Shown in pieces: positions 1 to 64,000 of a stretch of 64,000 nucleotides of DNA (its first letter is position 1; each line of letters starts with the position of its first letter). Made by a program: the position numbers and the translations under genes. The notes below the pieces were generated by a model. The model searched no databases, was not told where the DNA came from, and worked only from the letters and a program-made list of their open reading frames with translations. Source of the stretch: Candidatus Kapaibacterium sp. Its GTDB lineage: Bacteria; Bacteroidota; Ignavibacteria; Kapaibacteriales; UBA2268. The DNA lies in NCBI GenBank assembly GCA_937927515.1, contig CALBDO010000012.1, forward strand, positions 1 through 64,000, read 5' to 3'.

Positions 1-78
1 AGATTAAATCTGCGTGATTTTAGTAAGTTCTTAAAATCAAATGTACTTAGAAATTTTACCGTATTTTTTGAAAACTAG
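1..78 (+). CDS. C-terminal end of an unidentified protein (5' truncated)
   Basis: The frame starting at base 1 stays open for 25 codons and stops at TAG 76-78. The encoded tail is rich in Phe, Leu, Asn and Arg (it ends NFTVFFEN), which looks like the end of a real protein rather than random AT-rich sequence. There is too little to name a family. The next gene starts 71 bases downstream on the same strand. It could also be chance open frame. Confidence 0.35.
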   Translation, partial: RLNLRDFSKFLKSNVLRNFTVFFEN

Positions 79-149
79 TATTGGGTCCGCTTTAATTTTA
101 TATTTGAATTTTAAATTTTCTTCTGAATTCAAATAATTTTGAAGGAACT

Positions 150-563
150 ATGAAATATTTTAAAATCTTTTGGGTTTTGATAATTTTTTTAATTCTTGTT
201 CATACAGAAAATTACAGTCAAAAGAGTTTGAAGCGAATTTCACCCTGGGAAGTAGAGGCAACGTATTCTTATTGGTTTTATGAAAAAACAGATTTTGGTT
301 ATAATAGTTACTGTATCGAAAAATGGCAGATACATTTTCAAAATAACTCTTCATATTTGGTGACAAAAATAAAATTCAAGCTTATCATTAAAACTAATGA
401 TGGTGTTGTTTTATATAAGAAGGTTCATTCCGTCGATTTGGAAATAGAGCCTGGAGAGACCGTAGCAAGTGATGTTTTTCCTTTAAAAAATTTAGTCTGT
501 GCAGATTTTCCTTTTGACTCTGACAATTTCTACTGGAATATAGAAATACTGAAAGTAAATTAG
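150..563 (+). CDS. Small secreted protein of unknown function
   Basis: This is a 137-residue protein I do not recognise. It opens with a clear signal peptide (MKYFKIFWVLIIFLILVHT, cleavage probably near residues 20-24). The remainder has alternating hydrophobic and polar residues typical of a beta sandwich, with a run of matched strands from about residue 55 (WQIHFQNNSSYLVTKIKFKL) and two cysteines near residues 55 and 117. That pattern resembles the small FxLYD-like extracellular beta domains, but this is only an impression. The start follows a GAAGGA ribosome-binding site. It leads a plus-strand run of four exported proteins ending at 4524, each with its own spacer, so they may be separate transcripts. 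Confidence 0.7.
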   Translation: MKYFKIFWVLIIFLILVHTENYSQKSLKRISPWEVEATYSYWFYEKTDFGYNSYCIEKWQIHFQNNSSYLVTKIKFKLIIKTNDGVVLYKKVHSVDLEIEPGETVASDVFPLKNLVCADFPFDSDNFYWNIEILKVN

Positions 564-638
564 ATTATTCCCCATTATATTTCTTCAATGTTTAATTAAA
601 ATAATCAACATTATTATTAATCACAATTTGGAGGTTTT

Positions 639-2285
639 ATGTTTAGATTATTTGCATTTGTTGTTCTTTGTCTAATTGCGTTCAGTTGTTCAACAGTAAC
701 TATTCGAGTGGAACATTTCGACGCTTCGCCAGACGTAATTGAAGAAGGCTCCACAACAAAAATCTCTTGGAGTGTGACCGGAGCCGAGAGCGTTACAATT
801 GATGGAATTGGGGAAAACTTAAACCCAGTTGGCAACTTCGATATCACACTTTTTAATTCCAAGACATTTACACTTGTTGCAAAGAGAGGTTCAGAAACGG
901 TGCGTAAGTCTATTTTTGTAAAAGTTAATCCAAAAAAGCAAGAGAAAAAGGAAGAAGAACGGAAATCTACTCCGACTATTGAAAGGAGAAATACTACTGT
1001 TTCGCAATACGTCAAGGGATTGGTTAACGCGGAGAACGTGTCAGAAAAAGATAATCCTATCATGATGATTAATTTAATCGATGCAAAAGAATATCCTAAA
1101 AGAGTTAAACTATATGTGACAGTTAAAGACAAGTATGGCAATCACATAGCGAATTTAGCACCGCCTTATAATTTTGCCTATTTAGAAAATTGGAAGTCTT
1201 TGGTCGAACAAATTGAAGGTAAGGATTACCAAATAAGAGATTTTACAGTAGAAGAGGTACGCGAAAATATTGCACCACCTTTTACTACATCTTTTGTTCT
1301 TGATTATAGTGGGTCTATGTCCGATGATTATAATTTTGTTGAACGAGCTTTAGAAAAGGCAGTAAATTTCGTAAGACCTAATGTAGATGATTTTGAAGTA
1401 ATACAATTTGACCAAGATATTCACTTATCGGTAAGTTTAACCTCGAATAAAAATGACATAATTAATCTCATACCTTATGACGTTCTGGGTGGAGCTACTG
1501 CGTTTTATGATGCTTCAATTTTGGGTTTAAATGATATATCGAGATCAAGCAAGGAAAAAGTGGCAATTCTTTTTACTGATGGAGCTGATAATTCTTCATT
1601 ATCTCGAGCATATGATGTTATTTTAAAAGCAAGAGAAGTAGGTGCAAGAGTTTTCATAATTGGATTTAATAGAGCATTTGGTGGATTCTTGAAGTCAGTT
1701 TTGGACGGTATAGCAGTACAAACTGGTGGTAAAGCTTACTTTCCTAAAAGTCTGGATGAACTTGATGACATCTTTGCGGAGATTTATCAAATAATGAAAG
1801 TATACTATCTTGTAACTTATTCAGCGATAAAATCTGAAGTTAATATTCGATGGGTCAAACTCTTCCTAGACTTTCCAAATTGGAACAAAGTTCTTTTAGC
1901 CGAACGTGAATACTATGTCAAGCCTGTTCCATTTGAAGAGGAAGAGGGTAGAGAAATAGCTTTGGCATGGTTTGATAATAATAAATACACAATTAAAGAC
2001 CAGTACATGGATAAAATAAAAAGAGTTGCCGAGATTCTCAAGGCAAATCCCAAAAGGAAGATACTTATTGTGGGTCACACCGATTCAAGGGGTAGCGACG
2101 TTTACAACAATGCATTATCATTGAAGAGGGCACAAGCTTTAGCAAGAGTATTAATAAGTCTCGGTGTCAAAAAACAACAAATCTATAAAATTGAGGGACG
2201 TGGCAAAAAAGAATTAATATATCCAAATGAGCAAAATGAGTATGAGCTTAATGAAAATAGACGCGTAGCTATAAAGTTTCTATAA
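639..2285 (+). CDS. Lipoprotein with von Willebrand factor A and OmpA C-terminal domains
   Basis: The 548-residue protein starts with a lipoprotein signal (lipobox IAFSC, Cys17). Residues about 20-97 look like an Ig-like beta domain, followed by a charged linker rich in Lys and Glu (98-118). Residues about 213-390 are a vWA domain with an intact metal-ion site: DYSGS at 222-226, Thr287 in GGATAF, and Asp314 in TDGAD. The C-terminus (about 440-548) is an OmpA-like peptidoglycan-binding domain with the signature HTDSRG followed by the conserved ALSLKRA helix. Its likely place is the periplasmic face of the outer membrane, tethered to lipid and peptidoglycan while the vWA domain binds a partner in a metal-dependent way. 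The start is fixed by a TTTGGAGG site 6 bases upstream. The ligand of the vWA domain cannot be told from sequence. Confidence 0.9.
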   Translation: MFRLFAFVVLCLIAFSCSTVTIRVEHFDASPDVIEEGSTTKISWSVTGAESVTIDGIGENLNPVGNFDITLFNSKTFTLVAKRGSETVRKSIFVKVNPKKQEKKEEERKSTPTIERRNTTVSQYVKGLVNAENVSEKDNPIMMINLIDAKEYPKRVKLYVTVKDKYGNHIANLAPPYNFAYLENWKSLVEQIEGKDYQIRDFTVEEVRENIAPPFTTSFVLDYSGSMSDDYNFVERALEKAVNFVRPNVDDFEVIQFDQDIHLSVSLTSNKNDIINLIPYDVLGGATAFYDASILGLNDISRSSKEKVAILFTDGADNSSLSRAYDVILKAREVGARVFIIGFNRAFGGFLKSVLDGIAVQTGGKAYFPKSLDELDDIFAEIYQIMKVYYLVTYSAIKSEVNIRWVKLFLDFPNWNKVLLAEREYYVKPVPFEEEEGREIALAWFDNNKYTIKDQYMDKIKRVAEILKANPKRKILIVGHTDSRGSDVYNNALSLKRAQALARVLISLGVKKQQIYKIEGRGKKELIYPNEQNEYELNENRRVAIKFL

Positions 2286-2434
2286 ACCTAATATATTCTC
2301 TTTTCTTTTATTTTTAATTGATGCGTTTATAAAAGTAATTCACAAGTATTCATCGCAATTTCTTCAAATTAATGATTTGCTTAAAACAGAATGATTAATT
2401 TTATCATCTTTTATTAACACAATTCAAAAAAACT

Positions 2435-2575
2435 GGGGCTATCATTTGCAAGTTCAAAAGTTTATTGTCCACGAAATTCTTTTTAAAGCTGAGATATTTA
2501 AAAACAAAGAACTCTTTGAAAAACTCAAATTTTTGAATATTTTACAATTATCAATCCAAATGATAGCCCCTATCA
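2435..2575 (+). promoter_or_regulatory. Long inverted repeat with a competing local hairpin upstream of a secreted protein gene
   Basis: A perfect 14-base inverted repeat is present: GGGGCTATCATTTG at 2435-2448 and CAAATGATAGCCCC at 2557-2570, separated by 108 AT-rich bases. The right arm is also part of a local hairpin at 2561-2575 (TGATAG, loop CCC, CTATCA), so the two folds cannot form at once. The element ends 30 bases before the ATG of the gene at 2606. It could be a regulatory leader, or the ends of a short miniature inverted-repeat element; no other copy of the arms was noticed in the window. This is the only structure seen in the 320-base gap 2286-2605. Confidence 0.4.
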
Positions 2576-2605
2576 AATTTTGTTAATTAAAATAGAAGGT
2601 GAAAT

Positions 2606-2977
2606 ATGAAAAAGAATTTTGTTTATTTCTTGATTGTTTCATTTTTAGTATTTTTAAGTTTAATTTATTTATTTGCTTCTTCGGTGGATTATAAAGTATA
2701 TATAACACAAAAATCTGGTAATTATTATAAAATTGAACAAACAAACCTATGGATTAAAACAAGTTATTGCTACGAATATGCTTATTATAGAGAAGTAACT
2801 TTAAGGACTTATGGTTATGGCTTAGTAAAAGGAAGAATATTTTTTGAAAATGGTAGACAATGTCAGGTTGATGAGTTTTATAAAGAGGTCCCGGTAAATT
2901 ACAAAACATTAGGCATTACCATGGATGGAAGAATTGTGCAAATTGATTTTCTATTAGTTCCAACCACTACATATTGA
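2606..2977 (+). CDS. Small secreted protein of unknown function
   Basis: The 123-residue product is not recognised. It starts with a long hydrophobic segment (residues about 5-26, ending SLIYLFASS) that should act as a signal peptide or an N-terminal anchor. The mature part is very rich in Tyr (for example SYCYEYAYY near residues 53-61), has two cysteines, and alternates hydrophobic and polar residues as in a small beta domain. A GAAGGTG ribosome-binding site precedes the ATG. The gene follows the inverted repeat at 2435-2575 and precedes the HtrA-like protease gene by 62 bases. Confidence 0.65.
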   Translation: MKKNFVYFLIVSFLVFLSLIYLFASSVDYKVYITQKSGNYYKIEQTNLWIKTSYCYEYAYYREVTLRTYGYGLVKGRIFFENGRQCQVDEFYKEVPVNYKTLGITMDGRIVQIDFLLVPTTTY

Positions 2978-3039
2978 AACTAAACTTTGAAAAATTAAAG
3001 TAGCTTCAGAACTATTTTAAAACAAAATGGAGGTGAGAA

Positions 3040-4524
3040 ATGAAAATGAAAAATCTAATATTGATACTTTCTTCTATTTTGTATGTGTTTACCCTAAACG
3101 AAGGATTTGCACAATTTTTCTCAGCGACAAAGATTTATGAGAAATGTTCTGATGCTGTGGTGCTAATAACCACTCCTTTTGGTAGTCACGGTACTGGTTT
3201 TTTCATCAATGAATATGGTTACATTGTCACAAATTACCATGTTGTAGCGAACATGTTACCAGCAAACATAACAGTTTGGACAAAAGATGGTTCTAGATAT
3301 GATGTGATAAGTATTGATGAAGTTCCTGAGTATGAAGATTTAGACATTGCAATCTTAAAGATTAATGGTACAACTCGGCATTATCTTTCCTTAAAGCCAG
3401 ATGAAGCCACTGTAGGGGAGGAAGTGGTCGCAATCGGCCATCCTAATCGAGACTACTGGAACCAATCAAAAGGCATAATTTCTAAAATAAATCTTAATGA
3501 TGTATTCTTATTACAACATGATGTTGCGACTGATGAGGGCAATAGTGGTGGTCCATTAATTAACGCAAAAGGTCAGGTAGTGGGAGTGGTAACTGGCTAT
3601 AAGCGGATGTTTGACAATTACGGAAATTTTAAAATTCAAGAAACTGGGAAATTAGCTACTAAAATTTCTTGGGTTAAAAAGGTTTTAGTTTCCAGAGGAA
3701 TAAAGTATTATGTTCATCCGACTGTAGTTGAAGGTATGACGGAATACGAAAGACAATTTGAAGAGTTGCAAAAAGAAAAAGAAATGTTAAACCAAGATAG
3801 AGAAAATTTAAGAAAAGAGAGAGAAGCTCTCAACGCTGAGAGGAGCAAATTCTACAATGAAAAAGTAGAGTTCGAGAAAGCAAAATTAGAGGCAATGAAT
3901 TTAATAGAAAAAGCTAATACCATCAGGAAAGAGATTGACAAAGAAAAATCAACTATTAAGAAAAAATTGGATGAGATAATAGAGAGGGAGAAACAATTAG
4001 AAGAGAAAGAACTGCGTTTAAGGGAGAAGGAATTGGCCTTGAGAAGGATGTTGCCGACAAGATTTGCCTTTGAGCTTTCCATAAATCCAAATTTCCTATA
4101 TAGCAAAAATTATAACTACCGCTCTGCGTTTTTAAATGGTTCCTTGGGCTTGTTTTATCGATTCGGTTTTACTTGGGACCATACGAATTATAACTACGTT
4201 TCCGATAGGATTGGAATTGTGTTTGGGAATCATAAATTTTTCGATGTCAAAGCAGGAAACTTTCTTAAAGAGTACTATCAAGATGTTTCTCTTGCGATTG
4301 AATTCGATGAGGTTATCCGTGTTGGTTTTGGCAGAAATTTACCTAACCAATATGATTATTTTAATAACAAAGTGTATAATTTTGCATATGTACGAATGAA
4401 TCTCACAAATTATCCAATCGTTGTTGGACTTAATGCTGCGTTCTATTCTAATAATGAACTTAGATTACAAAATTTTGTGTTGGGATTGCACATTTCGCTA
4501 AATTTAAATTTCTTAAGAATTTGA
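3040..4524 (+). CDS. HtrA-like serine protease fused to a coiled coil and a C-terminal beta domain
   Basis: The 494-residue protein has a signal peptide (to about residue 24, ending EGFAQ). Residues about 30-225 are a trypsin-fold protease of the HtrA/DegP type with all three catalytic residues: His67 in TNYHVV, Asp102 in EDLDIAILK, and Ser169 in GNSGGP. No PDZ domain follows. Instead residues about 230-345 are a highly charged coiled coil of Glu, Lys and Arg heptads. The last 145 residues (from FAFELSINPNF) alternate aromatic and polar residues in strand-like blocks and resemble a small outer-membrane barrel or lipid-binding beta domain. The order protease - coil - beta domain is unlike DegP or DegS. 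A strong GGAGGTG site fixes the start. It probably acts in the envelope, with the coil setting the distance between membrane and protease; substrates are unknown. Confidence 0.85.
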   Translation: MKMKNLILILSSILYVFTLNEGFAQFFSATKIYEKCSDAVVLITTPFGSHGTGFFINEYGYIVTNYHVVANMLPANITVWTKDGSRYDVISIDEVPEYEDLDIAILKINGTTRHYLSLKPDEATVGEEVVAIGHPNRDYWNQSKGIISKINLNDVFLLQHDVATDEGNSGGPLINAKGQVVGVVTGYKRMFDNYGNFKIQETGKLATKISWVKKVLVSRGIKYYVHPTVVEGMTEYERQFEELQKEKEMLNQDRENLRKEREALNAERSKFYNEKVEFEKAKLEAMNLIEKANTIRKEIDKEKSTIKKKLDEIIEREKQLEEKELRLREKELALRRMLPTRFAFELSINPNFLYSKNYNYRSAFLNGSLGLFYRFGFTWDHTNYNYVSDRIGIVFGNHKFFDVKAGNFLKEYYQDVSLAIEFDEVIRVGFGRNLPNQYDYFNNKVYNFAYVRMNLTNYPIVVGLNAAFYSNNELRLQNFVLGLHISLNLNFLRI

Positions 4525-5276
4525 AATGGAGGTGTGTTCGCTTTTGAAATCTGATGAGGGTAACTTTATTTCATTCTTTTCTTTGTTTAGGTAGTATTAA
4601 ATTTTAATTTAGTCGAGATGAACTCTGCCTATTAATTAGTTACTCAAATTCAATTAAAAAATAACTTTTATTTCTTTAAATCAGTTGCTTATTGAAGTAA
4701 TAACCATCTTTGAAGTCCCAAAGAGTTGGTCGTAATATCCTTTAACTTGAAAAACGTAAATCTTATCTGGAGTTTTAAAGTACATTCCCAGAACTTGAAA
4801 ATATTATCACAAACTTTTCATTCTTTCATAATACACTCCTACTGGCAGATAAGAGTTAAGAATATTTGTAAAGCAAGGTTCGTGCCTTATTTCAACATAC
4901 TTAATACATTCCCCAAGTATGTTAAAGTTAAAGTTTCTTTAAAGCTTAAAACATTTTCCTTACGATTATTTGGGATTTAGATTTTCTTAATAACTCTTAT
5001 TTATCAATGTAGGTGATAATTTGTTAATAGTTAGTATGTTTGAGAGTTAAATAGGCTAAGATTATTCCCTGCAATAATGCAAGTTGAGGTTGAGAAATAG
5101 TAGGTACTCATCCCTTGATTTGTTTGGACCTCCTGTGATTATCATGATAAAATTGTTTAAATATGGGTGGATAACAACGAAATAACCGTTAAATCAGAGA
5201 GACTCTTAAATCCTTCTATTGTGGGTTCATGTCTAAGCAAACTAACATTTGGGAAAACAATTGGATTTTACGATAA
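4525..5276. other. Gene-poor region of 752 bases
   Basis: No intact gene is supported between the HtrA-like protease gene and the minus-strand histidine kinase gene. Just after the protease stop a strong ribosome-binding-like GGAGGTG recurs at 4528-4534 but leads nowhere; a 22-codon frame from ATG 4526 stops at TAG. The minus strand holds the decayed frame listed at 4681-4938. The part from 4980 to 5276 shows no coding signal on either strand. Together these look like an old, eroding gene neighbourhood. Confidence 0.5.
4681..4938 (-). pseudogene. Decayed reading frame with two in-frame stops
   Basis: Read on the minus strand, one frame from 4938 down to 4681 gives protein-like sequence of about 85 codons. 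Recognisable runs are KYVEIRHEPCFTNILNSYLP and, further on, YFKTPDKIYVFQVKGYYDQL. They are joined in the same frame but separated by two consecutive stop codons (TGA TAA at 4804-4809). The frame ends at TGA 4681-4683 and is closed upstream by TAA at 4939-4941, with no ATG and ribosome site at its head. The composition is unlike noncoding DNA, so I read it as the 3' remnant of an inactivated gene. The family is not recognised. A plus-strand frame covering the same bases (4726-4980) appears to be its antisense shadow. Confidence 0.4.
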
Positions 5277-7823
5277 TCAGTCGAAATTAATTGGAATTGT
5301 GAATGTGAATGTTGTCCCTTTGCCCTCTTCACTTTCAACCCAAATCTTCCCCCCGTGTAGTTTGATTAGCTCGGCACAGAGTATTAAACCTAAACCAGTG
5401 CCTTGCTCGTTTTCTGTGCCAACAGTCGAGACGTTATGCTCAATTTTAAAAAGTTTGTCTTTTTTTTCCTTTGGCATTCCTATACCTTCGTCGCGGACAG
5501 AAACTTTTAATGATGGGATATTACCTTCGTATATGTTTTCTACATTTAAATACACATTTGAGTTTCGGTAGGAAAATTTAATCGCATTGGAAAGCAAATT
5601 TCGGATAACTGTGGTAATCATATTTCTATCGAGGTATACCATAAAATCTACGCTTTTATTGTAAAGAACGTTAATGTTTTTGTTTTTTGCAGCTGGTTCA
5701 ATGTAACGAAGAGTGTCGTGGAGCAAAAGATTAATGTTAATCCATTCTGGACGAAAGACCACTCTGCCAGTTTGTGTTTTAGCCCAAGTAAGAAGATTCT
5801 CGAGCAAATTTTTTAAAAGAGTTGAAGTTTTGAATATATGATTTACGTATTCTCGAATTTTTTCTGGCGTGAAAGTATCGAAAAATTTATCAAGTATTTC
5901 TGAATCTGTCAGAATTGATTGTAATGGATTCCGCAAGTCGTGTGCTAATATTGAAAAGAATTTGTCTTTAGCGGAGTTTGCCTCTCTTAATTCGCTTTCA
6001 GATTTGGCAAGCTTCTCATTAAGAATTATTAGCTTTCTACTTTCCTCTGCAAGGGTTTCATTAAGTATCTTGAGTTCATAATTGGCTTGCTCGAGAATTT
6101 CTTGAACCCGTCTGTGTTCCTCAACTTCGAATTTATACTCCTCGAGTGCTGTTTGAAGGTCCCTGGTACGTTCTTCTACTTTCTTTTCCAACTCAAGGTT
6201 CAATTTGATTAGTTCTTCTTCTGCTTTTTTGCGAGCAGTAATGTCTATAAGAATTGTAATTATTCCTGCCAGGTTCCCATCGAAATCTTTGTATGATGAC
6301 TTGTATATCGCAAAATCTTTGATGCCTTCGTTTGCCGTAACTATTTTTACGTCATAAGGAGCAACATTTTCACTTTGAAGTAATTTTTGGTTTGTCGCTC
6401 TATGTTTTACAATGAAATCTTCGGGGAAAATATTTTGAAAATCAGAGACTTGCTTGCCAAGAAAGTCTTTTTTGCTGGTTTGCAAAATTTGCTCTTGGAA
6501 GCTTTTGTTGCATCCAACAATTTTAAATTCAGTGTTCTCATAGAATATTGGCATTGGGATTGTGTCCAGAAGTACGTGAAGGAAAGTATTATAATCAGAG
6601 ACTTTTTGCTCTAAATCTTTTTGATTTGTGAAATCGCTAATAATCCCAACAACCGAAATTATCTTCCCTTCCTCTGTAAGAAAAAATCCACTTTCCTTTA
6701 CATATCTTTGTCTTCCTTCTGAGTCAACAATTCTATAAATCAAACTGTAGGGAGAAAGATTTTCACAATGCATTTGGAAGGTTTGATGGTATTTTTCAAT
6801 ATCTTGTTTCAAAATTTTCTCGTACCATTTTTCTTTAGTGTTGAGTTTCTTTGGTGAATATCCAAACAATTCCTCTATGTTATTGCTCCAGATTACTTTG
6901 CCAGATTCCCATTCTCTTTCGAATACAGCTTGTCCGGTGGCAGTGGTAGCAAAATCAAATCTCTTCTTCCAATGTTTAAGCTCTATTTCTGCCCTTTTCT
7001 TTTCAGTTATATTGTATGCGAAAATTATTATTCCTATTATGTTTTGCTCGAAGAATAAAGGAATTCGCTCTACAAGAAAGTATTTTTCCTCTTTAGAATT
7101 AATTGTATAACGTTCTTCGCTTCCTATAATGGGTTTCTTACTTACCAGCACTGTCTTTTCCTTTTCCAGGCAAACCTTTGTTGTCTCTAAATTAAATATT
7201 GAATCAGAAAATTTACCTTCGACCTCATTTGGAGTATATCCAAATGTATCGCAAAAACATTTGTTCACTTTGATAATTCTATTTTTAGTGTCTTTTAAGT
7301 AAACTGAATATGGAATGTTGTTTAAGATTAGTTTTAAATCTTGATAGGTTTTTACGATATTAAAATAATCGTTTTCCGTTCTTTCTTCGTAAAAAATCAA
7401 TCCTAGATAAAAGTTCAAGTGATTTACTTGGTATTTGTAAAGAAGGATTCTTTGTTCTATATTTCTTGGAAAGGGTAGGTGTTCAAACTGTTTTTTTATG
7501 AATGCGAAATTCTGTTGGGAGAGCTTGAATTTTTCGAGGTCGTCATCAAGCCCAAAAGTTTTTAAGTTTAAATTTGCCTCACTTGATAAGTTCCCGGATT
7601 GGAAGAAATTAAAAAAAATGTGGTTAGAAATGATAATATTATTGTGGGAATCGGCTAAAAACATTGGCATTGGGAATTCATTTATTACCTCGGTTATTGT
7701 TTTAGACCCAATTGGATTCTTTTCGATGTACGAAAGTAATTCTGGATAAAAGGTCTCGACAACTTCTTGGCTTTTTAAAAAGTTTAGAAAATCAATCCAT
7801 TTTGAAATCTCAAATTCAATCAT
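5277..7823 (-). CDS. Multi-PAS sensor histidine kinase
   Basis: An 848-residue kinase with no membrane segment, so probably cytosolic. The N-terminal two thirds hold about four PAS-type sensor modules; each later one ends in a typical PAC phrase such as GIIIFAYNITEKKRAE, GIISDFTNQKDLE or GIITILIDITARKKAEEE. A coiled coil (about 540-615) leads to the HisKA domain with phospho-acceptor His628 in SILAHDLRNP. The HATPase domain has the N box (NLLSNAIKF, about 742-750), G1 (DEGIG, about 778) and G2 (GTGLGL, about 808). A GGAG site precedes the ATG. No response regulator is next to it, so it is an orphan kinase whose partner lies elsewhere. The signal it senses cannot be inferred; flavin- or heme-binding residues were not identified in the PAS domains. 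Confidence 0.93.
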   Translation of the reverse strand: MIEFEISKWIDFLNFLKSQEVVETFYPELLSYIEKNPIGSKTITEVINEFPMPMFLADSHNNIIISNHIFFNFFQSGNLSSEANLNLKTFGLDDDLEKFKLSQQNFAFIKKQFEHLPFPRNIEQRILLYKYQVNHLNFYLGLIFYEERTENDYFNIVKTYQDLKLILNNIPYSVYLKDTKNRIIKVNKCFCDTFGYTPNEVEGKFSDSIFNLETTKVCLEKEKTVLVSKKPIIGSEERYTINSKEEKYFLVERIPLFFEQNIIGIIIFAYNITEKKRAEIELKHWKKRFDFATTATGQAVFEREWESGKVIWSNNIEELFGYSPKKLNTKEKWYEKILKQDIEKYHQTFQMHCENLSPYSLIYRIVDSEGRQRYVKESGFFLTEEGKIISVVGIISDFTNQKDLEQKVSDYNTFLHVLLDTIPMPIFYENTEFKIVGCNKSFQEQILQTSKKDFLGKQVSDFQNIFPEDFIVKHRATNQKLLQSENVAPYDVKIVTANEGIKDFAIYKSSYKDFDGNLAGIITILIDITARKKAEEELIKLNLELEKKVEERTRDLQTALEEYKFEVEEHRRVQEILEQANYELKILNETLAEESRKLIILNEKLAKSESELREANSAKDKFFSILAHDLRNPLQSILTDSEILDKFFDTFTPEKIREYVNHIFKTSTLLKNLLENLLTWAKTQTGRVVFRPEWININLLLHDTLRYIEPAAKNKNINVLYNKSVDFMVYLDRNMITTVIRNLLSNAIKFSYRNSNVYLNVENIYEGNIPSLKVSVRDEGIGMPKEKKDKLFKIEHNVSTVGTENEQGTGLGLILCAELIKLHGGKIWVESEEGKGTTFTFTIPINFD

Positions 7824-7977
7824 ATTAAACTAACTCCTACCATCACCTCGAAAGCAAAAGACTAGTAAAAATCATACCAAAATTTGACATTGGATAGACT
7901 TCTTAAAATTGAATACAATCCACAATGTTGAAAGCAAATTTAGAAGTTAGTTTGGATAGATTTTTCCTATTGGAATG

Positions 7978-9021
7978 CTAAAATTGAAGGGATAAACCTA
8001 TAGTATAAAAAATTTTGTTTCTGGAAATATAGTCTTTGCCAAGTGAGAAATCAATGCTAAATAAGTTATAAAAATCAAAGAATGTAGGTTTGATAGATAG
8101 TCCCATACCCCAAACAGTCATTGGAAAGAATTGAAATAATCCATCGGTTTCGCCCGCAATTGTTATGCCACCACGGATGGTGAGTACATCAATTGGGGTT
8201 AGTTCCATAGCTAAGACAATACTTGGGTATTTTTGGTGTTGAATGAATTGTGCATCAAAGCTCAATAAGATAAATTCTGGCGGTGGTTGAACTAATGAGT
8301 CTAACAATCCAATTTCATTTCTAAATAAAACGGTTTTTGGTTCAGAAAGAGGAATCTCCGTAGCAATACCACCCCTTAGACGAAATGGAATTATGGTTTT
8401 CTCTTCGCGGGTATTAAATTTCAAGAACCCACTGATATTTTGTATCCCAAGCCCGAAATTGAATAGATTAAATACATCAAATTTAGAACCAAAATCGAAA
8501 GCAAAACCATAACCGCTTATTCCACTTCCAACCAATGAATTGTTCAAGTATTTTGCAGTCACTCCAAAACTTGCAACACCTGTAGAGTAAGATGCTCCAA
8601 TTGCAATTGTGGTGAAATAATCTGTTAAGTTTCCGATTTCAGTACCAGAAGAATTGCGAGCTGTAAATCTACCAGATTTAAAAGAAGTGAGTGAGACCCC
8701 AATTCCGAATTCTTGAAATGATTGACCATAGGAAAGGTTGGCGTAGTTTCTGCCGTAATCAAATTGAGACAAAGATAGAATTATCATAGGTACAGGAGCA
8801 CAAGAGGCAAAGCCAGCAGGGTTATAAAAAATAGTATTAGGGTCATTGGAAATAGCAGTAAAAGCTCCAGCAAGAGCAATTTGCCTAGCGCCTGTTTCTT
8901 TTAAAAGATAAGAACCAGAATAACCACCACCACTAGTTTGCGAATACGAATTTAAATATGTTTGAAGCATTATCATTAAACATAATTGAAAAAAACCCAG
9001 TTTGATAGTTGAAATTCTCAT
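7978..9021 (-). CDS. PorV/PorQ (UPF0164) family outer-membrane barrel
   Basis: The 347-residue protein has a signal peptide (to about residue 28, YSQTS) and then the hallmark of this family near residues 45-75: GARQIALAGAFTAI followed by DPNTIFYNPAGFA. The rest alternates hydrophobic and polar residues as in a FadL-like 14-strand barrel and ends on an aromatic residue (IGLSLQF), as outer-membrane barrels do. PorV family members escort T9SS cargo to the attachment machinery; PorQ and other paralogues have related roles. Its start overlaps the stop of the upstream T9SS-tail gene by four bases (ATGA), so the two are translationally coupled. It is probably one of several paralogues; whether it is the true PorV cannot be decided here. 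Confidence 0.85.
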   Translation of the reverse strand: MRISTIKLGFFQLCLMIMLQTYLNSYSQTSGGGYSGSYLLKETGARQIALAGAFTAISNDPNTIFYNPAGFASCAPVPMIILSLSQFDYGRNYANLSYGQSFQEFGIGVSLTSFKSGRFTARNSSGTEIGNLTDYFTTIAIGASYSTGVASFGVTAKYLNNSLVGSGISGYGFAFDFGSKFDVFNLFNFGLGIQNISGFLKFNTREEKTIIPFRLRGGIATEIPLSEPKTVLFRNEIGLLDSLVQPPPEFILLSFDAQFIQHQKYPSIVLAMELTPIDVLTIRGGITIAGETDGLFQFFPMTVWGMGLSIKPTFFDFYNLFSIDFSLGKDYISRNKIFYTIGLSLQF

Positions 9022-9563
9022 TTTGTAATAACTAATTTTTCCCTTAATCTAAAATTATCACCATAGACAACAAGCAAAAAAATTCCCTTAGGAAGTTCGT
9101 TTGTAGAGAATTCGTAGGGTTGAGTTGGGTCCTTGGGCTTGCCATCGTATACTTCGAGCACTTTTTTCCCGAGCAAGTTGTAAATCCAAATTTTTATTCT
9201 TTGTTCTTTATTTTCAACTTGTAAAAAAATTGCCATTTTATCTCCTTTGTCAACCTCGCGTATAGAGATAATTCTATTTGATTTCGAAAGAGATGTATCA
9301 TTTTTAACTTCAAAATATTTTCCATTTTCTTTTCCAAGTTCTTTCTTTGTAGGTGTTTGGGCAAATTTTATGCCAATAAGAAAATTTTCCATTGTGAAAA
9401 TTCGCTCGGGGAAGTATAAGCAAGTGTCATAAAAGTGAAGCGGGTTTCTTTCTAAGTTTAAGTTATAATAGTACGCATCTTTTATTTGGCTAAAAGTGTT
9501 TGTATTGGATAATTTTGCAACCAAGAGGATTAAAAAAATTGTAAAAAATTTTCTTACTGCCAT
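9018..9563 (-). CDS. Small secreted protein ending in a T9SS-type C-terminal tail
   Basis: I place the start at the ATG at 9563 (181 residues) because it opens directly with a signal peptide (MAVRKFFTIFLILLVAKLSN). An earlier in-frame ATG at 9626 would add 21 residues in front of it. After a spacer of about 80 residues with no known domain, the last 75 residues look like a T9SS type A sorting tail: a strand with the phrase KIWIYNLLGKKVLEVYDG, then LPKGIFLLVVYGDN and a basic end (REKLVITK). Most T9SS cargos are much larger, so this one is close to a bare tail. It overlaps the start of the PorV-like barrel gene by four bases and follows the TPR gene. Confidence 0.7.
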   Translation of the reverse strand: MAVRKFFTIFLILLVAKLSNTNTFSQIKDAYYYNLNLERNPLHFYDTCLYFPERIFTMENFLIGIKFAQTPTKKELGKENGKYFEVKNDTSLSKSNRIISIREVDKGDKMAIFLQVENKEQRIKIWIYNLLGKKVLEVYDGKPKDPTQPYEFSTNELPKGIFLLVVYGDNFRLREKLVITK

Positions 9564-9628
9564 TTGGAATTTTGTTATTAAAACTAATTTATAAAGACAA
9601 TTGCTAAATATTTTTAGTTTAAGCATTT

Positions 9629-11107
9629 CTAATTCTTTTTCTTGGGAAAAAACTTTTCAAAAAGGCTTTTGTGTAAATCTTTGTTTTTTTCTATTGCTTC
9701 AATATTCTTCTTGGCAAGCAAAGAGGCTTTGTTTATCCTTAAATTCTTTGCTAATTCTTCGAGCTTTTCAATGTCTGTAGGGATTATTGTAGTTTCTACC
9801 TGTTCAAATTTTTTCTTAATCAATTCTAATTGCTCCTTTTGAATTTGCATTGCCACTTCCACTCGGGGGGGGTATTTTTTGGGGATGCTTCTCTGGTTAG
9901 TTTTTTCCGACAATTCTTGTTCAGATTTCTTAGAATCAATGATTTGTTCAACAAGTTTTTTTATATTTTTGTTAAATTTAGCAAACTCTTCTTTATGTTG
10001 TTCTTTAGACTCTGTATTCGAGGTTTCTTTGGATATTTCTTCGGTTTTTTTGTACAGTTGTGCAGCTAGTTGGCTGGGAATAGTTTTTCTCTTCTCGTTC
10101 AATAAATCTTCTTCGAACTTTTTCTTAATTTGAAGTAATTTTTTTTCTTTTTTCCATTTCAAGTATAACGAGAGAAGTAAAATCGCAACAAGAAGAATCG
10201 AAACAGTTAAGAATATTATTATTTTTTGAATTATCGAGTAATTGTTACTCGAGCTTTCGGCATTTGTTTGATTTATTACAATCGGTTCGGAGGGTTTAGT
10301 TGTATCCTGTACAGCTTCTTTGGCTTTATCATTTTTTTCTTCAGCTTCTGCAAAAATATCTTGAACATTTTTAAAGATTGAATCTTTTAACTCAGGTTCG
10401 ATTTGAATGAAGTAGAAATTGCTGACATCTTGTGTTGAGAGAAATTGAGACCTAAATTTTTGATATTCAGATTTTTTTTCTAATAGATAATACGATTGAG
10501 CAAGAGCAGCATAGACATCTGGTATATTACATCCAAGATTCATAGCCTTGAGTAAAATGTTGGTTGCATCTTCGGGTAAATTGGATTTGAGATAGAGATA
10601 GCCCAAGAAATACCCAGCATTTGCAATATTGTTTTTAAAAGATTTTTCGAAATAGTTTCTTGCAACAGCCAAATTGTTTGTAAGTGATAGTTGCCCCATT
10701 CGGTAAGCATCCTCTTCGGGCGAAAGCGAATTCCAATCAAACACTTCAATCATTAAAGCTTGAGAAAATTCCAGAGGAACGATAGAAAATCCTCGTGGGG
10801 ATTTTAGAAATAAATTGAATTCAAGATGGCTTGCGTAAGATATTAATTCGGCTTTTTTAATAATCCCGTCCGAAACAACAGTGTCCGTTTTAATTTTTGT
10901 TGTAGCGTCGTTAATTGTAATAGAAATCAATGTTTTGTCTTGGTTTAGAAATGCATCATAATCTTTTGGGATTTTATCAAAAAAAATCGTTAAGCGATTT
11001 AAAGGGTTGATTTTCATTCTTAGATAGTTGGTTCCTTCCAAAGGAAAAGATAAACAAACAAAAAGTACAAAAGTTAAAAAAATATAATTTTTATAGGCAA
11101 AATACAT
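9629..11107 (-). CDS. Membrane-anchored protein with TPR repeats and coiled coil
   Basis: I choose the ATG at 11107, giving about 492 residues, because it starts a good signal sequence (MYFAYKNYIFLTFVLFVCLS). An earlier start would have to be the TTG at 11194. The first 120 mature residues resemble an AMIN-like beta domain. Residues about 145-250 hold Sel1/TPR-type helical repeats (GQLSLTNNLAVARNYFEKSF, then LGYLYLKSNLPEDATNILLKA). A single transmembrane helix follows (about 295-318, IIIFLTVSILLVAILLLSLY), then a Lys/Glu-rich tail likely to form coiled coil. It begins the three-gene unit with the T9SS-tail protein and the PorV-like barrel, which suggests a scaffolding role in the same envelope process. 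That role is inference. Confidence 0.75.
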   Translation of the reverse strand: MYFAYKNYIFLTFVLFVCLSFPLEGTNYLRMKINPLNRLTIFFDKIPKDYDAFLNQDKTLISITINDATTKIKTDTVVSDGIIKKAELISYASHLEFNLFLKSPRGFSIVPLEFSQALMIEVFDWNSLSPEEDAYRMGQLSLTNNLAVARNYFEKSFKNNIANAGYFLGYLYLKSNLPEDATNILLKAMNLGCNIPDVYAALAQSYYLLEKKSEYQKFRSQFLSTQDVSNFYFIQIEPELKDSIFKNVQDIFAEAEEKNDKAKEAVQDTTKPSEPIVINQTNAESSSNNYSIIQKIIIFLTVSILLVAILLLSLYLKWKKEKKLLQIKKKFEEDLLNEKRKTIPSQLAAQLYKKTEEISKETSNTESKEQHKEEFAKFNKNIKKLVEQIIDSKKSEQELSEKTNQRSIPKKYPPRVEVAMQIQKEQLELIKKKFEQVETTIIPTDIEKLEELAKNLRINKASLLAKKNIEAIEKNKDLHKSLFEKFFPKKKN

Positions 11108-11212
11108 TTTTTTATATCCAACAAACATGTAAGGTAAATTTAAGAAAAAATATCGTAAGAAATCATTAAAAGTGTTAAATTTATCTTTTGACAAGAAATA
11201 TATGTAAATAGT

Positions 11213-12046
11213 ATGAATAGGATAATTGCCTTGTTGACAGACTTTGGATTGGATGACAATTACGTCGGAATTATGAAGGGTACAATTCTGACGATAAATC
11301 CGAATGTTTTAGTCATTGATATTACTCATTCAATCGAGCCAGGAAATATTCGACAAGGTGCTTTTATCTTGATGACTTCCATCAATTATTTCCCTGATGG
11401 GACAATTTTTGTTGCAGTTGTCGACCCAACTGTGGGCTCCAATAGAAATGCTCTTTGTGTTAGGGCTGGAAATTATTATTTTGCAGCACCAGACAATGGT
11501 ATTTTAACGTACACTTTGCAACACTTCAAAAATCCTAAAATCCACATTTTCTCTAATGAAAAGTACCAATTAGAAAACCCAAGCAGAACTTTTCACGGTA
11601 GAGATATTTTTGCTCCTATGGCAGCCTACATTGCAAAGAATGTCGATATCACTGAATTTGGCGAGGAATTGAACGAAACGAAAATTGTTAAATTGCCCCC
11701 CTTGAAATGTTATTACGATGGCCAAGGGAATTTGATTGGTGAAGTGGTCCACATAGACAAATTCGGCAACATTGTGACTTCCCTCAGTTCTCGAGCTTTA
11801 GGAATTAATTTACACAATATTTTGAAACAAGATTTAAAGTGGAAGTTTGAAATAGGCCACACCAAGATAAAAAATATAAGTACAACTTATACGGATGTAA
11901 ATGAAGGTGAGTTTCTTGCTTATATTGGTAGCAGTGGTTTTCTTGAAATTGCTATTCGTAATGGCAACGCTGCCAAAACGGTGGGTGCATATTTAGGACA
12001 ATTGGTGTGTGCAAAAAAGGTAGGAATTTTTGAACAATTTATATAG
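11213..12046 (+). CDS. S-adenosyl-L-methionine hydroxide adenosyltransferase (DUF62)
   Basis: The 277-residue protein matches the SAM hydroxide adenosyltransferase family, which splits SAM with hydroxide to give adenosine and methionine, related in fold to fluorinase and chlorinase. Visible family marks are LLTDFGLDDNYVGIMKG at the N-terminus, the phrase DITHSIEPGNIRQGAF, the VDPTVGS loop, and the FHGRDIFAP motif near residue 125. Length is normal for the family. The gene is divergent from the TPR unit and is directly abutted by the FG-GAP protein gene (stop TAG at 12044-12046, next ATG at 12047). The physiological role of this enzyme in most bacteria is unclear. Confidence 0.92.
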   Translation: MNRIIALLTDFGLDDNYVGIMKGTILTINPNVLVIDITHSIEPGNIRQGAFILMTSINYFPDGTIFVAVVDPTVGSNRNALCVRAGNYYFAAPDNGILTYTLQHFKNPKIHIFSNEKYQLENPSRTFHGRDIFAPMAAYIAKNVDITEFGEELNETKIVKLPPLKCYYDGQGNLIGEVVHIDKFGNIVTSLSSRALGINLHNILKQDLKWKFEIGHTKIKNISTTYTDVNEGEFLAYIGSSGFLEIAIRNGNAAKTVGAYLGQLVCAKKVGIFEQFI

Positions 12047-15000
12047 ATGATTATGAAAAGAGCAGTGTTGATTGCTTTCGTATTCGCGCTTATACCTTTT
12101 TTCTTGTTCTCTTATGACGTGATTGTCCAACGTGATAATGGTACCCCACGACTGACCGGTTACGTTGAACGATACTTCTGGGAGGAGAGTAAAATTATAA
12201 AGCCTGACGGACCGTGCGTAGTAAAAAAAGTTCTCATTTATTACGTGGGGGATACTCCAAATACCGACACAATATATATAGTGGGTGACCCCTCCGAAGG
12301 TTACTTACCACCGACTTTATGGGTTGTTCATTATAATCAATTAACAAGCCCTGTGGTATTTAACTATCCTGGAAAACCTGGTTGGTATGAGTTCGAAATC
12401 TCTAATGTAGTTCTTGGTGGTTTGGATAGAATTGTTATTCAGCATAGGCTAAATCAAAAAGGACCTTGGTTTGCCATTGATAGTGACGGTATATCGACCC
12501 CCTACTCCTCGTTCCTTATGAATCCATTCGAGAATAACTCTCTTGGTGGGCCAGGTAATTTTTATCTTGCAAGCGGTGATTTCTTAGTTAGGATTGTAGT
12601 AGAATATCTTTATCCCAAAGACAGTACCTCGGAAAAACCACCATATCCAACTTTCGTTGATGTTACAAAAGAAAGTGGCCTATTGGGAAACAATCTTGAT
12701 TTTATTCGCTATAGCGATGCAAGCGTTGTAGATTGGAATGGCGACGGCCTGGATGATATTGCTATTGGAAGTTACTTTTTTCAAAATAATGGGGAAGGTA
12801 ATTTTTCCAACGTCTCGTCACAAATTCGAATCTCTGCTTCTGCGACATCTTGGGGAGATTTTAATAATGATGGCAATATCGACTGCTACGCACTGCTGAA
12901 TGGCGTTTATAATGAAAACACCAAAATGGTTGTATCACAAGATAGGTTGTACAAAAATAACGGAGATGGTAGTTTTACTGCAATAGCTCCACGCGATATA
13001 TTTAAGCTACCCTATCCAAGTCCGGCAGAGGATTTTAAATTACCCAATCCTTGGACTCAGGATTCTATACCAAATCCGTATAGCTGCATAACACCACTGT
13101 GGTCCGATTTCAATCGCGATGGTCGATTGGATTTATTCCTTGCTAATAATCGTGTGGGTTTAATTTTGTCCGGAAGTTATGTTGAAAGGTATTTTCCAGA
13201 CCAGCTCTGGATACAAGACAATGATGGAAAATTTAAAAACATTACAAAAGATGCTGGCTTTAGTCAATTTGAATTGTTCAATCCAAGTTACAATACTTTG
13301 GGATATTACGATTGCTATGGTGCCAATGCTTGTGATTATAATAACGATGGGTTAGTTGATATTTTTGTTGCAAACTATCGATTGGAAAGAGACTTGTTGT
13401 ATAAAAACAATGGCAATCAAACATTTACTAATGTTGGTGACGTTACAAATGTTCAAGGTGTTCCTACCGCAAGCTCTAGGTACTTTGGTCACGGCATGGG
13501 TTGTGAATGGGGTGATTTTAACAATGACGGATACCCCGACCTTGCTGTTGGAAATCTTGGCCATCCAGATTGGCGTGGTGCAGTTTCCAATCCTTCTTTG
13601 ATTTTTAAGAATGGTGGTCCTCCAAATTTTATTTTCCAAGAAGTACACATCGAGATGGGGCTTAAGTTTTTCGAAATGAATGCAGGTGTGACTTGGGGTG
13701 ATTTTGATTTGGATGGATATTTGGATTTGTGGCACGGACAAATATCATATAGAGCAGTCGGGGATGGTGGTGAACCAAAGCGTCCCGGGAGAATTTATCT
13801 CAACTCTGGACCTCCAAATTATAGACTTTTGGATAAGACATGGGAATTTGGCTGTATAGTACATGGTCCTTGGAATGCTGTTCGAATAGATTTTGACAAT
13901 GATGGAGATTTGGACTTATTGATTGCAAGTTCGCACGAGGGAGTTAGATTGTTTAGAAACGATTTGGAAAGAAAAGGCAATTGGGTTGGTTTTCGTTTGA
14001 AGGGCAGTCCAGAAAATAATGTTAATATGGATTGTTATGGCTCCAAAATTATTTTGTATGCTGGAGGTCGAAAATACTACAGGGATTTGATGGGAAGTAT
14101 CTCTGGTAATCGCTGTAGCCAAAATTCGAATGTATTGCATTTTGGTATTGGAAATTCAGAAATTATTGACAGTATAGTTGTCGTTTATCCCAACGGTTTT
14201 TCTAAAACTTATAAAAGTGTTTTACCAAATCAGTATTATTTAGTGAATTACAATCAAAATTTAATACGACTGAAATTAGCCACTCCTCAGTGTATCTATC
14301 CTAAAAACTTTCAATTTGTATTAAGCGATTCGATTGATTTTACCTGGACAAAACTCTTTGGAAATATTAAGTATCAACTATTGATTGATGATAACAAAGA
14401 TTTTCGAAATCCAAGAGTTTATTTGGTCGATTCCCAGAGTATAAGACTTGGTGGATTTATTAAATCTAAGCAATATTATTGGAAGCTCCGTGCTATTTCT
14501 TCTGATGACACTTCATTTTGGTCTACGCCCTTTAGTTTTTTTGTTGGAAACCCAAAGCCAAGCAAAATATCACTTGTTGCTCCTTCCAATAATTCCACTA
14601 AGTTGGACTTAACACCAATACTCGTATGGAATAAACCAACTTTTGAGTATGATTTCGAAGTTGAAATTTATTACGAAGTTCAAATATCAACCACATCAAA
14701 TTTCAAAGATACAATGTTTTTAAAATCTGCGATTAAAGATACCTTTCTTATTGTCCCATCTGGTTTATTATCACCTAATGGTAAATACTTCTGGCGTGTT
14801 GGCGCATTCAATATTGATGGAGAAGGTGTTTGGTCGGATGTATTTTCTTTTCAAACGAATTCTTTGCCCGAAAAGATTGTATTAGTTTCTCCCTTGGATA
14901 ATTCTTCTGATATGCCACTGAAGCCAACTTTTCGATGGAAGGAAGTTGAAAATGTTGATGAATATGTTTTAAGACTAAGCCGTGACCCAAATTTTGATAC

Positions 15001-15412
15001 TGTCGAGGTTGAAAGAAGGCTTCAAGCAACTTTGTACAAGCATCTAAATGCTTTACAGCCAAATACCACATACTATTGGCAAGTCTGCGGCAAAAATAAC
15101 GTTGGTAATGGTCCTTGGTCGGATACTTGGAGTTTCAAAACCACATCTGCTTCTAATGTTGAATTCCAATTTTCTAAAAATGTGATTGTAAAGCCTAATC
15201 CTTTCACCAATAGACTTTTTGTTGAATGTCCCAAATGTACAAAATACAATGTTAAAATTTTCGATGAATTGGGAAATCTAATTTTAAGTTTAGACACTTA
15301 TGAAGAAATGTTAGCCCTTGAATTAGCAAATTTAAACGTTGGGGTGTATTTATTGGTAGTCCAAAATGAAAATATTTATAATTCCTGTTTAATTTTTAAA
15401 TTTGTACCTTGA
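12047..15412 (+). CDS. Giant secreted FG-GAP/VCBS, ASPIC and fibronectin III protein with T9SS tail
   Basis: The 1121-residue product has a signal peptide (to about residue 23). Residues about 220-640 contain at least seven calcium-loop repeats of the FG-GAP/VCBS kind, for example DWNGDGLDD, DFNNDGNID, DFNRDGRLD, DYNNDGLVD, DFNNDGYPD, DFDLDGYLD and DFDNDGDLD, predicting a beta propeller. An ASPIC/UnbV domain follows (NWVGFRLKGS through LHFGIGNSEIIDSIVVVYPN). Three FN3-like repeats come next, each with a phrase like YYWQVCGKNN or KYFWRVGAFNIDGEGVWSD. The last 80 residues form a T9SS type A tail (VKPNPFTNRLFVE, then NLNVGVYLLVVQN). It should be exported and anchored at or released from the surface, probably in adhesion or polymer binding. 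Either ATG 12047 or ATG 12053 may be the start. Confidence 0.9.
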   Translation: MIMKRAVLIAFVFALIPFFLFSYDVIVQRDNGTPRLTGYVERYFWEESKIIKPDGPCVVKKVLIYYVGDTPNTDTIYIVGDPSEGYLPPTLWVVHYNQLTSPVVFNYPGKPGWYEFEISNVVLGGLDRIVIQHRLNQKGPWFAIDSDGISTPYSSFLMNPFENNSLGGPGNFYLASGDFLVRIVVEYLYPKDSTSEKPPYPTFVDVTKESGLLGNNLDFIRYSDASVVDWNGDGLDDIAIGSYFFQNNGEGNFSNVSSQIRISASATSWGDFNNDGNIDCYALLNGVYNENTKMVVSQDRLYKNNGDGSFTAIAPRDIFKLPYPSPAEDFKLPNPWTQDSIPNPYSCITPLWSDFNRDGRLDLFLANNRVGLILSGSYVERYFPDQLWIQDNDGKFKNITKDAGFSQFELFNPSYNTLGYYDCYGANACDYNNDGLVDIFVANYRLERDLLYKNNGNQTFTNVGDVTNVQGVPTASSRYFGHGMGCEWGDFNNDGYPDLAVGNLGHPDWRGAVSNPSLIFKNGGPPNFIFQEVHIEMGLKFFEMNAGVTWGDFDLDGYLDLWHGQISYRAVGDGGEPKRPGRIYLNSGPPNYRLLDKTWEFGCIVHGPWNAVRIDFDNDGDLDLLIASSHEGVRLFRNDLERKGNWVGFRLKGSPENNVNMDCYGSKIILYAGGRKYYRDLMGSISGNRCSQNSNVLHFGIGNSEIIDSIVVVYPNGFSKTYKSVLPNQYYLVNYNQNLIRLKLATPQCIYPKNFQFVLSDSIDFTWTKLFGNIKYQLLIDDNKDFRNPRVYLVDSQSIRLGGFIKSKQYYWKLRAISSDDTSFWSTPFSFFVGNPKPSKISLVAPSNNSTKLDLTPILVWNKPTFEYDFEVEIYYEVQISTTSNFKDTMFLKSAIKDTFLIVPSGLLSPNGKYFWRVGAFNIDGEGVWSDVFSFQTNSLPEKIVLVSPLDNSSDMPLKPTFRWKEVENVDEYVLRLSRDPNFDTVEVERRLQATLYKHLNALQPNTTYYWQVCGKNNVGNGPWSDTWSFKTTSASNVEFQFSKNVIVKPNPFTNRLFVECPKCTKYNVKIFDELGNLILSLDTYEEMLALELANLNVGVYLLVVQNENIYNSCLIFKFVP

Positions 15413-15438
15413 CAAATATATTATTCTTTTTAATTTTG
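15409..15438 (+). promoter_or_regulatory. Bacteroidota-type promoter of the lipoprotein-LysM unit
   Basis: TTG at 15409-15411 and TAATTTTG at 15431-15438 are separated by exactly 19 bases. This matches the -33 TTG and -7 TAnnTTTG elements used by the Bacteroidota primary sigma factor. Transcription would start near 15444-15446, about 25 bases before the ATG at 15470. Confidence 0.7.
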
Positions 15439-15469
15439 TAATACACTCAATTTTAAATTGGAGGTTTTT

Positions 15470-15823
15470 ATGTCAAAGTACTTAAAATTAACCTTTATCT
15501 CTCCGTTCATCTTTGCGCTCTTTTTGTTAACCAATGGTTGTTCAAACAAAATAACGCAGGAACAACTAATGCAATTGCGTGAATTAAGGAAAGAGCAAAG
15601 TAGCCTCACTGAACAAATCAATAAGCGAAAGGACGAGAAAACCAAATTAGAGAGAGAGTTAAATGCTCGCAAAGCTGAACTAAAAGATTGTGAAGAAAGA
15701 ACGCAATTTGTCAAGGACAAACTGGCAAAATGGCCAGATGTATGGCCAGATTGGAAATATGTCGAGCCGACTCCCGAACGAGCCGTTGAACCAGCACCCA
15801 CTAAAAAAATTCGTAAAAAGTAG
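15470..15823 (+). CDS. Coiled-coil lipoprotein
   Basis: The start is the ATG at 15470, placed six bases after a GGAGG site; an upstream TTG at 15458 overlaps that site and is not used. The 117-residue product has a lipoprotein signal with lipobox LTNGC (Cys24). Residues about 30-90 are one continuous charged helix with heptads of Leu, Glu, Lys and Arg (LRELRKEQSSLTEQI), containing a single Cys in ELKDCEE. The tail is rich in Pro and Trp (KWPDVWPDWKYVEPTPE) and ends in basic residues. It resembles short Lpp- or OmpA-linker-like periplasmic spacers in shape only. It is cotranscribed with the LysM protein 27 bases downstream. Confidence 0.75.
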   Translation: MSKYLKLTFISPFIFALFLLTNGCSNKITQEQLMQLRELRKEQSSLTEQINKRKDEKTKLERELNARKAELKDCEERTQFVKDKLAKWPDVWPDWKYVEPTPERAVEPAPTKKIRKK

Positions 15824-15850
15824 TATGATTAATAACAAAGGAGATATAAA

Positions 15851-16663
15851 ATGAAAAATGTAATTAAGTTTATCATTCCTTTATTTAATTTACTTTTTGT
15901 TGTTTACATTAGTTTTGGTCAAAAGCCAGACGAGGAATTGACAAAAAAGGAGGCTGTTCAACGAATTGCTGAATTTCAAAATATTGTTAGTGATTTAAAA
16001 GCAAAGCTTCAAGGCTTGGACAATGATATTGCAAATTTGAGGCAAGAATTAGAACGTACGAATCAAAAATTAACAGATTGCTTAGACGGCTATCTTGGAC
16101 TTTTGGGAATTAACCCAGAGACCGGGAAACCATTTACTAAAGAAGATGTCGAAGCTTTCAAACAAAAACTTGGTCAGATAGAAGGAAAAATTCGTGAAAT
16201 GCAACGACTTTCGAATGACGAACTCGCCGATAGAAGAAAAGAAGTGGAAGAGTTGGAAAACTCTTTAAACAAGCTTAGACTGATAAAGCTTTCTATACTG
16301 CCCGAATTTTATAATAAAATCATTTCATTAGCTTCTGACATAAGAGGCTTGTACCGTGAAAGAAAGATTAAGACATACACAGTTGGCACTTGGGCTGAAA
16401 ACCGTGATTGCTTGTGGAACATTGCTGGAAAGGTGGAAATTTTTGGAGACCCATTTATGTGGTCTCGTATTTGGCAAGCAAACACTTCTATAATTAAAAA
16501 TCCAGATATAATCTATCCTGGTCAACAACTAGTAATTCCACCACCAGGACCAAAAACAACAGATGAGATAAAAGCAGAGAGAAAATACTGGCGAATGAAA
16601 AAACAAGCATTGGAGGAAAATCAAAAGCAGAGTGAAGAGAAAGACGCAGGTGCAAAAAAATAA
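15851..16663 (+). CDS. Periplasmic coiled-coil protein with C-terminal LysM domain
   Basis: The 270-residue protein starts with a signal peptide (cleavage near residue 24, SFGQKP). Residues about 28-165 are predicted coiled coil, interrupted near residues 75-100 by a short loop (CLDGYLGLLGINPETGKPF). Residues about 172-237 form a LysM domain: YTVGTWAENRDCLWNIAGKV and then IWQANTSIIKNPDIIYPGQQ, ending LVIPPPG. A charged tail follows. LysM binds peptidoglycan, so this is probably a wall-anchored spacer that partners the lipoprotein encoded just before it; both carry a coil with one Cys in a similar context (KDC and TDC). A terminator follows directly. The start has an AAAGGAG site. Confidence 0.85.
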   Translation: MKNVIKFIIPLFNLLFVVYISFGQKPDEELTKKEAVQRIAEFQNIVSDLKAKLQGLDNDIANLRQELERTNQKLTDCLDGYLGLLGINPETGKPFTKEDVEAFKQKLGQIEGKIREMQRLSNDELADRRKEVEELENSLNKLRLIKLSILPEFYNKIISLASDIRGLYRERKIKTYTVGTWAENRDCLWNIAGKVEIFGDPFMWSRIWQANTSIIKNPDIIYPGQQLVIPPPGPKTTDEIKAERKYWRMKKQALEENQKQSEEKDAGAKK

Positions 16664-16687
16664 CAATTATACAAGTATGAATTTTTT

Positions 16688-16724
16688 CAAAAGCCCCGTC
16701 GCTTTCGATTGGGGCTTTTGTATT
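16688..16724 (+). terminator. Rho-independent terminator after the LysM gene
   Basis: A perfect 10-base-pair stem, CAAAAGCCCC at 16688-16697 with GGGGCTTTTG at 16711-16720, is followed by TATTTT. It closes the transcript that starts at the promoter at 15409-15438 and separates it from phoH. Confidence 0.9.
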
Positions 16725-16758
16725 TTACAAATAGTTTGTCCAACAACGTATAGGTTCA

Positions 16759-17781
16759 ATGGAATTATCTGAAAGAACAATTCATTTGGAAGATAAGGAT
16801 TTTCTTTATTTCATAGGGTACAATGACCAATTGATTCAAGCAATTGAGAACAAGTTTCACACTCTTATAACTTTGCGAGGAAGCAATATTATACTAAAAG
16901 GTGCCCCCAAAGAAATTGAGTCGATTGAAGCGATATTTAAGGAGCTTGGTTATATTCACAAAAGGAGTGGAACCATCTCAGACAACGACCTTGCGACGGT
17001 GTTGGAATTAATGACCGAAGGTCAAGAGGATTACTTTGAAAACAAATCGAAAAGCTCGAAAAATTATGAGGTTGTTGTATATCATAGTGTAAAGGGACCA
17101 ATCAAAACAAAAACTCCCAAACAATTTGAATACGTTCGGAAAGTTGCTGAAAATGATATAGTTTTTGCTATCGGACCAGCTGGCACTGGAAAGACTTTTC
17201 TTGCAGTTGCAATGGCATTAGCAGAGTTAAAAAGGAATAAAATTGAAAAAATTATTTTGTCGAGACCCGCTGTTGAAACTGGAGAGTCTCTTGGCTTTTT
17301 GCCTGGGGATTTAAAAGAGAAGCTCGACCCATATCTTAAACCATTGACCGATGCTTTATATTACATGCTTAGTCCAGATAAATTAAAGTCCTACTCAGAG
17401 AAAAATGTTATAGAAATTATTCCTTTGGCATATATGAGGGGTCGAACATTGAGCAACGCTTTTATAATTTTGGATGAAGCACAAAATGCAACAATAATGC
17501 AAATGAAAATGTTTCTCACAAGAATGGGCAACAATTCAAAAGTTATTGTAACTGGCGATATCACACAAATTGACCTTCAAAATCCTGAGGAATGCGGTTT
17601 AATAAATGCAAATAAACTATTGCAAAACATAGAAGGCATCGAATTTGTATACTTTGATGAGCGTGATGTTGTTCGTCACAGATTAGTTGCACAGATTATA
17701 AAGGCTTATCAAAATGAATCAGAAGCGAAACAACAACACAAAATAGCAACAAAAGAAAAAAATTCAGAAAAAAATGATTGA
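16759..17781 (+). CDS. phoH: PhoH family ATPase
   Basis: The 340-residue length and order of motifs fit the PhoH/YbeZ family, a cytosolic P-loop ATPase linked to RNA metabolism and ribosome-associated functions. Residues 1-70 form the KH-like N-terminal part; Walker A is GPAGTGKT at 139-146, Walker B is FIILDE at 235-240, and family phrases LSRPAVETGESLGFLPGDL and VTGDITQIDL are intact. It is usually paired with ybeY, which is not seen here; instead its last eight bases overlap the start of the diadenylate cyclase gene. No ribosome-binding site is evident before the ATG, as is common in this group. Confidence 0.95.
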   Translation: MELSERTIHLEDKDFLYFIGYNDQLIQAIENKFHTLITLRGSNIILKGAPKEIESIEAIFKELGYIHKRSGTISDNDLATVLELMTEGQEDYFENKSKSSKNYEVVVYHSVKGPIKTKTPKQFEYVRKVAENDIVFAIGPAGTGKTFLAVAMALAELKRNKIEKIILSRPAVETGESLGFLPGDLKEKLDPYLKPLTDALYYMLSPDKLKSYSEKNVIEIIPLAYMRGRTLSNAFIILDEAQNATIMQMKMFLTRMGNNSKVIVTGDITQIDLQNPEECGLINANKLLQNIEGIEFVYFDERDVVRHRLVAQIIKAYQNESEAKQQHKIATKEKNSEKND

Positions 17782-18538
17782 GATTTTGAAAATTGGTTTT
17801 ATCTCCATCTCTTTGCTTGATATTATAGATTTTGCTCTCTTATTTGTTTTCTTTTTTTGGCTGTACAAGTTACTTAAAGATACCGTTGCAGTTCAAATTC
17901 TATTTGTGCTAGTAATTCTGATTTTATTAACTTTTATTTCAGAATTGATAAGCCTGCGTGCGATAAATTGGCTTTTAAAAGCTGTAATGAGTGTTTGGCT
18001 TTTAGCTTTTATAATACTTTTCCAGCCCGAGCTACGACGGGTTCTTCTGAGATTGTCGAATTTGCCAATACTCCGCTTTTTCCTTCGTACTAATTTAACC
18101 CAGACTATCGACGAAGTGATTTCGGCTGTAAAAGAGATGTCTGAAAATCACATAGGTGGTCTCATAATTTTCATGCGTTCGCAAAATTTAGAGATGAATA
18201 TAGATACGGGTGTACCTATCGGTGCCCAGGTATCCCGAGATTTGATATTATCTATTTTCAACCCAAAGTCGCCCTTGCACGATGGAGCAATTTTGATTGA
18301 TGGCTCGACAATTTTATATGCAAAATGTATTTTGCCGTTGTCCACCGTAACTAAGTTGGATGGTCGATTGCTTGGTACGCGCCACCGGGCTGCTCTTGGT
18401 CTGACCGAGCAAACAGACGCTTTGGTTTTAGTTGTTTCTGAAGAAACTGGTTGGATTTCGCTTGCTGAATCGGGGCATTTACTTTTTAATATTTCTAAAA
18501 ATAAAATCGAAGGCATTTTGAGTGAAAAACTGTCTTAA
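17774..18538 (+). CDS. cdaA: Membrane diadenylate cyclase CdaA
   Basis: The 254-residue protein joins two ATP molecules to make cyclic di-AMP. It has three N-terminal transmembrane helices (about 10-32, 38-60 and 67-84) and then the DAC domain. Both catalytic motifs are intact: DGA at 170-172 in LHDGAILIDG, and RHR at 203-205 in GTRHRAALG. Length and topology match CdaA (DacA/YbbP) rather than soluble DisA. It overlaps phoH by eight bases and is followed after two bases by pcm, so translation is probably coupled. A possible c-di-AMP hydrolase of the PgpH type is encoded at 60436-62652. Confidence 0.95.
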   Translation: MIEILKIGFISISLLDIIDFALLFVFFFWLYKLLKDTVAVQILFVLVILILLTFISELISLRAINWLLKAVMSVWLLAFIILFQPELRRVLLRLSNLPILRFFLRTNLTQTIDEVISAVKEMSENHIGGLIIFMRSQNLEMNIDTGVPIGAQVSRDLILSIFNPKSPLHDGAILIDGSTILYAKCILPLSTVTKLDGRLLGTRHRAALGLTEQTDALVLVVSEETGWISLAESGHLLFNISKNKIEGILSEKLS

Positions 18539-18540
18539 TT

Positions 18541-19224
18541 ATGAACCTTAATTTAAATTATTCAGACTACAATTTGTTCCGTGAGGCTCGCTTTCAATTG
18601 GTTGACCAATTACGTCGACGAGGGATAAAAGATGAACGGATTCTCTCCGCCATGAATAAAATTCCAAGAGAATTGTTTGTCGACCCTGCGTTTATCAATC
18701 AAGCATACGAGGATATTGCTCTTCCTATTGATTGTAATCAAACAATTTCGCAACCTTATACAGTTGCGTTTATGACTCAGTGCCTGAATTTAAAGGAGTC
18801 TAGCAAGGTTTTAGAAATTGGTACTGGAAGTGGATATCAAGCGACCGTTCTCTACTTGATGGGAATGAATGTTTATACAATTGAACGAATATACGAACTT
18901 TATTTGAAATCCAAAAAATTGTTTGAAAAGCTTGGCGTTCAAGTTGTGTCTAAATGGGGTGATGGTACATTGGGATGGAAGGAGTATGCCCCTTTTGATG
19001 GAATTATTGTGACTGCCGCTGCGCCGAGAGTACCAGAGCCATTGTTGGAGCAACTTTCAATTGGTGGTCGTTTAGTTATTCCCGTTGGAGACCGTTCTTA
19101 TCAAGCAATGTTTATCATTACCAAAGTAGGAGACAATCAGTTTAGGCAAGAGGAAGAGCATTATTTTAAATTTGTTCCGTTAATTGGGGAAAAAGGCTGG
19201 AATAATGAAGAGAAATTTAGTTGA
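18541..19224 (+). CDS. pcm: Protein-L-isoaspartate O-methyltransferase
   Basis: This 227-residue enzyme transfers a methyl group from SAM to isoaspartyl residues in damaged proteins, starting their repair. Family marks are visible: PRELFVDPAFINQAYED near residue 42, the catalytic-loop phrase QTISQPYTVAFM near residues 64-75, and the SAM-binding motif VLEIGTGSGYQATVL near residues 90-104. GIIVTAAAPRVPEPLLEQL is the conserved post-II region. It lies in the phoH-cdaA-pcm-miaA run, two bases after cdaA and overlapping miaA by 20 bases. Length is normal. Confidence 0.95.
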   Translation: MNLNLNYSDYNLFREARFQLVDQLRRRGIKDERILSAMNKIPRELFVDPAFINQAYEDIALPIDCNQTISQPYTVAFMTQCLNLKESSKVLEIGTGSGYQATVLYLMGMNVYTIERIYELYLKSKKLFEKLGVQVVSKWGDGTLGWKEYAPFDGIIVTAAAPRVPEPLLEQLSIGGRLVIPVGDRSYQAMFIITKVGDNQFRQEEEHYFKFVPLIGEKGWNNEEKFS

Positions 19225-20176
19225 GGATTTTGTTAATCGAAGATGTGTCGTTGCGTTAGTTGGTCCAACTGCTATTGGCAAAACAAGCCTTGCTTTAAGA
19301 TTGTCTAATGTACTTCCAATAGAGATAATCTCTGCGGACTCGCGCCAAATCTATAGATATATGGATATAGGAACAGCAAAGCCTTCACAGGAAGAGAGAG
19401 AAAGGGTTCCTCATCATTTCATAGACATTTGTAATCCCGATGAATACTACAGTGCAGGTCAATTTGCAAAGGATGCATGCAATACTATCGACCAGATATT
19501 CGCAAAGAACAAGCTACCATTTATTGTTGGTGGCTCTGGTCTTTACATTAAAGCTCTGTGCGAGGGAATTTTCGAGGAGGATTTCACTCCAGAAGAAAAA
19601 GCCAAAGCACTAAAGATTCGTAAGGAGCTATCATTCCTTAGTAAGGAAACTCTTTATTCTAAGCTTCTCGAAGTCGACCCAGAAACCGCCAAATTGTACC
19701 CAGACAAAAATCAAGTACGATTAATACGAGCGTTAGAGTTTTATTTTTTAAAAGGTGTACCTATTTCTTTCTACAGAAAAACTTTTCATAGATTGCCCAA
19801 CTTCAAGACAATTTACCTTGGTTTAACTTGTAGCAGAGAAAAACTTTATTCCAAGATAGAACAGCGAGTTGATATCATGTGGAATATGGGGCTGGTTAAT
19901 GAAGTACAACACTTATTGGATATGGGTTATAATCCGAAGCTTTCCTCCCTAAATACAGTTGGTTATAAAGAAACAATAGCTTTCTTATGTGGACGGCTTA
20001 GCGAGATTCAAACAATTGAATTAATTAAAAGAAATACTCGACGTTACGCCAAGCGACAGATGACATGGTTCAACAAAAACTCAAAAATTAGATGGTTTGA
20101 TGTCGGTGCTCAATTTTTAGAGCATAGTATTCTTAAATTTTTAGCGAATTATAACGCAAATGTTTTGGAAAGTTAG
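19205..20176 (+). CDS. miaA: tRNA dimethylallyltransferase
   Basis: MiaA adds a dimethylallyl group to A37 of tRNAs that read codons starting with U. I use the ATG at 19205 (323 residues); an upstream TTG at 19184 would lie deep inside pcm. The P-loop GPTAIGKTSLA is near residues 21-31, followed by ISADSRQIYRYMDIGTAKP, then the substrate loop PHHFID and GGSGLYIKAL. The C-terminal helix has RNTRRYAKRQMTWF, the conserved tRNA-contact segment. It overlaps pcm by 20 bases, arguing for coupled expression. Confidence 0.95.
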   Translation: MKRNLVEDFVNRRCVVALVGPTAIGKTSLALRLSNVLPIEIISADSRQIYRYMDIGTAKPSQEERERVPHHFIDICNPDEYYSAGQFAKDACNTIDQIFAKNKLPFIVGGSGLYIKALCEGIFEEDFTPEEKAKALKIRKELSFLSKETLYSKLLEVDPETAKLYPDKNQVRLIRALEFYFLKGVPISFYRKTFHRLPNFKTIYLGLTCSREKLYSKIEQRVDIMWNMGLVNEVQHLLDMGYNPKLSSLNTVGYKETIAFLCGRLSEIQTIELIKRNTRRYAKRQMTWFNKNSKIRWFDVGAQFLEHSILKFLANYNANVLES

Positions 20177-20197
20177 TTTTATTTAAGGGAAATAAAG

Positions 20198-21790
20198 GTG
20201 ATGCACAGATTGATATTTTTAAAAAAGGCTTTTTTAATTCTTGTTTTAACTCAGTTCCTCTCTTTTTTTTCTGTTTATCCAATTTTTTCCCAAAAAGTAA
20301 TTTTTTCGAGCGAGGACTCTCTTAAATCAATTAATTTTCTGCGAAAAAAATTTTATGAAGCTTTAAAGGAATTTGAACAACAAAAATCAAACTATGGTAT
20401 AGCAGTTTATTCATTAGACCGAAATGAATATTATTTTAAGCACAATGTAGATTCTTATTTTATACCCGCATCATTAACTAAATTAGTTACAACCCTGTCT
20501 GCTTTGAGTAAGCTTGGCAAGGATTATCGGATTAAGACTTTTATTTACTCCGATGGCGAAATCAAAGATGGTATTCTACATGGTAATTTATACGTCTACG
20601 GCACTGGCGATGCTTTGTTTTCATCTAGTGATTTAGATTTTATAGTTACTCAGTTGAAAAAGTACGACATAAGAAAGATAGATGGCAACATATATTCCGA
20701 CCCTAGCTTCTTTGATACCCAAACTGATAGATTCGTCTACAGTGGGGACTTCGATGTTGTTCAAAAAACACAACCGATAACCTCCATAGCAATTGAAAAG
20801 AATATTCTTAAAGTTGTTGTTACTGCTGGAGCAATTTACGGCAAAAGTGTTTCCGTGCAAGTTTTTCCTTCATCTGATGCTGTCAAGGTTTACAACAATG
20901 CTAAAGTTGGTAGAAATTTTGGAGAACAAAGATTGTACAGAAGATTTAACCAAAATAGTTATGGAGGTGGGGCTTTAATTTCTCAAAGGAAACCCCCTCA
21001 AACTCGAGAGCAGGTGAGAAGTTTTAAAGTCTCGACAGAAAAAGATAAGGTTGGAAACCAAATTATTATAATATCGGGATATCTCCCTGCGGGTACAACA
21101 AAAACATATGAATTTTTCATCGAGAATCCACCTTTGGTCGTAGCTGGCGCTTTGAAAAGGAGACTTGAATCGGCAGGGGTGGAAGTTCTTGGTAATACTG
21201 GAATTGTACAAGCTCCATTAGATAGGTCGCGGCCGTTGGCAATTGTTGAACGAAGCCTGGTTGAAGTTTTAAAGGAAATGAATAAAGAAAGCGATAATTA
21301 CCTTGCAGAGACAATTTTCAAAATTGTTGGAGCTGTGGATAAGAAAATGACAAGTAATAGTAAAGAGGCAGTAAGATACATTTTTTCTTTGATTGATAGT
21401 TTGAAAATACCTTGTTCCGATTGTAAAATATATGATGGTTCTGGTCTTTCAAGGCGAAATAGATTGAGCCCCGAATCTCTCCTTAGGATTCTTGTTTCTT
21501 TGAAAACGAATCCTAATACTATGTTTATTGATACTTTGCTTTCAGTGGCTGGTTTCGATGGTACGTTGAAGAATAGGATGGTGAACAGTTCGGCGCAAGG
21601 AAAGATTTTTGCAAAGACTGGCACCCATTCAAATGCCAGTGGGCTTGCTGGTTTTGCAAGAACATTAGACAACGAAAGAATTGTTTTTGTATTTATGTAC
21701 AATGGGGAGAAGGTATTTCTCTTTAAGAAAGTTGAAGATGAATTATGCAAAATACTTGCTGAGTTTTTCTTTTTTAATGCTTTGGAATAA
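20198..21790 (+). CDS. dacB: D-alanyl-D-alanine carboxypeptidase/endopeptidase (PBP4, class C, S13)
   Basis: The 530-residue protein trims peptidoglycan peptides in the periplasm. After a signal peptide (to about residue 32) come the three penicillin-binding motifs in the right order: SLTK at 92-95, SDN at 365-367 and KTG at 473-475. The large insert between the first two motifs (about 130-330) is typical of DacB/PBP4. A possible CSDC pair near residues 406-409 could form a disulfide. The gene sits 21 bases after miaA and three bases before an ABC permease gene. With PBP2 (54562) it is one of two penicillin-binding proteins in the window. Confidence 0.93.
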   Translation: MMHRLIFLKKAFLILVLTQFLSFFSVYPIFSQKVIFSSEDSLKSINFLRKKFYEALKEFEQQKSNYGIAVYSLDRNEYYFKHNVDSYFIPASLTKLVTTLSALSKLGKDYRIKTFIYSDGEIKDGILHGNLYVYGTGDALFSSSDLDFIVTQLKKYDIRKIDGNIYSDPSFFDTQTDRFVYSGDFDVVQKTQPITSIAIEKNILKVVVTAGAIYGKSVSVQVFPSSDAVKVYNNAKVGRNFGEQRLYRRFNQNSYGGGALISQRKPPQTREQVRSFKVSTEKDKVGNQIIIISGYLPAGTTKTYEFFIENPPLVVAGALKRRLESAGVEVLGNTGIVQAPLDRSRPLAIVERSLVEVLKEMNKESDNYLAETIFKIVGAVDKKMTSNSKEAVRYIFSLIDSLKIPCSDCKIYDGSGLSRRNRLSPESLLRILVSLKTNPNTMFIDTLLSVAGFDGTLKNRMVNSSAQGKIFAKTGTHSNASGLAGFARTLDNERIVFVFMYNGEKVFLFKKVEDELCKILAEFFFFNALE

Positions 21791-21793
21791 AAG

Positions 21794-22624
21794 ATGAGGC
21801 TAAGATTTGCTTTTTTGAAAAAATTCTTTATCAATTTAACATTAGTTTTGGTCTCTGTGGTTATGTTGTTTCCTTTATTTTGGATGTTTTTACTTTCATT
21901 GAAAGAGTTTCCAGAACAGTATTCTAATTTTTTTAGTTTGCTATTTTCTCCTTTTACTTTTAAAAATTATATTGAAGCCTTTCAAAGCGATAACTTTTAT
22001 GTGTATATTTTCAACTCCTTTATAGTTGCTTTTTTTGTTACATTGGGAAATGTAATTTTTTGCTTTTTGGTGGCTTATTCCTTGGCAAGGAAGAAATATG
22101 TTATCAACAAGTTCATTTTTATAACAGTACTTGCAGTGATGATAATCCCTCAGCATGTCATTATGATACCTCTTTATCGATTGATTGTTAATTTTCATTG
22201 GATTAATACTTATTATGCTTTGGTTCTGCCCTGGGTTGTTACTCCTTTTGGGATTTTTATGGTTCGACAATATATTCAGCAAATACCAAAGGAAATTGAG
22301 GAATCAGCAAAGGTTGATGGATGTTCCGATTGGAAAATAATTATCAAAATTGTAATACCTTTATCCAAGCCCGTATTTATTGTTTTGGGTATTTATGTTT
22401 TTCTTTCAAACTGGAATTCTTTTTTGTTCCCATTTATTTTTACCAATGAAGACACTATGCGAACTCTGCCAGTTGCTCTGGCATTTTATCTTGGTAAACA
22501 GTCAATAGATTGGGGACATCTTATGGCTGGTGCATCGTTCTCTGCATTGCCGGTTTTATTATTATTTTTGCTTTTTCAGAAATACATTATAAAAGGTTTG
22601 GTCTCCGGGGCTCTTAAAGAATAA
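21794..22624 (+). CDS. Carbohydrate ABC transporter permease (MalG/UgpE type), orphan
   Basis: The 276-residue protein has six hydrophobic helices and the EAA loop that contacts the ATPase: EESAKVDGCSDWKIIIKIVI followed by PLSKP, near residues 168-194. It matches the inner-membrane permeases of the sugar family (MalG, UgpE, AraQ), including PLFWMFLLSLKE after helix 1. The partner permease, binding protein and ATPase are not beside it; its neighbours are dacB (three bases upstream) and lpdA. Either the other subunits lie elsewhere or it was left alone after operon break-up. Substrate is unknown. Confidence 0.88.
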   Translation: MRLRFAFLKKFFINLTLVLVSVVMLFPLFWMFLLSLKEFPEQYSNFFSLLFSPFTFKNYIEAFQSDNFYVYIFNSFIVAFFVTLGNVIFCFLVAYSLARKKYVINKFIFITVLAVMIIPQHVIMIPLYRLIVNFHWINTYYALVLPWVVTPFGIFMVRQYIQQIPKEIEESAKVDGCSDWKIIIKIVIPLSKPVFIVLGIYVFLSNWNSFLFPFIFTNEDTMRTLPVALAFYLGKQSIDWGHLMAGASFSALPVLLLFLLFQKYIIKGLVSGALKE

Positions 22625-22677
22625 AAATTCATATGTAGTTTCAACGTCAATGTATTTTTGTTTAATTTGGAGGGGTA

Positions 22678-24081
22678 ATGAATATTCACAATGCAGATAT
22701 TGTAATAATTGGTTCTGGACCGGGTGGCTATGTTGCAGCAGTAAGGGCTTCGCAACTTGGTTTGAATACGGTTTGTGTGGAGAAAAGTGAGCTGGGTGGA
22801 ATTTGCTTGAATTGGGGTTGTATTCCCACTAAGGCACTATTGAAAAGCGCCGAATATGCAAACTTTATCAAGGAATCAAAAAACTTTGGTTTTGTTATAA
22901 AGGATTATCAAATTGATTTTGAAAATGTAATCAAGCGAAGTCGGGATGTTGCAAACAGAATGTCCAATGGGGTAGCATATCTTTTTAAAAAATATAAAGT
23001 TAATTTAGTAAAAGGTTGGGGAAGATTCAAAGACATAAACCAAATTGAGGTTTTTGATGAAAAAGGAACAGTTACCGATTTGATTAATACCAAATACACA
23101 ATTATAGCTACTGGTGCCAGACCGAGAATGTTTGCTGGAATCGAAGTGGATGGCAAACGTATCCTTACCAGCAAAGAAGCTATGGTATTAAATGAAGTGC
23201 CGAAAGAAATAATTATTATGGGCGCCGGAGCTATTGGTGTAGAATTTGCTTACTTTTTCAATTCTTTCGGTTCGAAGGTAACTATTATCGAAATGATGGA
23301 TAGAATTTTGCCTATCGAAGACGAAGAAATTTCTAAGGAATTGGAAAGACATTTTAAGAAGTCTGGTATTAAAATCATTACAAATTCAAAAGTCGTTTCT
23401 GCTAAATCCAATAGCACGAACGTCGAAGTGGTAATAGTCAGAACTGATGGTAAGGAAGAGACATTAACATCGGATTATGCTCTAAATGCTATAGGAATAC
23501 AAGCAAACGTTGAAAACATTGGTTTAGATGCTATTGGTGTGCAGTTAGAAAGGGGCTTTATAAAAGTAAATCAATTTTTGCAGACAAATATAGAAAACAT
23601 CTATGCAATCGGTGATGTAGCTGGACCACCTTGGTTAGCTCACAAAGCATCTGCAGAAGGTATACTTGCTGTCGAAACAATTGCCGGATTGAAAACCCAT
23701 CCAATTAACTACAAAAATATTCCCGGGTGCATATATTGTCAGCCCCAGGTTGCAAGCGTCGGGCTTACTGAAAGAGAAGCAAAGGAAGCAGGTTACGACA
23801 TACGGGTCGGTAAGTTTCCTTATACCGCAAACGGAAAAGCACACGGGATTGGTGAAGCTCGAGGATTTGTTAAACTCATTATTGATAACAAGTATGGCGA
23901 AATTTTAGGTGCCCATTTAATCGGACCCGATGTTACGGAAATGATTGCAGAGTTAACTTTGGCGCGTAATATGGAAGCTACCGCACATAGCATCATCAAG
24001 ACAATCCATCCACATCCCACTTTAAGTGAAGCGATTATGGAAGCTGCTGCTGTTGCTTACAATGAGTCCCCAAACTTGTGA
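22678..24081 (+). CDS. lpdA: Dihydrolipoyl dehydrogenase
   Basis: The 467-residue flavoprotein reoxidises dihydrolipoamide in 2-oxoacid dehydrogenase or glycine cleavage complexes. It shows the FAD-binding GSGPGGYVAAVRASQLG, the redox disulfide GGICLNWGCIPTKALL (near residues 40-55), the NAD-binding GAGAIGVEFAYFF, the second FAD motif IYAIGDVAG, and the C-terminal active-site HPHPTLSE. A strong TTTGGAGGGG site precedes the ATG, and a TATTTTTG box lies at 22653-22660, though no TTG is at the right distance. No other complex subunits are adjacent. Confidence 0.96.
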   Translation: MNIHNADIVIIGSGPGGYVAAVRASQLGLNTVCVEKSELGGICLNWGCIPTKALLKSAEYANFIKESKNFGFVIKDYQIDFENVIKRSRDVANRMSNGVAYLFKKYKVNLVKGWGRFKDINQIEVFDEKGTVTDLINTKYTIIATGARPRMFAGIEVDGKRILTSKEAMVLNEVPKEIIIMGAGAIGVEFAYFFNSFGSKVTIIEMMDRILPIEDEEISKELERHFKKSGIKIITNSKVVSAKSNSTNVEVVIVRTDGKEETLTSDYALNAIGIQANVENIGLDAIGVQLERGFIKVNQFLQTNIENIYAIGDVAGPPWLAHKASAEGILAVETIAGLKTHPINYKNIPGCIYCQPQVASVGLTEREAKEAGYDIRVGKFPYTANGKAHGIGEARGFVKLIIDNKYGEILGAHLIGPDVTEMIAELTLARNMEATAHSIIKTIHPHPTLSEAIMEAAAVAYNESPNL

Positions 24082-24134
24082 TTAAAGTTATTTCAAAATT
24101 GGTCGATATTTTACTTAGATAAAGTGTATGAATA

Positions 24135-24821
24135 ATGGATGTTAAAGGTGTAGAATTTGGTATTACCAAAGAAACTTCCTATGGCATTTATAGGAATGAG
24201 GATATCAGTTCACAACCCTTAATTGGCAATGAATCATCAATAAATTCTAAAAATATAAAAAATACCCCACAAGGTAAAGAAAATTCTCATGGAACTTTAG
24301 CAAAGTTCGGAAAAAAAGAACTTAGTCCCGAAGAGCAAAAGCGCGTCCAAGAATTAAAGCAGATTGATTCAAAAGTTAGAGCACACGAAATGGCGCATCT
24401 TGCTGCTGGGGGTGGCTTGGTACGCGGTGGTGCAAGCTTTACTTACGAGATTGGTCCTGATGGTAAACAATATGCAGTTGCCGGCGAAGTTAAAATAGAT
24501 ATGAGTGTTGATTCCAACGACCCAGAAGGTGCAATACAAAAAATGCAACAAGTGCGTAGGGCTGCTCTGGCTCCCGCAGACCCATCACCGCAAGACCGTA
24601 GTGTTGCACAGCAAGCTTCATACATTGAATCTCAAATGAGAGCAAAATTATTAGAAGAGAAAAGTAAAACAATGAGTAAACCATCAAGAGCTTATAAAAG
24701 CTTTAATAGCACTGAACCCTCAATTGTTAACATAAAAGAAAAACAAACGCAATCCTCAAGCGATACAATTCCAGCATCTTCAATTCAAAGTCTCAAAAGA
24801 AGAATAGACTTGGTTATTTAA
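24135..24821 (+). CDS. SprA-related putative metalloprotease family protein
   Basis: The 228-residue protein matches the SprA-related family (PF12118 type). The core from about residue 60 to 180 holds the zinc-protease-like motif HEMAH at 84-88 in [12 protein letters not shown], then [20 protein letters not shown] and the phrase [15 protein letters not shown]. No signal peptide is present and the ends are rich in Ser, Lys and Asn, so the cellular location is uncertain. The family name refers to similarity with part of gliding-motility proteins; catalytic activity has not to my knowledge been established. It lies between lpdA and the YgbA-type gene. Confidence 0.85.
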
Positions 24822-24856
24822 AAAGACAAAATTTTCTTAATTTATAATTTTTTTAT

Positions 24857-25225
24857 ATGCTCAGGCTTTTTACTTCACGCTTATATAGAGAAAAAGTTAC
24901 AATTACTGAAATGATAAAGCTTTATTGCAGAAAAGTACACAATGACAGCAAAGAACTATGCGACGAATGTAGTGAACTTTTAGCTTATGCATTGAAAAGA
25001 ATTGAATATTGTCCCTTCTCAATTGATAAGCCTGCATGCAACCAATGTCCAATTCATTGTTATAAAAAGGATATGCGTGAAAAAGTAAAAAGAGTTATGA
25101 GGTTCTCCGGACCTAAGATGCTTATTTACCATCCCATATTAGCACTAATGCACTTATTGGATAGGAACAGAAAAATGAAAGTTACTTCAAACTTAAAATC
25201 ACCTAAAGAAGTCCAAAGCAACTAA
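24857..25225 (+). CDS. YgbA-type (nitrous oxide-stimulated promoter) family protein
   Basis: This 122-residue protein carries the conserved cysteines of the YgbA family: CRKVH near residue 24, LCDECSELLAYA, CPF, then CNQCPIHCYK, followed by MRFSGPKMLIYHPILALMHL. In E. coli the homologue is induced by nitric oxide and linked to recovery from nitrosative stress; the six or more cysteines suggest metal or iron-sulfur binding, which is inference. It starts 35 bases after the SprA-related gene on the same strand and converges with rpsR. Confidence 0.88.
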   Translation: MLRLFTSRLYREKVTITEMIKLYCRKVHNDSKELCDECSELLAYALKRIEYCPFSIDKPACNQCPIHCYKKDMREKVKRVMRFSGPKMLIYHPILALMHLLDRNRKMKVTSNLKSPKEVQSN

Positions 25226-25294
25226 GTGATAAACCAAACCCCATTTAAAATTTTTGCATGCAGCCTTGTAAAGTTGAAGACACAGATTAAGTAA

Positions 25295-25558
25295 TTAACC
25301 TATGTCTTGGGCAACAAATGGAAGCAAAGCTAAATGACGAGCATATTTTACAGCCCTGGCAATTTGCCTTTGCTGTTTGGGTGTAACACCGGTTAGTCGC
25401 CTGGGTAAAATTTTGCCTTGGTCGTTTATAAATTTTTCTAAAAATTTGTAATCAAGGTAGTCAAAAATTTCAATGTTTTTATATGGATTAATTTTCTTTT
25501 TTGTTACCTTTTTATTTTTTTGTTGGGAGGCACTTAGTACAGGATGAATAGCGTTCAT
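25295..25558 (-). CDS. rpsR: 30S ribosomal protein S18
   Basis: The 87-residue protein shows the S18 core: [19 protein letters not shown], then [20 protein letters not shown] and ARHLALLPF. An N-terminal extension rich in Lys and Asn precedes it. It overlaps the end of the L31 gene by four bases, so the two are coupled. The usual neighbours of rpsR (rpsF, ssb, rplI) are absent here. Confidence 0.96.
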
Positions 25559-25791
25559 TTTTTCCTCCTTTGTTCTTGAATTTGCTTAGTTTTTTCAAGA
25601 CGTTTTTGAAATCTATCAACTCGTCCAGCAGTATCAACAAGAACTTGCTTTCCAGTATAAAAAGGATGGGACTTTGAATCGATTTCTAAGACAAGCTTAT
25701 CTGCTTTGTAGCAGGACCTTGTTTTGAATATTGTGCCGTCAGTCATTACAACTTCAACAGTATGATAATATGGATGAATTCCCTTTTTCAT
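25555..25791 (-). CDS. rpmE: 50S ribosomal protein L31 (zinc-free form)
   Basis: The 78-residue protein starts [14 protein letters not shown] and contains the L31 signature [20 protein letters not shown]. Of the cysteines that bind zinc in the classical form, none of the CxC/CxxC pairs remain; only one Cys is present, at residue 27. It is therefore a zinc-independent L31. Length and the short FYTGKQ-GRVDRF spacing favour the type A backbone. The gene is coupled to rpsR and preceded 14 bases upstream by a small basic protein gene. Confidence 0.94.
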
Positions 25792-25805
25792 GTTACAAAC
25801 CCTAA

Positions 25806-25982
25806 TTACTTTGAAATATCTACTTTTGAGAGTTCATTTAAATCATCAACTCGAACAAACTTATGAAAAAATCTTAAATTGCCTTCCGGTGTTCGATATC
25901 CTTTAATTACCTTGACATTGTAGCCAACATCGGTTTTAGTTTTCTTTTTCACTTTGTCCATAAAAGACATTTGCTTTGCCAT
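25806..25982 (-). CDS. Small basic protein of 58 residues in the ribosomal cluster
   Basis: A frame of 58 codons runs from ATG 25982 to TAA 25806. The protein has a Lys-rich N-terminus (KVKKKTKTD) and a compact middle with beta-like residues ([20 protein letters not shown]) before HKFVRVDDL and an acidic tail. It lies 14 bases upstream of rpmE in the same direction, so it is probably the first gene of a rpmE-rpsR operon. I do not recognise a family. Its size, charge and position suggest a ribosome-associated protein or a lineage-specific ribosomal protein, in the way DUF4295-type small proteins sit in ribosomal operons of Bacteroidota; that comparison is positional, not a sequence match. Confidence 0.65.
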
Positions 25983-26117
25983 ATTCGCTTCTATATTTTA
26001 TAAAGAAAGCGAAATTACGAAAAAAATCGAAAAATACAAAACATTTTTTCCTTTGTCAATTACAAAGGTCTTTTTAATTTTACAATTTATGTTTTAATAA
26101 AATTTAAGTATAAGAAA

Positions 26118-28106
26118 ATGATTTCGTATATTTATCTTGTTCCTTTATTCCCTCTTGTTGGATTTGTAGCATTAGGCTTGCTTGGAAAATTTATCAAAAA
26201 AGAAGTGATAATTGGTTCTATAGGTAATGTGTCTGTTTTCCTTTCTTTTTTAGTTTCTTGTTTTATCTTCTTCGAGTGGATTTCCAAAGGCTATGAGGAC
26301 CCGGTTGTCGTTACTTTGTTTCCTTGGATTTCAACTGGTGAATTTGATGTTAATTGGGCATATCAAGTAGACCAACTTTCAATTACTTTTTCTTTAATTG
26401 TCACCGGTGTAGGGTTTTTAATTCATTTATATTCGATTGGATATATGCACGGCGATAGGGGTTTTTATCGCTTTTTTGCTTATATGAATCTCTTTATATT
26501 TATGATGCTTAATTTGGTCTTGGCAAATAGCTTCTTGGTCACTTTTTTAGGATGGGAAGGGGTTGGTTTATGTTCTTACTTGTTGATAGGTTTTTGGTAC
26601 GATAGAAAGTTCGAAGGTGTTCGTATTCAATGGACCGGCGATGCAGCTAATAAGGCATTCATTGTGAATAGAATTGGTGATTTTGGTTTTCTCCTTGCGA
26701 TGTTCCTTTTGTTTGTCAATTTTCAAACTCTGAATTATTCCCAAATAAACGAGTTTCTTTCCAACTCCTATAGTACATTGTATAACTCTACTTTGATTAC
26801 CACAATTACACTGCTTTTATTCCTTGGGTGCACTGGTAAATCTGCTCAAATACCATTGGCAGTTTGGCTACCAGATGCAATGGCTGGTCCGACACCAGTA
26901 AGCGCTTTAATCCATGCTGCAACTATGGTAACCTCTGGTATTTTCCTCATTGCTCGTAATGCTACACTTTTTGCTCTGGCTCCGAACACATTAATTGTTG
27001 TTGCAATTGTAGGCACTTTGACTGCTTTCTTTGCTGCCACAATTGGCATTGTACAAAACGATATAAAAAAAGTTCTTGCCTATTCAACAGTCAGTCAGCT
27101 TGGATTTATGTTTGCTGCCTTGGGAGTAGGTGCTTTTACTGCTGGGGTATTTCACGTTATGACACATGCTTTTTTCAAGGGGTTGCTGTTTCTTGCAGCT
27201 GGTTCTGTCATTCACGGAATGCATGAGGAGCAGAACATTAAAAGAATGGGTGGATTAAAAAATTACATGCCTAAAACTTACTTGACTTTTTTCATCGCAA
27301 CTCTTGCAATTGCGGGTATCCCTTTTTTTAGTGGTTTCTTCTCTAAAGATGAAATTCTATGGAAAGTGTTTTCAAGCGGAAATACGATTCTTTGGATTAT
27401 CTTGGTAATATCGGCGTTTTTCACTGCTTTTTATATGTATCGTTTGCTAATGCTCGTTTTTTTTGGTAAAGAACGCTTCGATATACATCACCTTCATCCA
27501 CACGAGTCTCCTAAAATAATGACTATTCCTCTTCAAATACTGGCTTTACTATCGGCAATTGGTGGCTTTGTAGGTATACCTTATGCTTTAGGTTTTTGGC
27601 TCGGAAAACATTCCAATTTGTTCGAACACTGGCTTGAACCCATATTTGCCAATGCGAATAAGGTTTTTGTTTTAAGTTCAGTTCACAGATTTCATCTACC
27701 AAATCAAGTTCATTTTGAGGAATATTTTTTAATGGTTCTTTCTGTAGTTGTGGCGCTTGTTGGAATTTTGCTTGCTGCAAAATTTTATTCAGACGAAGAA
27801 TTGTCGATACCCAAAAAAATATCTACAAATTTCAAATCCTTGTATTTGCTTTTGTATCACAAATATCGTGTTGATGAAATTTATTTCTATTTCATAGTCG
27901 ACCCATTGATATTTATTTCTAATAAGTTGTTGTGGAAAATCGTAGACTCAAAAATTATAGATGGTATTGTTAATGGCTCTGCTACCTTTACGGTCAAGAT
28001 TAGCGAAATTTTACGGCGTATTCAAACTGGGCTTGCACAGAATTATGCTCTCGTAATGTTTTTTGGCACTATCTTATTTTTACTTTGGGTCTTAGTAGGC
28101 TTTTAA
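26118..28106 (+). CDS. nuoL: NADH-quinone oxidoreductase subunit L
   Basis: This 662-residue inner-membrane subunit is one of the antiporter-like proton pumps of complex I. The conserved core is present: SVDQ-like segment VDQLSITFSLIVTGVGFLIH, GWEGVGLCSYLLIGFWY, then KSAQIPLAVWLPDAMAGPTP with VSALIHAATMVTSG, and YSTVSQLGFMFAALGVGA. The C-terminus has the long lateral-helix region that is typical of NuoL. It is followed by nuoM and nuoN with short gaps (25 and 11 bases). The rest of the nuo genes are not in the window. Confidence 0.97.
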   Translation: MISYIYLVPLFPLVGFVALGLLGKFIKKEVIIGSIGNVSVFLSFLVSCFIFFEWISKGYEDPVVVTLFPWISTGEFDVNWAYQVDQLSITFSLIVTGVGFLIHLYSIGYMHGDRGFYRFFAYMNLFIFMMLNLVLANSFLVTFLGWEGVGLCSYLLIGFWYDRKFEGVRIQWTGDAANKAFIVNRIGDFGFLLAMFLLFVNFQTLNYSQINEFLSNSYSTLYNSTLITTITLLLFLGCTGKSAQIPLAVWLPDAMAGPTPVSALIHAATMVTSGIFLIARNATLFALAPNTLIVVAIVGTLTAFFAATIGIVQNDIKKVLAYSTVSQLGFMFAALGVGAFTAGVFHVMTHAFFKGLLFLAAGSVIHGMHEEQNIKRMGGLKNYMPKTYLTFFIATLAIAGIPFFSGFFSKDEILWKVFSSGNTILWIILVISAFFTAFYMYRLLMLVFFGKERFDIHHLHPHESPKIMTIPLQILALLSAIGGFVGIPYALGFWLGKHSNLFEHWLEPIFANANKVFVLSSVHRFHLPNQVHFEEYFLMVLSVVVALVGILLAAKFYSDEELSIPKKISTNFKSLYLLLYHKYRVDEIYFYFIVDPLIFISNKLLWKIVDSKIIDGIVNGSATFTVKISEILRRIQTGLAQNYALVMFFGTILFLLWVLVGF

Positions 28107-28131
28107 TTTTGTTGAACTTTTTGAATAGGAT

Positions 28132-29709
28132 ATGGAATTACTTTTAACTTTGTTTTTGCCTTTAGGTGCTTCGATTGTGCTACTATTTGTTCGAAGGCAT
28201 AGAATTAACTTTTTAAAGTATTTTTCTTTGGTCGTTTCCTTAATCACATTCATCACATCCGTATTTATGTTAGTTAAGTACGATTTTTCGAAAGCAAACT
28301 TTCAATACTTTTACGAAGTAACCTGGATTGACCAATTAGACGCGGGTTTTCGTATTGGTGTCGATGGTATAAGTGTCCTTTTGGTTTTACTAACTACTTT
28401 TATCTCCCCTATTACAATAGTATCTTCTTTCTCTGCAATCGAGAAAAGGGAAAAGGAGTATTATATTCTTCTGCTTTTGTTGCAATTTGCAATGACTGGC
28501 GTTTTTGTCGCTTTGGATTTGTTCCTTTTTTACATTTTCTGGGAACTGGTTCTTATCCCAATGTACTTTATCATAGGTCTATGGGGCGGAAAAAATAGAA
28601 TTTATGCTTCTGTAAAGTTTTTTATTTACACAGTTGTTGGCTCTTTGTTTATGCTTGTAGCCATTGTTTGGCTTGGATTATATGTAGGCGGGAACATTCT
28701 TAATCTTTCATACGGATTTACATCAAACTTTATCAAAATAAAAGAAACCTTAGATTTGCACCAAATTCCATTTGATATTGAAAAGTGGTTGTTTCTTGCT
28801 TTTGCATTGTCATTTTGTATTAAAGTTCCATTGTTTCCCTTGCATACTTGGCTGCCAGATGCTCACACCGAAGCACCCACCCCTGGCTCGGTAATTTTAG
28901 CTGGAATTCTCTTAAAGCTCGGCACTTATGGTTTAATTAGGTTTAACTTAGAACTGTTTACCTTTTCCTCGATTTATTATGCCCCGTATATTTCAGTTTT
29001 GGCTGTTATTGGAATTGTTTATGGTGCTCTTGTATCAGCTGTACAAACAGATGTGAAACGTTTAGTTGCTTTCTCCTCTGTTAGCCATCTTGGTTTTGTT
29101 GTTCTTGGGATTTTTTCAATTACTGTGGAAGGTATGCAGGGGGCTATTATTCAGATGGTCAATCATGGGTTATCCACTGGAATGTTGTTCCTTGCTGTAG
29201 GTATTCTCTACGAAAGACGACACACAAGAGAAATAGCTGAATACGGCGGGATAGCACGAGTAATGCCTGCTTTTAGTGTATTCTTTGGAATTGCGATGCT
29301 TGCTTCTGTCGGCTTGCCCGGATTAAATGGTTTTGTAGGAGAGTTCCTTAGTCTTCTTGGTGCGTTTAAATCCCCTGTTTTAAATTCTTATTGGTTCACT
29401 ATATTCGCCGCAACTGGTGTTATCTTTGCGGCTGTATACTTGTTGACTATGTTTCAAAAGGTTGTCTTTGGTCCTCTAACCAACCCCGCAAATCATAATT
29501 TAAAAGATATCAACAAACGAGAGTGGTTATATCTTGTTCCAATTGTTCTTTTGATGTTTTGGATTGGTCTTTATCCGAAGTTTTTCTTGAATTACTCGGA
29601 GGCATCTGTTCAAAAAGTAGTCCAAAAAGCATACAACTATAAATTACCCACCCAAACCCAAATTGAGCTTTCCAAATATTGGAATTCTAAGAAAAGTAAG
29701 TTAAAATAG
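28132..29709 (+). CDS. nuoM: NADH-quinone oxidoreductase subunit M
   Basis: The 525-residue antiporter-like subunit of complex I shows the family phrases FRIGVDGISVLLVLLTTF, FWELVLIPMYFIIGLWGG, VPLFPLHTWLPDAHTEAPTP and VAFSSVSHLGFVVLGIF. About 14 transmembrane helices are expected. It is the middle gene of nuoL-nuoM-nuoN and is of normal length. Confidence 0.97.
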   Translation: MELLLTLFLPLGASIVLLFVRRHRINFLKYFSLVVSLITFITSVFMLVKYDFSKANFQYFYEVTWIDQLDAGFRIGVDGISVLLVLLTTFISPITIVSSFSAIEKREKEYYILLLLLQFAMTGVFVALDLFLFYIFWELVLIPMYFIIGLWGGKNRIYASVKFFIYTVVGSLFMLVAIVWLGLYVGGNILNLSYGFTSNFIKIKETLDLHQIPFDIEKWLFLAFALSFCIKVPLFPLHTWLPDAHTEAPTPGSVILAGILLKLGTYGLIRFNLELFTFSSIYYAPYISVLAVIGIVYGALVSAVQTDVKRLVAFSSVSHLGFVVLGIFSITVEGMQGAIIQMVNHGLSTGMLFLAVGILYERRHTREIAEYGGIARVMPAFSVFFGIAMLASVGLPGLNGFVGEFLSLLGAFKSPVLNSYWFTIFAATGVIFAAVYLLTMFQKVVFGPLTNPANHNLKDINKREWLYLVPIVLLMFWIGLYPKFFLNYSEASVQKVVQKAYNYKLPTQTQIELSKYWNSKKSKLK

Positions 29710-29720
29710 GGATTTTAAAA

Positions 29721-31190
29721 ATGATAGAAGAATTCTATTTGTTATTGCCACACATTTTGTTAAGTATTTCAATTATTCTCTGGCTTGTGGTCGATGGTCT
29801 CTGGAAAAACAAAACACTTAATTTCTGGGGTACTTTTGTTTCCCTCGTCTTAACGTTTTTCTCCATCTTTATTTCGCTTAATTATATTCCCGTCTCGGGG
29901 CAAATGGAATTTACTCATCTTGCGACAAAAGGTATGCTGTCTTTCGATGGTATATCATATTATTTCGACTTGATATTCATCTCTTCCGGTATTTTCACAA
30001 TTATAACATCCAGAAATTATCAGAGGGAGAAATATACGGAGCTCAATGAACTTTACAGTTTGATTCTTATCGCTGTATTTGGCATGTTAATTATATCTCA
30101 CTCCACAAATTTCCTAACTCTCTTTCTTGGAATAGAAACTATGTCTTTATCTTTTTATGTACTTGCTGGTTTTTTTAGGAAATCATTTCAAAGTGTCGAG
30201 GCTGGTATAAAATATTTTTTGTTGGGTGCCTTTGCAACTGGTTTTTTAGTATATGGTATTGCTTTTATCTATGGTGCAACTAAATCCTTAAATTTTAGCG
30301 ACATTACAGTTTTGATACAAAAAGCTGAATTTAACATAGTATATTTATCTTTAGGACTTGCATTAGTTTTTGTTGGCCTTTCTTTCAAAGTTGCCGCTTT
30401 TCCGTTTCACCAATGGGCACCCGATGTTTACACAGGTGCACCGACGACTATATCTGCATTTATGAGTACTGCTGGCAAAGCTTCTGCTATCTTTGCAATG
30501 TTTTTAATCGCCAAGAATGTTTTGTTCCAGTTTTCTTTGTTCGATTCAACAAAAGAATTTTACAAAGATACCCAATTAATTTTAGCTTTGATATCCGCTG
30601 CAACAATGTTAGTTGGGAATTTTATTGCCCTTGTTCAAAGAAACGTTAAAAGAATGCTTGCATATTCGAGTGTTGCCCATGCTGGATATTTACTAATGGG
30701 GATTGTTGCCAATAACATAGATGGTTGGAATGCTATAGCTTTCTATTCCCTCGCTTATTTTTTAATGCAATTTGGGGCATTTATTATTCTTTCTTTATCC
30801 GAGACTAAAGATAATGATTTTAATGCAATTGAGGATTTCTACGGTCTGTCTAAAAAACATCCTTTTTTAGCAGGCGCAATGTCTGTTTTTATGTTATCCC
30901 TCGCTGGTATTCCCCCTTTTGCTGGCTTCTTTGGCAAATATCTTTTATTCGTTTCTACTATTAAATCTGGGTTTCTTTGGTTGACTATTATTGCAGTCAT
31001 TTCCTCAATTATATCAATGTATTACTACATTGGATTGATTTTAGCTATGTATTTTAAAGAGTTCAAAGAGGGGATAAAACCACGTTTCGGATTGCCTTTT
31101 GTTGCAGTGGTTGTTTGCTTAGTACTCACCCTTGCTTTTGGAATATTTCCACAGTATGTTATTGATTTTACCATATTTTTGTTGGGTTGA
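29721..31190 (+). CDS. nuoN: NADH-quinone oxidoreductase subunit N
   Basis: The 489-residue third antiporter-like subunit of complex I has FLGIETMSLSFYVLAGF, FKVAAFPFHQWAPDVYTGAP and MLAYSSVAHAGYLLMGIV, all diagnostic of NuoN. It ends one base before the ATG of the next gene (31192), which encodes a DUF3108 protein, so that gene may be carried on the same transcript. Confidence 0.97.
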   Translation: MIEEFYLLLPHILLSISIILWLVVDGLWKNKTLNFWGTFVSLVLTFFSIFISLNYIPVSGQMEFTHLATKGMLSFDGISYYFDLIFISSGIFTIITSRNYQREKYTELNELYSLILIAVFGMLIISHSTNFLTLFLGIETMSLSFYVLAGFFRKSFQSVEAGIKYFLLGAFATGFLVYGIAFIYGATKSLNFSDITVLIQKAEFNIVYLSLGLALVFVGLSFKVAAFPFHQWAPDVYTGAPTTISAFMSTAGKASAIFAMFLIAKNVLFQFSLFDSTKEFYKDTQLILALISAATMLVGNFIALVQRNVKRMLAYSSVAHAGYLLMGIVANNIDGWNAIAFYSLAYFLMQFGAFIILSLSETKDNDFNAIEDFYGLSKKHPFLAGAMSVFMLSLAGIPPFAGFFGKYLLFVSTIKSGFLWLTIIAVISSIISMYYYIGLILAMYFKEFKEGIKPRFGLPFVAVVVCLVLTLAFGIFPQYVIDFTIFLLG

Positions 31191-31191
31191 T

Positions 31192-31992
31192 ATGAATATA
31201 TCAACTTCTTCTGGCAAGATTTTATTGTTTGTTTTGCTAATAATTGTTGTAAACAACACATCCATAACCAAAAATCAATTTCGGTATCATCAAAATGATG
31301 CTTTTGGGTTTGGCGAACGTTTGGATTACAAGGTTAAATATGGTTTTATTGTTGCTGGCGAAGGCTATCTTCATGTCCTGCCAAAGGCAGAATATAGAAA
31401 TGGGCGAGAGTGTTACGATATTCGATTTCAGGTTAATTCTTTGAAGTCTTTAGAGTGGATTTATCGAGTGCGCGATTGGTACAGCACGATTCTTGACGTA
31501 CAAGGCATCTTCCCTTGGGAGTTTGAGCAACACATACGTGAAGGTAACTATAAAAGGGATTTCAAGGCAATTTTCGACCAGGAAAATAATTTTGCAATTG
31601 CAGAAGGAAAAAAGTATAAAGTTCCACCATACGTTCACGACATAGTTTCCGCTTTTTACTATACCCGCACCTTGCCAATAAATAAAATGCCCAAAGATAC
31701 TGTCTTTTATTTATACAATTTTTTTAAGGATACTACTTACCAACTTGGTGTAAAGATTCTCGGCAAACAAACAGTTGAAGTTCCGGTCGGTAAGTTTCGC
31801 TGCGTTGTCGTCGAGCCATTAGTTGTCGAAGGTGGCTTATTCAAAAGTGAAGGTTCCATATATATCTGGTTAACCGATGATGACAGAAAGATGCCAGTTA
31901 AAGTTGCAACGAAAATTTTAATTGGTTATGTAACAGCAGAGCTCGTTTCATATCGCGGTCTTCGGGGTCCATTGAATTCAAAAGTGAATTGA
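31192..31992 (+). CDS. DUF3108 family exported protein
   Basis: I start the gene at ATG 31192, just after the nuoN stop, because it opens with a signal sequence (NISTSSGKILLFVLLIIVV). The 266-residue product matches the DUF3108 family: GERLDYKVKYGFIVAGEGYL, then WYSTILDVQGIFPWEFEQHI, DIVSAFYYTRTLP and the closing VEGGLFKSEGSIYIWLTDD followed by PVKVATKILIG. Members are predicted periplasmic beta-rich proteins with no settled function, possibly lipid or polymer binding. Its last four bases overlap the start of the HAD phosphatase gene. Confidence 0.85.
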   Translation: MNISTSSGKILLFVLLIIVVNNTSITKNQFRYHQNDAFGFGERLDYKVKYGFIVAGEGYLHVLPKAEYRNGRECYDIRFQVNSLKSLEWIYRVRDWYSTILDVQGIFPWEFEQHIREGNYKRDFKAIFDQENNFAIAEGKKYKVPPYVHDIVSAFYYTRTLPINKMPKDTVFYLYNFFKDTTYQLGVKILGKQTVEVPVGKFRCVVVEPLVVEGGLFKSEGSIYIWLTDDDRKMPVKVATKILIGYVTAELVSYRGLRGPLNSKVN

Positions 31993-32717
31993 AATTGAAA
32001 GTCTGGAAACCCCATATCTTCTCGGATTTCGATGGAACAATTACAATTGGTGACGTTTGCATCGACATCATTGAAAAATTTGGACAGTTGGAGCCGTTCC
32101 TTTCAAAGCTTGCCTCCGGGGAACTCAAACTCCGCGATTTTTGGCATAAGACCCTACGCACTTTTCAAGAGGGGACTACTATCGAGGATTTAATAACCTT
32201 CACCAAGGAAAATACAAATGTAGACCCCTATTTTTATCAATTTATTCTGTTTTGTAAAGAGAACTCCATACCATTCGAGATTATCAGCGATGGCTTTGAT
32301 TTTTACATTCAAGCTATTCTTGAAAAGTTTAATCTACAAAATGTAAAATATTATGCAAATTCAATTGTAAAACTTGGCAATTATTTTTATCCAATTTTTA
32401 CTTACGCAAATGATTCTTGTTGGTGCGAAAATGTTGGTTCTTGCAAGCGTAATATTGCTCTTTCGAATCTTCGTGAAGATGAAGTTTTGATTTATATCGG
32501 TGATGGTTATTCCGACTTTTGCATCGTTGAATACTCAGACATTGTCTTTGCCAAAGGGATATTAAGTCGATATTGCAATAAAAACCGAATACCTCATTAC
32601 AACTACAAAACATTTTATGATGTGCAAATTATAATTAAAAAATTATTAGAAGCGCAAAACTTCAAACCTAGACAGCAAGCGAGATTGAAAAGAAAAAAAG
32701 CTTTTGAGGTAGAGTGA
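31989..32717 (+). CDS. HAD-superfamily phosphatase (MtnX/SerB-like)
   Basis: The 242-residue enzyme has the HAD motifs: SDFDGTITIGDV near the N-terminus (motif I, nucleophile Asp in DFDGT), SDGFDFYI around residue 98 (motif II region) and GDGYSDFCIVEYSD near residue 168 (motif IV). It resembles subfamily IB, which includes the methionine-salvage phosphatase MtnX and phosphoserine phosphatase; no methionine-salvage gene is adjacent, so the substrate is open. The start is a TTG (31989) inside the stop of the previous gene; no ATG precedes the DFDGT motif, so a non-ATG start appears real. A cysteine cluster WCENVGSC near residue 140 is unusual. Confidence 0.82.
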   Translation: MKLKVWKPHIFSDFDGTITIGDVCIDIIEKFGQLEPFLSKLASGELKLRDFWHKTLRTFQEGTTIEDLITFTKENTNVDPYFYQFILFCKENSIPFEIISDGFDFYIQAILEKFNLQNVKYYANSIVKLGNYFYPIFTYANDSCWCENVGSCKRNIALSNLREDEVLIYIGDGYSDFCIVEYSDIVFAKGILSRYCNKNRIPHYNYKTFYDVQIIIKKLLEAQNFKPRQQARLKRKKAFEVE

Positions 32718-32719
32718 TT

Positions 32720-34252
32720 TTACTCCCACTCAATGGTTCCAGGAGGTTTGCTGGTGACATCGTATACAACACGGTTGATACCTTTTACCTCGTTGATTAT
32801 CCTATTAGAAACCGTTTCAAGAACATTGTATGAAAATTTGAACCAGTCTGCAGTCATGCCATCTAAGCTAGTCACTGCTCGCAAAGCACAGACATTTTCA
32901 TATGTTCGCTCGTCTCCCATAACTCCAACAGTTTTGACAGGTAGAAGGACCGCGAAAGCTTGCCAAATCTCGTTGTATAAATTGGCTTTTTTTATCTCTT
33001 CGACAAATATGGTGTCGGCTTTTCGAAGAATATCCAGCCTATCTTTTGTTACTTCTCCAATAATTCTTATTGCCAAGCCGGGACCGGGAAATGGATGTCT
33101 TTCGATAAACCATTGAGGTACACCCAATTGTAGCCCCACTTCTCTAACTTCATCCTTAAATAGTTCTCTAAAAGGCTCAATAATTTTTAAATTCATTTTT
33201 GCTGGTAAGCCACCTACATTGTGATGTGATTTAATTGTTGCCGATGGTCCTTTGACGCTCGAAGATTCAATTACATCGGGATAAAGAGTGCCTTGAGCGA
33301 GCCATTTTGCTTTTGAAAACTTCTTAGCTTCGCGCTCAAATAATTCGATGAAAGTTCGACCGATAATTTTTCGCTTCTTCTCGGGGTCGGTTACATTTTT
33401 TAGCTTTTCGAGAAACAAATCTTCAGCTTTGATTAATGTTATTGGTATCTGGAAGTTCTTCTTAAATAAGTTAACTACTGTTTCGCTTTCGTTTTCTCGC
33501 ATCAAGCCTGTGTCGATATGGATGCAGTGTAGTTGCTTTCCAATAGCTTTGTATAACAGAACAGCGGCAACCGTGGAATCAACGCCACCACTCAAAGCAA
33601 GGATAACTTCATCTTCTCCAACAGTTTCCTTAATCAGTTCGATTTGCAAATCAATAAATGATTGAGCATTCCAATGACTTTGGCAACGACAAACTTTTCG
33701 TACAAAATTTTCAATTATCTTTTTTCCAAATTCGCTGTGATGTACTTCTGGGTGGAACTGTATGCCATAAATCTTTTTATGTTTATGCTTTATGGCAGAT
33801 ATTGCATTTTCTGTTTTCCCAAGGATTTCGAAATGTTCTGGAATAGAGGAAATTTTATCCCCATGGCTCATCCAAACTATAGACTCGTCCGGTAATCCAG
33901 TAAAAAGCTCGTTCCTCTTCAATATTTTGAATTTTGCGCGTCCGTATTCTCTTTTTGCTGCTTTGTCTACAGAGCCTCCAAAATGTTGGGTGATTAGTTG
34001 AAGTCCGTAGCAGATACCAAGTATTGGGATATTACTTTCAAAAATTTCAGGCGAGGGATGCGGGGAATTAGCCTCGTAAACACTTGCTGGTCCGCCCGAA
34101 AGTACGATGCCTTTCAATGAATTATCCTTGATTAAATTGAAAGGTGTCTGGTATGAATTAATTTCAGCATAAACTCCACATTCCCTTATTTTTCGTGCAA
34201 TGAGCTGAGTGTATTGAGAGCCGAAATCTAAAACAATGATTTTTTCATTCAT
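32720..34252 (-). CDS. guaA: GMP synthase (glutamine-hydrolysing)
   Basis: GuaA converts XMP to GMP with glutamine and ATP. From the ATG at 34252 the protein is 510 residues, the usual size; upstream in-frame codons to 34405 would add an unconserved extension. The amidotransferase domain begins [20 protein letters not shown], with the nucleophile Cys in GICYGLQ and the HPEVHH pair. The ATP-PPi domain has [13 protein letters not shown], and the C-terminus ends [12 protein letters not shown] as in the family. A TAATTTTG box (minus strand, 34267-34274) lies just upstream and may be its -7 element. The gene converges with the HAD phosphatase gene with only two bases between. Confidence 0.97.
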
Positions 34253-34434
34253 CGAAAGTAAATATACAAAATTAGAAAACGTAAAATTATGACATAATTG
34301 ATTATTTTTGAATTTTAAATTTATTTCTATGTCAATTCGTGTGCTAAAGTTTATAATTTTAGAATTGATAATTTTATTAAATAGTTGTTTAAAAAGAAAT
34401 TTCACTTAATGTTTCACAATTATTTAGGTGTTAT

Positions 34435-35628
34435 ATGAACAAAAGCTTCCTATTTTTTTCGATTTCTTTTTTCATTTTCTTTCTTTTTGCGTGCAATCAC
34501 AATCCATATGAGCCAGTCGGACCAAAGGACAAAAATAATTTTTACTCTCATTATATTGTTATTTTGAACGAACAATCAAAAGAAGCAGGAACTTTAAATC
34601 AGAACGAAGCTGAATCCTTTGTCATTTCCTTCCTTGCAAAAAATAATATTTCTAAAGAAAAAATAACCTATGTTTACTCATCTGTTGTTTTAGGGTTCGC
34701 TGGTTATTTGTCCGAAGAACAAGTGACCAATTTACAATCAACCCAAGAGGTGATGCTTGTTGAAAAAGATAATTTAGTAAATGTAGAGCCAGTTGAAGTT
34801 ATAACGCATGATAAAGAGAATCGCCCATTAGTAGAAATGGAGACTGTACCTTGGGGGATAGCGGCAGTTGGTGGGTATTTAAATTCCGAGAGAAATTCTA
34901 GAATTGGGTGGGTTGTAGACACAGGGATAGACCTATATCACCCCGATTTAAATGTCGATATTTCGTTGTCGAAGACATTTGTCCGTGTTGGAATAGATTC
35001 GCTCACCCCCAATGATTTTCATGGTCACGGAACCCATGTTGCTGGAATAATAGCGGCAAAAAACAATGACATTGGTGTTGTTGGGGTAGCTGCAGGTAAT
35101 AAAGTAGCAGCAGTTAAAGTGCTTAGCAGTAGTGGTTGGGGGTGGGTTTCGGATATTATTGCTGGTTTGGATTATATTTCCAAAAGGGGAAAGCCTGGCG
35201 ATGTAGTAAATATGAGCCTTGGTGGTGATGTATCTCCGTCATTAGACCAAGCTGTAGTTGCCTTGGGAGCAAAAGGGTTTTTTGTTGTACTAGCCGCAGG
35301 AAATTCTCGCACTAATGCAAATACCTTTTCTCCTGCAAGAGCCAATGGTAGAAATGTAATTACAGTATCTGCTCACGATGTGAATGACAATTTTGCTTAT
35401 TTCTCAAATTACGGCAATCCACCTATAGACTATTGTGCTCCTGGGGTAAGTATTTATTCAACATATAAGAATGGAAGTTATGCAACAATGAGTGGAACCT
35501 CGATGGCAGCCCCCCACGTTGCAGGGATTCTTTTAGCAAATAACAACTCGATATTCGTTCGTGGTAAGGTAAAGAATGACCCAGACCTTGTGCCAGATAA
35601 ATTAGCTTCAAGGACATTTAGAAGATAA
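34435..35628 (+). CDS. Subtilisin-like serine protease lipoprotein (S8)
   Basis: The 397-residue protein has a lipoprotein signal with lipobox LFAC (Cys20). Residues about 35-115 look like an I9-type propeptide (SHYIVILNEQSKEAG). The peptidase domain has a full triad: Asp162 in WVVDTGIDLYHPDLN, His198 in HGHGTHVAGI and Ser356 in GTSMAAPHVAG, plus the oxyanion Asn in AAGNS near 290. The mature domain ends soon after the Ser helix, so it is a compact subtilase with no sorting tail. It would act at the outer membrane as a lipid-anchored protease. A 12-base-pair hairpin straddles its stop codon. Confidence 0.93.
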   Translation: MNKSFLFFSISFFIFFLFACNHNPYEPVGPKDKNNFYSHYIVILNEQSKEAGTLNQNEAESFVISFLAKNNISKEKITYVYSSVVLGFAGYLSEEQVTNLQSTQEVMLVEKDNLVNVEPVEVITHDKENRPLVEMETVPWGIAAVGGYLNSERNSRIGWVVDTGIDLYHPDLNVDISLSKTFVRVGIDSLTPNDFHGHGTHVAGIIAAKNNDIGVVGVAAGNKVAAVKVLSSSGWGWVSDIIAGLDYISKRGKPGDVVNMSLGGDVSPSLDQAVVALGAKGFFVVLAAGNSRTNANTFSPARANGRNVITVSAHDVNDNFAYFSNYGNPPIDYCAPGVSIYSTYKNGSYATMSGTSMAAPHVAGILLANNNSIFVRGKVKNDPDLVPDKLASRTFRR

Positions 35629-35637
35629 ATGTCCTTG
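35609..35637 (+). other. Perfect hairpin across the subtilase stop codon
   Basis: CAAGGACATTTA (35609-35620) and TAAATGTCCTTG (35626-35637) form a perfect 12-base-pair stem with a 5-base loop. The stop codon TAA lies at 35626-35628 inside the right arm. No T-run follows directly, so it may stabilise the 3' end of the mRNA rather than terminate it. Confidence 0.5.
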
Positions 35638-35731
35638 TGTCTGCCATTTAATTTGTTACATTATTTTTAAATAGTTATAGATTCCATTTTGTTTTTGCCT
35701 CAAAATGCCTTTTAGGATTTGGTTATCTACC

Positions 35732-35756
35732 AAACAGAGGCATACCTCGGTTTTTT
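35732..35756 (+). terminator. Probable terminator between the subtilase gene and secA
   Basis: AAACAGAGG (35732-35740) pairs with CCTCGGTTT (35745-35753) around the loop CATA with one mismatch, and the stem runs into six Ts (35751-35756). It would end the subtilase transcript 56 bases before secA, or could act in the secA leader. Confidence 0.6.
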
Positions 35757-35811
35757 GAAATACTTTATTTAAAGAGACGTCTTTTAAAATTCAATTATGT
35801 AGGTTTAGCAT

Positions 35812-38800
35812 ATGTTTGGCTTTCTCAAAAAATTTATTAAGACCAAACACGAGAAGGATATTCAAAGATTGAAGCCTTTAGTGGACAAAATCAATGAATA
35901 CTATCAGCAGTTTGATACACTAACGGATGAAGAAATTCAAAGCAAAACTAAGGAATTTAGAGAACTAATCAAAGGTAGAATTGCAGAGCTTGAAGAAAAG
36001 AAAGAACAACTAATCAATCGGCTCAAAAATGAAATTTTAACCCCCGATGAAGTAGCAGATATTCGAGAAGAGATAAAAAAAATTGATAAGGAAATTTTTG
36101 ATTCAGTCGAAGAAACATTAGATGAAATTCTTCCACAAGCTTATGCAGTGGTCAAGCAAGCTTGTAAAAGATTGAAGGAAAGGGGATATGCGTACACATA
36201 TACTGGCCAGCATTACGTATGGGATATGGTTCCATTCGATGTTCAGTTGATGGGAGCTATTGTTCTTCATGAAGGAAAAATAGCCGAGATGGCAACTGGC
36301 GAGGGAAAAACACTTGTAGCAGTCATGCCACTTTATCTAAATTCTCTTGCTGGAAAAGGTTGTCATTTAGTTACGGTCAACGATTACTTAGCTCGCCGTG
36401 ATGCAGAGTGGATGAAACCAGTTTATGATTTTCTTGGAGTTAGTGTAGGTGTGATTCAATCTAATATGTCCACCGAACAACGACAGCGAGAATATGCTTG
36501 CGATATTACTTACGGGACAAACAATGAATTTGGTTTCGACTACCTTCGGGACAACATGGTGATTGATTCAAAAGATATTGTTCAACGTGGCCATTGGTAT
36601 GCCATAGTCGACGAGGTCGACTCTGTGCTAATCGATGAAGCTCGTACTCCTTTAATTATCTCGGGTCCAGTTGAACATACTACAGACCAAATTTATCAAG
36701 AAATGGAGCCGAGGGTTCGGCGCTTGGTCGAAGCCCAAACTAAATTGGTTAATCAAATAGTTGCCGATGCCCAAAAATTGTTGGAAACTGGAAAAAAAGA
36801 AGATAGAGAGGCTGCGGGAGTTCTTTTGCTACGCGCTTACAGAGGATTACCAAAGCATAAAAGGTTGACAAAGTTACTGCAAGAACCAGAATATTTGAAG
36901 TTGATGAAAGAAACAGAACTGCTTTACCTTCGCGACCAAGGGCAAAGAATGCACGAGATTGATGATGAGCTCTATTATACTATTGATGAAAAGAATCACA
37001 ACGTTGATATAACAGAAAAGGGTCGTCAAATGCTTTGCACAGCTCAAGAAGACCCTAATATTTTTGTCATTCCCGACGTTGCCACTGAACTGAGTTTAAT
37101 AGAAGGAAATCCTAATCTCTCTCTTGAAGAGAAGCAAAAAAAGAAAGATGAACTTTATGTTTTGTATTCAGAGCGAAGCGAGCGTATCCACTCGATTAAT
37201 CAGTTGTTGGTCGCTTTCTCTCTTTACGAGAAGGATGTTGAATATGTTGTTCAAGATGGCAAAGTTCTAATTGTAGATGAATTTACTGGTCGTATTCTCG
37301 AAGGACGCCGATACTCCGAAGGACTTCATCAAGCTATCGAGGCAAAAGAACATGTTCGAGTTGAAAGAGACACACAAACCTTTGCAACAATTACAATTCA
37401 AAATTACTTCAGAATGTACAAAAAGTTGGCCGGGATGACTGGAACAGCCGAAACCGAGGCTGCCGAGTTTGAAAAAATCTATGGGCTCGACGTTGTTGTC
37501 ATACCTACAAATAAGCCAGTAATTCGAATTGATAAGGATGATTTGATATATAGAACTAAACGAGAAAAGTACAATGCTATCATTCAAGCTATTGAAGATG
37601 AACTAAAAAATGGACGTGCTGTTCTTGTCGGGACGACCAGTGTCGAAGTCTCTGAACTACTTAGCAAGATGCTTCGTAGGAAAGGAATACCACACAATGT
37701 ATTGAATGCAAAGCATCACCAACGAGAAGCAGAGATTATTGCCCAAGCTGGAAGAAAAGGCACTGTCACAATTGCAACAAATATGGCTGGCCGTGGAACC
37801 GACATTAAAATAGACCATGAAGTGAGAAAAAATGGTGGCTTGGCTATAATCGGCTCTGAAAGACACGAAGCAAGGCGGATAGATAGACAGTTGCGTGGTC
37901 GTGCTGGTCGGCAAGGCGACCCCGGTAGTTCGCAGTTCTTCATCTCTCTCGAGGATGATTTGATGAGGTTGTTTGGTGGCGAGCGTATCGCAAATATAAT
38001 GCAGAAACTCAAAATTCCAGAAGGCGAACCCATACAGCATCCATTGATAACCAAAAATGTTGAAAAAGCTCAAAAGAAAGTCGAAGAGAACAACTTTGGA
38101 ATCAGAAAAAGACTGCTAGAATACGACAATGTAATGAACCAGCAACGGGAGGTCATATATACACGAAGACGTAATGCATTAACAGGCGAACGACTTAGAC
38201 CCGAAATTTTTGAATACATCGAAGACTTGGCTTATGACTGGTATGATGAGTATCATCCAGATTTGAAAGTAGAAGATTTCAAAAATGCCGTTCGCTCCAC
38301 CCTCCTTTGTGAAATCAACTTAACAAAAGACGAATTTGAAAACCTAAAAAAGGAAGAAGTCATCCAAAGAGTTTTGAACGCATCTAAAGAATTCTACGAC
38401 CGTAAAGAGCAATTCTTAGGGACGGAGTTCATGGCGCAATTAGAAAGAATAGCCACTTTGCAGATTATAGACGAGAAGTGGAGGGAACATTTGCGAGAAA
38501 TGGACGACTTGCGGGAGGGTATTCACCTTAGAAGTTATGGTCAAAAGGACCCGTTGCTTGAGTACAAAGCAGAAGCATATTCCCTTTTTGTAAATTTAAT
38601 TAAGAATATAAATCGGGACACGGTAAAATTTGTATTTAGATATTTCCCACCAATTATTGAACGTGAGGTTCGGGCAGTTGGACGTGCTCGAAAAGATTTA
38701 CCTACTTTGCGAAAAGTTGTACCAGAACAAAGCAATCTGCAATTTTCTCATTCAGAAACTCTTCCACGATTCATTGTTTCACCTTTCGCAGCACAGCAAA

Positions 38801-38940
38801 ATGCTGAGTCGGACGAGTTTAAACCAGTCAAAACTTACCGCAAAACGGAGAAAGAAGTTGGCAGAAACGACCCGTGCCCATGTGGTAGCGGAAAGAAATA
38901 CAAGCATTGCCATGGAAAGAAAATTTCAGTTGGAAATTAA
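35812..38940 (+). CDS. secA: Preprotein translocase ATPase SecA
   Basis: The 1042-residue motor drives unfolded proteins through SecYEG. Visible marks are the Walker A-like MATGEGKTLVA, VTVNDYLARRDAEWM, DEVDSVLIDEARTPLIISGP, TNMAGRGTDIKI and GSERHEARRIDRQLRGRAGR. The C-terminus carries the zinc-binding SEC-C motif GRNDPCPCGSGKKYKHCHGK. The protein is longer than the E. coli enzyme because of an insert of about 100 residues in the first half (near residues 290-390, ending LRDQGQRMHEIDDELYYTID), as is usual for SecA of the Bacteroidota side. It has no ribosome site of note and is followed after 11 bases by rluB. Confidence 0.97.
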   Translation: MFGFLKKFIKTKHEKDIQRLKPLVDKINEYYQQFDTLTDEEIQSKTKEFRELIKGRIAELEEKKEQLINRLKNEILTPDEVADIREEIKKIDKEIFDSVEETLDEILPQAYAVVKQACKRLKERGYAYTYTGQHYVWDMVPFDVQLMGAIVLHEGKIAEMATGEGKTLVAVMPLYLNSLAGKGCHLVTVNDYLARRDAEWMKPVYDFLGVSVGVIQSNMSTEQRQREYACDITYGTNNEFGFDYLRDNMVIDSKDIVQRGHWYAIVDEVDSVLIDEARTPLIISGPVEHTTDQIYQEMEPRVRRLVEAQTKLVNQIVADAQKLLETGKKEDREAAGVLLLRAYRGLPKHKRLTKLLQEPEYLKLMKETELLYLRDQGQRMHEIDDELYYTIDEKNHNVDITEKGRQMLCTAQEDPNIFVIPDVATELSLIEGNPNLSLEEKQKKKDELYVLYSERSERIHSINQLLVAFSLYEKDVEYVVQDGKVLIVDEFTGRILEGRRYSEGLHQAIEAKEHVRVERDTQTFATITIQNYFRMYKKLAGMTGTAETEAAEFEKIYGLDVVVIPTNKPVIRIDKDDLIYRTKREKYNAIIQAIEDELKNGRAVLVGTTSVEVSELLSKMLRRKGIPHNVLNAKHHQREAEIIAQAGRKGTVTIATNMAGRGTDIKIDHEVRKNGGLAIIGSERHEARRIDRQLRGRAGRQGDPGSSQFFISLEDDLMRLFGGERIANIMQKLKIPEGEPIQHPLITKNVEKAQKKVEENNFGIRKRLLEYDNVMNQQREVIYTRRRNALTGERLRPEIFEYIEDLAYDWYDEYHPDLKVEDFKNAVRSTLLCEINLTKDEFENLKKEEVIQRVLNASKEFYDRKEQFLGTEFMAQLERIATLQIIDEKWREHLREMDDLREGIHLRSYGQKDPLLEYKAEAYSLFVNLIKNINRDTVKFVFRYFPPIIEREVRAVGRARKDLPTLRKVVPEQSNLQFSHSETLPRFIVSPFAAQQNAESDEFKPVKTYRKTEKEVGRNDPCPCGSGKKYKHCHGKKISVGN

Positions 38941-38951
38941 AACAACCGTCT

Positions 38952-39707
38952 ATGAAATCAAAAATTAAAGAAGATTTTAGCGTATATTCAAAAGCCAAGA
39001 TAAGATTGAATCGCTTGATTGCCGAGGCTGGAATAACATCCCGACGCAAGGCGGATGAATTAATTCAAAGCGGGGCTGTCAAAGTCAACGGTCGTGTGGT
39101 TACTAAACTTGGGACCGTCGTTTCTTGGGACGACTTTGTAACTGTTAATGGAAAACCAGTGAAACTATTGCAGAAATGTGATTATGTTTTGCTGAACAAA
39201 CCAAAGGATACAATTTGTTCTCTTAAAGATGAGAAAGGACGAAAAACTGTTATAGATTTAATCAGTATAAAGAAGAGAATTTATCCCGTTGGAAGGTTAG
39301 ATAGAAATACAACAGGTGTTCTACTTTTAACAAACGACGGTGAATTAGCACACAGGTTAATGCATCCAAGATACCGAATTTTAAGAATCTATAATGTAGA
39401 GTTGAATAAACCACTTTTGCCAGAGCATGCACAATCAATTTCAAAAGGAGTAGAAGTTGATGGGGAAAAGTTTCAGAAATGTGAAATATTAATCGATTAC
39501 AAAAATCCCCATAAGCTCTCTATCGCACTCGCAGAAGGAAAAAATAGAGAAGTGAGAAATATGTTCGAGCATTTTGGCTATGAAGTTAAAAAATTGCATC
39601 GTAAAATGTTTGCCAATCTAACTACAAGAGGCCTACGACGAGGGGAGTGGAGATATTTAACAAAAAGTGAAATTCATATGTTGAAAAAACTTGTTGGATT
39701 AATTTAA
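38952..39707 (+). CDS. rluB: Ribosomal large-subunit pseudouridine synthase B (RsuA/RluB family)
   Basis: I take the ATG at 38952 (251 residues), just after secA; an upstream ATG lies within secA. The S4 RNA-binding domain is IRLNRLIAEAGITSRRKADE near residue 17, and the catalytic segment is PVGRLDRNTTGVLLLTNDGE near residue 100, with the catalytic Asp in GRLD. The later phrase EGKNREVRNMFEHFGYEV is typical of RluB/RsuA. The closest functional match is uridine 2605 modification in 23S rRNA, but RsuA or RluF type specificity cannot be excluded. Its end overlaps the convergent T9SS cargo gene by nine bases. Confidence 0.9.
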   Translation: MKSKIKEDFSVYSKAKIRLNRLIAEAGITSRRKADELIQSGAVKVNGRVVTKLGTVVSWDDFVTVNGKPVKLLQKCDYVLLNKPKDTICSLKDEKGRKTVIDLISIKKRIYPVGRLDRNTTGVLLLTNDGELAHRLMHPRYRILRIYNVELNKPLLPEHAQSISKGVEVDGEKFQKCEILIDYKNPHKLSIALAEGKNREVRNMFEHFGYEVKKLHRKMFANLTTRGLRRGEWRYLTKSEIHMLKKLVGLI

Positions 39708-41441
39708 AATAATTAAACTCCTTGCTACCCTGTTTGTAGGTGTGTCGAAAATTAGATAATACAATCCGTTTGATAATTCTTTAGTAGATATTTTCAATTC
39801 ATATATCCCTGGTTCCAAAACATTAGAGAAAGGAATTTTAACAATTTCTCCCAAGTAATTGAGAATCTTCAATTCTGTATGTCCTTTCTCGATTGCATAA
39901 AATGTTAAATTTATTTCACCTGTAATGGGGCTGGGGACTTCCGAAAAGTAGAATGTGTTGCCTAGGTCGAACAATCTATGACCAGCTTCCCTGCATATGT
40001 TTTCAACTATAACCATTCCATTGGTTGTTTGAACATCCACCTTATCGCAATTCCATAAAAATTGCTCAAAAAATAAGGTAGATGCTGTATCATTTCCTAA
40101 TGTTACAAAAAATATTAGGCTATCGATTTGGTATGAACTTGATTTTCCGATAATTTCGATGAATTCTCTATTATCTTGAAATTTTGAAGGTTTCAAATTA
40201 ATTGGGAACAACACAGATGGGTTGTAAGAAATAGATACTTTGAAACTATCATAGGAGCAAACGAAATAGTTTGTTTCGTTAACTAGTTTTATTGGTAAAG
40301 TGATTTTTTCTCCAATATTTGCAACAATCGTATCAAGCTTTATTGTAGTAGATACAGGATAGGTATCAACCCAAATGCCAGATGTATCGATACAGCCAAA
40401 TGAATTGACGACCCGAAGAGTATAGTAGCCTTTTTCTTTCACAACGATGGAAGAGCTAGTTTCTCCAGTAGACCATAGATAGTTTAATCCTTCGGTAGCT
40501 TGTAGGATTACACTATCGCACGGACAAAGGGGCAGAGACTTGTTGGCTGTAATTTTTGCTAAAGGCTTGGAATGAACTACAATAGTAATAGAGTCGGTAG
40601 AAACACAACCGAGACTGTCTGTTACTTCGAGGTAATAAGTCGTTGTTTTTTCTGGAAAAGCAAGTGGGTTTGGTACAAAAGGTGAACTAAGAGCATACTC
40701 GGGATACCACCGATAAGAATAAGGTTTAAAGCCTTGAATTGCACTTTGATTAACCACATCACCAAGTATTACTGTGTCCCCGGCGCACATTTCAATATCT
40801 TGCCCTGCACACGCCTGAACACTGCAAAGAGATTTAAGGGAAATTTCGTCTAAAGCAAAGTCATTTCCAAAGTATTTTAATTGAATATCTCTAATTCGAA
40901 TAGTTAACTTATTATTTCTTCCAGAATACCATATAAAAGAACGCTCGTTCCACAAACAAGTTTCTTTTGGGACGTAAACGGTGTCGAAAAATTCTTCATT
41001 AAACGATACTTGAATTATAGGTAGATTTTTGTTTGTGTCTACTTTTGCATCAATATTAGTATACATATATTTAAATTCATAATATGTATTTGGTAGAATG
41101 GATACTTCTTGCTCCCAGACTATTTGTAAGCCATCGAATATATCATTCCCATTGACTATTAAAAATTTTCCATTAGTCATTACAGGGTCCGAGCAACTAT
41201 CGAATGTATAATATTCCAGATAGGGATTTCTTGTGATTTTGATATTTTTTGGGAACTTTATGAAGCTTGTGTCGTAGGTTGTATTGAATCCATAGAAATT
41301 TAACTCAAAATTTCCATTGACTATTAATTCAGGATTAGGTGGAGTTGGATAACAATCTTTTGCATTATTATTAAAAAATGGGTAAACTAACACTGATAAT
41401 ACAAACAAAACCAAATATTTACTTAACTTTGATTTTTCCAT
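39699..41441 (-). CDS. Secreted PKD/Ig-type protein with T9SS tail
   Basis: The 580-residue protein has a signal sequence (to about residue 25). Residues about 38-200 resemble a carbohydrate-binding-like jelly roll (ELIVNGNFELNFYGF, then FALDEISLKSLC). Two PKD-like repeats follow, each starting with a cysteine-rich phrase (CAGQDIEMCAGDTVILG and LPLCPCDSVILQATEG) and with the usual YRWYPEYALSS and YLWSTGETSS. A cohesin-like beta region lies at about 360-490, and the final 75 residues are a T9SS sorting tail (ELKILNYLGEIVKIPFSN, then LSNGLYYLIFDT). It should be a cell-surface protein; ligand unknown. Homologues of the PKD part are common in gliding or surface proteins of Bacteroidota. Confidence 0.85.
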   Translation of the reverse strand: MEKSKLSKYLVLFVLSVLVYPFFNNNAKDCYPTPPNPELIVNGNFELNFYGFNTTYDTSFIKFPKNIKITRNPYLEYYTFDSCSDPVMTNGKFLIVNGNDIFDGLQIVWEQEVSILPNTYYEFKYMYTNIDAKVDTNKNLPIIQVSFNEEFFDTVYVPKETCLWNERSFIWYSGRNNKLTIRIRDIQLKYFGNDFALDEISLKSLCSVQACAGQDIEMCAGDTVILGDVVNQSAIQGFKPYSYRWYPEYALSSPFVPNPLAFPEKTTTYYLEVTDSLGCVSTDSITIVVHSKPLAKITANKSLPLCPCDSVILQATEGLNYLWSTGETSSSIVVKEKGYYTLRVVNSFGCIDTSGIWVDTYPVSTTIKLDTIVANIGEKITLPIKLVNETNYFVCSYDSFKVSISYNPSVLFPINLKPSKFQDNREFIEIIGKSSSYQIDSLIFFVTLGNDTASTLFFEQFLWNCDKVDVQTTNGMVIVENICREAGHRLFDLGNTFYFSEVPSPITGEINLTFYAIEKGHTELKILNYLGEIVKIPFSNVLEPGIYELKISTKELSNGLYYLIFDTPTNRVARSLIILN

Positions 41442-41518
41442 TTTTCAAAAACTTAAAAACTAAATTTAAAAAATTTATACTAAATGGATAGGCAAAAGTT
41501 GTGCCAAGGTAATTGCTT

Positions 41519-42973
41519 ATGTGTAGTTCAAAAGATTCGTTGATTAGAATTTTATTAATAATACTGCTAGCTTCTTATTTCTTACTAACTATTTATGTTA
41601 TGTTTTCGCGACTTCAGTACCCTTATCAATTGGAATGGATGGAAGGCGGAGAAGTGGAACACATTCAACGTTTGCTTGATGGGAAAAAAATCTACTGTGA
41701 ACCATCGATGGAATTTATACCATACATTTACACTCCTTTTTACTATTACATTGGGGTTGTACTTTCCATTTTAGCCGAGCCTTCACTTATCATGATGCGA
41801 TTAGTTTCAATTGCAAGCTTCCTTTTGTCTTTATTTTTCATATATAAAATGGTGTTTCTCGTTACAAGCGACAAATTTTGGAGTTTGATTGGTTCTGGAA
41901 TTTTTCTGCTTTCATACTCAAATACAGGTTTTTGGTATGACATAGCAAGAGTGGATACAACTGGTAATTTGTTTTTAATTATTTCTCTTTACTTCCTTGT
42001 TAAAGCTAATAGCAACAAATGGAACTGGGTTGTTTCAAGCATATTTTCCTTTCTTGCTTTCTACACAAAGCAAACTTATTTGCTAGTTACGGTTTTTTTA
42101 ATAATTTCTTTGATTTTAAAAAACAAAAAACTTGCTTGGCATTATTCTTCTCTTTATTTTGGATTAGTTGCCATTACTACTTTAATTGAGACTGTACAAA
42201 GTGGAGGTTGGTACATTTTTTGGAATTTTTATTTTCCATCTTTACACCATTGGATTTGGGAAAGAGCAATTACTTTTTGGACTATTGATATACTTCCATT
42301 TTATTCAATAGCTATAGCTTCGATATTTGCATATTTAATCATTTCTTTTAATAACTCGGTGAAAGAGAGAGATTATTACTTCTATGCCCTTTTCATTGGG
42401 TGTTTTATAACATCTTATCTTTCAAGGTTACATTATGGTGGTTATTTAAATGTCCTTATCCCTTTCGTTGCTTCGATGTCCGTTCTTTTCCCAATTTCAA
42501 TGAGTTCGCTTGGGAAAATGCTACATGCACAAAAAGATGTCGGTTTAATTTTTTTAGTCTTTCTCTCTGTGCAAATATTTTTGTTACTGAACAACCCCAT
42601 CCATTCTGTTCCAACTCTAAAGGATAAAGATGCAGTTGAAAAAATATTTAATTTTGCAAAAAATGCTGGGGGAGATGTTTATCTAATGGGATATAACTTT
42701 GTTCAAAAGCAATTCGGCTTAAATTCCTATCCTCACTACGTGCTTTTAAATGACATATTCATTAGCAAAGCCCAATGCAGAATAAAAGTAACTCAAGAAT
42801 TTGAGTCTATGCTTAGAGCAAAAAAGTTCAAGGGAATACTATTGGACGAGAATCTTAAATTAGACTTATTGGACAAGTATTATCAAAAGACCAACATATC
42901 CTTTTATCTTCGAGTATTCAATTCTAAGCAATCTCCTTTACGCAAAGAAGTTTTGTGGATGCCAAAAAATTGA
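41519..42973 (+). CDS. Membrane glycosyltransferase of GT39/PMT type
   Basis: The start is ATG 41519 (484 residues); an upstream TTG at 41513 adds two residues. It is a polytopic inner-membrane protein with about ten helices. The first external loop holds the acidic motif LEWMEGGEVEHIQRLLDGKK, followed by YTPFYYYIG, matching the GT-C enzymes of the ArnT/PMT kind that use polyprenyl-phosphate sugars. Later phrases are LARVDTTGNLF-like (DIARVDTTGNLFLIISLYFL) and FYTKQTYLLV. The substrate is unknown; it could glycosylate lipid or secreted proteins. The neighbours are a T9SS cargo gene and an initiator tRNA. Confidence 0.82.
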   Translation: MCSSKDSLIRILLIILLASYFLLTIYVMFSRLQYPYQLEWMEGGEVEHIQRLLDGKKIYCEPSMEFIPYIYTPFYYYIGVVLSILAEPSLIMMRLVSIASFLLSLFFIYKMVFLVTSDKFWSLIGSGIFLLSYSNTGFWYDIARVDTTGNLFLIISLYFLVKANSNKWNWVVSSIFSFLAFYTKQTYLLVTVFLIISLILKNKKLAWHYSSLYFGLVAITTLIETVQSGGWYIFWNFYFPSLHHWIWERAITFWTIDILPFYSIAIASIFAYLIISFNNSVKERDYYFYALFIGCFITSYLSRLHYGGYLNVLIPFVASMSVLFPISMSSLGKMLHAQKDVGLIFLVFLSVQIFLLLNNPIHSVPTLKDKDAVEKIFNFAKNAGGDVYLMGYNFVQKQFGLNSYPHYVLLNDIFISKAQCRIKVTQEFESMLRAKKFKGILLDENLKLDLLDKYYQKTNISFYLRVFNSKQSPLRKEVLWMPKN

Positions 42974-43082
42974 AATATTCGTTACTAAGAGATAATGGTA
43001 AAGAAATTTTATAGCTAATTTCCATCCTATTCAAAACTTATTAAAATTTTCTAATAAAATCTCAATAAAGTGTAAATTTTTC

Positions 43083-43113
43083 TTGCATATTTTGAAAAAA
43101 AGTATTAATTTTG
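43083..43113 (+). promoter_or_regulatory. Bacteroidota-type promoter of the initiator tRNA
   Basis: TTG at 43083-43085 and TAATTTTG at 43106-43113 are 20 bases apart, matching the TTG / TAnnTTTG promoter of Bacteroidota. The predicted start, near 43119-43121, is only a few bases before the tRNA 5' end at 43126. Confidence 0.7.
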
Positions 43114-43125
43114 CATTGCATTGAT

Positions 43126-43197
43126 CGCGGGCTGGAGCAATGGAAGCTCGTCGGGCTCATAACCCGAAGGTTCTAGGTTCGAATCCTAGGCCCGCTA
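43126..43197 (+). tRNA. tRNA-fMet (initiator, anticodon CAT)
   Basis: The sequence folds as a 72-base tRNA: acceptor CGCGGGC with GCCCGCT, D stem GAGC/GCTC, anticodon stem TCGGG/CCCGA around loop CTCATAA, and T stem CTAGG/CCTAG with loop TTCGAAT. Two marks identify the initiator: three G-C pairs at the base of the anticodon stem, and no Watson-Crick pair at position 1-72 (C opposite T, where C opposite A is usual). The CCA end is not encoded (ACAA follows). Confidence 0.95.
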
Positions 43198-43198
43198 C

Positions 43199-43234
43199 AA
43201 ATAAGAAGAGGTTCAAACCTCTTCTTATTTATTT
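43199..43234 (+). terminator. Bidirectional terminator after the initiator tRNA
   Basis: AAATAAGAAGAGGTT (43199-43213) and AACCTCTTCTTATTT (43216-43230) form a 15-base-pair stem followed by ATTTAT. It lies two bases after the tRNA and overlaps the last codons of the convergent M14 peptidase gene (stop near 43225), so it probably serves both strands. Confidence 0.85.
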
Positions 43235-45543
43235 ATGAGCAATTTATCAAATATGTACCCTTTGCTGGTTTCGAGTTGAATTAAGTACGTCCCGATTGGA
43301 AGTTTAGGAATTTCAATTTTTTGGGAATACCTATCCAAAGGAATTGAAAATACTTTTACCCCAAGAATGTTATAAACATTTAAACAGTAGCTGATTAAAT
43401 CGTCTTGAAGAAATATACTTTTTAGGAAGCTGTAATCTGTGAATAAATGAATTACATTATTGTTTTGCTGTGCCTTGACATAATTTTGAAAGTCTACTCT
43501 TGGATAAACACGAAGTAAGATTTGATAAATGTTCCAACCATATGAACTCTTGCCTCTATCGCTTAATAGAGAAAGTCTAAACAGAATATCCTTCCACAGA
43601 TAATCTTTGAGAGTTATAATTTGGGTATTTAGATAGGGAAAGTAGCCAGAAAAACCGTATTCACCGAGTTTTTGTTTTCCGTATTGATTTCCACTTGCGA
43701 TTGTACTCCTTCTCGTGCGTAGTGAAATCCATTCCTTTCCTAAATTTGTAGATATTTCGATTTTAGCAAAATCGTAAAAAGGTTCAATTGACCATTTAGA
43801 TTGTATTAGTAACTCGAGGTTGTTTCCACCTATTCTTATTTGTTGAAGGGAGATTAAATAGTTGTCTAGTGAGTCTCGATAATTTAGATATGGACTATCA
43901 CAAAGTATGATAAGATTTGAATCTGATACATATTCATAACCCCAGAAACTATTTGAAAAATTCCAAAAAGTCGAGTCTTTTAAGTCAATAATGTAATAGT
44001 CATAAAGATTTACATCTATAGTATCTTGCCTTGCAATACCATTTTGATTTATCGAGACGACAAAAGCAATCTCGGTTCCGTTGTTGAAATTCTCCTTCGG
44101 TAATGGAAGAGGCAATGTTTTTGTGATTTTGTCTGCTGGTACAAGGTTCTCTATTTGAAATTCGGAGTAGAATTGATATGAGTTATCTATTGAGAATACT
44201 CGGACAGTTGAATTTTCCTTTGTTGGCTTTATCCCTAAGTTTTGAAATGTCAAATTTAAAAAGCCAATTTTTCTTGTTGTGTCGAAGTTATACAAATAAT
44301 CAACCATTTTAATGTTCTCTTCTGCAGACCAAATAAATTCCAAAAACATATTATAATTTTCTGTGGCAATTTTAATGATTCTATTTGCATCGGGCCAGAA
44401 TCCATCGAATTGATAACTCAACTCGGGAGAGAAAGCAAATACCTTGCCCTTTGTCGAGTCTGGTGTGTAAAACCAATCATCGGAGGAGCCTCTTGTTGGG
44501 TAACCAACAGTTTGGCGGTCTGTGCCAAAATAGTAGCTATTCAATTGCTGGATGTACATACCAAAACTACGATACCAAGAAGAGTCGGGGGTTTCGGTCG
44601 ATAGCGCACTGTATGGGTAAATTAGCATACCTCCATAAGTGTGCAAATTGAATGCGAGCTGAAAATTTCTACGGAGGCAGAAATTTCTTAAAGCTTGTAA
44701 CTCTGGCTCGGAGAAAGGTGCAGGACCTCGATAAGTCTCATTCTTTGGATTGGTGGACGAACCATTGTTGTTTGCATTCCAAAATTCATAAGGCCCATAA
44801 TTTCGATTTAGGTCGACACCCGTATCCGTGGAGTTAATTGGTCTACGGTTTTTTCTCCACAGTCCACCGCCTTTGGGATATCTCATCTGATTATAAAAAT
44901 ACCCATCGGGGTTAAGCACTGGAATAATCCAGATTCTTCGATTATTAAGTAGGTACAAAGCCTCTTCATCTTCATTTTTCGCTTTTTCAAATAAACTTTT
45001 TAAAAAGAATAGCAATGATGTTATTGTTGCTGGCTCTCGTGAATGGTGCAAAGCAGTGATGAGCAGTTCTGGTTTAGTGGTGTCTTTGCTTCCAAAGCAA
45101 TAAGCAATCAATGGTCTATTCTCCCAAGAATATCCTATCGTGTCGCTTAGAACAAAAAAGGGATTATTAGTCGTTAGCTTGTTGATTTGAATGAAAATCT
45201 CTTCGTAAGTATAAAACCCACCCATAGAGCCAAGTTCAAATCCTTGAGTTGTAGCGCTCGTGATTTTGTTTCCTCTTTGTAGTATTTGATTTGCAAGATA
45301 TGCCTCGTAATCCTCTATTAGCACGTTAAAATTTAAATTGGTATTTCGGAGTTCTTCTTTTTCAAAATCGTTTACTATAACAATGAAGCGGTTTTTATCG
45401 AAAACAGTAGATTCTAAATCTAAATTCAAATTTTCAAGTCGTTTATAATCGTCTGGTTCTATTAAATGAATTTCGACAAGATGATATTTGGAAATTGCAA
45501 TGTAGTTTGTAAAAAGTAGAATAAGCAATATTAATCTTTTCAT
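43225..45543 (-). CDS. Secreted zinc carboxypeptidase (M14) with T9SS tail
   Basis: The 772-residue protein has a signal peptide (to about residue 18). The M14 catalytic domain (about 108-405) shows the zinc ligands His167 and Glu170 in HHSREPATI and His301 in FNLHTYGG, the phrase NPDGYFYNQ, the substrate-binding GVDLNRNYG, and the catalytic Glu374 in FSPELSYQ. A beta region of about 280 residues follows, then a T9SS tail with SYCLNVYNILGVKVFSIPLD and LPIGTYLIQLE. It should digest peptides from their C-terminus outside the cell or at the surface. It is the last gene of the minus run that begins with lysS, 12 bases after ade, and its end lies in the tRNA terminator. Confidence 0.92.
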   Translation of the reverse strand: MKRLILLILLFTNYIAISKYHLVEIHLIEPDDYKRLENLNLDLESTVFDKNRFIVIVNDFEKEELRNTNLNFNVLIEDYEAYLANQILQRGNKITSATTQGFELGSMGGFYTYEEIFIQINKLTTNNPFFVLSDTIGYSWENRPLIAYCFGSKDTTKPELLITALHHSREPATITSLLFFLKSLFEKAKNEDEEALYLLNNRRIWIIPVLNPDGYFYNQMRYPKGGGLWRKNRRPINSTDTGVDLNRNYGPYEFWNANNNGSSTNPKNETYRGPAPFSEPELQALRNFCLRRNFQLAFNLHTYGGMLIYPYSALSTETPDSSWYRSFGMYIQQLNSYYFGTDRQTVGYPTRGSSDDWFYTPDSTKGKVFAFSPELSYQFDGFWPDANRIIKIATENYNMFLEFIWSAEENIKMVDYLYNFDTTRKIGFLNLTFQNLGIKPTKENSTVRVFSIDNSYQFYSEFQIENLVPADKITKTLPLPLPKENFNNGTEIAFVVSINQNGIARQDTIDVNLYDYYIIDLKDSTFWNFSNSFWGYEYVSDSNLIILCDSPYLNYRDSLDNYLISLQQIRIGGNNLELLIQSKWSIEPFYDFAKIEISTNLGKEWISLRTRRSTIASGNQYGKQKLGEYGFSGYFPYLNTQIITLKDYLWKDILFRLSLLSDRGKSSYGWNIYQILLRVYPRVDFQNYVKAQQNNNVIHLFTDYSFLKSIFLQDDLISYCLNVYNILGVKVFSIPLDRYSQKIEIPKLPIGTYLIQLETSKGYIFDKLLINK

Positions 45544-45555
45544 AATAAACTTAAC

Positions 45556-47190
45556 CTAGTCAATAAAAATATCAACAAATTGAAATTTATCAACATTGAA
45601 CAAGCCTTTGTCACCAATCTTCAAGTGAGGAATCACGAGCAAAGACATAAATGTGATGGTCATTAAAGGTGATTTTAAATTTGTACCATTGGCTTTAACC
45701 TTATCTTCTATTTCTTGGTATTTAGCAGAAACATTTTCAAGTGTATCATCTGTCATTAAACCACCAATTGGCAGTGGTAAACTCCACTGACAAGTACCAT
45801 CAACAAATGCAATTCCCCCTTTGTTTTTAATTATCAGATTTACTGCTCTGGCAATTAGTTCATCGGTTGTGCCAATGACGATTATATTATGCGAGTCGTG
45901 GGCAACGCTTGTTGCAAGCGCTCCATTTTTCAAACCAAAATTTTTAACAAAACCAACAGAAGGTTTGAAATCCTTATACCTATTTACTACAGCAACTTTG
46001 AGAATATCGTTTTCAATGTCTGCAATCGCCAGTCCATCAAAAATTTTAGCTTCAGTGATATACTCATTTGTTAGAAGTTCTCCATCGATGACTTCAATTA
46101 CTCTGATTTTGGATTTTCCGTCAGCTGGTACATTAAAATCACTTGGCTCTCTAAAAGAACAGTTGAAGGTGTTAATTTTTGACGGCTTATTTATTTCAAT
46201 TAAAGTTCTTCCTTCTTTGTAGACAAGTTGACCTTTAATATAGGTTTGAATAACTTCAAAATCTTTTAGGTCTTTTACAACAATGAAGTCTGCGTCGTCT
46301 CCAACTCTTAAAAGTCCTACTGGAAGCTTATAATGCAGTACTGGATTGAGTGTTACGGCTCTTAGAATTTTGAATAAATTGTATCCATAATCATTTGCTC
46401 TTTTTACAAGTAAATTTATATGGCCATTTAAAAGGTCATAGGGATGTAAATCGTCAGTGCAAAACATTACGTAGTCAGGATGTTTATCAAGTAATGGGAT
46501 TAATTCGTCGAAGTTCTTTGCAGCAGAACCTTCGCGAATTAAAATTTTCATTCCATTTTGTATTTTTTCTAAAGCTTCGCTCAGGCTTGTGCATTCATGG
46601 TCTGTGGTAATTCCAAAACTTATGTATTTTTTTAAATTATCCCCAGAAAGATTAGGGCAATGCCCGTCGATTGGAAATTCAAACTTCTTGGCAATTTTAA
46701 TTTTTTCGATAATATCGGCTTCTTCGTTGACTACTCCGGGATAATTCATTACTTCGCTTAGATATGAGATAGGAAAGGTTTTGAAAATTATATCTATATC
46801 TGTAGAGCTAATTGATGCCCCAGAGGTTTCCATATTTGTGGCAGGCACGCAAGAAGGTGCACCGAAAAAGAATTTAAAAGGTACTTGTTCTGCATCGTCA
46901 ATCATAAATTTTATGCCCGAAATTCCGCATACATTAGCGATTTCATGCGGGTCTGATACAGTTGCAACAGTTCCAAATTTTACCGCATTCTTTGCAAATT
47001 CCGACGGTGTAAGCATAGAGCTTTCAATGTGTACGTGAGAATCGATGAATCCTGGAAGTATGTAATTGGAATATTTACTGTTTTTTTCGGGAGTGATTTT
47101 TGTAATAACTCCATTTTCAACATAAATAGTGCCAGGATAAATCACTTCTTTGAAAACATCAACAATATTGCCTTTAATGTTAAATTCCAT
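45556..47190 (-). CDS. ade: Adenine deaminase
   Basis: The 544-residue amidohydrolase converts adenine to hypoxanthine and ammonia. The metal-binding start is SHVHIESSMLTPSEFA, followed by TVATVSDPHEIANVCG and later DGHCPNLSG and FCTDDLHPYDLL, all family marks of the bacterial Ade (not the adenosine deaminase type). The C-terminal part has VAHDSHNIIVIGTTDE and the loop GLMTDD. Length is normal. It sits three bases after the GWxTD gene, in the lysS run, and is one of two purine enzymes in the window together with guaA. Confidence 0.94.
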   Translation of the reverse strand: MEFNIKGNIVDVFKEVIYPGTIYVENGVITKITPEKNSKYSNYILPGFIDSHVHIESSMLTPSEFAKNAVKFGTVATVSDPHEIANVCGISGIKFMIDDAEQVPFKFFFGAPSCVPATNMETSGASISSTDIDIIFKTFPISYLSEVMNYPGVVNEEADIIEKIKIAKKFEFPIDGHCPNLSGDNLKKYISFGITTDHECTSLSEALEKIQNGMKILIREGSAAKNFDELIPLLDKHPDYVMFCTDDLHPYDLLNGHINLLVKRANDYGYNLFKILRAVTLNPVLHYKLPVGLLRVGDDADFIVVKDLKDFEVIQTYIKGQLVYKEGRTLIEINKPSKINTFNCSFREPSDFNVPADGKSKIRVIEVIDGELLTNEYITEAKIFDGLAIADIENDILKVAVVNRYKDFKPSVGFVKNFGLKNGALATSVAHDSHNIIVIGTTDELIARAVNLIIKNKGGIAFVDGTCQWSLPLPIGGLMTDDTLENVSAKYQEIEDKVKANGTNLKSPLMTITFMSLLVIPHLKIGDKGLFNVDKFQFVDIFID

Positions 47191-47193
47191 TTT

Positions 47194-48483
47194 TTATGGC
47201 CTATAAACATATTTTTCAGAAAAAGTAGGGGGAGAATACAATCGGTAATCTCCGAATCCGCTGTAATCGACGAAGATAAAAGTTCGCGAGGAATAGTTCC
47301 ATATCTCATAACTCCGATTATAATTAAAATCGGTCTGCTTTTGTATTGTTGCAGGTGAACCCAGGACAACATAAACCATTCCTCTGTCGGTCATCCAGCC
47401 CTCGATGTAAGATTTAAAGTTGCTATCGGCATAATAGATGCGTTCGTAATATTCTTCGAATGCCTCGTTATAATCTGTTGATGGGCTCGGGTCCAACTTT
47501 TTCCAAAATTCAAGGAACCTTGCCAACTTTTCTTCTTTTGTTGTTGCTTGATTTATATAATCAATATCGGACTGATATGCTACATATTTCAATTGTTTTA
47601 TGGATTTTTCGAGATTTGCTAAAACCTTGTTTTCAAGGCTGGGACTGATTTCAAAAGTTCTCTCGGAGACTGCTATGATTTCAGTTTCTTTGAATGTGGA
47701 ATCTGAAGTAGATGATTTTTTTAAAGCAAAAACTTTTAAAATATAACTTCCTTCTTTTGGTAACATTTCTCTATGAAGCGGAAAATATATTTGGTCAACT
47801 TGTTTTATTGGTAAGCGTAACCTTTTACTTCTAGCTATTTCTTTGCCCTTAAAATTTAAAATTGTGTAAACTATGTCAACTGTATCGAACAGGTAATTAT
47901 TTTGATATGTTTCAAGAAATACAAAACATCGATTCAGATTTCCCAGGTTATCAGACAAAAATGGGGTGATTTTGAATTCACCATTGATTTCTTCTACATC
48001 CGATAAAAACATAATGCCCGAGAGTGCGAAATTGTATTTTGAAAAATTTAACGCATTCGTCGAGCGACTTTTTGTATATTTCATTGAAGAATTCTTATCG
48101 TATAATGAAATCTCGAGAAGATATTTACCCGATGGTACTTCGAAACTTTCATAAATGTCTTTAAATTTCGCCGAGAAGCCAAGTGTTTCTACCTGTTCGG
48201 GCTCGTTCACTATTTTGGTTAGTGTTTTACTTTGTAAAACATTACCCAGAGAGTCTTTTATGGTTATCGTTAAATTTATCTCGGAAGAATATGAGTTGAC
48301 ACTTTTTACAAAAGTTAATGATGAGTAAGGAATTAAAATAAATACATCAATACGGGAAAGGCTATCATAATTATTAGATTTGAAGCAAATAGCATCAAAA
48401 AAAAATGTTGATTCCCCCTTACGCGAAATAGTAGAATAAGTGCATATGAGCGTAAATGTCAAGAAATAAACAAAATTCCTCAT
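47194..48483 (-). CDS. GWxTD domain-containing exported protein
   Basis: The start is taken at ATG 48483, two bases after the stop of the site-2 protease gene; an upstream in-frame ATG at 48504 would overlap that gene. The 429-residue product starts with a signal sequence (MRNFVYFLTFTLICTYST). It has two beta-rich regions (about 20-280) and then the C-terminal GWxTD domain: EGWMTDRGMVYVVLGSPATI followed by YEIWNYSSRTFIFVDYSGFG. The GWxTD family occurs in the FCB group and its function is not known; the domain is often linked to secreted or outer-membrane proteins. It is between a site-2 protease and adenine deaminase, both in the same direction. Confidence 0.85.
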   Translation of the reverse strand: MRNFVYFLTFTLICTYSTISRKGESTFFFDAICFKSNNYDSLSRIDVFILIPYSSLTFVKSVNSYSSEINLTITIKDSLGNVLQSKTLTKIVNEPEQVETLGFSAKFKDIYESFEVPSGKYLLEISLYDKNSSMKYTKSRSTNALNFSKYNFALSGIMFLSDVEEINGEFKITPFLSDNLGNLNRCFVFLETYQNNYLFDTVDIVYTILNFKGKEIARSKRLRLPIKQVDQIYFPLHREMLPKEGSYILKVFALKKSSTSDSTFKETEIIAVSERTFEISPSLENKVLANLEKSIKQLKYVAYQSDIDYINQATTKEEKLARFLEFWKKLDPSPSTDYNEAFEEYYERIYYADSNFKSYIEGWMTDRGMVYVVLGSPATIQKQTDFNYNRSYEIWNYSSRTFIFVDYSGFGDYRLYSPPTFSEKYVYRP

Positions 48484-48484
48484 C

Positions 48485-49558
48485 TTATTTGAAGTAAATT
48501 CCATTAGGTGTAAACGATAAGATTAACATCAATATTGCAAGTATACCAAGTGTAAACCTAAATGAGTTTATAGGAGCAGAGTTGGGTATATAAGGATGGG
48601 GGAGTTTTATAAAAATTCTCGTTATAATTGCCCAAAAGAGCCAGCCACCCCATGCTTCAAACCAAAAAGGCATCAAATTTTTTAGGTTTCGAAGGAAAGG
48701 TAACAAGTGGTCTTGCATCCAGATGTACAAAGAGGATGGATAATCGACTTGCTCCAAAATGGTTAGCAAAGAGCTGAATAACGAGCCCAGACCAAATAAC
48801 GTTATTAGCCACCACAAAAGCTTTGCAATTTTATACTGATATTTGCCAAATATTGCGTAGAAAATATGTCCACCGTCAAGCTGGCCAAAGGGTAAAAGAT
48901 TGAGCAGTGTGACGAAAAGTCCAAACCAACCGACACAAAGGAAAGGGTAATGATAGATTTCGTTCATCGGTGGTACCCAACTACCTGGGTTCGTAAAGCA
49001 TTTTGAGAAAAGAAAAAAAATCAGGTTATCACCAAAATGAAGACCGGTGTTGGGAATTTCTCCGTTAAATTTTGTAAGATATTCTGGGTGAATTGTGTAG
49101 ATGTATTCCTTAGGAGGTAGTGTATTAAATCCGATTGCAAGAAGAATTATCGATACAACAAAACCAGCAAGTGGTCCGGCAATTCCAATGTCGAATAATG
49201 CTTTTCTATTGGGTATAGGCGAGCGGGTAGCGATTACAGCTCCAAAGGTGCCAAAAGGATTTAATAAGTCTGGAAATGGAACTGGAATAAAATAGGGCAG
49301 AGATGCATCTACCCTATGAATTTTTGAAGCGATAAAGTGACCCATTTCGTGGGAGGTAAGAAATAACATTATCAAGAAGGCGTATGTAAGGCCATAATGC
49401 CAATTTGTAACATCGATATAATTTTTCATGAGCCATTGTGTTCCAGCTATTGTCGTTGTCAAAAACGTAAGCAAGAAAAGCAATAAATGTAACCAAAGAG
49501 GTGATTTTCTCTTTAAAATTTTGGGTTGCCTGTACGGAATAAATTCAAATTCTTTCAT
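48485..49558 (-). CDS. Site-2 protease family membrane metalloprotease (M50)
   Basis: The 357-residue membrane protein has a zinc-binding HEMGH at 70-74 in TSHEMGHFIASK and the second motif LDGGH in PFGQLDGGHIFYAIFG near residue 228. About seven hydrophobic segments surround them. Its arrangement resembles the PDZ-less plant EGY/bacterial M50 branch, with the periplasmic stretch (about 130-200) containing YFIPVPFPDLLNPFGTFGAV. It likely cuts membrane-embedded substrates. It overlaps the upstream small membrane protein gene by 14 bases and is followed immediately by the GWxTD gene. Confidence 0.9.
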   Translation of the reverse strand: MKEFEFIPYRQPKILKRKSPLWLHLLLFLLTFLTTTIAGTQWLMKNYIDVTNWHYGLTYAFLIMLFLTSHEMGHFIASKIHRVDASLPYFIPVPFPDLLNPFGTFGAVIATRSPIPNRKALFDIGIAGPLAGFVVSIILLAIGFNTLPPKEYIYTIHPEYLTKFNGEIPNTGLHFGDNLIFFLFSKCFTNPGSWVPPMNEIYHYPFLCVGWFGLFVTLLNLLPFGQLDGGHIFYAIFGKYQYKIAKLLWWLITLFGLGSLFSSLLTILEQVDYPSSLYIWMQDHLLPFLRNLKNLMPFWFEAWGGWLFWAIITRIFIKLPHPYIPNSAPINSFRFTLGILAILMLILSFTPNGIYFK

Positions 49559-49979
49559 GACTTGATATGTAATTTAAAAAATTCTCAATACTTCCGTCGA
49601 AATATTGAAATAACATCGAAACACCTAATAAAATTAATGTTAAAACCCAAATTAAGAAAAAAAGAGTGAAAGTTGGTAAATGCTGATTCATTTCTCTTAT
49701 TTTTTGATATCTGTTAGCTTTGTTGAAAAGATAAGTTATTTGAAGGGTGGAGGTTATTAAAAAGAAAAAGAACGAAAGAATTTTTATGTCAATTGAGTAT
49801 CTGGTTTCGACTCTAAGAAAAAAAAGAGTGGAGGCGAAGTATATAGAGAAAAGTAAGGTAGCTAAAAAAATTGAAGCGATGACAAGTTCTTCTTGAGTAT
49901 TTCCAAGATGCAATTTTTTGGCTATTGAAAAATGTAGGGTCCAAACTTTCCAAAGAAGTTTTGAAATATGTTTGAACAT
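49545..49979 (-). CDS. Small multi-spanning membrane protein of unknown function
   Basis: The 144-residue protein has three hydrophobic segments: about 34-52 (VIASIFLATLLFSIYFAS), 66-86 (ILSFFFFLITSTLQITYLF) and 104-124 (FTLFFLIWVLTLILLGVSML). The N-terminal stretch (KVWTLHFSIAKKLHLGNTQE) is amphipathic. No family is recognised. It lies between lysS (seven bases upstream) and the site-2 protease (14-base overlap), so it is likely cotranslated with the latter and could be an accessory of it. Confidence 0.65.
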   Translation of the reverse strand: MFKHISKLLWKVWTLHFSIAKKLHLGNTQEELVIASIFLATLLFSIYFASTLFFLRVETRYSIDIKILSFFFFLITSTLQITYLFNKANRYQKIREMNQHLPTFTLFFLIWVLTLILLGVSMLFQYFDGSIENFLNYISSHERI

Positions 49980-49986
49980 AAAATTG

Positions 49987-51498
49987 CTACTGTGGACTTT
50001 CGGGCCTCATTTGAGGAAAAAGAATAACATCTCTAATTGATTTTTGATTTGTTAATAACATTACAAGTCTATCGATTCCGATACCCAAGCCACCAGTAGG
50101 TGGCATACCAACCTCGAGAGCATATAAAAAGTCTTCATCGATTATCATTGCTTCTTCGTCGCCTTTGGCTCGTAGTCTTGCTTGTTCTTCGAATCTTTCT
50201 CTTTGGTCCCTTGGGTCGTTCAATTCAGAAAAAGCATTTGCAATCTCGAAACCATTAACAAAAAGCTCGAAGCGCTCGACAAGTCCCTTCTCGCTTCTGT
50301 GTTTTTTTGCTAAAGGGGACATTTCAATTGGATAATCCGTAACAAATGTCGGTTGAATTAAATTTGGTTGCACAATCTCTGAAAAAATTTCATCTAATAT
50401 TTTAGCTTTACTCAAATTATTGGGTATTTCCAGTTCATGTTTTTTGGCGATAGAAACTAATTCTGATTCTGTTTTGTCTATTACATTTTCATTTAGGTAT
50501 TCTTTAAATAAATCAAACATTTTTTTTCTTTCGAAAGGTTTGCGAAAGGAAATTTGCTTGTCATTGTATGTTATTGTTTCACTACCAAATAAATTTACAA
50601 CGAGCGAATTTAATAGGTCTTCCACCATTTCCATTACCCAAAAGTAGTCTTTATAGGCCACATAGATTTCAAGAGCAGTAAATTCGGGATTATGCATTCT
50701 ATCCATACCTTCATTACGAAAATTTTTACTTATTTCATAAACTCCTTCAAATCCACCTACAATAAGTCGTTTAAGGTAAAGTTCATCTGCAATTCTTAAA
50801 TATAAATCGATGTCTAAGGCATTATGGTGGGTTATAAATGGTCTTGCTGTCGCTCCACCATAAATTGGTTGTAAAATTGGAGTCTCAACTTCCAGCCAAC
50901 CCCGAGCGTCGAAGTAATTTCTTATGTATGATATAATTTTAGCACGGGTGCGAAAAACATATTTTATGTCTGGGTTAACAATTAAATCAACATAGCGTCT
51001 TCTATATCTCAGTTCTTTGTCCGAAAATTGGTCGTGAATAATTTTATTCCCACTTTCGTCTACTTCTATTTTTGGTACTGGTATCGGTGTTAGTGATTTG
51101 CATAAAATTTCATATTTCTTCGCATGTACAGTAATTTCTCCCATTTTAGTTCTAAACACAAAGCCTTCGACCCCAATAATATCTCCAATATCCAAGTATT
51201 TTAGAAGTTCATATGTATCCTCGAGCTCGTTTTTTCTAAAATATATTTGAATTCTCCCGGATTCATCTTGAATATCGCAAAAGGTGGCTTTTCCCATTCT
51301 TCTAAATGTCATGATTCTTCCAGCTACGCATACGTTTTGAAATTTCTCGGGCTGTTCGTCCTGAAAATTATCCAATATTTCTTTTGCAGAATGTGTTTTG
51401 TTGAAATTGTAGGGAAATGGATTTATGCCAATTTTTTCAAGATGCTGTAATTCCTCTTTTCGTCTTATCTTCTGGTCATTTAATTCGCTTGTATCCAT
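49987..51498 (-). CDS. lysS: Lysyl-tRNA synthetase (class II)
   Basis: The 503-residue enzyme charges tRNA-Lys. The N-terminal OB fold carries [20 protein letters not shown]; class II motifs are [20 protein letters not shown] (motif 1), [20 protein letters not shown] with [12 protein letters not shown] (motif 2) and [20 protein letters not shown] (motif 3). It ends [11 protein letters not shown] as usual. It heads the six-gene minus run ending with the M14 peptidase. A 140-base gap separates it from the EF-G paralogue gene. Confidence 0.97.
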
Positions 51499-51553
51499 GA
51501 AACACCTAAAGTAAAACTTAAAATACTAATTTTAAACACTCTCTATCAGCATT

Positions 51554-51625
51554 ATGAAATCGAAACGAAAACACGTTTACAGTCGCAATGTAAGGAGAAA
51601 GTTCCCTAAATTAATTCCAAAATAA
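51554..51625 (+). CDS. Possible 23-residue basic peptide
   Basis: In the gap between lysS and the EF-G paralogue, the plus strand holds ATG-to-TAA for 23 residues with 11 basic residues (MKSKRKHVYSRN, then RRKFPKLIPK). Such composition resembles the smallest ribosomal proteins (for instance THX or L34) although no family match is recognised. There is no ribosome-binding site and both flanking genes run the other way, so it may be chance. Confidence 0.25.
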   Translation: MKSKRKHVYSRNVRRKFPKLIPK

Positions 51626-51638
51626 AAAATTTACAGTG

Positions 51639-53774
51639 TTATTCACTTTCCTCTTGCTGTCTTTTCTTGTATTCCTCAATAAGTTTCTGTTGAATTTGTG
51701 GAGGCACCACTTGGTATTCCGCAAAAGATTGTGTATGGCTGGCTCTAGCTTGTGTCATCGAGCGTAAAGCAGTGGAATATTTATCCAACTCGGCTAAAGG
51801 CATCTTTGCCTTAATTTTCTGATATTTGCCTTCGCTTTCAATCCCGATAATCACACCACGGCGGCTGGGCAAATCGCTCATTACATCGCCAACAAACTCC
51901 TCGGGCACTTTTATTTCGACATTATAGATTGGTTCGAGGATTTTCGGGTCTGCTTTAACAAAATTCTCTTTGAAAACCATCATACCAGCTGTCTTGAATG
52001 CTGCTTCATTCGAGTCCACTGGATGCATTTTACCATCGTAAATTACAACCCTAATGTCCCGCACATATGAGCCAGTTAATGGGCCCTCTTGCATCTTTTC
52101 CATGACTCCCTTAAGAATCGCTGGCATAAATCTTTGGTCTATCACACCTCCGACAATGCAATTCACAAACTCTAGTTTGCCACCCCATTCAAGGTCGTAT
52201 AAATCCCTGCCACGGACTGTAAATTCGGATGGGATTGGATTTCCTTCTACGTATGGTTCTATCATCATATGAACTTCTGCAAATTGACCAGCACCGCCAG
52301 TTTGCTTTTTGTGTCTATACATTCCCCGAACTTGTTTCTGAATGGTTTCTCTGTATGGCACTCTTGGCTCCTTGAATTCAACTTCTACTTTATAACGATG
52401 TTCCAATCTCCATTTTGCAACTGCAAGATGGAGCTCTCCTTGGGCATAAAGTATTATCTGTTTCAATTCTGGAGAATGTTCTACAATTAACGTAGGGTCT
52501 TCTAAGTGTAAATTATTTAAAGAGGTACCGACTTTTTCTTCCTCCCCTTTATTCTTGGGAGCAACAGCAATCCTAATTCTTGGATTGGGATATTCGATAG
52601 GGGCGTAGTCTATGTTGAAGCCTTTTTCGTGTAGGGTGTGGTTGATTTGAGTAAATTTTAACTTAACTGTTGCTCCAATGTCGCCAGCTATAATTTGACT
52701 TACATCGATTCTTTTTTTGCCATTTATTACAAAAATTTGGTTAAGTCTCTCTATTTGTGATTTTGTCTCGTTTAAAAGGTCGATACCAGGAACAATTTTG
52801 CCAGTTTGAACCTTGAAAAAGGTCATATCTCCCAGATGTGCTTCACTTGTTAGTTTAAAAACAAAAAGCGAGGCTGGAAGATTTGCATCAACTTTTTGAA
52901 TGTTTTCAGCCTTGGTTACCCGGCCGGAGACTTCATCTGGTGCAGGACAAAATCTAATGGCAAAATCGACAAAAAAGTCGGTGCCTATATTATTTTTGGA
53001 ATTAACACAAATTACTGGAAATATATCTCTTTCGATAAATGTCTTTTTTAAGGCGGGGAAGAGTATACTTTCATCTAAAGTTCCCGTTTCGATATATTTA
53101 TCCATAAGTTCCATGTCTGTTTCGGCTATCATTTCGAGTAACTCATTTCGCAATGGTTCAATTTTGGATTTATCACTATCTGGGATTTCTTTTTGAGTGG
53201 CTTTTCCAGAGTCGTCGTTGTATTCATAAATCTTCATGTCTAATAGATTATAAAAGGATTTAAAAGAAGGTCCCGTTGAAATAGGTAAGTGAAGTGCAAT
53301 CACCTTTCTACCAAACAATTCCCTTAGTTGGTTGAACGTGCTTTCAAAATTAGCTTGGTCGAGGTCGAGCTTATTAATAACGAATATTGTTGGCAATTTA
53401 TATTTTTCTGCATACTCCCAAGCATTTTCTGTACCAACTTCAACACCATTTTGAGCATTGATAAAAATAAAGGCAGTTTCGACAACATTCAGCCCCGCAA
53501 TCATTTCACCTATGAAATCATCAGTTCCAGGAGTGTCGATAAAATTAATTTTGTATCCATTGTGTTCAATGAATAGTAATGAGGATAGAACTGAGCACTT
53601 GCGTTCTTGCTCAATTTCATTAAAATCCGATTGTGTGGAATTTTCTTCGATAGTACCTCGGCGATTGATAGCTTTACCATAATAAAGAATGCAGTCTGCA
53701 AAAGTTGTTTTTCCTGTGTTAAAATGCCCAGCGAGCGCAATATTCCTTATTTGTTTTGTTTCGTACACATTCAT
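51639..53774 (-). CDS. Elongation factor G paralogue (FusA2/EF-G-like GTPase)
   Basis: The 711-residue protein has the EF-G domain order. The G domain has the P-loop GHFNTGKT at 16-23, DTPGT at 80-84 and the guanine-binding NKLD at 134-137. The canonical translational GTPase motif DTPGH has its catalytic His replaced by Thr84, as seen with other residues in the EF-G-like branch. The later domains have YRHKKQTGGAGQFAEVHMM, VGGVIDQRFMPAILKGVMEK and DVMSDLPSRRGVIIGIESEG, close to EF-G. It is probably not the main elongation factor and may act in ribosome rescue or regulation. The 353-base stretch upstream leads to tmRNA, read in the same direction. Confidence 0.88.
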   Translation of the reverse strand: MNVYETKQIRNIALAGHFNTGKTTFADCILYYGKAINRRGTIEENSTQSDFNEIEQERKCSVLSSLLFIEHNGYKINFIDTPGTDDFIGEMIAGLNVVETAFIFINAQNGVEVGTENAWEYAEKYKLPTIFVINKLDLDQANFESTFNQLRELFGRKVIALHLPISTGPSFKSFYNLLDMKIYEYNDDSGKATQKEIPDSDKSKIEPLRNELLEMIAETDMELMDKYIETGTLDESILFPALKKTFIERDIFPVICVNSKNNIGTDFFVDFAIRFCPAPDEVSGRVTKAENIQKVDANLPASLFVFKLTSEAHLGDMTFFKVQTGKIVPGIDLLNETKSQIERLNQIFVINGKKRIDVSQIIAGDIGATVKLKFTQINHTLHEKGFNIDYAPIEYPNPRIRIAVAPKNKGEEEKVGTSLNNLHLEDPTLIVEHSPELKQIILYAQGELHLAVAKWRLEHRYKVEVEFKEPRVPYRETIQKQVRGMYRHKKQTGGAGQFAEVHMMIEPYVEGNPIPSEFTVRGRDLYDLEWGGKLEFVNCIVGGVIDQRFMPAILKGVMEKMQEGPLTGSYVRDIRVVIYDGKMHPVDSNEAAFKTAGMMVFKENFVKADPKILEPIYNVEIKVPEEFVGDVMSDLPSRRGVIIGIESEGKYQKIKAKMPLAELDKYSTALRSMTQARASHTQSFAEYQVVPPQIQQKLIEEYKKRQQEESE

Positions 53775-54127
53775 ATCTTCACCAAATTTTTGGAAATTTA
53801 ATGAGTAAAAAACTTCAATTTATTGAATTTTATCGAGAAAATTAGCAACACGATTTACAAAAGTTTGAGATATGTTTGCACCCAAAGGACGGAATCTTCC
53901 TATAATTCTTAAATAATTTTTACAATTATGATGTCCATACTCAGATTGACATTTAGGCTAAAACCAAACATTTAAACTTACTTTGCAGCTATTTGTTCTT
54001 ATTGCACAACTAAGAGGTATATTGGCAATTAGAAATCACACATTCAAAAAATGGGTTTAATCAAAAGATAGGAGTGTTAAATGTTAATTCAAAAATTATA
54101 AACGCATAATGAAGATAGAAAATATTG
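53775..54127. other. Intergenic region of 353 bases
   Basis: The gap between the EF-G paralogue and tmRNA is AT-rich. I see no protein-like frame, no repeat and no clear promoter of the TTG / TAnnTTTG type on either strand. It presumably holds the 3' end of the tmRNA transcript and the promoter of the EF-G paralogue. Confidence 0.4.
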
Positions 54128-54485
54128 TGGAGATGGCGGGAGTCGAACCCGCGTCCGGGGTGTTTCAACCGCAGTGCCTACATACTTAGTCGTTCTTTGT
54201 GTTTTCGCCCATACGCGAACCGAACGACAGGTTTCGTAAGGGCTATCGGTTGAGCTTGTCGCAAATGGACCAACCGAAAAATCCATTTGCCAGCCTATCT
54301 AATTGCGACACCTTTCTGGAAATCGATAGGCAAATTTCCAGAAAGATGGGCTACCGTAAATTAGGCAGCCAAAGCGTAATTGCTTTCGGCATTTTTGGTT
54401 TGCCGTTTGAATTTACGTGCTGCCACGGCAAAGCACGGTATGCCACTGCCAGCCTCCTTCACCCCGTCGAAGCCATTTCATCCCC
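54128..54485 (-). ncRNA. ssrA: Transfer-messenger RNA (tmRNA)
   Basis: On the minus strand the 5' end GGGGATGAAATGGCTTCGAC and the 3' end with GCGGGTTCGACTCCCGC then CATCTCCA form the tRNA-like domain. The acceptor stem has the G3-U70 wobble pair that alanyl-tRNA synthetase needs. The reading frame for the proteolysis tag ends at TAA (54361-54363) and reads AESNYALAA if the resume codon is GCC at 54388-54390, similar to the GENNYALAA-type tags of Bacteroidota. The encoded CCA is incomplete (A then CA), so CCA is added later. The RNA is about 358 bases and frees stalled ribosomes together with SmpB, which is not in the window. Confidence 0.95.
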
Positions 54486-54561
54486 TCAAAGAACGTATCT
54501 TTTTTAAACGAAATAGTTTTATGTTTATTTTTTATTTTTGTCTTTCAACCTATTCTAAAAT

Positions 54562-56355
54562 ATGGAAAAACATAAGCTTAAAAGCGGACTTTTCGTATTT
54601 ATTGTTTCTCTATTTTCCTTAGTATTTGTTCTAAGGCTTGCGTATTTACAAATTTTAAAGGGAAGTGTTTACAAAATCAAATCGGAGACCCAGGCGATAA
54701 AAGCTCAAATAGTTTATCCATTTCGCGGTAATATATATGATAGGGATGACAATCTATTAGTTTATAATGTTCCTTCTTATTCATTACAAGTATCCTTCGA
54801 AAATTTCCGAATGGATAGAGCTTGGTTGTTAGGTAAAATTTTGAATACTGATAGCCTTGGTGTTTACAATTTAATCCTCCAAAACATTTTAAATTATCAT
54901 TATGGAGAAGTCAAAATTCTAAGGGATTTGGATATTGAAACAGTCCAGAAGATTTATGAGCATTCCCATTTACTACCGGGGGTCGATGTAGTGGTTGAGT
55001 CTAAAAGGATGTATAACTTGGACTCGAAAATGTCGCATATAATTGGATATATTCAAGAAATCTCCCCCGAAGAAATTAAAAGCGAATCCTATTACAATCT
55101 TGGAGATTATATTGGTAAATCAGGAGTGGAAAAGTATTATGAGATGGAGCTTCGCGGTCAGAAGGGTAAAAGATTTGTGGGAATTTTTGGTAGCGGTGAC
55201 AAAACGGAGAAGTTCAACGAAGGTCGGTCGGATGTCCCAGTAAAGAACGGAGACGACCTAATTCTTTCCATCGACTTGAAACTTCAATCAAAAGCTGAAA
55301 AACTGCTCGAAGGTAAGCGCGGTGCCATTGTTGCAATCGACCCGAACAATGGTGAAGTGCTTGCATTGGTTAGCAAACCCGATTACGACATATCAACTTT
55401 GAGTGGAAAAAATTTTTCGAAAAACTATACTTTGTTGTTGATGGACAAAGACAAACCACTTTTGAATAGAGCTATCCAGTCGCGTTATCCACCTGGTTCC
55501 ACTTGGAAGCCACTTATGGCAATAGCTGGGTTGGAAGAAGGAATTATCAATGAAAACACAACTTTTTTCTGTGGTGGTCAACTTATTTTTGGCGATAGAC
55601 CTTTTGGGTGTCACGGTGCTCACGGAAACGTAAATGTAACAAAGGCTATACAAGCATCTTGCAATGTCTTTTTCTATCATCTTGCTTTAAAGCTGAATTT
55701 AGAGCGATTATCTAAATGGGGATTGGATTTTGGTTTTGGTCAAAAAACCGGCATTGATTTGCCTTTTGAAAATGCTGGTGTATTTCCAACTTTAACCTAT
55801 TTGAAAAAGAAATTTGGTACCTTGGATAAAGCTCCAAAAGGTTTGTTGCTTAATTATGGTATTGGTCAAGGGGAAATAGCTGTTACTCCCATACAAATGG
55901 CCGTGTATGTTGCAACGATTGCAAATGGTGGCACAATTTACACCCCGCATGTTGTAAAAGCGATTAAAAATAGCCTACTAAATCAAACAACACTACTTAA
56001 AGTTGAAAAAAGGAAGTTGGGTTTAAATCCAAAAACCATTGAAATATTGAAAAAATCGATGTTTGATGTTGTTAATACTCCTGGTGGTACAGCTTATGGC
56101 ATAAAAATACCAAATCTCGACGTTTGTGGCAAAACTGGCACTGCTCAGGCGTCTCAACCTGGACAAAGAGACCATTCGTGGTTTATTTGTTTTGCTCCAA
56201 AAGATAATCCAAAAATTGCTATTTCAGTGATTGTTGAAAATGCTGGTTTTGGTGCAGCCGTTGCAGCTCCTATTGCCAGGGAGTTACTCCTTGAGTTCTT
56301 TAATATAAAGGAACAAATAACAAGAGTTGATACTTTAAAAGTATTGCCCGACTAA
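54562..56355 (+). CDS. mrdA: Penicillin-binding protein 2 (peptidoglycan transpeptidase)
   Basis: The 597-residue class B PBP crosslinks peptidoglycan during cell elongation. An N-terminal transmembrane helix (about 9-29) is followed by the dimerisation domain (FRGNIYDRDDNLLVYNVPSY) and the transpeptidase: STWK at 313-316, SCN at 366-368, and KTG at 524-526. Phrases such as IGKSGVEKYYEMELRG and GEIAVTPIQMAVYVATIANG are typical of the PBP2 branch. The mreC, mreD and rodA genes often found beside it are not adjacent. A TATTTTTG box lies at 54533-54540, without a good -33 element. Confidence 0.95.
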   Translation: MEKHKLKSGLFVFIVSLFSLVFVLRLAYLQILKGSVYKIKSETQAIKAQIVYPFRGNIYDRDDNLLVYNVPSYSLQVSFENFRMDRAWLLGKILNTDSLGVYNLILQNILNYHYGEVKILRDLDIETVQKIYEHSHLLPGVDVVVESKRMYNLDSKMSHIIGYIQEISPEEIKSESYYNLGDYIGKSGVEKYYEMELRGQKGKRFVGIFGSGDKTEKFNEGRSDVPVKNGDDLILSIDLKLQSKAEKLLEGKRGAIVAIDPNNGEVLALVSKPDYDISTLSGKNFSKNYTLLLMDKDKPLLNRAIQSRYPPGSTWKPLMAIAGLEEGIINENTTFFCGGQLIFGDRPFGCHGAHGNVNVTKAIQASCNVFFYHLALKLNLERLSKWGLDFGFGQKTGIDLPFENAGVFPTLTYLKKKFGTLDKAPKGLLLNYGIGQGEIAVTPIQMAVYVATIANGGTIYTPHVVKAIKNSLLNQTTLLKVEKRKLGLNPKTIEILKKSMFDVVNTPGGTAYGIKIPNLDVCGKTGTAQASQPGQRDHSWFICFAPKDNPKIAISVIVENAGFGAAVAAPIARELLLEFFNIKEQITRVDTLKVLPD

Positions 56356-56435
56356 TTTTTTCGATTTTGTAACTTTTACTATCATAACGTGTTATTTTTT
56401 TTACATTTCTTATTTTTTAAAAACTTGGGGGTCTT

Positions 56436-58700
56436 ATGAAAAAATTTTACATAATCTTAGTGGTTCTTTCTGTTATTGGTTTGCTTTTTTCTTGTGTTGA
56501 ACCAACTAAACAAACCATTACCGAGGAGAATAGCCTAGTTGGAACTTTAGTTGATGAACAAGACATTCCCATCCCTAATGCAGAAGTTTACATCGTTCAA
56601 ACAAATCTAGGGAAAACCAGTGTTCTGCTATCCGAACGGATAATAGCTATCGATACCACAGATGAAGACGGAAAATTTGAGTTTAAAAACATATCTGTTC
56701 CTTTTAATTCATTGAAGCTGAGAGTAATTCATCAAGACTTCGAGTTGTTTGAAAACAATTTGCCCACAATTCTCGAGTCGCAAATTTATCAAAGTAAAGT
56801 TCGCATACGTTTGAAACATAATGATGACTGCTGTGGAAGAATTATTATACACACTTTAAGTTCGGATTCGATTGCTTTAAGTGGTGTAGAAGTTAAACTA
56901 AATAGAGGCAAAGAATGCGTAAGGAAAACAAAATCCGGAGATGCTGGTACTGTTGTTTTTGAAAATGTTTGTTCTGGATACTATTGGCTTAGGATAGCTA
57001 AAGAAGGATATAAGGTTATAGAAAAGGAATTTTCGATTCAAAAATGTGACACCCTCGAATTTCATTTCGTTCTAAATAATAAAGAGCAAGATACTTGTTG
57101 CAATGGTATATTGGGTGTAGAGGTAGTCAATGGGAACAATGAAAAACTTAATGGAGCGATTGTGAAATTGCGTAAAAACGGTTCATTGTTGACAACATTA
57201 ACTACTAAAGATAATCAGCCTGTTTATTTCCGTGAGCTCTGCCCCGGGACATATAGTGTATTGATTATAAAAGAAGGATTTAAAGCTGTCGAGCGTAGCG
57301 TTACACTGGAATGCAAAGACTCCATATGCCTATCGGTCCAAATGGAGGAAGACACATGTTGCAACAGCGTTTTACGAGTTTATGTAAAGAATACAGAAGG
57401 AAGTCCATTGCAAAACGCGAGAATAATTATTTGGAAGCAAGGTACGAAGTTGGGTTATTTATCGACAAATGATAGTGGCTTTGTTGTGTTTCGTAATCTA
57501 TGCAAGGGTGTTTATGCATTCGATATTCAAAAGGATGGATACAAATCCATAGAGTTTACAATTGAAATAGGTTGTAACGAGGAAAAGGAAATTGCAAAAG
57601 TTCTTCAATTGGCTAAGCCGGATAGCTGTTGCAATGGCTCAATCAAAATCATTGCTAAAAATAGTGAAGAACAACCTTTAGTTCAGGCAAATGTGAGCAT
57701 TTTAAAAGATGGGAAGAAGCTTGGGAATTATTTAACTAATAATGATGGATTCGTTGTTTTTCAAAAGCTGTGCCAAGGAAAGTATGTTTTCGTTATTAGT
57801 AAAGAAGGCTACAAGACCATAGAATTCTATGTTGAACTAGGTTGTGATGAAGAAAAGGTAGTAACTAAGTTTTTGAACAGAGATAAGAACGATACTTGTT
57901 GCAATGGTGTTGCAATCATACGCGTTAAAAACCATTCAGACAGTTCTGTTATAAATGGTGCAACCGTAAAAATGTGGAAGAATGGACAAATTATAAACAA
58001 AGCCACAACCTCCAACGGATTTGTCATTTTCAAAAACATCTGTCCTGGAGAATATTGCTTCTCGATTGATAAAGACGCTTTCCGTGTCACCGAGTTTACG
58101 CTTACATTTGAATGCAATGATACAATTGATATTACTAAATTTCTTCAATCTGAATTGAAAGATACCTGCTGTAAAGGTAAGATAATATTGTACATTAAAG
58201 ACTCGACCAATAATGAGCCAATTAGAACTGCGGAAGTTAAACTTTGGAAAGGCAATCAAAAGGTTGCTTCTCAGACCACAAATGAAAATGGTAGAGTAGT
58301 TTTTGAAAATTTATGTGAAGGTGAATATCAAGTTTCTGTCTTCAAAACTAACTATCGTGGCTTTGAATTTAATTTCAACTTAGGATGCAACGAAACAAAA
58401 GAAATTGTGAAATATTTAATTGCAAAAAATGATACTTGTTGCTCTGCCAGATTGAAGTTGCGCATTTTGGATGCATCATCTAATTCGCCTCTATCTGGTG
58501 CTAGAGTTCAAATTAGAAATAACGGAGAAACCCTTGCCGATAAATACTCTAATTCAGAGGGTTGGGCCGTTTTCGAAAACCTATGTGCACCAAAGACTTA
58601 TTCACTAAGAATATCCGCAGATGGTTATCAGGTTCGCGAATTTACGATTACTTTTCAAGAGTGCAATACGGTTCAAGAAACTGTTCGACTCGAGAAATAA
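56436..58700 (+). CDS. Lipoprotein with seven tandem cysteine-rich beta-sandwich repeats
   Basis: The 754-residue protein has a lipoprotein signal with lipobox LLFSC (Cys20). Residues about 32-128 form a carboxypeptidase-regulatory-like beta sandwich (LVGTLVDEQDIPIPNAEVYI, then DTTDEDGKFEFKNI). From residue 130 to the end there are seven tandem repeats of about 85-90 residues, each a CnaB-like beta domain. Every repeat begins D-x-C-C (mostly DTCCNG), has a third Cys before a Gly or Lys loop (LCPGTYSV, ICPGEYCF, LCEGEYQV, VCSGYYWL) and a fourth Cys near the end (ECKDS, GCNEE, GCDEE, ECND, QKCD). This gives a constant four-cysteine pattern, probably two disulfides per domain in the periplasm or outside. 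No sorting tail is present, so lipid is the only visible anchor. It could be a long stalk or an adhesin-like rod; no homologue is recognised. A thioredoxin-fold lipoprotein gene follows at 58827. Confidence 0.88.
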   Translation: MKKFYIILVVLSVIGLLFSCVEPTKQTITEENSLVGTLVDEQDIPIPNAEVYIVQTNLGKTSVLLSERIIAIDTTDEDGKFEFKNISVPFNSLKLRVIHQDFELFENNLPTILESQIYQSKVRIRLKHNDDCCGRIIIHTLSSDSIALSGVEVKLNRGKECVRKTKSGDAGTVVFENVCSGYYWLRIAKEGYKVIEKEFSIQKCDTLEFHFVLNNKEQDTCCNGILGVEVVNGNNEKLNGAIVKLRKNGSLLTTLTTKDNQPVYFRELCPGTYSVLIIKEGFKAVERSVTLECKDSICLSVQMEEDTCCNSVLRVYVKNTEGSPLQNARIIIWKQGTKLGYLSTNDSGFVVFRNLCKGVYAFDIQKDGYKSIEFTIEIGCNEEKEIAKVLQLAKPDSCCNGSIKIIAKNSEEQPLVQANVSILKDGKKLGNYLTNNDGFVVFQKLCQGKYVFVISKEGYKTIEFYVELGCDEEKVVTKFLNRDKNDTCCNGVAIIRVKNHSDSSVINGATVKMWKNGQIINKATTSNGFVIFKNICPGEYCFSIDKDAFRVTEFTLTFECNDTIDITKFLQSELKDTCCKGKIILYIKDSTNNEPIRTAEVKLWKGNQKVASQTTNENGRVVFENLCEGEYQVSVFKTNYRGFEFNFNLGCNETKEIVKYLIAKNDTCCSARLKLRILDASSNSPLSGARVQIRNNGETLADKYSNSEGWAVFENLCAPKTYSLRISADGYQVREFTITFQECNTVQETVRLEK

Positions 58701-58761
58701 TATTGGTCTGTCTGTGTTTGTGTGGTTGCTTTCGAGTGTTTTCCGTTGTCATAAAATTATT

Positions 58762-58793
58762 TTGTTCTTTATTTCTCCTTTTGCTTAATTTTG
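58762..58793 (+). promoter_or_regulatory. Probable Bacteroidota-type promoter of the thioredoxin-like lipoprotein gene
   Basis: TTG at 58762-58764 and TAATTTTG at 58786-58793 are separated by 21 bases, at the upper end of the usual spacing. The start would be near 58800, about 25 bases before the ATG at 58827. Confidence 0.4.
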
Positions 58794-58826
58794 AGTTTAA
58801 TTTTTTTTGAACATCATTAAAGACAA

Positions 58827-59345
58827 ATGAAAAGTCTATTTAGCAAGGTCTTTCTGGTTGCCTTAGTGATTACTTGCTGCCAAGTCAATGATGTTGACAA
58901 CACCGCAAAGTTAATCACTTTACAAGAACTTTTGAACTTGTTGCCTGGTTATGAATGGTTTTCATATGAATATTACAAATATCAGCCAGATGAAGCTGCT
59001 CTTCGTGCTATAGACTCATTATGGAATCTCAAGAGATATAGGTTTTTAGTGTTCTCAAACCCGAGTTGTAATTGTGAGGGTACGCAGGCAATTTTTCCTA
59101 TAGTCCTCAAATGTCTTAAATCTGGCAATATTCCCGACGGTTCAATAATTATTTATTCGATGCTAAATGAAACATATCAACATCCATTTATGAAAAAGTT
59201 TAAAATCAAAAAGCTTCCAGCTTGTTTTATAGAAATTGATACAATCCAGTACTACTCTGTTGTAGATACTTTTGAACTTTATCGTTATAAGTTTCCTGGT
59301 AAATATAAAATAGAACATATTATATCGCTTGGTCTGACAAGATAG
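58827..59345 (+). CDS. Thioredoxin-fold lipoprotein
   Basis: The 172-residue protein starts with a lipoprotein-like signal (MKSLFSKVFLVALVITCCQV, the lipidated Cys probably residue 17 or 18). Residues about 70-172 fit a thioredoxin fold: a strand RFLVFSNPSCNCEGTQAIFP, with a CxC motif (SCNCE) where thioredoxins have CxxC, then IIIYSMLNETYQ and a KKLPACF loop with the cis-proline followed by Ala-Cys. The CxC pair suggests thiol transfer or disulfide handling rather than classical thioredoxin reduction; an antioxidant or metal-chaperone role cannot be excluded. It follows the cysteine-repeat lipoprotein by 126 bases and probably has its own promoter. The gene converges with the GT9 gene 12 bases downstream. 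Confidence 0.7.
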   Translation: MKSLFSKVFLVALVITCCQVNDVDNTAKLITLQELLNLLPGYEWFSYEYYKYQPDEAALRAIDSLWNLKRYRFLVFSNPSCNCEGTQAIFPIVLKCLKSGNIPDGSIIIYSMLNETYQHPFMKKFKIKKLPACFIEIDTIQYYSVVDTFELYRYKFPGKYKIEHIISLGLTR

Positions 59346-59357
59346 GCTTTTATTTTC

Positions 59358-60407
59358 TTATGTATTATTAAGAACCGATTGAGCAGCAGAAATAACCTCT
59401 TCTGCGGAAATTTCTCTCATACATTTATGATGTTCTAAAGGACATTTGTTATAACCATGCATAGAGCAAGGACGGCATTCAAGTGTGTTCAATTGCACAA
59501 CTTTGCTTTTGGGTGCTCTTGGATAAAATCCAAATTCAGGTATCGTTGGACCGTAGATTGTGATTGTTGGACATCCCACCAAAGTGGCAAGGTGTGTAGG
59601 ACTGCTGTCGTTGGTAATCAAAAGGTCGGAGCTTTTGATGATGTACAAGCTTTCGGCAAGGGTCAATTGTCCAGCAAAATTATGGGAATTACTTTCTTGA
59701 GCTATATGTTTGCAAATTTCAAAGTCGCTTTTTCCTCCAATCAAAGCTACCTGGTAATTTCTTGTGGAAAGATATTTTGCAACTTTGGTAAATCCATCGA
59801 TTGTCCATTGTTTTGTTTTCCAAATAGACCCTGGTGCAATAGCGACAGTCTTCTGTGAATTAAAATTTAGTTTGGTTTTTGAAATGATTGCTTGGACAAA
59901 GTTGTATGGGAAAATTATTTCAACTTCAGGAATTTGTTCATTGTTTTTAAATTCTTCGAAAGGTTTTAATAGTTCAAGATTTCGTTCGATTTCGTGGTGG
60001 TCGAACAAATATTCGACTCTTTTGGAGTATAGAAAACTTAAAGATGAATTTTTGAAAGATACAGAAATTAAAGGCTTAGAAAAAAAGGAAATTAATGTCG
60101 ACCTCAAAGAACGATGAGGAACAAATAAAATGTCGAAACTATTTTTTTTCATTTCTAGTGTGATTTTTCTAAAACCTGCATATCCACTGTCTTCTTTTCT
60201 TTTATCGTAAAAGAGAACAAAGTCGATAGCTTTAATAAATGGCAGTAAATCTACGACATTCGGTGTTGTTACAAAAGTAATTTTGCATTGGGGATGAATG
60301 TTTTTAATTTTCTGGGCTAAGAAAAAAGAAAGGATAATATCGCCTAAATATGCGGTATTAAATATTGCTATTTTATTGTAATTTGTAATTTTCAAATATT
60401 TATCCAA
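59358..60407 (-). CDS. Glycosyltransferase family 9 (heptosyltransferase-like)
   Basis: The 349-residue protein matches the ADP-heptose:LPS heptosyltransferase family (GT9). Marks are KIAIFNTAYLGDIILSFFLA near the N-terminus, FDILFVPHRSLRSTLIS, the nucleotide region VAIAPGSIWKTKQWTID near residues 188-204, and the family phrase TNDSSPTHLATLVGCPTITI with YGPTIPEFGF. A C-terminal cluster of cysteines (CRPCSMHGYNKCPLEHHKC) is usual in many members. It would add a heptose or related sugar to the lipopolysaccharide core on the cytoplasmic face. It is divergent from the PgpH gene. Confidence 0.9.
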   Translation of the reverse strand: MDKYLKITNYNKIAIFNTAYLGDIILSFFLAQKIKNIHPQCKITFVTTPNVVDLLPFIKAIDFVLFYDKRKEDSGYAGFRKITLEMKKNSFDILFVPHRSLRSTLISFFSKPLISVSFKNSSLSFLYSKRVEYLFDHHEIERNLELLKPFEEFKNNEQIPEVEIIFPYNFVQAIISKTKLNFNSQKTVAIAPGSIWKTKQWTIDGFTKVAKYLSTRNYQVALIGGKSDFEICKHIAQESNSHNFAGQLTLAESLYIIKSSDLLITNDSSPTHLATLVGCPTITIYGPTIPEFGFYPRAPKSKVVQLNTLECRPCSMHGYNKCPLEHHKCMREISAEEVISAAQSVLNNT

Positions 60408-60435
60408 ATGTTATTTTTAAAATACAATTTAGTAA

Positions 60436-62652
60436 ATGGCTTACGAAAAATTAACTAAATTCAAAAAACAACTAAGTCTACCCAAGGGAAGTGAAAGCCC
60501 ATTCAATAATTTAATTCGTAACATTTTCGTAGCTTTTATTTCAATCTTAATTTGCACCTTCTTCCTTCTGTTTAAATTTTATTCAAAAGACGACATTGCT
60601 TCATTTTCTTACGAACCCGGGGGAATTTGGTCGCATAAAACTCTTATAGCAGAGTATTCCTACCCAATTTTCAAAGACAAAGATACATATCTAAAAGAAT
60701 TGGAAAGAGCACGCGAAAATGTTTTACCAGTGTTTATTGAAAATCCCAATGTAAAAACATTTGTTTTAAACAATTTCGACTCGTTGTTTCAAAGACTATT
60801 ACTTCAAAATTTTACACCACAAGTATTTGAAGAGGTCTTGCCGACTTTTACTTCAAAAAATACATTTTATCAATTAACACCGGAAAAAAATTCCAGCGTT
60901 CAGAAAGCGAAAGCGATTACATCTAAGTTTTTGTCGAACGCTTACTTGAGTGGTGTTGTAGATATTCCCGTAAAAAACATTAAGTCGCAGGAGATTGTTA
61001 TTGTTGATAACTACAGCAACAAAGAAAAAATTTTACCAAAAAGATATATTACTGATAAGCTAAAATTAATAAATGATTTGAAGATACTACTACAAAGTAG
61101 TTTCAAAGAAGATTTAGTTGAGTTATTTGTTGAATTGGTCAATAAAGTGCAAGTTCCTTCTTTAATTTATTCCGAGGAATTGACCAATAAAAGAATACAA
61201 ATTGCTGAGAAATCTGTGCCGAGAACCATTGGTTATGTCAAAGCTGGGGAAGTCATAATTCAAAAGGGTAAAACTCTAACCCAGGATGATATACTGAAGT
61301 TAAAATCGTATGAAAAGGTGAAATTGCTTGAAAAGAGCCAATCGATTACTTTTTCGACGTTTATTGGTTCTTTTTTAAATGTCTTGTCAATCTATGGAAT
61401 AATTTTTATTTACCTTTTAATTCTAAGAAAGAAAATTTTTAATGACCTCTTTCAATTTGGGTTAATTAATATTTGCTTTGTTTTATTAGGGATGTTTTCT
61501 TGGTTAAGTGTTGTTATACAAACAGAGTTGCCAATCAGGTACTTAATTGTCTTGCCTTCAATTTCAATCCTTTTAGCAATTGTATTCGATTCGAGAACCG
61601 CTTTTTATTCAACAATAACATTCTCATTATTGATTGCCTCTATAAGAGGAAATGATTTCGAGACAGCTTTATCTCTAATGCTTGCTGGTGTAGTTGGTGC
61701 CTACTCTGTACGCGATATTCAGAGTAGGACACAAATGTTTCGTTCAATGGTTTTTGTCGCTCTTGGATTTATTTTGCCAATCTTTGCTTTCCATTTTCAA
61801 AAAGCTGCAACAACCTCGAACATTTTTGAACATCTAAGTTTTGCATTGTTGAATTCTATTCTTTCCCCAGTTATTACTTATGGTCTATTGTTTTTTATTG
61901 AAAATGTTTCAAATATTACAACAGATTTAAAATTGAAGGAATATGATGACATTAATCATCCCTTGCTTCAAAAGTTAAGCGAAGTTGCTCCAGGAACTTA
62001 TCAGCACACACTTTCCCTGGCTCTACTAGCAGAATCTTGTGCTGAAGCAATCGGAGCAAACAGGTTGCTTACGCGCGTTGGTGTATATTTTCATGATATT
62101 GGAAAAATTTTTAGGCCAGAGTATTTCGTGGAAAATCAAATCGAGGTAGAAAATAAACATGAATTTATATCACCCGAGAAGAGTGCTGAAATTATCAAAG
62201 ACCATGTAATAAAAGGGATAGAACTTGCAAAGCAATATAGACTTCCCGAGAGAATTATTGATTTTATCCCTATGCATCACGGTACAAGTTTGATTAAGCA
62301 TTTTTATGCAAAGGCATTGGAAAAGGAGGGGAATGTTGATGAAAGCCTTTATCGTTATCCAGGCCCAAAGCCGAATTCGAAAGAAACTGTTATTGTTATG
62401 ATTTGTGATTCTGCTGAAGCAATGTCCCGACTTCCCGCAAAATCCAAAGAGGATTTATCCCAAACCCTCGAGAAAATGATACTTAACAAGCTCCTCGATG
62501 GCCAATTCGACGAATCGGATATCTCTATGAAAGATTTAAAAGTAATCCAGGAAGTTTGTGTTCGCCAATTATATGGTATTTTACATCCAAGAGTAGAGTA
62601 CAAAGAAATCCCACAAAATGATGCTCCCACAACCAATGTCGGTAAACAATGA
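60436..62652 (+). CDS. pgpH: 7TM-HD phosphodiesterase of PgpH type (c-di-AMP hydrolase)
   Basis: The 738-residue protein has the architecture of PgpH: one N-terminal helix, a large extracytoplasmic 7TMR-HDED domain (about 60-300), seven transmembrane helices (about 310-490) and a cytoplasmic HD domain (about 515-680). The HD metal motifs are intact: YQHTLSLALLAESCAEAIG with His, and VGVYFHDIGKIFRPEYF with the His-Asp pair near 553-554, then MHHGT and the later Asp in MICDSAEAMSR. PgpH hydrolyses c-di-AMP to pApA in Firmicutes, so it is the likely counterpart of CdaA at 17774. It overlaps the start of xerD. Confidence 0.92.
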   Translation: MAYEKLTKFKKQLSLPKGSESPFNNLIRNIFVAFISILICTFFLLFKFYSKDDIASFSYEPGGIWSHKTLIAEYSYPIFKDKDTYLKELERARENVLPVFIENPNVKTFVLNNFDSLFQRLLLQNFTPQVFEEVLPTFTSKNTFYQLTPEKNSSVQKAKAITSKFLSNAYLSGVVDIPVKNIKSQEIVIVDNYSNKEKILPKRYITDKLKLINDLKILLQSSFKEDLVELFVELVNKVQVPSLIYSEELTNKRIQIAEKSVPRTIGYVKAGEVIIQKGKTLTQDDILKLKSYEKVKLLEKSQSITFSTFIGSFLNVLSIYGIIFIYLLILRKKIFNDLFQFGLINICFVLLGMFSWLSVVIQTELPIRYLIVLPSISILLAIVFDSRTAFYSTITFSLLIASIRGNDFETALSLMLAGVVGAYSVRDIQSRTQMFRSMVFVALGFILPIFAFHFQKAATTSNIFEHLSFALLNSILSPVITYGLLFFIENVSNITTDLKLKEYDDINHPLLQKLSEVAPGTYQHTLSLALLAESCAEAIGANRLLTRVGVYFHDIGKIFRPEYFVENQIEVENKHEFISPEKSAEIIKDHVIKGIELAKQYRLPERIIDFIPMHHGTSLIKHFYAKALEKEGNVDESLYRYPGPKPNSKETVIVMICDSAEAMSRLPAKSKEDLSQTLEKMILNKLLDGQFDESDISMKDLKVIQEVCVRQLYGILHPRVEYKEIPQNDAPTTNVGKQ

Positions 62653-63550
62653 GTATTTGGAAGGTATTTTAAGTGAATTTGTCTTTTACCTTTCTGTTGA
62701 AAAGGGGTTAAGCAAGAACACTGTCGAGTCTTATCAATCTGACATCGAAAAGTTCTTATATTTCTGTTTAGAAAATAAGATTGATGATATAAGAAAAGTT
62801 GATAAGACTTTGCTTAAGAATTACTTGGAATTTCTCAATAAGAATGAGTTTTCTGTAAGTTCTTTGTCACGCTATATCTCTTCTCTAAGAAGTTTTTTTA
62901 ATTACTTGTATAATAATGGGCTTATTCTCAATAATCCAATTGAAAAGATTGACTCTCCAAAAATAAGTAGAAATTTGCCCGAAGTGTTAACTATCGAGGA
63001 AGTATTTAGCATTTTAGATAACATTCCAACAGAAGATGCGCTTGGAATTCGGGACAAAGCTTTGTTGGAAGTGCTTTATGCTTGTGGGTTAAGAGTATCA
63101 GAATTAATAAACCTTAAGAATAGAGACATTTTCTATGGAGAAGGTTTTCTAAAGGTATGGGGTAAGGGTTCGAAAGAAAGAATTGTTCCAATAGGCAATA
63201 TTGCATTGGACTGGGTTAAAATGTACTTAAAAAGAAGTCGTCCACAACTTTTAAAAAACGATGTAGACACCAAAGATATTCTTTTTCTAAATTCACGAGG
63301 ACAAAAGCTTTCCCGAATGGGCGTATGGAAAATTATTCGTCTGCATTCTGCTCGGGTGGGGCTCGGCGATAGAGTGTATCCACACATCTTTCGCCATTCC
63401 TTTGCAACTCATTTGCTACAAGGAGGAGCTGATATACGAAGTGTCCAAGAGATGCTCGGTCATTCCGACATATCAACAACGCAAATTTATACTCATCTTA
63501 CCAAGGATTATTTAATTGAAATTCATAAAACATTTCATCCAAGGGCATAG
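62636..63550 (+). CDS. xerD: Site-specific tyrosine recombinase XerD
   Basis: The start is taken at ATG 62636 (304 residues); ATGs at 62618 and 62621 are further upstream within pgpH. The N-terminal SAM-like domain has FYLSVEKGLSKNTVESYQSD. The catalytic residues are all present: Arg in ACGLRVSELINL, Lys in KGSKERIVP, HIFRHSFATHLL, His in LGHSDISTTQIYTHLT and the Tyr of IYTH. The C-terminal end, IHKTFHPRA, is close to that of E. coli XerD (HHPRA), favouring XerD over XerC. It resolves chromosome dimers at dif. It is preceded by pgpH, with a 17-base overlap, and followed by an AddB-like gene. Confidence 0.94.
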   Translation: MSVNNEYLEGILSEFVFYLSVEKGLSKNTVESYQSDIEKFLYFCLENKIDDIRKVDKTLLKNYLEFLNKNEFSVSSLSRYISSLRSFFNYLYNNGLILNNPIEKIDSPKISRNLPEVLTIEEVFSILDNIPTEDALGIRDKALLEVLYACGLRVSELINLKNRDIFYGEGFLKVWGKGSKERIVPIGNIALDWVKMYLKRSRPQLLKNDVDTKDILFLNSRGQKLSRMGVWKIIRLHSARVGLGDRVYPHIFRHSFATHLLQGGADIRSVQEMLGHSDISTTQIYTHLTKDYLIEIHKTFHPRA

Positions 63551-63557
63551 GTGATTT

Positions 63558-64000
63558 ATGGCATTCATTGTTTGTAACGAAAGTTTCAAAAACAAATTTG
63601 GAAGCATAAATTTCCCTTCTTTACTCGATAGGGTAGTTGACTCGGAAAATTTGAGAAATTATTACTTTATCTGCGCAACAAATCAACTAGTAAATAATTT
63701 TAAATTAAGTTTAGCTTCAAAATACTACAACCGAACTGGTAAACCGATAGTTAACACAACTGTATCAAATCTCGAGAGTCTTATTAGAAGATTTTTTAAC
63801 TTTCTAAAATCAAACAGCACAAGTCGAATATTATCGGATGCATATAGATTTTTGATATTTAAGGAAGCTTTCGATAAGTCTCAGCTAAATTTTTTTAAAC
63901 AAAACGATGAAAAAGTTTCTCTTTTCGTAATCAAATGGTTATCGCAAATAATTTTCGGCTTGAAAGAGGATGGAATTACTTACAAAAATTTCGATGAGGA
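63558..64000 (+). CDS. AddB-like ATP-dependent nuclease subunit (3' truncated by window end)
   Basis: A frame from ATG 63558, after an AGGTGA site, stays open to the window end for 147 codons. The order of features fits the N-terminal part of AddB/RexB-type PD-(D/E)XK nuclease-helicases: a strand YYFICATNQLVNNFKLSL near residues 36-53, then VNTTVSNLESLIRRFFNFL, and a helix SRILSDAYRFLIFKEAF. No P-loop or catalytic motif is yet visible because the gene is cut. It starts seven bases after xerD. Family assignment is inference from this pattern. Confidence 0.5.
   Translation, partial: MAFIVCNESFKNKFGSINFPSLLDRVVDSENLRNYYFICATNQLVNNFKLSLASKYYNRTGKPIVNTTVSNLESLIRRFFNFLKSNSTSRILSDAYRFLIFKEAFDKSQLNFFKQNDEKVSLFVIKWLSQIIFGLKEDGITYKNFDE

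Follow-up and report, generated by a model that had tools for sequence, protein, structure and literature searches.

The locus considered here lies in a window of 64,000 nucleotides (by window we mean the whole stretch of DNA that was analysed), where a gene for a lipoprotein with many regularly spaced cysteines is followed by a gene for a second lipoprotein with a thioredoxin-like fold. The question that it raises is how the cysteines of the first protein are bonded, and whether the second protein is dedicated to them. The original prediction had envisaged vicinal disulfides or metal clusters in a repeat rod, maintained by a dedicated oxidoreductase. The features of the first gene, which we call the rod gene, are as follows.

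56436–58700, + strand: putative rod lipoprotein of 754 aa (1 Cys-free and 7 four-Cys transthyretin-like/CarboxypepD_reg domains)
56532–56816, + strand: N-terminal Cys-free CarboxypepD_reg domain, after the lipobox (about aa 33–127)
56820–57086, + strand: four-Cys repeat 1 (C132, C133, C179, C204)
57087–57347, + strand: four-Cys repeat 2 (C221, C222, C269, C293)
57348–57617, + strand: four-Cys repeat 3 (C308, C309, C356, C380), in the structure model
57618–57887, + strand: four-Cys repeat 4 (C398, C399, C446, C470), in the structure model
57888–58157, + strand: four-Cys repeat 5 (C488, C489, C536, C560)
58158–58427, + strand: four-Cys repeat 6 (C578, C579, C627, C651)
58428–58697, + strand: four-Cys repeat 7 (C668, C669, C717, C743)

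The open reading frame, the cysteine spacing and the lipobox (...LLFSC20) agree with the earlier description of a lipid-anchored protein of seven tandem four-Cys repeats with 28 conserved cysteines. The repeats are 87–90 aa long (n = 7), with cysteines at relative positions 0, 1, 47–49 and 72–75, referred to below as C1 through C4, and the total of 32 cysteines is made up of these 28 patterned residues, the lipobox cysteine and 3 strays. The strays (C161, C298 and C541) are off-pattern, and orthologues from the same genus (L061–L063) have fewer cysteines overall: 29, 29 and 30, respectively. The count of seven four-Cys copies stood, but the first reading had overlooked an eighth domain, which is N-terminal, belongs to the same PF13620 family and contains no cysteine. 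PF13620 matched the protein in 8 stretches at E 2e-61, with 204.8 bits against a Pfam cut-off of 32.3 bits. The original prediction had also proposed comparison of copy number, and we observed that the number of domains does differ between rod homologues.

To examine the fold we used a model of two repeats built from 14 aligned rows; a three-repeat alignment was out of register and was set aside. The two-repeat model had a pLDDT of 93.7 and a pTM of 0.51, at which the angle between the domains is unreliable, and each domain was predicted to form a transthyretin-like beta-sandwich of seven strands. Its best structural matches were transthyretin-like and CnaB-like domains, the first being the transthyretin-like domain of human carboxypeptidase D (5aq0; Z 13.0, rmsd 1.3 Å over 79 residues). 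In the numbering of this model, C4 and C5 lie immediately ahead of strand A (7–14), C52 lies in the turn between the fourth and fifth strands (45–51 and 54–61), and C76 lies between the sixth and seventh (68–74 and 79–85); by strand order, all four cysteines of a domain would be at one pole of the sandwich. The strand-E column of the repeats, which may be the equivalent of the catalytic Glu position of CnaB domains with their Lys-Asn isopeptide, is mostly Ile, Val or Leu.

Evidence on cysteine pairing came from 269 full-length domains in 43 homologous proteins. All four cysteines were present in 245 of these domains, far above chance, so that the expected conservation among homologues was borne out; the profile that found the domains had been trained on repeats picked for the CC pair, a selection that affects the vicinal pair and not C3 or C4. 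Not every exception is a separate event of loss, and a Fisher test on them has descriptive value only. A single vicinal cysteine was accompanied by C3, with C4 lost, in 12 domains, and by C4, with C3 lost, in 6. Three other domains had one cysteine at the vicinal position and another in the upstream linker, and no C4; one kept CC and had lost C4 while possessing an extra cysteine; and 2 were Cys-free. In none of the 269 domains were both distant cysteines retained beside a single vicinal cysteine. Every domain with a single vicinal cysteine thus lacks exactly one of C3 and C4, which places the two vicinal cysteines in different disulfides. From this pattern in the sequences, each vicinal cysteine appears to be bonded to a different distant cysteine, and in the canonical register the pairs would be C2–C3 and C1–C4. 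A homologue from outside the order illustrates the former pair: repeat 3 of L186, DTCTNG...LTPG...SC, has lost C2 and C3 jointly. Variants of the first repeat, whose register is one residue off, do not decide between C1 and C2 as the partner of a given distant cysteine; a Cys-masked profile, intended as an independent check of register, was too noisy owing to indels of one residue next to CC and the F–G turn.

The same losses bear on two other arrangements. Four near-invariant cysteines placed, by strand order, at one domain pole might be expected of a site for zinc or an iron-sulfur cluster, or of a redox switch in which CC forms a vicinal disulfide. Yet the losses consist of one vicinal and one distant cysteine, CC is never lost with C3 and C4 kept, nor C3 and C4 with CC kept, and two-Cys domains persist within four-Cys rods (domain 5 of L066, L067 and L076), which makes such a site or switch very improbable; the vicinal disulfides or metal clusters originally suggested are not supported. 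Bonds between neighbouring domains, from C4 to C1 of the next, might be favored by the short distance in sequence from C4 to the following CC (~15–18 residues), but three observations speak against them: domain 5 of L066, L067 and L076 lacks C1 and C4 between two four-Cys domains, first domains without C4 precede complete domains, and last domains retain C1 and C4 with no successor. Interdomain bonding also seems to us very improbable. The vicinal disulfide, the metal site and the interdomain bond were each rejected on the paired-loss pattern, and we retain two disulfides within each domain as the preferred reading.

The region downstream of the rod gene contains the following features.

58762–58793, + strand: Bacteroidota-type promoter match TTG-N21-TAATTTTG (TAnnTTTG), ahead of the thioredoxin-fold gene; a consensus match only
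58827–59345, + strand: thioredoxin-fold lipoprotein of 172 aa with a CxC motif, order-wide and apparently not a dedicated partner
59067–59075, + strand: CNC (CxC) motif, C81 and C83
59214–59219, + strand: Leu130-Pro131 of a cis-Pro-type loop; P131 is invariant in alignments A2, A3 and A5

The lipobox, the motifs and the model agree in describing the second protein as a lipoprotein with a thioredoxin-like fold, a CxC motif and a cis-Pro loop, just as first proposed. It has a lipobox cysteine, C81-x-C83 and LP131-A-C133, and in comparison with 20 relatives the invariant positions include the lipobox cysteine C18, C83 and P131, while C81 is almost invariant. The model (pLDDT 88.8) is thioredoxin-like, with PA1234 (1z6n) as its nearest structure at Z 9.4. 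Searches with this protein reached no Pfam or NCBIfam family, and against PDB sequences neither it nor its profile found more than weak thioredoxin matches. Its named relatives picked up in the genome scan come from MAGs assigned to Candidatus Kapaibacterium or Ignavibacteria; a few carry no finer label than Bacteroidota or Bacteroidetes. One member of the family (L116:6383–6913) has CGPC, and may help to place the family within the thioredoxins.

The two genes are separated by 126 bp. The suggestion that the second has its own promoter was borne out in part: there is one match to the Bacteroidota-type consensus, which occurs in the window at 0.16 per kb, but no sigma-70 promoter above chance in the intergenic gap. 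In four relatives (L061–L064), terminator-like hairpins of -17.4 to -21.7 kcal/mol lie between the rod and CxC genes, and 3 of the 4 run into a clear T stretch; no hairpin of that kind is present in the gap of the window itself.

Gene neighborhoods were compared at 35 rod loci from the family. At 5 of these, all in the genus of the window (the window and L061–L064), the rod gene has the CxC gene next to it in the same orientation. The commonest neighbor of the rod gene is the following, which adjoins it in ten loci from four genera; other neighbors vary.

54562–56355, + strand: penicillin-binding protein 2 (mrdA)

A full-length DsbD gene immediately precedes the rod gene, and is co-oriented with it, in one further genus (L080:5351–7291 and L089:4332–6251). 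In genus g27 (L066, L067 and L076) the rod gene lies beside an operon for an ABC ATPase, an ABC-2 permease, a Thioredoxin_7 protein and a Rce1-like CAAX-type protease. An EVE-domain gene is immediately adjacent to the gene for the CxC lipoprotein at 15 of 31 family loci (L063, L095, L096, L098, L099 and others), and also in L175 and L183 outside the family; it is the usual neighbor of the CxC gene outside the genus of the window.

The distribution of the two genes was examined in 123 genomes of the order, of which 111 have the CxC family and 51 the rod. The CxC gene is present in 49 of the 51 rod-positive and 62 of the 72 rod-negative genomes (Fisher p 0.12), and in 13 genomes of the family the CxC gene is present but no rod gene was detected. 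A sample of 395 genomes from the phylum, in which up to 13 candidates per genome were scored, contained a single genome outside the order with a rod match at 1e-12. Thioredoxin-fold genes within 3 genes of the rod gave 14 matches with seeds that came partly from the same loci, and an unbiased test for WCxxC found no excess outside the genus of the window; we claim no enrichment of such genes near the rod.

These observations bear on the proposal that the rod and the CxC lipoprotein work as a pair, with the latter as an oxidoreductase or isomerase dedicated to the former. The genes are adjacent and co-oriented in 5 of 5 genomes of the genus, the genus is without DsbA, DsbB and VKOR, and L080 and L089, of another genus, have the rod gene immediately after a DsbD gene. 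Against this, the thioredoxin-like gene does not travel with the repeat gene, the pairing having been seen in no other genus examined; relatives have terminator-like hairpins between the two genes; presence of one gene is not associated with presence of the other across the 123 genomes; some genomes of the family have the CxC gene and no detected rod gene; and outside the genus the CxC gene usually sits beside the EVE-domain gene. We consider a dedicated pair quite improbable, and a two-gene system is not supported. The CxC lipoprotein may nonetheless act on the rod among other clients.

The source of oxidizing equivalents for the rod is a separate matter. The window's genome (2.39 Mb, 41 contigs) and the other genomes of the order yielded neither DsbB nor VKOR (0 of 123 for each, with positive controls matched), and DsbA was found in none of the 5 genomes of the genus; a DsbD_TM protein is present in 117 of 123, including that of the window. 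DsbA, DsbB and VKOR were likewise unmatched in a control genome, Bacteroides ihuae, and the lack may therefore extend beyond the order. Searches of the order turned up no known disulfide oxidase. Oxidation of the rod cysteines is accordingly only putative, and the disulfides would need another route or uncatalyzed oxidation. The order-wide CxC lipoprotein is one candidate oxidant. That the order forms two disulfides per repeat without DsbB or VKOR, by an unrecognized route in which this lipoprotein serves as envelope oxidase or isomerase with recycling by DsbD, is a speculation that we think rather unlikely. In an order with no detected DsbB or VKOR, the rod may serve as a natural multi-copy reporter for disulfides, which would turn their formation in the envelope into a testable question, and the route of oxidation is the part of the finding worth following.

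In the aggregate, we think it probable that the first gene encodes a lipid-anchored rigid rod in which two intradomain disulfides staple one pole of each of the seven four-Cys domains, and that the CxC lipoprotein is an order-wide protein that happens to adjoin it in one genus. Tandem transthyretin/CnaB-like beta-sandwich domains would form the rod. In each domain one of the vicinal cysteines at the start of strand A would join the cysteine of the D–E turn (LCxG) and the other that of the F–G turn, and the two staples would stiffen the base of the domain beside the interdomain linker. If these bonds form in vivo, they may protect an exported stalk or spacer, the length of which would shift through gain or loss of entire domains. 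The downstream protein, probably transcribed separately, would be an envelope thiol-redox protein, possibly a client of DsbD or an isomerase.

A literature search found no published account of the rod protein, which appears, on sequence evidence, to be an unusual tandem version of a known domain family, doubly stapled by disulfides and almost wholly confined to one order in the genomes searched. With the thioredoxin superfamily (PA1234, protein disulfide oxidoreductases and thioredoxins), the CxC protein shares the fold, the cis-Pro loop and the redox cysteines at a helix start, but CxC replaces the CxxC of thioredoxins in all aligned relatives except one. Bacilliredoxins (BrxA/YphP, PF06491) are thioredoxin-fold proteins with a short CxC motif; the protein described here differs from them in its lipid anchor, and had no match to PF06491 at E up to 10, with 1 of 20 relatives matching weakly (0.0031). 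The rod repeats share their family, by profile, and their fold with the carboxypeptidase D transthyretin-like domain (PF13620), yet the rod is a lipoprotein with a tandem array of seven such domains, four near-invariant cysteines in each, and no peptidase. The B-type domains of CnaB, SpaA and SdrD in Gram-positive pilins and adhesins (5f44, 3kpt, 10ps) likewise form tandem rods of prealbumin-like beta-sandwiches, and CnaB pilin rods are stiffened by an internal isopeptide bond (PMC3132780). In the rod described here the staple is apparently two disulfides, the anchor is a lipid, the lineage is Gram-negative and no sortase context was seen, which suggests a disulfide counterpart of the isopeptide-stapled pilus rods of Gram-positive bacteria.
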